From a virus, in IMG/VR virus record IMGVR_UViG_3300036980_000310, positions 1 to 20,297 of that record: DNA of 20,297 bases, one strand, 5' to 3'. Numbering within the stretch: position 1 is the first letter of the stretch; each line of letters starts with the position of its first letter. This document shows positions 1-20,297 of the stretch, piece after piece. The notes beneath the pieces are model-generated. The model ran no database searches, was not told where the DNA came from, and was given only the letters and a program-made list of their open reading frames with translations. Position numbers and translations under genes: made by a program.

Positions 1-1
1 G

Positions 2-1006
2 GCGATGCAGGGCGTGCACGCCGAGGAAGGCATCGTCATCCTGATGGCGGACGAAGCGTCCGGCATCCCGGAGCCCGTGTTCGAGGCCGCGAGCGGCTCG
101 ATGAGCGGCAAGAATTGCGTCACCCTGCTCACCGGCAACCCGACCCGCACGAGCGGCCTGTTCTTCGAGACCCACCACCAGCTGCGCGGGATCTGGCGCG
201 TCTACCACGTCAGCTGCCTGACGTCGCCGCGCTGCTCGCCCGAGTACGTGGAGGAGCAGAAGGCGCGCTTCGGTGAAGACTCCAACGCTTACCGCGTGCG
301 CGTGCTCGGCGAGTTCCCGAAACAGGACGACGACGTCCTCATCTCGCTGGAGTTGGCCGAAGCGGCCCGGATCCGCCACATCGAGCTCGACCCGCAAGCG
401 CTGATCGTGTGGGGACTGGACGTGGCGCGCTTCGGGGACGACGACTCTGCGCTCTGCAAGCGCCACGGGCGCGTCGTCCCGATGCCCGTGAAGACGTGGA
501 AAGGCTACGACACGATGCAGCTCGTCGGGGCGCTGAAATTCGAGTACGACAGCGCGAAAGAGAAGCCGAGCGCGATCAACGTCGACGTGATCGGCATCGG
601 TTCAGGGGTCGTGGACCGCGCGCGCGAGCTCGGAATGCCCGTCTACGGCGTGAACGTGTCCGAATCTCCGTCGCTCGAGGGCGGGCACCTGAATTTGCGC
701 GCCGAGCTCTGGTGCGCGATCCGAGACTGGCTCGCGGCGCTCGACTGCAAGCTCCCGATGGACGACCGGCTCATCGGCGAGCTCACGGTGCCGCGCTACA
801 AGTTCAATTCCAACGGAAAACTGCAGATCGAGTCGAAGGACGAGATGCGGCGCCGCGGCGTGAGGTCGCCAGACCGCGCGGAGGCGCTGATGCTGACCTT
901 CGCGAACAACGCCGTGGTCGCGTCGGGCGGAAAGGGCTACGCGAGCGACTGGAAGAAGCCACTGAAGCGCGGAATCAAGGGCGTTTCCTACCGGACAGGG
1001 AGCTGA
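2..1006 (+). CDS. terL: Terminase large subunit, C-terminal part (5' truncated by window edge)
   Basis: Motor and nuclease of the DNA-packaging machine, acting at the portal of the procapsid. The frame is open to the left edge and lacks the Walker A region, so this is a partial gene. Counting from the Met at position 5, residues 11-18 read VILMADEA, a Walker B strand with catalytic Asp-Glu, and TGNPT at 43-47 fits the ATPase coupling motif. The RNase H-like nuclease half follows: GLDVARFGDDD (Asp139), INVDVIGIGSG (Asp194) and RSPDRAEA (Asp290) give the three expected metal-binding acidic residues. The stop is two bases before the next ATG, so the genes are probably co-translated. The motif order is diagnostic. 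The packaging type (headful or cos) cannot be judged from this half. Confidence 0.95.
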   Translation, partial: AMQGVHAEEGIVILMADEASGIPEPVFEAASGSMSGKNCVTLLTGNPTRTSGLFFETHHQLRGIWRVYHVSCLTSPRCSPEYVEEQKARFGEDSNAYRVRVLGEFPKQDDDVLISLELAEAARIRHIELDPQALIVWGLDVARFGDDDSALCKRHGRVVPMPVKTWKGYDTMQLVGALKFEYDSAKEKPSAINVDVIGIGSGVVDRARELGMPVYGVNVSESPSLEGGHLNLRAELWCAIRDWLAALDCKLPMDDRLIGELTVPRYKFNSNGKLQIESKDEMRRRGVRSPDRAEALMLTFANNAVVASGGKGYASDWKKPLKRGIKGVSYRTGS

Positions 1007-1007
1007 C

Positions 1008-1202
1008 ATGCCGTTCTACGAGTTCGAGTGCCCGAAGGGCCACATCACCGATCACCTGCAGAAAATGCCGGGCAAGGAAAGCATCCTGTGCCCAATATGT
1101 TCGCGCGCGACGGACGACAGGATTGCCGCGCCGCTCCGGGCTAAGCGCATCCTCTCGCCGACGCCGACGACGTTCGTGTCCGTAGGCGGCCGGAAGCTCT
1201 AG
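1008..1202 (+). CDS. Small zinc-ribbon protein (FmdB-like), 64 aa
   Basis: Small protein starting MPFYEFECPKGH, with Cys8, His12, Cys28 and Cys31 arranged as C-x3-H and C-x2-C. This is the pattern of the FmdB-type zinc ribbon common in phages and bacteria, so it probably binds one zinc ion. The rest is basic and probably flexible (RAKRILSPTPTT near the end). It sits one base after the terminase stop and before the tRNA, inside the packaging block. Its partner (DNA, terminase or a host protein) cannot be read from the sequence. The family assignment rests on the start motif and cysteine spacing. The function is unknown. Confidence 0.75.
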   Translation: MPFYEFECPKGHITDHLQKMPGKESILCPICSRATDDRIAAPLRAKRILSPTPTTFVSVGGRKL

Positions 1203-1268
1203 CAGTTATCATGGCGTAGAGCGCACGCCGGCACCGGTACGGACGGCCGGTTGTGCCTCTTCCCTTCC

Positions 1269-1345
1269 GCCGGTGTAGCTCAGTTGGTAGAGCCGCCGCC
1301 TTGTAAGCGGCAGGTCGCGCGTTCGATCCGTCGCCACCGGCTCCA
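1269..1345 (+). tRNA. tRNA-Thr (anticodon UGU), CCA encoded, bulged T stem
   Basis: A full cloverleaf can be folded by hand. The acceptor stem GCCGGTG (1269-1275) pairs with CACCGGC (1335-1341), followed by U73 and an encoded CCA (1343-1345). The D stem is GCTC/GAGC with loop AGTTGGTA. The anticodon stem GCCGC/GCGGC encloses loop CTTGTAA, giving anticodon TGT at 1302-1304. The T loop is TTCGATC (1322-1328). The T stem pairs perfectly over 5 bp only if T1331 is bulged out, making the molecule one base longer than standard. It lies between the zinc ribbon and portal on the sense strand and is probably co-transcribed with them. UGU reads ACA and by wobble ACG. The gene identity is firm. Whether the bulged T arm is functional is open. 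Confidence 0.9.
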
Positions 1346-1363
1346 AAGTCTCTCGAGGGTTTC

Positions 1364-3499
1364 ATGGCAGCTCAAGAACGGACCCCGCTCACCGACGAAG
1401 ACCTGCTCTCCGCATTCAAGGCCGACGTCGAAGACGCGGTGTCGTTCATCGACACCGACATCAGCCCCGCCCGCGCGCAGGCGACCCGCTTCTACAACGC
1501 CGAGCCTTTCGGCGACGAAGAAGAGGGCCGGTCGCAGATCGTCCGCCCCATCGTGCGCGACACCGTGCGCGCCACGCTCCCGTCGCTGATGCGCGTCTTC
1601 TTCGGCGGCAAGCGCGTCGTCGAATTCACTGGCACCAACGAACTGAGCGCCGAGCTCGCCGACGAGATGACGGAGTCGGTGAACTACGTCTTCTCGACCC
1701 AGAACCCCGGATTCAGCATCGCGTGGGACGCCTTCAAGGACGCCCTCGCCCGCAAGGTCGGCTGGATCCAGTGGTGGTGGGACGAGTCGGTCGAAGTCAA
1801 GGGCCGCGTCTTCCGCGGGTGCTCCGAAGAGCAGATCCTGCAGATCGAGCAGGAGCTGGAAAAAGACGAGACGATGGAGATCGTCGATGGCGTCGAGGTC
1901 GGCATGACCGAAGGCCAGCCGATGGTCCCGCCGCAGGTCGACCAGATGTCGCTGCAGGTCATCGAGGGCCGGCCCGCCGTGCCGCCCGAGCCCATCATCG
2001 AGTACACCGTGCGGATCGTGTCGCGCAAGAAGCGCTCGCAGGTCCGGGTGGCCGCCGTGCCGCCCGAAGAGATCATCATCTCCCGCAACGCCACGTCGCC
2101 GTACGACTGCCCGCTGGTGGGCCGGCGCTGCCTGAAGACCCGCGGGTACCTGAAGTCGCTCGGCATCCCGGACGAGATCCTCGACTCCGCCGGTGGGTCG
2201 GGCTACACGGCCCTCGAGACGAACCCGGAGCGCATCGCGCGCCACCCGAGCAACTCCGTGATCGGCGCCTCCGCCACGGCCACGGAAGACCAGAAGGAAA
2301 TCTACTACGTCGACGCGTTCTACCGCGTTGACTTCGACAACGACGGCATCTCGGAGCTCCGCCGTGTCGTCATGGTGGGCGAGGAGATCTACAGCAACGA
2401 GTACGCCGACGAGGTGCAGCTCGCCGCACTCTGCCCGGACCCGGAGCCGCACACGTGGCTCGGCCTCTCGCAGTACGACAACGTCTACGACCTGCAGCTG
2501 ATCGGCTCGCACGTCACCCGCGACCTGCTCGACTCCCTGAAGGCGTCGATCTTCCCGCGCATGGCGTACGTCGAAGGGCAGGCCAACGTCGACGACGTCC
2601 TGAACACCGAGATCGGGGCCGCGATTCGCATGCGCCAGCAGGGCGCCGTGCAGCCGATGGCGGTGCCGTTCCTCGGCCAGCAGGCGCTGCCGATTCTCGA
2701 CTGGCTCGACAGCGACCGCGAGATGCGGACCGGTCTCTCGAAGAATTCGATGGGTCTGGATCCGCGCGCGCTGCAGTCGACCACGCAGGTCGCCGCGGCG
2801 GCGTCCGTCACCGCATCGCAGGCGCAGCCCGAGCTGATCGCGCGCATCTTCGCCGAGACCGGCATGAAGCGCATGTTCCGCGGGATTATGAAGCTCCTCG
2901 TGGAGAACCAGAAGGGCGCCATGAGCGTGCCCATCCACGGCGTCTTCAGGCAGGTCGATCCCAAGAAGTGGGATCCGGGCGCGGAGCTCTCGGTCGACAC
3001 CGCCCTCGGCGTCGGCAGCAACGACTCGAAGCTGGCCGTGCTGGGCGCCGTCTCGTCGGCGCAGACTGCGGCGCTCCAGCAGCTGGGGCTCGACAACCCG
3101 CTCGTCAGCCTGAAGGAGCTCTACCACACCCAGAAGACGATCCTCCAGCTGTCAGGGTTCCGCGACGTGCACCGCTTCTGGCGTGACCCGGCCGAGTCCC
3201 TGAAGGAGATGGAGCAGCAGGAGCCGGAGCCGACGCCAGAGCAGGTGCTCGCCGACGCTCAGATGAAGATCGAGGCCGGCAAGCTCGACCTGAACCGCCT
3301 CGAGATGATCCTCAAGGACGACCGCGAGCGTGACAAGAACGAGGCCGACGCTTTCCTGCGCGCGACCGAGCTGCAGCTGAAGTACGGCACGCAGCTCGAC
3401 ATCAGCGCCCTGCAGGCCATCATCGAGCGCCAGCGCAACACGGCGAGCATCGAGAAGGCCCGCATCGCGGCGCAATCCAGACCCACGCCGGGGGCATGA
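1364..3499 (+). CDS. Portal protein, 711 aa
   Basis: Head-to-tail connector forming the ring at one capsid vertex through which DNA is packaged and ejected. The length is typical of podoviral portals. The N-terminal section reads like this family: FYNAEPFGDEEEGRSQIV, then PIVRDTVRATLPSLMRVFFG and a Trp-rich GWIQWWWDE. The middle is alpha/beta, and the C-terminal 120 residues are highly charged and helical, as expected for a portal barrel or crown. A GAGGG ribosome-binding site precedes the ATG at a good distance. The gene follows the tRNA by 18 bases and overlaps the next gene by 4 bases (ATGA). Identity is inferred from length, sequence flavour and position between terminase and scaffold. 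No single catalytic motif exists to confirm it. Confidence 0.88.
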   Translation: MAAQERTPLTDEDLLSAFKADVEDAVSFIDTDISPARAQATRFYNAEPFGDEEEGRSQIVRPIVRDTVRATLPSLMRVFFGGKRVVEFTGTNELSAELADEMTESVNYVFSTQNPGFSIAWDAFKDALARKVGWIQWWWDESVEVKGRVFRGCSEEQILQIEQELEKDETMEIVDGVEVGMTEGQPMVPPQVDQMSLQVIEGRPAVPPEPIIEYTVRIVSRKKRSQVRVAAVPPEEIIISRNATSPYDCPLVGRRCLKTRGYLKSLGIPDEILDSAGGSGYTALETNPERIARHPSNSVIGASATATEDQKEIYYVDAFYRVDFDNDGISELRRVVMVGEEIYSNEYADEVQLAALCPDPEPHTWLGLSQYDNVYDLQLIGSHVTRDLLDSLKASIFPRMAYVEGQANVDDVLNTEIGAAIRMRQQGAVQPMAVPFLGQQALPILDWLDSDREMRTGLSKNSMGLDPRALQSTTQVAAAASVTASQAQPELIARIFAETGMKRMFRGIMKLLVENQKGAMSVPIHGVFRQVDPKKWDPGAELSVDTALGVGSNDSKLAVLGAVSSAQTAALQQLGLDNPLVSLKELYHTQKTILQLSGFRDVHRFWRDPAESLKEMEQQEPEPTPEQVLADAQMKIEAGKLDLNRLEMILKDDRERDKNEADAFLRATELQLKYGTQLDISALQAIIERQRNTASIEKARIAAQSRPTPGA

Positions 3500-5688
3500 T
3501 GCGCCCCGGCCTCCTGTTCCATCGCCTGCGTGACCAGCTGGCCCTCGACGATGAGGCGAAGGACGGCGGGTTCCTCGGCGACCTCGGCCGGCAGACTGTC
3601 GGCTTCGCTGACGAAGCGGCCACGGTCGCGTCAGGCCTTGGGCGCTCCGCCGTGGCTGGCGTCAGCGGACTCCTGCGCTACGGCGCCACCCTCGACCCGG
3701 ACGCGGCTGCCGCGCGCGTCGACGAGGTGATGGCCGACCCCAACCTCACGTACCGCCCGCGCACGGAAGAGGCGCGAGAGAATTTCGCGCAAGCCGGCAA
3801 CCTGATGAACCGCGCTGGTACCGCCATCGCCAACACGAAACTCGGCCACAAGGCCAACACCGCGCTCTACGACATGAGCGCCGCGCAGCCACTCGCGATG
3901 TCGGTCCTTGCTGGCAGCATCGACCTCCTCGGACCCGGAAAGGGCAAGCGCGCGGTCGTGGACGCTGCCGAAGACGCCCTCCAGCGCGAGACCCGCGCGT
4001 TCCTCGACCGTCCGGGGATGCGCGACGAGCAAGCCCGTATCTCGGTCGACAACCGCAACCAGCTGCTCTCTGACGGCGGCGCTCCGGTCTTCCTCAACGT
4101 CGGCATGAAGATCGGCGACACGGTTGGCCTCACGCCCGAGCAAGTGGTCGCAGCGCTGGAGAAGCGCGGCGTGCGCGTCACGGCTCACGAAGTGCGCGAG
4201 TCTGGCACGGAGCCGACGGTGATCGCGCAGCTAGACCGGCCGCTGACGAAGCGTGAAGCTGATGGCCTCTCTGAGGAGCTCCAGCAGGAAGCCATCGCGC
4301 AGAAGGTCGGTGACGAGGGTGAACTTTTCGGGCCGTCCGCTGAGAAGTGGGGGCCGTTCAACGACGAGTTTTTCCTGAAGCCGGAAGGGCCGAAAGTTCC
4401 GGCGCAGTCCGTGCGCTCGACGAAGCGCAAAGCGGTGGACGCAGCTGCACGTGAGTCGGGCCAGAACGTCAAGCGCGCCGACCTCGTAGACGATCAGGCC
4501 CAAGTGCAGGCCCGCATCGTGGCCGCGAACCAGATCCTCGACGCTGACCAGCGCCAGCCGCTCGACCTCGAAGCGATGGAGCGCACGTCCCTGTTCGACC
4601 GCAAGCTGATCGAGCAAGCGATGGAGGGGCATCCCGGCGTCGCGCAAGTGCCGATGGTGCGCGGGAAAGCTGCGCGCGCCTCGACGCAGGGCGAGATCGA
4701 CCAGCGCGTGGGAGAGATCTTCCACGAGCCCGCGAACCGGGATCTGCTGAAGCGGCAGATTGACCGCGGCCGCGGGCTGGGCGGCGAGACCTACTACCCG
4801 TCCTCGCACGTCGTGCGCGAGCAGCTGCAAGACCCGGAGCAGTTCAGGCGAGTGATTGCCGCTCACGCTGGCACGTCACCGCAGACCGCGCTCCCCAACA
4901 ACTTCGCCTCGCAGTCGCTGATGACGCACGCGATGGATCTCGGGCTCGACCCGTCTGTCGATTACGCTGCCATCAAGAAGCTCGGCGACGACCTCGCGGC
5001 CGAGCGTGGGCACCAGAAATACTTCCTGTCGCCGAGTCACTCGCAGAACGTCGGAAACCTGTTGGCGGGCACCAACGAGGCCGACAAGATCGGCGGCTAC
5101 TACGAGAATCTGAGCGGCAACTTCAAGCCCGGCGTGCTCGACACGCACGAGTCGAAAGGCTCGACCATCGGCTCGAAGCACTACCCGTTCTACGAGCGCC
5201 AGAAAGGGCTCGCCGAGAACGAGTACGGCGCGTTCGAGGAGCAGTACGCTGAGCTGGGCGAACAGCTCGGGCTGTCGGGCGGCACGGCTGGCGTGCAGGC
5301 GCCGAGATGGTTCGGTGGCGGGCAACTGACGGGGCTGAAGGGCGGCACGGGCGATTGGCTGTCGACGCTGGAGCACATGGTGCTCTACTCTTCCGAAAAG
5401 CTCGGCCTCTCGATGAAGCGCAGCGCGCTGCAGAAATACGCTGACGACGTGCTGCGCGGCAAAGCGACCCTCGTGCCCTACTACCCGACGAAGCAGAATC
5501 CGCTGCCCAAGCTCACGCGGAAAGTAGAAGCAGGCTTCATCAACCCGAAGCTCCTCGCTGGCATGGGCGCAGCTGGGCTGCTTGGGGCGTACGCGTTCTC
5601 TGGAGATGACGCCAAAGAAGACGCCAAGAAGAACGCCGAGAAACTCAACTCTCGCACTGAGCGAGAATTACGGGAGATGGAACAGTGA
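3496..5688 (+). CDS. Large structural or ejected protein of unknown function, 730 aa
   Basis: I do not recognise a named family. The protein is soluble-looking, rich in charged helices, and has three visible parts: an N-terminal helical region (about 1-180), a compact alpha/beta segment (about 190-300, containing APVFLNVGMKIGD and later GPFNDEFFLKPEG), and a C-terminal domain (about 540-680) with RWFGGGQLTGLKGGTGDW. From memory, similar segments occur in other large phage proteins, but I could not check this. One hydrophobic, glycine-rich stretch (about 684-702, LLAGMGAAGLLGAYAF) looks like a membrane segment, followed by a charged tail. The start codon lies in ATGATG overlapping the portal stop, so the first or second ATG may be used. 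Its place between portal and scaffold is where phages often keep a protease, MuF-type or ejected core protein. No protease motif is evident. Confidence 0.8.
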   Translation: MMRPGLLFHRLRDQLALDDEAKDGGFLGDLGRQTVGFADEAATVASGLGRSAVAGVSGLLRYGATLDPDAAAARVDEVMADPNLTYRPRTEEARENFAQAGNLMNRAGTAIANTKLGHKANTALYDMSAAQPLAMSVLAGSIDLLGPGKGKRAVVDAAEDALQRETRAFLDRPGMRDEQARISVDNRNQLLSDGGAPVFLNVGMKIGDTVGLTPEQVVAALEKRGVRVTAHEVRESGTEPTVIAQLDRPLTKREADGLSEELQQEAIAQKVGDEGELFGPSAEKWGPFNDEFFLKPEGPKVPAQSVRSTKRKAVDAAARESGQNVKRADLVDDQAQVQARIVAANQILDADQRQPLDLEAMERTSLFDRKLIEQAMEGHPGVAQVPMVRGKAARASTQGEIDQRVGEIFHEPANRDLLKRQIDRGRGLGGETYYPSSHVVREQLQDPEQFRRVIAAHAGTSPQTALPNNFASQSLMTHAMDLGLDPSVDYAAIKKLGDDLAAERGHQKYFLSPSHSQNVGNLLAGTNEADKIGGYYENLSGNFKPGVLDTHESKGSTIGSKHYPFYERQKGLAENEYGAFEEQYAELGEQLGLSGGTAGVQAPRWFGGGQLTGLKGGTGDWLSTLEHMVLYSSEKLGLSMKRSALQKYADDVLRGKATLVPYYPTKQNPLPKLTRKVEAGFINPKLLAGMGAAGLLGAYAFSGDDAKEDAKKNAEKLNSRTERELREMEQ

Positions 5689-6014
5689 TACTCAACCCGC
5701 GGGTCATCCGTTGGACACCCCCAAGCACATACACTGACGGCTCGCCGTTCGGTGCTGTAGATTTTGCCGGCTACGAGTTCGCGTACCGGGCATCAGGCTC
5801 GCAGGACGCATACGTGCCAACGGTGGCCGTGCCAGTCTCGTTCGCGCAGACAGCTCTCGACATTTCGGTGCTCGGCCTGCCGGTGAACGCCGACCTCGAT
5901 ATTGCGATGGCGACCGTCGCCGCGAACGGTCTGAAGTCGATCTACACGAACCCGGTGCAGGTCCGATTCGACGTGCGCGTCCCTTCCCCGCCGTCGGACT
6001 TCTCGGTCGCTTGA
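5685..6014 (+). CDS. Small Ig/fibronectin III-like protein, 109 aa
   Basis: Starts with GTG in a 4-base GTGA overlap with the previous stop, so it is translationally coupled. Residues 7-36 (VIRWTPPSTYTDGSPF followed by DFAGYEFAYRA) resemble the first strands of a fibronectin type III or Ig-like beta sandwich, and the rest alternates short beta strands with Pro/Gly turns, ending PPSDFSVA. There is no signal peptide or membrane segment. Such domains are common on phage capsids and tails, where they bind carbohydrate or decorate the shell. Lying between the internal-protein and scaffold genes, a capsid-decoration role is possible but is only an inference. The coding call is good and the fold assignment moderate. 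Confidence 0.75.
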   Translation: MILNPRVIRWTPPSTYTDGSPFGAVDFAGYEFAYRASGSQDAYVPTVAVPVSFAQTALDISVLGLPVNADLDIAMATVAANGLKSIYTNPVQVRFDVRVPSPPSDFSVA

Positions 6015-6051
6015 TCGACTGGTTGCGACGGCTTTTCAAGAGGGTTTTTCC

Positions 6052-6354
6052 ATGATTTCATTTCTTCGCAAGCCCAAAGAGCTCAACGAAGGCAAGCTGG
6101 CAGAGGAGCGCGCCCGCGGCGACCACGCCGAAGCTCTGCTGCGCGACGACGTGCTGATGGCCGCATTCGCCGACGTCGAGGGGGTGTACCTCGAGGCGTG
6201 GCGCAAGAGCGGGTTCGACGAAGTCGACCTGCGCGAGCGCGCGCACATCGCGGTCGGCCTGCTGAATGACTTGAAGAGTCGCCTGATTTCGTTCGTACAG
6301 GACGGGGCCGTGGCGCGCGAGAAGCTCAAGAGGGACGTCGCGCGCCGGGCCTGA
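6052..6354 (+). CDS. Conserved-type small helical phage protein, 100 aa
   Basis: A charged, almost fully helical protein with no cysteine. The central part (LLRDDVLMAAFADVEGVYLEAWRK, spread over residues about 30-52) and the end (LKSRLISFVQDGAVAREKL) resemble a small protein often found beside scaffold genes of short-tailed phages. This is from memory, and no function is known to me. An AAGAGGG ribosome-binding site precedes the ATG. The gap from the previous gene is 37 bases and to the scaffold gene 57 bases. The latter holds only a weak 5-bp hairpin (CCCAC/GTGGG) and the scaffold ribosome-binding site. A head-assembly or minor virion role is plausible from position. Confidence 0.75.
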   Translation: MISFLRKPKELNEGKLAEERARGDHAEALLRDDVLMAAFADVEGVYLEAWRKSGFDEVDLRERAHIAVGLLNDLKSRLISFVQDGAVAREKLKRDVARRA

Positions 6355-6411
6355 AAGAGTTGATCGAGCAAACCCACAACACCGTGGGACTCGTGTAGGA
6401 GAAGATAGACC

Positions 6412-7416
6412 ATGAAGCCAGTCCCCACCGGTACTGCCGCACAGGCAACCGGGTCCGTGGAAGAGGCCGCAGAAGCCATCGGCAAGTTCCTGATCTCGTC
6501 GGAAGACGAGGAACAGCAGGGGCAGGCCGGTGAACCGGGTGCTGAAGGCGAGCAGGAAGCTGCCGCCGAAGAAGCCCCCGGCTCCGAGACGGAGACCGAA
6601 GGCGAACAGCCCGAGGCCGAGGTCGAAGAGGAAGCCGGCGAAGAGGAAGAGCAAGGCGAACAGCCCGCTCCCGACAAGCTCTACACCGTCCGTATCGACG
6701 GCAAAGAAGAGCGAGTCCCGGAGTCCGAGCTGATCGCGGGCTACTCCCGCACGTCGGATTACACGCGGAAGACTCAGGCCCTGTCGGAGCAACGCAAGAA
6801 GCTCGAGTCAGAGACTGAGGAAACCGCGAGAGCGCGTACCGAGTACGGTCAGCTCCTGCCCAAGTTGCGAGCGGCGCTCGAAACAGGCATGGGGCCCGAG
6901 CCGGACTGGAACAAGCTCCGTGTCGAAGACCCCGCGAAGGCCGCAGTATTGTGGCAAGAGCGAGAGGACATGCGGCGAAAGGTCGCGCGTGTCCAGTCCG
7001 AGGAGCGGCGAGTTGCGGAAGAGCAGGAGCGTGAGAACGCCGTCCACTCCGAGCAGATCGCCATCGAACAGCACAACGAGCTGCTGAAGAAACTCCCCGA
7101 GTGGCGCGACGAGAAAGTGGCGGGAGCAGAGACCACGCTGATCGTCAAGATGCTCACGGACCTCGGGTTTTCCCCGAAAGAGCAGGAGATCTACGACCAT
7201 CGCGTCTTGATGATCGCCCGGAAGGCAGCGAAGTACGACGAGTACGTCGCCCGCCAGAAGGCACTCAAGCCGAAGATGAAGTTGGTCCCCGTTCTGAAGC
7301 CGGGCACGGTAGTGAAGCCAAGTCCGACGAAAGAGACCGACGCGTTGAACGCTCGCTTGAAGAGGACTGGCAGCGTCAGAGACGCCGCCAACCTCATCGA
7401 GAAGTTCCTCTCGTAA
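6412..7416 (+). CDS. Capsid scaffolding protein, 334 aa
   Basis: Internal scaffold that guides coat-protein assembly and leaves or is degraded before DNA packaging. Residues about 29-83 are an extremely acidic, low-complexity stretch (Glu/Gly/Ala/Gln). A short folded motif follows (about 85-125: KLYTVRIDGKEERVP, then GYSRTSDYTRKTQALSEQ), which is characteristic of podoviral scaffolds. A long coiled-coil-like, charged helical region (about 120-225) comes next, and the C-terminus is basic (KTRSVRDAANLIEKFLS-like end), as expected for a coat-binding tail. There are no cysteines or membrane segments. An AGGAG ribosome-binding site lies ahead of the ATG. The coat gene is directly downstream, the usual order. 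Function is strongly supported by composition plus position. Confidence 0.88.
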   Translation: MKPVPTGTAAQATGSVEEAAEAIGKFLISSEDEEQQGQAGEPGAEGEQEAAAEEAPGSETETEGEQPEAEVEEEAGEEEEQGEQPAPDKLYTVRIDGKEERVPESELIAGYSRTSDYTRKTQALSEQRKKLESETEETARARTEYGQLLPKLRAALETGMGPEPDWNKLRVEDPAKAAVLWQEREDMRRKVARVQSEERRVAEEQERENAVHSEQIAIEQHNELLKKLPEWRDEKVAGAETTLIVKMLTDLGFSPKEQEIYDHRVLMIARKAAKYDEYVARQKALKPKMKLVPVLKPGTVVKPSPTKETDALNARLKRTGSVRDAANLIEKFLS

Positions 7417-7420
7417 TCTC

Positions 7421-7476
7421 GCCCAGCGCCTTGTGTGCTGGGCACCAACTCAGGGCTTGGAGGCCCAGCACACATG
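7421..7476 (+). promoter_or_regulatory. Alternative hairpins around the capsid-gene start (candidate translational switch)
   Basis: Three segments compete for pairing. A (7421-7427, GCCCAGC) can pair with 7437-7443 (GCTGGGC), leaving a 9-base loop. The longer segment B (7433-7443, GTGTGCTGGGC) is a perfect 11-bp inverted repeat of C (7463-7473), extendable to the A of the start codon. The A:B and B:C stems cannot coexist. In B:C the GGAG part of the ribosome-binding site (7459-7462) sits at the end of a 19-base loop and the start codon lies at the base of the stem. In A:B both are free. The scaffold stop codon ends five bases before A, so a terminating ribosome would cover A. The pairing is seen directly. 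A regulatory role is inferred. Confidence 0.5.
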
Positions 7477-8436
7477 GCGATTATCGCAAACACCTACCTG
7501 ACCTACAGCTCCAAGGGCAACCGCGAGCAGCTGTCGGACATGATCTACAACATCTCCCCCGAAGAGACCCCGTTCATCTCGAACGCGGGCAAGGGGAGCG
7601 TCGACGGAACCTACTACGAGTGGCAGACCGATTCGCTCGCGGCCGCAGCTGCGAACGACGTGATCGAAGGCGACGAGACCGGGTTTACGGCCCCCGTGGC
7701 GACGCTCCGCCTCGGCAACTTCGCCCAGATCTCGAAGAAGGACGTCATCGTCTCGGGCACGCAGGAACGCATCCAGAAGGCCGGACGCAAGTCCGAGCTG
7801 GCGTACCAGCTTGCCAAGAAGGGCGCCGAGCTGAAGCGCGACATGGAGTTCATCGCCTGCCAGAATCAGGCGGCCCGTGGCGGCAACAGCACGACCTCCC
7901 GCCGGACTGCCGGCTTCGAGTCGTTCATCCTCTCCAACGAAGACCGCGGCGCGACGGGTTCGGACCCGACGCTCTCGGGCACGACGGAAGGCTACCCCAA
8001 CGCGGCGCCGACAGACGGCACGCAGAGGGCGTTCACCGAAACGCTGCTGAAGACAGTCCTCGCCGAGTCCTACTCGAGCGGCGGAAGCGGTCAGATGCTG
8101 CTCGTCGGTCCGGCCCAGAAGCAGGTCGTTTCCGGCTTCGCCGGCATCGCGGCCAACCGCTTCATGGTGCAGGGTGAGTCGCAGGGCGTGATCATCGGCG
8201 CGGCCGATGTCTACGTCGGCGACTTCGGCAAGGTCAACGTCGTGCCGTCGCGCTTCTCGCGCAACCGGTCGGCGCTCTTGATCGACCCGAAGCACGTCGA
8301 GATCGTCTACCTCCGTCCGTTCCTCGTCGAGGATCTGGCGAAGACTGGCGACGCGATGAAGAAGCACATCCTCGTCGAGTGGGGCACCAAGGTCAACCAC
8401 GAAGCGTCGCAGGGCGTCATCGCGGACCTGAGCTGA
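7474..8436 (+). CDS. Major capsid protein (SU10/DUF5309-type), 320 aa
   Basis: HK97-fold coat protein that forms the icosahedral shell. The N-terminus MAIIANTYLTYSSKGNREQL, then ISPEETPFISNAGKGSVDGTYYEW and residues leading to IEGDETGF, follow the SU10-type coat family (DUF5309), and the length fits. The ATG at 7474 was chosen because GGAGG ends 10 bases upstream and the protein start matches the family. An in-frame GTG at 7435 would add 13 residues but lacks a good binding site and lies inside the leader hairpin. The gene directly follows the scaffold and is closed by a strong intrinsic terminator, so it can be expressed at high level. No frameshift or truncation is seen. Confidence 0.92.
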   Translation: MAIIANTYLTYSSKGNREQLSDMIYNISPEETPFISNAGKGSVDGTYYEWQTDSLAAAAANDVIEGDETGFTAPVATLRLGNFAQISKKDVIVSGTQERIQKAGRKSELAYQLAKKGAELKRDMEFIACQNQAARGGNSTTSRRTAGFESFILSNEDRGATGSDPTLSGTTEGYPNAAPTDGTQRAFTETLLKTVLAESYSSGGSGQMLLVGPAQKQVVSGFAGIAANRFMVQGESQGVIIGAADVYVGDFGKVNVVPSRFSRNRSALLIDPKHVEIVYLRPFLVEDLAKTGDAMKKHILVEWGTKVNHEASQGVIADLS

Positions 8437-8454
8437 GGCCTGACTGACTGAACC

Positions 8455-8492
8455 GGGGCGTGTCGTGTCGCAAGGCGCGGCACGCCCCTTTT
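8455..8492 (+). terminator. Intrinsic terminator after the capsid gene
   Basis: A 15-bp stem runs from 8455-8469 to 8474-8488, starting GGGGCGTG and ending CACGCCCC, with three G-U pairs and a GCAA tetraloop (8470-8473). It is followed directly by TTTT (8489-8492). It begins 19 bases after the coat stop codon. The end of the hairpin region also carries the start signals of the next gene, so transcription of downstream genes must come from partial read-through or antitermination. The structure is read directly. Strength is inferred, and the U tract is only four bases long. Confidence 0.8.
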
Positions 8493-8504
8493 GATGGAGC
8501 ACGC

Positions 8505-8813
8505 ATGAAGCGCCTGTTCTCTCGCGACGCGACGATGGGGATCACGAAGTGGTTTCATTACGACGAAGCGACCGAAGAGGTGAGGATCGAGACGGTCCAA
8601 GAGCTGGACCCGATCCTTGAGAAGAACCTGAAGATGCGGAACAACCAGATGCGCATCGACAGGTGGGGTGACGGCAAGATTGTCGCGTCTGTTCCGATGG
8701 TGATCTACGGCGAGTGGGTCACGAGCGGAAAAGTCAACGATCAAGCCTTCCTGACGCGCTGGCTGAACGATCCAGAGAACCTGAAGTTTCGCACGTTCAA
8801 GGGAAAAGTCTGA
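8505..8813 (+). CDS. Conserved-type small phage protein after capsid gene, 102 aa
   Basis: Begins MKRLFSRDATMGITKWFHYDE, then IETVQELDPILEKNLKMRN, ending with LNDPENLKFRTF. The same pattern (fold-starting KWFHYDE, a helix with PILE, and a C-terminal LND) is found, from memory, in small proteins encoded next to coat genes of many short-tailed phages. I know of no proven function. The ATG at 8505 is preceded by GGAG at a good distance. An in-frame upstream ATG at 8460 would start inside the terminator stem and was rejected. The gene lies between the terminator and the adaptor gene, one base from the latter, so a head-completion or regulatory role is possible. Confidence 0.78.
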   Translation: MKRLFSRDATMGITKWFHYDEATEEVRIETVQELDPILEKNLKMRNNQMRIDRWGDGKIVASVPMVIYGEWVTSGKVNDQAFLTRWLNDPENLKFRTFKGKV

Positions 8814-9473
8814 GTGGCACTCGACACCTACACGAACCTGAAGGTTGAGATCGCGGAGTGGCTGAACCGCCAAGACCTGACGGCGAAGATCCCGACGTTC
8901 ATCACGCTGCTCGAGGCGCAAGCTGAGCGCGTGCTGCTCGGGATGCGGGACATGGAGACGCGTTCGTACGCGACCCTCACGTCTCAGTTCCTCGCGCTCC
9001 CCACTGACTTCCTCGGGATCAAGGGCGTGCAGCTGAATTCGAGCATCCCGGCGCCGCTGGAGTTCGTTTCGGTAAACCAGCTCGATCAGATTCGCAGGGA
9101 CTACCGCGGAGTGACCGGACAGCCGGTGGCTTACTCGATTGTCGGCAACGAGCTCGAGTTCGCGCCAGCCCCGGACGCGTCGTACGAGGTCGAGGTCGTG
9201 TACTGGGCGCGCCTCCCGCGCCTCGTGACCACGACGCAGGAGTCGAACTGGCTGCTGTCGAAGCACCCGGACGTGTACTTGTTCGGTTCGTTGCTGCAGG
9301 CGGCGCCGTACCTGCACAACGACGAACGGATCGCCGGCTGGAGCTCGGCTCTCAGCGGGATCTTGCAGTCGATCACGGTGGCTGATGAGCGGGGCCGCAT
9401 GAGCGGACAGCCGCTGAAGATGAGAATCAAACCGTACGGCGGATACCGTACTCGCACCAACCGGAGCTACTGA
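8814..9473 (+). CDS. Head-tail adaptor protein (SU10 adaptor-like), 219 aa
   Basis: Ring protein that binds below the portal and links it to the tail nozzle. The start MALDTYTNLKVEIAEWLNR, the following helix DLTAKIPTFITLLEAQAERV, and the core LPTDFLGIKGVQLN with YWARLPRL match the adaptor family of SU10-like and P22-like short-tailed phages. Length is typical. It starts with GTG immediately after the previous stop (TGA then GTG) and its stop overlaps the next ATG (TGATG), so expression is coupled in both directions. Its usual partner, the tail nozzle, is encoded more than 9 kb downstream rather than next door. Confidence 0.85.
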   Translation: MALDTYTNLKVEIAEWLNRQDLTAKIPTFITLLEAQAERVLLGMRDMETRSYATLTSQFLALPTDFLGIKGVQLNSSIPAPLEFVSVNQLDQIRRDYRGVTGQPVAYSIVGNELEFAPAPDASYEVEVVYWARLPRLVTTTQESNWLLSKHPDVYLFGSLLQAAPYLHNDERIAGWSSALSGILQSITVADERGRMSGQPLKMRIKPYGGYRTRTNRSY

Positions 9474-9880
9474 TGGCAATCCAACTCTCTGTAACCGCCC
9501 GCAACCAGCGCCTCGACGCGTTCGAGACCGCGACTGGCGGCACGGCGATCCTCCGCATCCGCACCGGCGCGCAGCCGGCGACGTGCGCCACGGCTGACAG
9601 CGGCACGATCCTCGCGGAGATGACACTCCCCGCGGACTGGATGGCGGCAGCCTCTGGCGGCACGAAGGCCAAGTCCGGCACGTGGGAAGACACGTCCGCG
9701 AACGCGGCTGGCACTGCGGCCCACTTCCGCATCTACGACAGCGCCGGCACGACCTGCCACCTGCAGGGTTCGATCACGGCGACGTCTGGCGGCGGAGACA
9801 TGGAGCTCGACAACGTCGTGCTCGCGGTCGCGCAGCAGGTCACGGTCACTGCCTTCACGCTGACTGACGGCAACGCCTAA
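9473..9880 (+). CDS. Putative virion protein, beta-rich, 135 aa
   Basis: Starts MAIQLSVTARNQRLDAFE, with TGGTAILRIRTGAQPA, then LPADWMAAASGG, and ends VTVTAFTLTDGNA. From memory, close relatives with this start and the ending FTLTDGNA are frequent near tail-fibre genes of proteobacterial phages, where no function has been assigned. Composition is Ala/Thr/Gly-rich with alternating beta-strand pattern and no membrane segment, typical of a virion surface domain. Start and stop overlap or touch both neighbours (TGATG upstream, TAA then ATG downstream). It opens the island of putative host-recognition genes. The coding call is firm and the role is inferred. Confidence 0.8.
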   Translation: MAIQLSVTARNQRLDAFETATGGTAILRIRTGAQPATCATADSGTILAEMTLPADWMAAASGGTKAKSGTWEDTSANAAGTAAHFRIYDSAGTTCHLQGSITATSGGGDMELDNVVLAVAQQVTVTAFTLTDGNA

Positions 9881-10240
9881 ATGGCGTCCGCCGACCGGGT
9901 GCTGGAGACGACAACGTCTACCGGCACCGGCGACCTCACTACCGCCGGTGCCGTGACGGGTTTCCGTACGTTCAACAACGCCCACGGCGTCGGCGTGCCG
10001 TTCGACCTTTGCATTGAAGCGGTGGACGCGAACGGCGTGCCCACCGGCGACTGGGAAGTCACTGAAGCGCACTTGACCACGTCGACGAACCTCGTGCGCT
10101 CGAGGCTGAAGAGCTCGAGCACCGGGTCGGTGGTCAGCTTCGCGGCCGGGACGAAGCGGATCTTCTCGACCCAGATCGCCGACGAAGAGCACACCATCGG
10201 TGGCGCCTACGCCACCTCTCTCGGCATGAACTTGCCGTAA
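9881..10240 (+). CDS. Putative virion protein, beta-rich, 119 aa
   Basis: Begins MASADRVLETTTSTGTGDLT and continues AGAVTGFRTFNNAHGVG. The central LTTSTNLVRSRLKSSST is followed by VVSFAAGTKRIFSTQI. This order of a Thr-rich start, GFRTF and FAAGTK matches, from memory, a phage protein commonly placed beside tail fibres, probably a small beta-sandwich building block of the tail tip or baseplate. No signal peptide or membrane segment is present. The ATG is directly after the stop of the preceding gene, with no separate ribosome-binding site, indicating translational coupling. Function is not established. Confidence 0.8.
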   Translation: MASADRVLETTTSTGTGDLTTAGAVTGFRTFNNAHGVGVPFDLCIEAVDANGVPTGDWEVTEAHLTTSTNLVRSRLKSSSTGSVVSFAAGTKRIFSTQIADEEHTIGGAYATSLGMNLP

Positions 10241-10252
10241 GGACAGACGACG

Positions 10253-10687
10253 ATGCCCTCCAACACCAAGCCGATTTTCACAAAAGCTGGGGACGTCTCG
10301 ACCAACGGAACGACCGGCATGTCCGCGCTCGTACTGAACGCCGCGAACGACTACACCGGCATCGACGCAGACGTCGCGCTGGTGTTCACGGCCGACGCGA
10401 CGAACGGCGGGTTCGTGCAGCGCCTGCGCTTCAAGGCTGGCGGGACCAACGTCGCGACCGTCGCGCGCATCTACCTCAACAACGGCTCGACTCCGGCCAC
10501 GGCCACGAACAACGCGTTCTACGGCGAGATCTCGCTGCCCGCGACCACGGCGATTGCCACGGCCGCGGTCGTCGACGTCGACTACCCGATGAACTTCGCG
10601 CTGCCCGCAGGCTTCAGGATCTACTTCGGTCTCGCGACCGCGGTCGCCGCTGGCTGGAACTGCATCGCAATCGGCGGAAAATACTGA
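10253..10687 (+). CDS. Putative virion protein, beta-rich, 144 aa
   Basis: A Thr/Ala-rich, beta-strand-patterned protein starting MPSNTKPIFTKAGDVSTNG, with LRFKAGGTNVATVARIYLNNG in the middle and PAGFRIYFGLATAVAAGWN near the end, the last part resembling a jelly-roll strand pair. There is no cysteine cluster or membrane segment beyond beta-type hydrophobic strands. An AAGGA ribosome-binding site overlaps the previous stop codon. It lies just upstream of three glycine-rich adhesin-like genes, which suggests an attachment or collar protein for the receptor-binding complex. I cannot assign a named family. Confidence 0.78.
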   Translation: MPSNTKPIFTKAGDVSTNGTTGMSALVLNAANDYTGIDADVALVFTADATNGGFVQRLRFKAGGTNVATVARIYLNNGSTPATATNNAFYGEISLPATTAIATAAVVDVDYPMNFALPAGFRIYFGLATAVAAGWNCIAIGGKY

Positions 10688-10693
10688 GCCGCC

Positions 10694-11638
10694 ATGCTGG
10701 GCGCCTTCCACCTGCCGCAGTCTGGGCTGGCAGACGTCCAGATTTTCAACCGGCCGAGCACCGTCTCTGGTGTCCTTCACCAGTCGTTTACGTGGCACAA
10801 GCCGCGCGGTAAGTCCATGCTCTACATCTACTGCCGCGGAGGCGGCGGTGGCGGTGGCGGCGGGCTGACCGGAGCGGCGGCTGCCGCCCGTGGCGGGGGC
10901 GGATCTGGCGGCAGTGCCGGGTTCTCGTGCCTCTTCGTTCCTCTGTTTATGATCCCGAGCGAACTCTACGTTCACGTCGGCGCCGGTGGCGTTGGCGGTA
11001 CCTCTGGCGTTGCCGGCGGCTCCGGTCTCGTTTCGCAGGTCCGGTTTGCGCCGTATGGCTTAACCAGCGACGATGTTCCTCTGAATTGCTTGATCCGTTC
11101 GCAGAACGGATTATCTGGAGGCGGCAGCGCTGGCACGGGCACGGCCGGCGGTGCGGCTGGCGCGGCCGCGACTGTCGCGAACGTCAACGGCGGAATGCCG
11201 CACGCCACGCACGGCATCTGGCGCCTGAACGTCGGGCTCATCGGCGCCACCGGCGGCGACGACGCCAACGGACCCGGATCAGGAAAAGCTCTCGGCGCGA
11301 CTTCGCTCTGCTCTATTCCGGGAACCGGAGGTGGCGGAACTACTTCCGCCGATACCGTCGGCGGAGCATTCACTGCGCTGGCTGACGCGCTGATCTCCGA
11401 GCGACGCCCTGCGCCCACCATTGCGGCGACGCCGGGGGCACCCGGATCTGGCGGCGGAGTGGCGGGGAATATGCACTTCCTGTATGGCGGCCTTGGCGGC
11501 GGCGGAAGTAACACCGGCGTCGGCGGAGAAGGCGGAAATGGCGGGCCGGGAACCAGTGGCGGCGGTGGTGGTGGCGGAACCACTGGTGGAAAGGGTGGCG
11601 ACGGCGGAGCTGGTCTCGTGATTATGGTGGCGTGGTGA
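10694..11638 (+). CDS. Glycine-rich adhesin-like protein, copy 1 of 3 (314 aa)
   Basis: About a third of the residues are glycine. The N-terminal 50 residues are a normal folded segment ending WHKPRGKSMLYIYC, then a poly-glycine run, then SAGFSCLFVPLFMIP and LYVHVGAGGVGG, several further glycine clusters, and a conserved end GGDGGAGLVIMVAW. This layout (W-x-KPRG, Gly run, hydrophobic segment, Gly-rich loops, GGDGG-x-G end) is shared with the next two genes. Gly-rich loops packed as polyglycine II helices are known from receptor-binding adhesins such as the gp38 type of T-even phages, so a tail-tip receptor binder is a reasonable inference. A clear ribosome-binding site is missing, and the start is six bases after the previous stop. 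Confidence 0.8.
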   Translation: MLGAFHLPQSGLADVQIFNRPSTVSGVLHQSFTWHKPRGKSMLYIYCRGGGGGGGGGLTGAAAAARGGGGSGGSAGFSCLFVPLFMIPSELYVHVGAGGVGGTSGVAGGSGLVSQVRFAPYGLTSDDVPLNCLIRSQNGLSGGGSAGTGTAGGAAGAAATVANVNGGMPHATHGIWRLNVGLIGATGGDDANGPGSGKALGATSLCSIPGTGGGGTTSADTVGGAFTALADALISERRPAPTIAATPGAPGSGGGVAGNMHFLYGGLGGGGSNTGVGGEGGNGGPGTSGGGGGGGTTGGKGGDGGAGLVIMVAW

Positions 11639-11642
11639 TCCA

Positions 11643-12605
11643 ATGACGACCGACGTATTCGATTTGCCGGGGAACACGTGCCCGTCTCGCGTTGACGCGT
11701 TCTGGGGCTGGGCGACGTCCGTGGCAACAGCTACGCCGCAGTGGCAAGTGTGGAACAAGCCGCGCGGCGCGCGCATGCTCTTCATCAAGAGCATCGGCGG
11801 TGGCGCCGGAGGCGGCGGCGGATTCAACGCAGCCTCCGGCAACCGCGGCGGTGGCGGCGGTGGCGGCAGCTCCGGCTGCGCGAACATCATCGTGCCGGCG
11901 ATGTTATTGCCTGACGTGCTGTACGTTCACTCTGGCGCGGGCGGCCTCGGCGTGTCGTCAGGTGGCGGCACGGCTGGCTCTGGCATCGCGTCCTACGTCA
12001 GCGTCTCTCCGCTTCCGGTCGTGAACGCGAACATCGTGATTTTCTCTGGCGCGGGCGCCTCTGGAGGCGGGACAGGCACGGCGGCGGCCGTCGGTGCTGC
12101 CGGAACGGGAGGGTCTATCTCGGGCATCGCGAGCTACCCATTCGCTGGCCTCGGGATCGCCGGCTCGACGAGTAACCAAGGCGGAGCCAGCGGCACGGCC
12201 GGCGGCGCGGTGGCTGGCGGCAACGGCACAGCGCAGACGATGCAGACCACGGGCACCCTGAACATGGGCGGATCCGGTGGCGCCGGCTGCAGCGGCAGCG
12301 CGTTCGCTGGCGGCCTGATAACCGCCGTGACGACGGCGCTAATCAACGAGTACCGTCCGAATGGCGGCAACGGCGCCTTGGCCGGAGCGGCCGGCGAAGA
12401 AGGGAACATCGTCCAACACAACAACACGCCCGGATTTATCTGGTCGTTCTGCGGCATGGGCGGCGGCTCGAGCGTCGCCGGCGCTGGCGGTGTCGGCGGC
12501 CGTGGCGGCAGGGGCGGCAGCGGTGGCGGTGGCGGCGGGGCTGGCGTAACTGGCGGCAAGGGCGGAGACGGCGGCGCCGGCCTCGTCCTTTTCGTGACGT
12601 GGTGA
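11643..12605 (+). CDS. Glycine-rich adhesin-like protein, copy 2 of 3 (320 aa)
   Basis: Same plan as its neighbours. A short folded N-terminus (DVFDLPGNTCPS) is followed by WNKPRGARMLFIKSIGGG, a poly-glycine run, and IIVPAMLLPDVLYVHSGAGG. The middle third (residues about 115-215) is a Gly/Ala/Thr-rich repeat zone not alignable by eye to copy 1. A C-terminal part then contains FAGGLITAVTTALINEYRP, and the end is GGDGGAGLVLFVTW. Five cysteines are scattered without a pairing pattern I can recognise. The gene starts four bases after the previous stop with no strong ribosome-binding site, so coupling is likely. A tail-tip receptor-binding role is inferred from composition, architecture and position. 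Confidence 0.8.
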   Translation: MTTDVFDLPGNTCPSRVDAFWGWATSVATATPQWQVWNKPRGARMLFIKSIGGGAGGGGGFNAASGNRGGGGGGGSSGCANIIVPAMLLPDVLYVHSGAGGLGVSSGGGTAGSGIASYVSVSPLPVVNANIVIFSGAGASGGGTGTAAAVGAAGTGGSISGIASYPFAGLGIAGSTSNQGGASGTAGGAVAGGNGTAQTMQTTGTLNMGGSGGAGCSGSAFAGGLITAVTTALINEYRPNGGNGALAGAAGEEGNIVQHNNTPGFIWSFCGMGGGSSVAGAGGVGGRGGRGGSGGGGGGAGVTGGKGGDGGAGLVLFVTW

Positions 12606-12608
12606 CGC

Positions 12609-13514
12609 ATGGACGTCTTTGATCTCCCGCTGGCTGGCGCGCGCGTGCAGGTCTATACAGGATCTGCCGGAGCCGCGGCATCGACGTGGACGACGTGGTC
12701 GCGCCCCCGCGGACACACGATGCTGTTCATCCGCGCTGTCGGCGGTGGGGGCGGCGGCGGCGGCGGATTCACTGGCGGTGCAGGAACCGCGCGCGGCGGC
12801 GGCGGCGGTGGCTCTAGCGGCAACTGCACCAACGTCATCATGCCGTGCATGCTCATTCCTGAGACGCTTCACGTCAAGCCCGGCGGCGGAGAGATCGGCC
12901 GCACCAGCGGCGGCGCTGCGTCAGGGACTCACAGCGCCGTCTCGATTACGCCGTTCGGTCACACTGTCGCGGCGAACATCGTAGCCTTCGCGTCTCCGGG
13001 CAACGGCGGCGCGACCGGTACCGCGACGGCCGGCGGGGCTGGCGGGACTGCTCCGGGGGCCGACACTATTGCCAATTGTCCGTGGGCCGGTCTCGGCGTC
13101 GCGATGTTCCTTCAGGGCACGGCCGGCACCATCGGTGGCGACGACACCGGAGCCGTAGGCGGCGCCATCGCGTTCCCGAGCACGGGCAACAACGTCATGG
13201 GAGGCTCTGGCGGCGGCGGAGTCACGACCACAGAATTCGCTGGCGGCCTGATCACGGCCATCGCCGGCACCCTCATCTCTGACTCGCGCCCGCAGGTCGG
13301 CGCCGCGGCGGCGGCAGGCTCTGGCGGCCACTGGCTCTTCGACAAGGGCGGCTTCGCGTACGGCGGACTCGGCGGCGGGTCAGTCAACTCGGCGACCGGA
13401 GCGAACGGCGGCAATGGCGGTCCGGGCTGCGGCGGTGGCGGCGGCGGAGCCGGCAACGGCGCGGGACGCGGCGGTGACGGCGGGCCCGGCTACATCATCA
13501 TGGTGAGCTGGTAA
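12609..13514 (+). CDS. Glycine-rich adhesin-like protein, copy 3 of 3 (301 aa)
   Basis: Third paralogue. It starts MDVFDLPLAG, has WSRPRGHTMLFIRAVGGG, a poly-glycine run, and IMPCMLIPETLHVKPGGGE, then a variable Gly/Ala/Thr zone, FAGGLITAIAGTLISDSRP (closely like copy 2), FAYGGLGGGS (like copy 1), and ends GGDGGPGYIIMVSW. It therefore mixes features of both other copies, which could reflect recombination between paralogues. Its stop overlaps the next ATG by one base (TAATG). The inferred role is receptor recognition at the tail tip, as for the two upstream copies, and the evidence for it is the same. Confidence 0.8.
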   Translation: MDVFDLPLAGARVQVYTGSAGAAASTWTTWSRPRGHTMLFIRAVGGGGGGGGGFTGGAGTARGGGGGGSSGNCTNVIMPCMLIPETLHVKPGGGEIGRTSGGAASGTHSAVSITPFGHTVAANIVAFASPGNGGATGTATAGGAGGTAPGADTIANCPWAGLGVAMFLQGTAGTIGGDDTGAVGGAIAFPSTGNNVMGGSGGGGVTTTEFAGGLITAIAGTLISDSRPQVGAAAAAGSGGHWLFDKGGFAYGGLGGGSVNSATGANGGNGGPGCGGGGGGAGNGAGRGGDGGPGYIIMVSW

Positions 13515-15604
13515 TGTTCGGCCGCCACCCTTACTCTGGGCGGCCGTACGGCTCGAACGCGAACGTCGCGGGCGCGGCGAGCATCAACTGCTCGGTCAAC
13601 AAGACCCTCGGCGCAATGACTTGCGTCGCGACGGGCACGTCTCAGATCAATGGCTCGGTCGTCAAAACTCTCGGAGCAATGACGTCGGCGTCGACGGCGG
13701 CAGCTCGAATCAAAGGCCGTGTCACGGTCGCGGGCCGCAACTTGTCGTTCATGTGGGGCGCCGAATCGACCACGCTCGGCGCGGCAGACTTCAGCCTCAA
13801 CGACACGACCGCGACGGCAAATAATGCCGTCACGATCTCGGGTACTGCGGCGCTAGCTGGGTCTAACGGCATCCTCGTAGACGGGGCGGATGAGTACTAC
13901 CGCTTCGATACGACAGATATCATCGACCGGGTCAAGGGCGCGCACTCGATCTTGTTCCGGGTCCAGAGCCTGACGAACGGCGCGATACTGTTCTACCATC
14001 GCGGCACGGTAATCCAAGATCACATTTCGCTCTCCGTCAACTCGAACGGAAGCGTGTTCTATGAAATCCGCGTCAACGGCGGCGGCGGAAATAGTTTTAC
14101 CACGCCGGCCGGTTTGATTGCGCTCGACACGACGTACGGCGCAATCGCCCGTTGGGACAGCGACCTCGAAATCCTGCGCTTCGAGCTCTATAACTCGAGC
14201 GGCGCACTTCTGTTCGTGCAAGAGTCGAGCGCGGCGTTCGTTCCGCCGGTCGCGTTCGATCTCGCGAATGGCTTCCAGCTCGGCCACTCCTCTGGTGGCG
14301 GCGGCTCTCCAAGTTTTTATCTTGACAACGTCCGCGTCTCGAAGTCGGTCTGGGAAGAGCTGCAGAACAACCTGTTCATCACCGACGTAGCGAACTACAC
14401 GTCGCGCACGCTCGGAGCGATGACGTCGGCCGCCACTGGCGCCGTGCAGGTCAAGGCCTCGGTTGCGAAGACACTCGACGCGATGACTTGCGTCTCCACC
14501 GGGACCGTCTCGACCGCGTCGTCGAACGGCATCGTCAACGCGACCCTCGGAGCGATGACGTGTGTCGCCACCGTCGCGACGCAAGTCAAAGGCTCAACCA
14601 ACGCCACGCTTGGCGCGATGACGTCGGCGGCCACGGCTGCCGTGCAGGTGAAAGGCTCTACCAGCGCCACGCTCGGTGCGCTGGTGTCGACATCGGCCGC
14701 CGCGGTTCAGGTCAAAGGCACGACGGCGAAGACTCTCGGGGACATGACGTGCGTGTCGACTGGCACCGTCGTCACCCCCGGAATCATCTGCCAGCTGATC
14801 CTCGGCACCCTCGGAGCGATGACGTCGTCCTCGGCGGTCGCGACGCAGGTCAAGGGCACGGTAGCGAAGACTCTCGGGGCGATGACGTCGTCTGCCGCCG
14901 TCTCGACGACGATCAGCGGATCGCTGGCGAAGACTCTCGGAGCAATGACGCTCGTCGCGACCGCGTCGGCCGGCGGAGCAAACGGCATCGTCAACGCCAC
15001 GCTCGGGGCGATGACGGCGGCCTCGACTGCGACGGCGCAGATCAAGGGCACGCTGGCGAAGACTCTCGGAGCGATGACGGCCGTCTCGACGACCGCCGTG
15101 CAGGTCAAGGGCACGACAGCCCGCACGCTCGGCGCCATGACGTCGGTCGCGACGGCCGCCGTGCAGGTCAAGGGCACGACCGCGCGGACGCTTGGCGCCC
15201 TGACGCTCGTCTCGACCGGCACCGTCAGCGATGCGCCGCGCGTCGCCACGCTGGCCCAGACGCTCGGCGCGATGACGGCCGTCTCGACCGCCGTCGCTCC
15301 AGTGAAGGCCACGTCCGCGCCCACGCTCGGCGGCATGGCGTCTGTCTCGACGGCAGCGGTGCTGGTCGCTGGAGCATTCTCTCGCACGCTCGGAGAGATG
15401 ACCTGCGACGCAACCGCCGGGGCCATGTTCCCCATCACCGGCACGGTCGCCAAGGTGCTAGACGGCATGACGTGCGTCGCGCGCGGGGGCGACGACGACT
15501 GGACAGAATTCCCCGGAGACTCAGGGATTTGGACGGAGCGGCTCGACGCGGCCGGCACGTGGACCCCGCGCGGCGCGGCGGCCGGCACGTGGGCTCCCCT
15601 GTAA
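13514..15604 (+). CDS. Repeat-containing tail-fibre/adhesin-like protein with LamG-like domain, 696 aa
   Basis: Probably a virion appendage. Residues 31-72 hold two copies of a 21-residue repeat of the type TLGAMTS-A-T-A-V-VKG. Residues about 75-290 form a globular, non-repetitive domain (IDRVKGAHSILFRVQSL, then LFYHRGT, DTTYGAIARWDS and FYLDNVRVSKSVWEEL) that resembles a LamG/concanavalin-like lectin sandwich. Seventeen further repeats run from residue 299 to about 660, and the tail has two GTW motifs (AAGTWTPRG, AAGTWAPL). The globular domain thus interrupts a repeat array. Repeat units alternate a beta-strand pattern and could form an extended shaft, with the lectin domain binding glycan. 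The gene follows the glycine-rich trio with a one-base overlap. The fold assignments are by eye. Confidence 0.85.
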   Translation: MFGRHPYSGRPYGSNANVAGAASINCSVNKTLGAMTCVATGTSQINGSVVKTLGAMTSASTAAARIKGRVTVAGRNLSFMWGAESTTLGAADFSLNDTTATANNAVTISGTAALAGSNGILVDGADEYYRFDTTDIIDRVKGAHSILFRVQSLTNGAILFYHRGTVIQDHISLSVNSNGSVFYEIRVNGGGGNSFTTPAGLIALDTTYGAIARWDSDLEILRFELYNSSGALLFVQESSAAFVPPVAFDLANGFQLGHSSGGGGSPSFYLDNVRVSKSVWEELQNNLFITDVANYTSRTLGAMTSAATGAVQVKASVAKTLDAMTCVSTGTVSTASSNGIVNATLGAMTCVATVATQVKGSTNATLGAMTSAATAAVQVKGSTSATLGALVSTSAAAVQVKGTTAKTLGDMTCVSTGTVVTPGIICQLILGTLGAMTSSSAVATQVKGTVAKTLGAMTSSAAVSTTISGSLAKTLGAMTLVATASAGGANGIVNATLGAMTAASTATAQIKGTLAKTLGAMTAVSTTAVQVKGTTARTLGAMTSVATAAVQVKGTTARTLGALTLVSTGTVSDAPRVATLAQTLGAMTAVSTAVAPVKATSAPTLGGMASVSTAAVLVAGAFSRTLGEMTCDATAGAMFPITGTVAKVLDGMTCVARGGDDDWTEFPGDSGIWTERLDAAGTWTPRGAAAGTWAPL
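13604..13729 (+). repeat. First two copies of the 21-residue repeat
   Basis: Two adjacent 63-base units begin at 13604 and 13667, each encoding TLGAMT at the start. They are separated from the main array by about 680 bases that encode the LamG-like domain, showing that this domain sits inside the array rather than at its end. Confidence 0.85.
14408..15490 (+). repeat. Main array of seventeen 63-base coding repeats
   Basis: The unit is 63 bases (21 codons) with consensus TLGAMTS-V-AT-A-AVQVKGT-TAK. Three to four units are extended to 24-25 codons by inserts such as SSNGIVNA, PGIICQLILG and DAPRVATLA. GGNGIVNA-type inserts recur twice, so longer repeats of several units may also have been duplicated. 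The first half (TLGAMT) is nearly invariant and the second half varies. Degenerate units lie at the end (VLDGMTCVA). Such arrays can gain or lose units by recombination or slippage. Confidence 0.9.
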
Positions 15605-15605
15605 T

Positions 15606-15643
15606 TACAATAGACTAGCGGCCTGACCGGTACCGGTAGCCGC
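15606..15643 (+). other. AT-rich -10-like box and hairpin in the gap before the short-fibre gene
   Basis: The 65-base gap 15605-15669 holds TACAAT (15606-15611), a five-of-six match to a -10 box that stands out in GC-rich sequence, but no convincing -35 at the right distance. It is followed by a hairpin: GCGGC (15618-15622) pairs with GCCGC (15639-15643), enclosing ACCG/CGGT around a GTAC loop. No T tract follows, so it is not a standard terminator. It could be a weak or activated promoter with a 5' leader hairpin, an RNA-processing site, or chance. Confidence 0.3.
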
Positions 15644-15669
15644 CATACCACAAGCTCGAGGCGAACACA

Positions 15670-16284
15670 ATGGCCGATACATTCACCCCCGTCTACGGTT
15701 GGACGAAGCCCGAAGTCGGCGCGTCTGCGACCACGTGGGGCGGCAAGCTGAACGACGACCTCGACGACATCGACTTCGAGCTGGACGCGGTCTCAGATCT
15801 GGTGGCCCTGCGGCTGCCGCTGGCCGGCGGCACGCTCTCCGGCTTCCTGACGCTACACGCAGACCCTGACGCGGACATGAAGGCTGCGACAAAGCAGTAT
15901 GCTGACCTGAAGGCGCCCATCGCGTCGCCGACCTTCACGGGGACCGCATCATTCGCACGCGCGCGCACGCCGTCAGTTGCCGTGGCGATCTCAGCCGGAG
16001 TGCTGACCATCGACTGCGCCCTCTCGAACGTCTTCACGGTGGCGATGAACCAGAACATCACGTCCATCGTGATGAACAACGTCTCGGACGGACACAGCGC
16101 CGTCATCCGCTTCAAGCAGGATGCGACCGGCTCACGCACGTGGACCCTGCCGGCGACGTTCTACTTTGCCGCCGGCCTGAACCCAGTGCTCTCCACGCCA
16201 GCCAACACGGTCGACGAGATGTCGATGACGTACTACAGCGACATCGCCGCGTGGACGTGCGCGCTGTCGAAGGCGCTGTCGTGA
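15670..16284 (+). CDS. Short tail-fibre-like protein, 204 aa
   Basis: The N-terminal part MADTFTPVYGWTKPEVGASATTWG followed by KLNDDLDDIDFELDAV is typical of phage tail-fibre N-termini that bind the tail. LPLAGGTLSGFLTLHADP and MKAATKQYADLKAP are the recurring tail-fibre repeat motif (LAGG-T-G-L, A-KQYVD). The C-terminal 90 residues are a beta-rich domain (VAVAISAGVLTID through YYSDIAAWTCALSKALS) that may be a tip or chaperone-binding region. A GAGGCGA ribosome-binding site lies about 8 bases before the ATG. It is the first gene after the 65-base gap that may carry a promoter, and its stop overlaps the next start (GTGA). Confidence 0.85.
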   Translation: MADTFTPVYGWTKPEVGASATTWGGKLNDDLDDIDFELDAVSDLVALRLPLAGGTLSGFLTLHADPDADMKAATKQYADLKAPIASPTFTGTASFARARTPSVAVAISAGVLTIDCALSNVFTVAMNQNITSIVMNNVSDGHSAVIRFKQDATGSRTWTLPATFYFAAGLNPVLSTPANTVDEMSMTYYSDIAAWTCALSKALS

Positions 16285-16661
16285 CCTTTGCGGTAAAGAA
16301 GCGGGTCGAAGTGACAGTGCTGACCGTCTCTGGAACGCCATGCAGCGGAAATGACAGCGACTTCTCTGGGTGTGGAGCCGTCACGACGGGCGAAGGCGGC
16401 GGTCAAGCGGACCCGGCACTTGTCATCTCGAACGGCAGCGGGTCGTACACGTATCTTTGGCAGCAGGTCGGGACGCCGGCGCAATCCGGTCCGTACAACT
16501 GCAGTAGCGCGACGACTAGAAATCCGACGTGGAACAATATCGTGTGCGACGGCGACGACCCGACCAGTGAAGACTGGCAAGTGACCGTGACAGACTCGGT
16601 GACTGGCGAGGTTGCGACAACACAGATCGGCGTGACGCTCATCTGGACGAACCTGACTTGA
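16281..16661 (+). CDS. PKD/Ig-like domain protein, 126 aa
   Basis: Starts with GTG in a GTGA overlap with the upstream stop. An ATG-led extension to 16140 would overlap 145 bases of the fibre gene and was rejected. After the start (TFAVKKRVEVTVLTVSG) the protein carries a beta-sandwich-like pattern: ALVISNGSGSYTYLWQQVG, then SEDWQVTVTDSVTGEVATTQ and IGVTLIWTNL, resembling a PKD or bacterial Ig-like domain. Four cysteines in two pairs (positions about 16 and 25, then about 74 and 90) may form disulphides. Such domains decorate tails or fibres and bind cell-surface sugars. The role is inferred. Confidence 0.78.
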   Translation: MTFAVKKRVEVTVLTVSGTPCSGNDSDFSGCGAVTTGEGGGQADPALVISNGSGSYTYLWQQVGTPAQSGPYNCSSATTRNPTWNNIVCDGDDPTSEDWQVTVTDSVTGEVATTQIGVTLIWTNLT

Positions 16662-17137
16662 CGACCATCGCCTACGACGGCGAGTCTCTGGCCGCAGACT
16701 CGCAGGAAACGTCGGAGACAGAGGCGGGCGGCGCGACGAAGCACGTGTGCGCGAAGCTGTTCAGGAAGCGCGTCGGCGAAGGCCGGAAAGCGTACGACGT
16801 CATCATCGCCACGGCGGGTGAGACGTTTCCGGGGATGGTGTTCGTCGACTGGTACGGGAGCGGGAAAGATATACCGCGCGTGCTGATCGACCACGACCCG
16901 GACTTCACGGTCCTGATCCTGACGCCGCACGGGCTGCTCGAGGCTGACAAGTACTGCCGGCCGATTGAGCGGACGGAGAAGTTCTACGCCATCGGGTCAG
17001 GCCGCAAGGAAGCGCTGGCGGCGATGGCCTGCGGAAAGTCCGCGGCTGACGCGGTGAGGATCGCGGCGAGGTTCGACAACTACACTGGTGGTCGCGTGAT
17101 CACAATGAAGCTCGACGACAATGGAAAGGGAAAGTGA
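16658..17137 (+). CDS. HslV/proteasome-like Ntn hydrolase (threonine protease fold), 159 aa
   Basis: After Met removal the sequence begins TTIAYDGESLAADSQ. The N-terminal Thr is the nucleophile position of proteasome beta and HslV subunits, and a lysine at residue 33 (CAKLF) lies where HslV has its catalytic Lys. YAIGSGRKEALAAM at 110-123 matches the HslV AIGSGG-ALAA loop, followed by SAADAVRIAARFDNYTGGRV as in the family's last helix and strand. Length is slightly short (HslV about 175). It starts with TTG in a 4-base TTGA overlap. No ATPase partner (HslU) is visible here, so it may use host unfoldases, act on virion or lysis proteins, or have lost activity. Identity is good. The substrate is unknown. 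Confidence 0.82.
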   Translation: MTTIAYDGESLAADSQETSETEAGGATKHVCAKLFRKRVGEGRKAYDVIIATAGETFPGMVFVDWYGSGKDIPRVLIDHDPDFTVLILTPHGLLEADKYCRPIERTEKFYAIGSGRKEALAAMACGKSAADAVRIAARFDNYTGGRVITMKLDDNGKGK

Positions 17138-17138
17138 C

Positions 17139-17438
17139 ATGGAGCCAACGAACATCGACGCCGTGCAAGTCAGCTGGCTGTGGAAGCTGCTGAGTGCCGT
17201 CGGCGCAATAGCCGGCGTGCTGGTCGCGGCCTTCTGGAAGCGGATGGAGTCGCGCGTCGCGATGCTCGAAACGCGAGAGGTCGCGCTCGAGGCGAGCTTC
17301 GCGAAGCACACGGACCTTGCCGAAGTCAACCAGAACCTTCGTGAGCTGTCAGTGAAGATCGACCGCGCGAACGAGCGGGCCGACGAGCGGGGCCAACGGC
17401 TGATGGAGTTGCTGATCAGCAGACAGGCGCAAGTCTGA
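17139..17438 (+). CDS. Membrane-anchored coiled-coil protein, possible lysis/holin-related, 99 aa
   Basis: One membrane segment (residues about 12-33, WLWKLLSAVGAIAGVLVAAF) followed by a charged helical tail (34-95) with heptad-like pattern (RMESRVAMLETREVALE through LSVKIDRANERADERGQRLMELL), consistent with a coiled coil. The start ATG at 17139 was preferred over the in-frame 17121 because GGGA is well spaced and the stop of the preceding gene is one base away. Position directly before nuclease, endolysin and holin makes a holin, antiholin or spanin-like role plausible. It lacks the lipobox expected of an outer-membrane spanin. The function is not proven. Confidence 0.75.
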   Translation: MEPTNIDAVQVSWLWKLLSAVGAIAGVLVAAFWKRMESRVAMLETREVALEASFAKHTDLAEVNQNLRELSVKIDRANERADERGQRLMELLISRQAQV

Positions 17439-17503
17439 CTACGCCGCAAGAGAAGCAGAGCCTGCGAGACAAGCGCTGGGCCCTCAACAACCCGCAGTCG
17501 TAC

Positions 17504-17803
17504 ATGCGGAGCTCGGCACGAGGCCGGGCGCGCAAGTGCAACATCGAGTTCGACCTCGTCGCTGAAGACATCGTCATCCCGACACACTGCCCCGTGCTCG
17601 GCATCGAGCTGAAGAGCGGAATCGGGACCGGGCGAGGGCCCAATGACGACTCACCGACGATTGACCGGATAGACAGCAGCCTCGGGTACGTGCGTGGCAA
17701 CGTCATGGTGATGAGCGCGAAAGCGAACAGCATGAAGCACAGCGCGAACCCTGACGAGCTGCTGAAGTTTGCAGAGTGGATTTTCTCCACGTACAAGAGG
17801 TAG
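17504..17803 (+). CDS. HNH-like endonuclease family protein, at least 99 aa; start uncertain
   Basis: Contains HCPVLGIELKSG (residues 28-39), DDSPTIDRIDSSLGYVRGNV (48-67) and SAKANSMKHSA (71-81). The arrangement CPVLG, then S-P-T-x-DRID, GYV-x-GNV, and ANxxKxxA is the recurring pattern of small phage HNH-type nucleases. The second cysteine pair of zinc-bound relatives is absent. The frame stays open upstream, and the added residues (QEKQSLRDKRWALNNPQSY before MRSSARGRARKC) look like family N-termini, so translation may begin earlier, perhaps at the CTG at 17435 that overlaps the previous stop as CTGA. Phage HNH proteins next to packaging or lysis genes can aid DNA cutting or spread as homing elements. 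Here the role is unknown. Confidence 0.78.
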   Translation: MRSSARGRARKCNIEFDLVAEDIVIPTHCPVLGIELKSGIGTGRGPNDDSPTIDRIDSSLGYVRGNVMVMSAKANSMKHSANPDELLKFAEWIFSTYKR

Positions 17804-17806
17804 CCG

Positions 17807-18331
17807 ATGAGCCCAGCATTCTTGCGCGCCGCGCAGTTCGTCCTCTCCAAGCAGATCGAGGGCGGGCTCTCGCTGGATCCAGACGACCGTGGAAACTGGA
17901 CCGGGGGCGCGAAGGGCGTCGGAGAGCTGAAGGGCTCGAAGTACGGGATCAGCGCCATGCGCTACCCGCACCTCGACATCCATTCGCTGACCGTCGAGCA
18001 GGCGCGCGAGGTCTACTGGCGCGACTACTGGTGCGCGCACCGGTGCGAAGACTTGCCGTCGAAGCTGGCGCTGGTCTACTTCGACGCCGTCGTGAACATG
18101 CGACCGGAAGACGCCGTGATGGCGCTCCAGCTGGCGCTGAACGTGAAAGCTGACGGCGTGATCGGGCCCGTGACCCTCGCCGCCGCTCGCGTCATGGATC
18201 AGGGCGAGTCGGTCCCCAATTTCCTCGCGGAGCGCGCCATGCGCTACGTGAGCTTCAAGCAGTTCCCGAAGTACGGACGCGGCTGGCTCGAGCGCGTCGT
18301 GCGTGCCGGGATGGAGGTCGCACGACCATGA
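17807..18331 (+). CDS. Endolysin, GH108 N-acetylmuramidase with C-terminal PG-binding domain, 174 aa
   Basis: Cleaves the peptidoglycan glycan strand at the end of infection. The catalytic motif IEGG (Glu18) followed by DPDDRGNWTGG, then GSKYGISAMRYP (43-54) and VYWRDYW are hallmarks of glycoside hydrolase family 108. The C-terminal half carries FDAVVNM and LQLALNVKADGVIGPVTL (107-124), the peptidoglycan-binding fold of this family. It has no signal peptide, so it needs the holin, which overlaps it by four bases (ATGA) downstream. Length is typical for the family. The start ATG follows the previous stop by three bases. Confidence 0.93.
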   Translation: MSPAFLRAAQFVLSKQIEGGLSLDPDDRGNWTGGAKGVGELKGSKYGISAMRYPHLDIHSLTVEQAREVYWRDYWCAHRCEDLPSKLALVYFDAVVNMRPEDAVMALQLALNVKADGVIGPVTLAAARVMDQGESVPNFLAERAMRYVSFKQFPKYGRGWLERVVRAGMEVARP

Positions 18332-18780
18332 GCTGGCTCAAGAAACTCTTCGGGGTCGCGGTGGACCCGGCAGGCGGCGTCGCAAACGCGGTGGCCGGCA
18401 CGGCCGAGCGGGTGGCCGACATCGTCGAGCGCTGGAAGCCGAGCGACGAGAAGCGGCACCAGATGTACATGGAAGTGAATCGCCTCGTGCAGGAGGCGCA
18501 GAAAGAGGCGCGCGGGTACGACCCTCGCTCGACTGGCGGCGGGATGTTCGGCGAGATCACGAACATCCTCGTCGACTCAGTCTCTCGTTTGATCCGTCCG
18601 GGCGTGACGATCCTTCTGGTCGGGGGCGTGTTTGGCTGGTGGGGCATCCACACCTCCACGCTTGACCCAATCGTCCTCGGCTGGGGCGAGGCCGTGATCG
18701 GCTTCTGGTTCGGCGCGCGCGTCCTGTTCAAGGACATCCCGCAGCTGATTCTCGCGGTCAAGGCCTCAAGGCAGAAATAA
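18328..18780 (+). CDS. Holin of the GTA-type (3TM) family, 150 aa
   Basis: Makes the inner membrane permeable so the endolysin can reach the wall. An amphipathic N-terminus (MSWLKKLFGVAVDPAGG) and a charged helical part (about 28-63) precede two membrane segments: 89-107 (IRPGVTILLVGGVFGWWG) and 115-135 (IVLGWGEAVIGFWFGARVLF). The motifs RPGVT, W-GEA and FWFGARVLFK are those I associate with the three-membrane-segment holin family first described for gene-transfer-agent release. Only two hydrophobic segments are convincing, the first region possibly acting as the third. It overlaps the muramidase by four bases and abuts the nozzle gene, so it is coupled to both. Its ending is strongly basic. 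Confidence 0.85.
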   Translation: MSWLKKLFGVAVDPAGGVANAVAGTAERVADIVERWKPSDEKRHQMYMEVNRLVQEAQKEARGYDPRSTGGGMFGEITNILVDSVSRLIRPGVTILLVGGVFGWWGIHTSTLDPIVLGWGEAVIGFWFGARVLFKDIPQLILAVKASRQK

Positions 18781-20271
18781 ATGCTCGCTCCCCTCGAAAT
18801 CCCGCCGGGGCTCTTCAGGAACGGCACCCAGTATCAGGTGCGCGGGCGCTGGTACATGGGCGACCGCGTGCGCTGGGTCAACGGACGCATGCGCCCTGTC
18901 GGCGGATGGCAGCGCATCACGACGAGCGCGCTCACCGGGAAGGGGCGCGAGATCCTGTCGTGGGGTGACAACTCGGCCGACCGGTGGATCGCCGTCGGCA
19001 CGAGCTCGAAGCTCTACGCCTCGCACGGCGACAGCACGTTCTACGACGTGACTCCGGCGGCGTTCGTCACCGGCCTCGACGACGCGACCGAGTCGTTCGG
19101 GTACGGCGGCGGCAACTACGGCGCCGGCACGTACGGCACGCCGCGCTCTGGTGGCACCTACATCCCGATGGCCCTCTGGCAGTTCGACAACTGGGGCCAG
19201 AACCTCGTCGCGTGCGCGCGGCAGGACGGCAAGATCTACGAGTGGGGGCTCGCCACCGGCACGCCGGCCGCGCAGATCACCAACTCTCCGGCCGACTGCG
19301 TCGGCCTCGTGGTCAGCGACCAGCGTCACATCATCGCCCTCGGGGCAGAGAACAACGGCCGGCGCGTGAAGTGGTGCGACAAAGAGAACAACACCGTCTG
19401 GACGCCGGCGTCGACGAACGAAGCTGGCTTCCTTGACCTGCAGACGCAGAGCAACATCCTCGCCGGCGTTCGCGCGGTCGGCCAGATCCTCGTCCTCACG
19501 CAGACTGACGCGCACGCGATGCGCTACATCGGCCAGCCGTTCATTTACTCGCGCGAGCGCGTCGGGGCGGAGTGCGGGCTCCTCTCGCCGGGGGCGCTGA
19601 TCAGCGTAGAGTCGGCCGCCTATTGGATGGGCAACGGACAGTTCTGGGCCTTCGACGGATCGCGCGTGCAGGAGCTCCCGTGTGACGTCGCCGATTACGT
19701 CTTCGGCAGCATGAACAAGATCCAGATCGAGAAGACAGTCGCCGGCCACAACCCGAAGTTCGGCGAAGTGTGGTGGCACTATCCCTCAAACGGATCGAAC
19801 GAGCCAGACCGGTACGTGTTCTACAACTACCGCGAAGGCTTCTGGTCGCTCGGCACGATGGCCCGCACCAGCTGGGACGCCGGCTCAATCTTCGGCTACC
19901 CGTACGCGATGGGCACCGACAATCACCTCTACCGCCACGAGGACGACTGGACCGACAACGGCGCGTCGATGTTCGCGAGCATCTACGCGGAGACCGGCGT
20001 CATCGAAATTGGAGACGGCGAGCGCACCGCGCACGTCAATCAGGTCATCACGGACGAAGAGACGCAAGGCGATCTCACGCTCTCCTTCAAGACGCGCTTC
20101 ACGCCGAGCGGCGCAGAGTACAACTACGGCCCGTACTCCGTGCGCGCTGACGGCTACACCGACATACGCCTCTCTGGGCGCCAGCTGACGATGAGGGTTG
20201 TCCCCACGGTCGACGAAGACTGGAGCCTCGGGCGCTTGCGCGGAGACATCACCCTCGGTGGCCGACGTTGA
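18781..20271 (+). CDS. Tail nozzle/packaged-DNA stabilisation protein (P22 gp10 / SU10-like), 496 aa
   Basis: Forms the tail tube tip below the adaptor ring and helps retain packaged DNA. The start MLAPLEIPPGLFRNGTQYQV, then RGRWYMGDRVRWVNGRMRPVGGW, follows the nozzle family. The repeated blade-like pattern of beta strands (LSWGDNSADRWIAVGTSSKLY, then NLVACARQDGKIYEWG, and later DRYVFYNYREGFWSLG) indicates a beta-propeller-like body. Trp and Asp-rich turns recur through the protein. Length is typical. ATG directly follows the holin stop (TAA then ATG). Its position after the lysis genes, far from the adaptor, is unusual. Confidence 0.87.
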   Translation: MLAPLEIPPGLFRNGTQYQVRGRWYMGDRVRWVNGRMRPVGGWQRITTSALTGKGREILSWGDNSADRWIAVGTSSKLYASHGDSTFYDVTPAAFVTGLDDATESFGYGGGNYGAGTYGTPRSGGTYIPMALWQFDNWGQNLVACARQDGKIYEWGLATGTPAAQITNSPADCVGLVVSDQRHIIALGAENNGRRVKWCDKENNTVWTPASTNEAGFLDLQTQSNILAGVRAVGQILVLTQTDAHAMRYIGQPFIYSRERVGAECGLLSPGALISVESAAYWMGNGQFWAFDGSRVQELPCDVADYVFGSMNKIQIEKTVAGHNPKFGEVWWHYPSNGSNEPDRYVFYNYREGFWSLGTMARTSWDAGSIFGYPYAMGTDNHLYRHEDDWTDNGASMFASIYAETGVIEIGDGERTAHVNQVITDEETQGDLTLSFKTRFTPSGAEYNYGPYSVRADGYTDIRLSGRQLTMRVVPTVDEDWSLGRLRGDITLGGRR

Positions 20272-20297
20272 AGGTCCGGCTCTCGTTCCCTGAGGAC
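20268..20297 (+). CDS. Possible first ten codons of the next gene (3' truncated by window edge)
   Basis: A TTG overlaps the nozzle stop in a TTGA arrangement, the same 4-base style seen at 16658. The frame continues open to the edge reading MKVRLSFPED. This is consistent with a coupled gene but is too short to identify or to prove coding. Confidence 0.35.
   Translation, partial: MKVRLSFPED

Follow-up and report, generated by a model that had tools for sequence, protein, structure and literature searches.

Most descriptions of phage receptor-binding tips present them as homo-oligomers. In cyanophage Pam3, the fibre protein gp24 (PDB 7ypx/7yfw) is a homotrimer that combines a TNF-like sandwich with a glycine-rich lattice carrying variable loops; a receptor-binding role has been proposed, in which the glycine-rich loops bind the host (PMC9608196). 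The distal adhesin gp38 of S16, T2, and PP01, a PGII sandwich, is rich in glycine and encoded by a stand-alone gene, with both conserved glycine motifs and variable segments (PMC6851490, PMC12892980). In the PP01 protein, a distal loop is indispensable for adsorption to OmpC (PMC12892980). In TFP_Y, a related protein of a Klebsiella phage, host-adaptive mutations in the glycine-rich domain brought back sensitivity to the phage (PMC12671077). A connector followed by a glycine-rich gene, the same pair as described here, is found in cultured siphophages of the RcC cluster of Rhodobacter phages, for example as genes 22-23 of RcOceanus (PMC8601537).

We analysed a fragment of 20,297 bases from an uncultured virus, hereafter the window. 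Its gene set, which includes terminase, portal, scaffold, major capsid protein, and SU10-type adaptor, fits a short-tailed phage (podophage). The portal shares at most 40% identity with those of environmental phages and 38.5% with that of Sinorhizobium phage phiM5. The head and adaptor genes precede a cassette of three glycine-rich genes (Table 1). Gaps of 4 and 3 nt separate copy 1 from copy 2 and copy 2 from copy 3, respectively, and the end of copy 3 overlaps the start of the next gene by 1 nt.

Table 1. Genes of the glycine-rich cassette and its upstream neighbours in the window.
Feature	Position	Strand	Remarks
Conserved module gene, 119 aa, putative fibre attachment part	9881..10240	+	Upstream of the cassette; 36% identity with the gene in the same place in locus L004; relatives in 18 loci
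Connector ("UP"), 144 aa, predicted jelly-roll beta-sandwich	10253..10687	+	AF2 pLDDT 85, pTM 0.80
Glycine-rich copy 1, 314 aa	10694..11638	+	AF2 pLDDT 90, pTM 0.88; Foldseek matches (see text)
Glycine-rich copy 2, 320 aa	11643..12605	+	43% identity with copy 1, E 7e-39
Glycine-rich copy 3, 301 aa	12609..13514	+	45% identity with copy 1, E 9.7e-45

Whereas Pam3 gp24 is encoded by one gene and both docks and trimerises through its own N-terminal helical bundle, the model of copy 1 shows no such helices, and the window cassette has a separate upstream connector and belongs to a family whose arrays hold one to three tandem genes. The gp38 protein is monomeric and has a beta-helix as well as three attachment helices; attachment helices of this kind are absent from the model of copy 1. 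The RcC Rhodobacter phages differ from the window in having a single glycine-rich copy and a different tail type. The fold class is already known; a stand-alone tandem array behind a shared connector, with a ceiling of three and strict positions, appears to be undescribed in the searchable literature. The best overall explanation, to which we give a probability of roughly 0.7, is that each of the three genes codes for a stand-alone receptor-binding tip protein; these proteins would be mounted by the connector and kept as old paralogues fixed in position and, more tentatively, would be placed on a three-slot tip.

Downstream of the cassette, the window encodes a 696-aa protein (13514-15604) without family match, in which many 21-aa (63-nt) repeats of the pattern TLGAMTxxxTxxVQVKGT flank a non-repetitive segment; the gene behind the array of locus L004 (9955-11406) has a repetitive layout resembling it. 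Close to the lysis genes, at 16658-17137 and 17504-17803, are a gene for a protein of the peptidase HslV family and one resembling endonuclease VII.

Copy number and position in connector-linked arrays

Direct searches with the glycine-rich proteins yielded no tblastn match in phages and only two loci in viral contigs; the poor yield is explained by glycine-rich words being uninformative or filtered. The family was therefore collected via the linked 144-aa connector, which had 304 relatives in viral contigs, and the set was widened by two more scans. In the resulting sample, which is non-random as loci were chosen by connector likeness and which contains many related contigs, the connector was followed by one to three glycine-rich family genes in 115 of 134 distinct complete loci. 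The other 19 mostly had a different gene directly behind the connector, such as another glycine-rich protein or, by eye, a possible LamG-like protein. Since a different gene usually occupies this place when the glycine-rich family is absent, the connector looks like a socket whose payload can be exchanged.

The module is present in the window podophage, in the siphophages RcOceanus and RcBaka of Rhodobacter (morphology from PMC8601537), in L004, and at a locus of the planctomycete Zavarzinella formosa, the single relative found in a search of the genome collection. The latter locus (L092, 8001-9331) has the connector and one glycine-rich gene, and is probably a prophage. Some loci show other layouts. 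In L022 (3881-5234) and L025 (6-1362), it is the connector that is triplicated in tandem, ahead of two glycine-rich genes. Many loci (L065, L077, L079, L094, and others) have a gene of about 60 aa, with the pattern DLDGNTL...YGYxVIDxNPPxPxW, between connector and array. A different glycine-rich protein stands behind the connector in L191, L196, L201, L211, L216, and L224, mostly followed by a gene of about 103 aa, and represents a second payload type.

Of the 115 distinct arrays, 48 had a single gene, 19 had two genes, and 48 had three; no array had four or more. L021 was counted as a three-copy array; a four-copy reading was rejected, as its first glycine-rich gene (1960-2939) appears split into two ORFs, which may reflect a broken copy or an assembly error. 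No hidden fourth copy was detected, in that no glycine-rich family gene followed the last counted copy in any array. On the connector tree, the three-copy state requires 17 changes, at least 13 of them forced by well-supported branches. Gain-loss models with equal numbers of parameters favoured a stop at three (logL -85.7) over an uncapped process (-93.3) by 7.5 log units, and not one of 400 uncapped simulations reproduced the abundance of threes together with the lack of fours seen in the data.

The genes within arrays are tightly spaced, with a median intergenic gap of 3 nt and 110 of 116 gaps between -70 and +20, as expected for proteins produced in matched amounts. They also keep their positions. 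When the proteins of five fixed-array groups were split into fifths, 471 of 485 segments (97%) found their best match at the same position in another phage (177/180, 135/135, 53/60, 56/60, and 50/50 per group), and in several phage groups the trees placed first, second, and third genes each into their own clades. Array copies rarely if ever trade segments.

The ceiling of three is most simply explained by three slots on a three-fold symmetric tip. It fits one-gene homotrimers together with three-gene heterotrimers of a presumed trimer; the heterotrimer is a tentative reading that we hold at somewhat less than even odds, and the two-copy arrays count against it, since they would need a 2:1 assembly. 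The main rival holds that each copy forms its own homo-oligomeric tip, so that the phage has several receptor options, with an upper limit of three set by genome space or by fibre positions. The middles do differ between copies, the array positions differ in rate (group A mean identity of 64, 69, and 55% by position), and Pam3 gp24, which has the same fold, is a homotrimer (PMC9608196). However, separate specificities account neither for the abrupt limit of three nor for two-gene arrays being rarer than three-gene arrays, and they leave the near absence of exchange between positions unexplained. We regard this rival as rather doubtful, though a serious contender. No heterotrimeric phage tip encoded by tandem paralogues was found in the searchable literature, where the phage "heterotrimers" retrieved were baseplate wedges.

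Predicted fold and place of the glycine-rich proteins

The AlphaFold model of copy 1 was compared with the PDB by Foldseek. The best match was to tail-tip chains of mycobacteriophage Bxb1 (PDB 9d93; E 4.5e-9, probability 1.00), followed by the Pam3 fibre (E 2e-5, probability 1.00) and by the TNF-like and glycine-rich domains of ALK/LTK. The TM-scores against the best PDB entries were only 0.36-0.50 (0.36/0.44 for the Pam3 fibre), and Bxb1, unlike the window virus, is a long-tailed phage of mycobacteria. The gp38 of S16 (6F45) was not among the Foldseek matches of copy 1, whose model has no helix of four or more residues before residue 164, where N-terminal docking helices were sought. At E < 1e-3, 225 predicted viral proteins matched the copy 1 fold, and relatives gave matches to families of tail fibres and minor tail proteins.

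At the sequence level, each window copy carries 7-10 glycine-rich motifs. Of 101 members of the glycine-rich family, 92 matched the Pfam family PF21722 (Gly_rich_2) at E <= 0.01, the best of them at 1.4e-14; copy 1 reached 21.3 bits, below the curated cut-off of 24.3, and copies 2 and 3 gave no match. No convincing match came from the PDB when it was searched by sequence with the families of the glycine-rich proteins, the connector, and the 119-aa protein. Matches of a 135-aa protein to HIV protease were taken as chance.

Because copy 1 matches tail tips, tail fibres, and ALK/LTK domains, they are best read as forming a receptor-binding tip. As predicted, the fold resembles receptor-binding ones, so that one of the refuting conditions named in the preliminary description does not apply, and the glycine-rich proteins of the window are likely adhesins. 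By homology, a role in host range is plausible. Location at the tail tip, mounting on the connector, and receptor contact via the middle segment are what we infer.

A place on the head, as capsid decoration of the cement or head-fibre kind, would instead follow from the likeness of the connector to the trimeric phage cement protein KHP40 (probability 0.99 but E 0.023) and from the position of the window cassette after the head and adaptor genes. The PDB matches of the connector are weak throughout, comprising TNF-family trimers, KHP40, and CBMs, none below E 1e-3. Copy 1, on the other hand, matches tail tip and tail fibre structures, and in the cultured Rhodobacter phages the cassette stands between tail hub and holin; in L004 it follows a very long gene of tail-protein-like kind. 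Decoration of the head is therefore improbable.

Divergence is concentrated in the middle of the proteins. In most groups and positions, a middle segment evolves fastest, with connectors at 76-87% identity. Across the whole glycine-rich family, the mean non-glycine entropy is 2.55 bits in the middle versus 2.13 at either end. Among cultured Rhodobacter phages with hub and holin at 99-100% identity, the glycine-rich protein drops to 93-94% in RcBaka, and most of its changes lie between residues 73 and 148. A separate replacement hot spot was observed in the RcC Rhodobacter phages at the gene before the connector (L090 4648-5979, L251 1151-2479, L252 1151-2479), which has only 33-40% identity between some isolates with 99-100% identical hub and holin.

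Age of the duplication and tests for exchange among the copies

The three window copies share 43-46% pairwise identity, about 61-65% at residues ~38-76 and 57-78% at the C-terminus, with 27-54% between them. Outside Gly-Gly columns, 67-79 of 221-235 aligned positions are identical, and shuffles with all glycines fixed and the other residues shuffled gave z = 13.0, 16.0, and 18.4. These alignments bear out the preliminary description of three tandem paralogues with conserved ends and a divergent middle.

That description also saw in copy 3 a combination of traits of copies 1 and 2, and took the cassette to evolve by duplication and recombination. The duplication is real but old. Each copy shares 48-55% identity with single-copy genes of other phages (L010, L011), above the identity with its own neighbours. 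The copies are not orthologous to separate genes of distant phages. In one tree, a supported group (97) contained all three window copies together with many single-copy phages. Monophyly of the window trio had 90/95 support in one tree and was lost in a larger one, and the AU test does not reject it (p 0.34).

The recombination part did not hold. Tandem paralogues with common ends, differing middles, and shared short motifs are what a host-range cassette diversifying by recombination among its three copies would show. However, synonymous sites between the copies are saturated: identical codons at conserved residues numbered 55/126, 51/126, and 71/138 for the three pairs, with 51, 52, and 67 expected under saturation, and the longest identical DNA tracts were 14-20 nt. 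The mosaic test was not significant for copy 3 as a blend of copies 1 and 2 (p = 0.08), and gave p = 0.26 and 0.22 for the other two arrangements. Copy 3 has FAYGGLGGGS, copy 1 has FLYGGLGGGG, and FAGGLITA occurs in copies 2 and 3; the motifs FAGG-ITA and F-YGG-GGG recur in 7 and 9 of 134 family members, single-copy phages included, and are thus most simply ancestral rather than private to the window. With the position-specific segments counted above, recombination among the copies is largely refuted and very improbable. Low-complexity coincidence without common descent, which the glycine content of 29-30% in each copy would favour by making alignment easy, is refuted by z of 13-18 with glycines fixed and by more than 100 loci with family genes in the same place behind the same neighbour.

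Proposed tip assembly and its meaning

Under the preferred reading, the three genes would encode stand-alone receptor-binding tip proteins. In each, the terminal strands are predicted to form a TNF-like beta-sandwich, from which a glycine-rich strand lattice, possibly with PGII helix geometry, would project and bear the variable loops. The jelly-roll connector would mount the tip proteins on the tail, as suggested by its constant position and by the way the gene behind it is swapped. After an old duplication, the three genes would have stayed as paralogues that are tied to their positions and do not exchange segments. Their products would probably come in matched amounts from one transcript, and receptor contact would run through the fastest-diverging middle segment. 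Tentatively, a three-fold tip could have three slots, all taken by the product of a single gene or each by that of a different one. It is possible, though we would not bet on it, that the tip turned from a one-gene homotrimer into an obligate three-paralogue heterotrimer several times independently, giving every virion tip three different binding faces, with copy number capped at three by symmetry.

A family of more than 100 viral contigs and cultured Rhodobacter phages, in the latter annotated as "hypothetical protein", hereby gains boundaries and a predicted role. If the reading is true, these arrays would amount to an experiment, repeated by nature, in which a homo-oligomeric adhesin becomes hetero-oligomeric, and would explain how a phage presents several binding faces at once.
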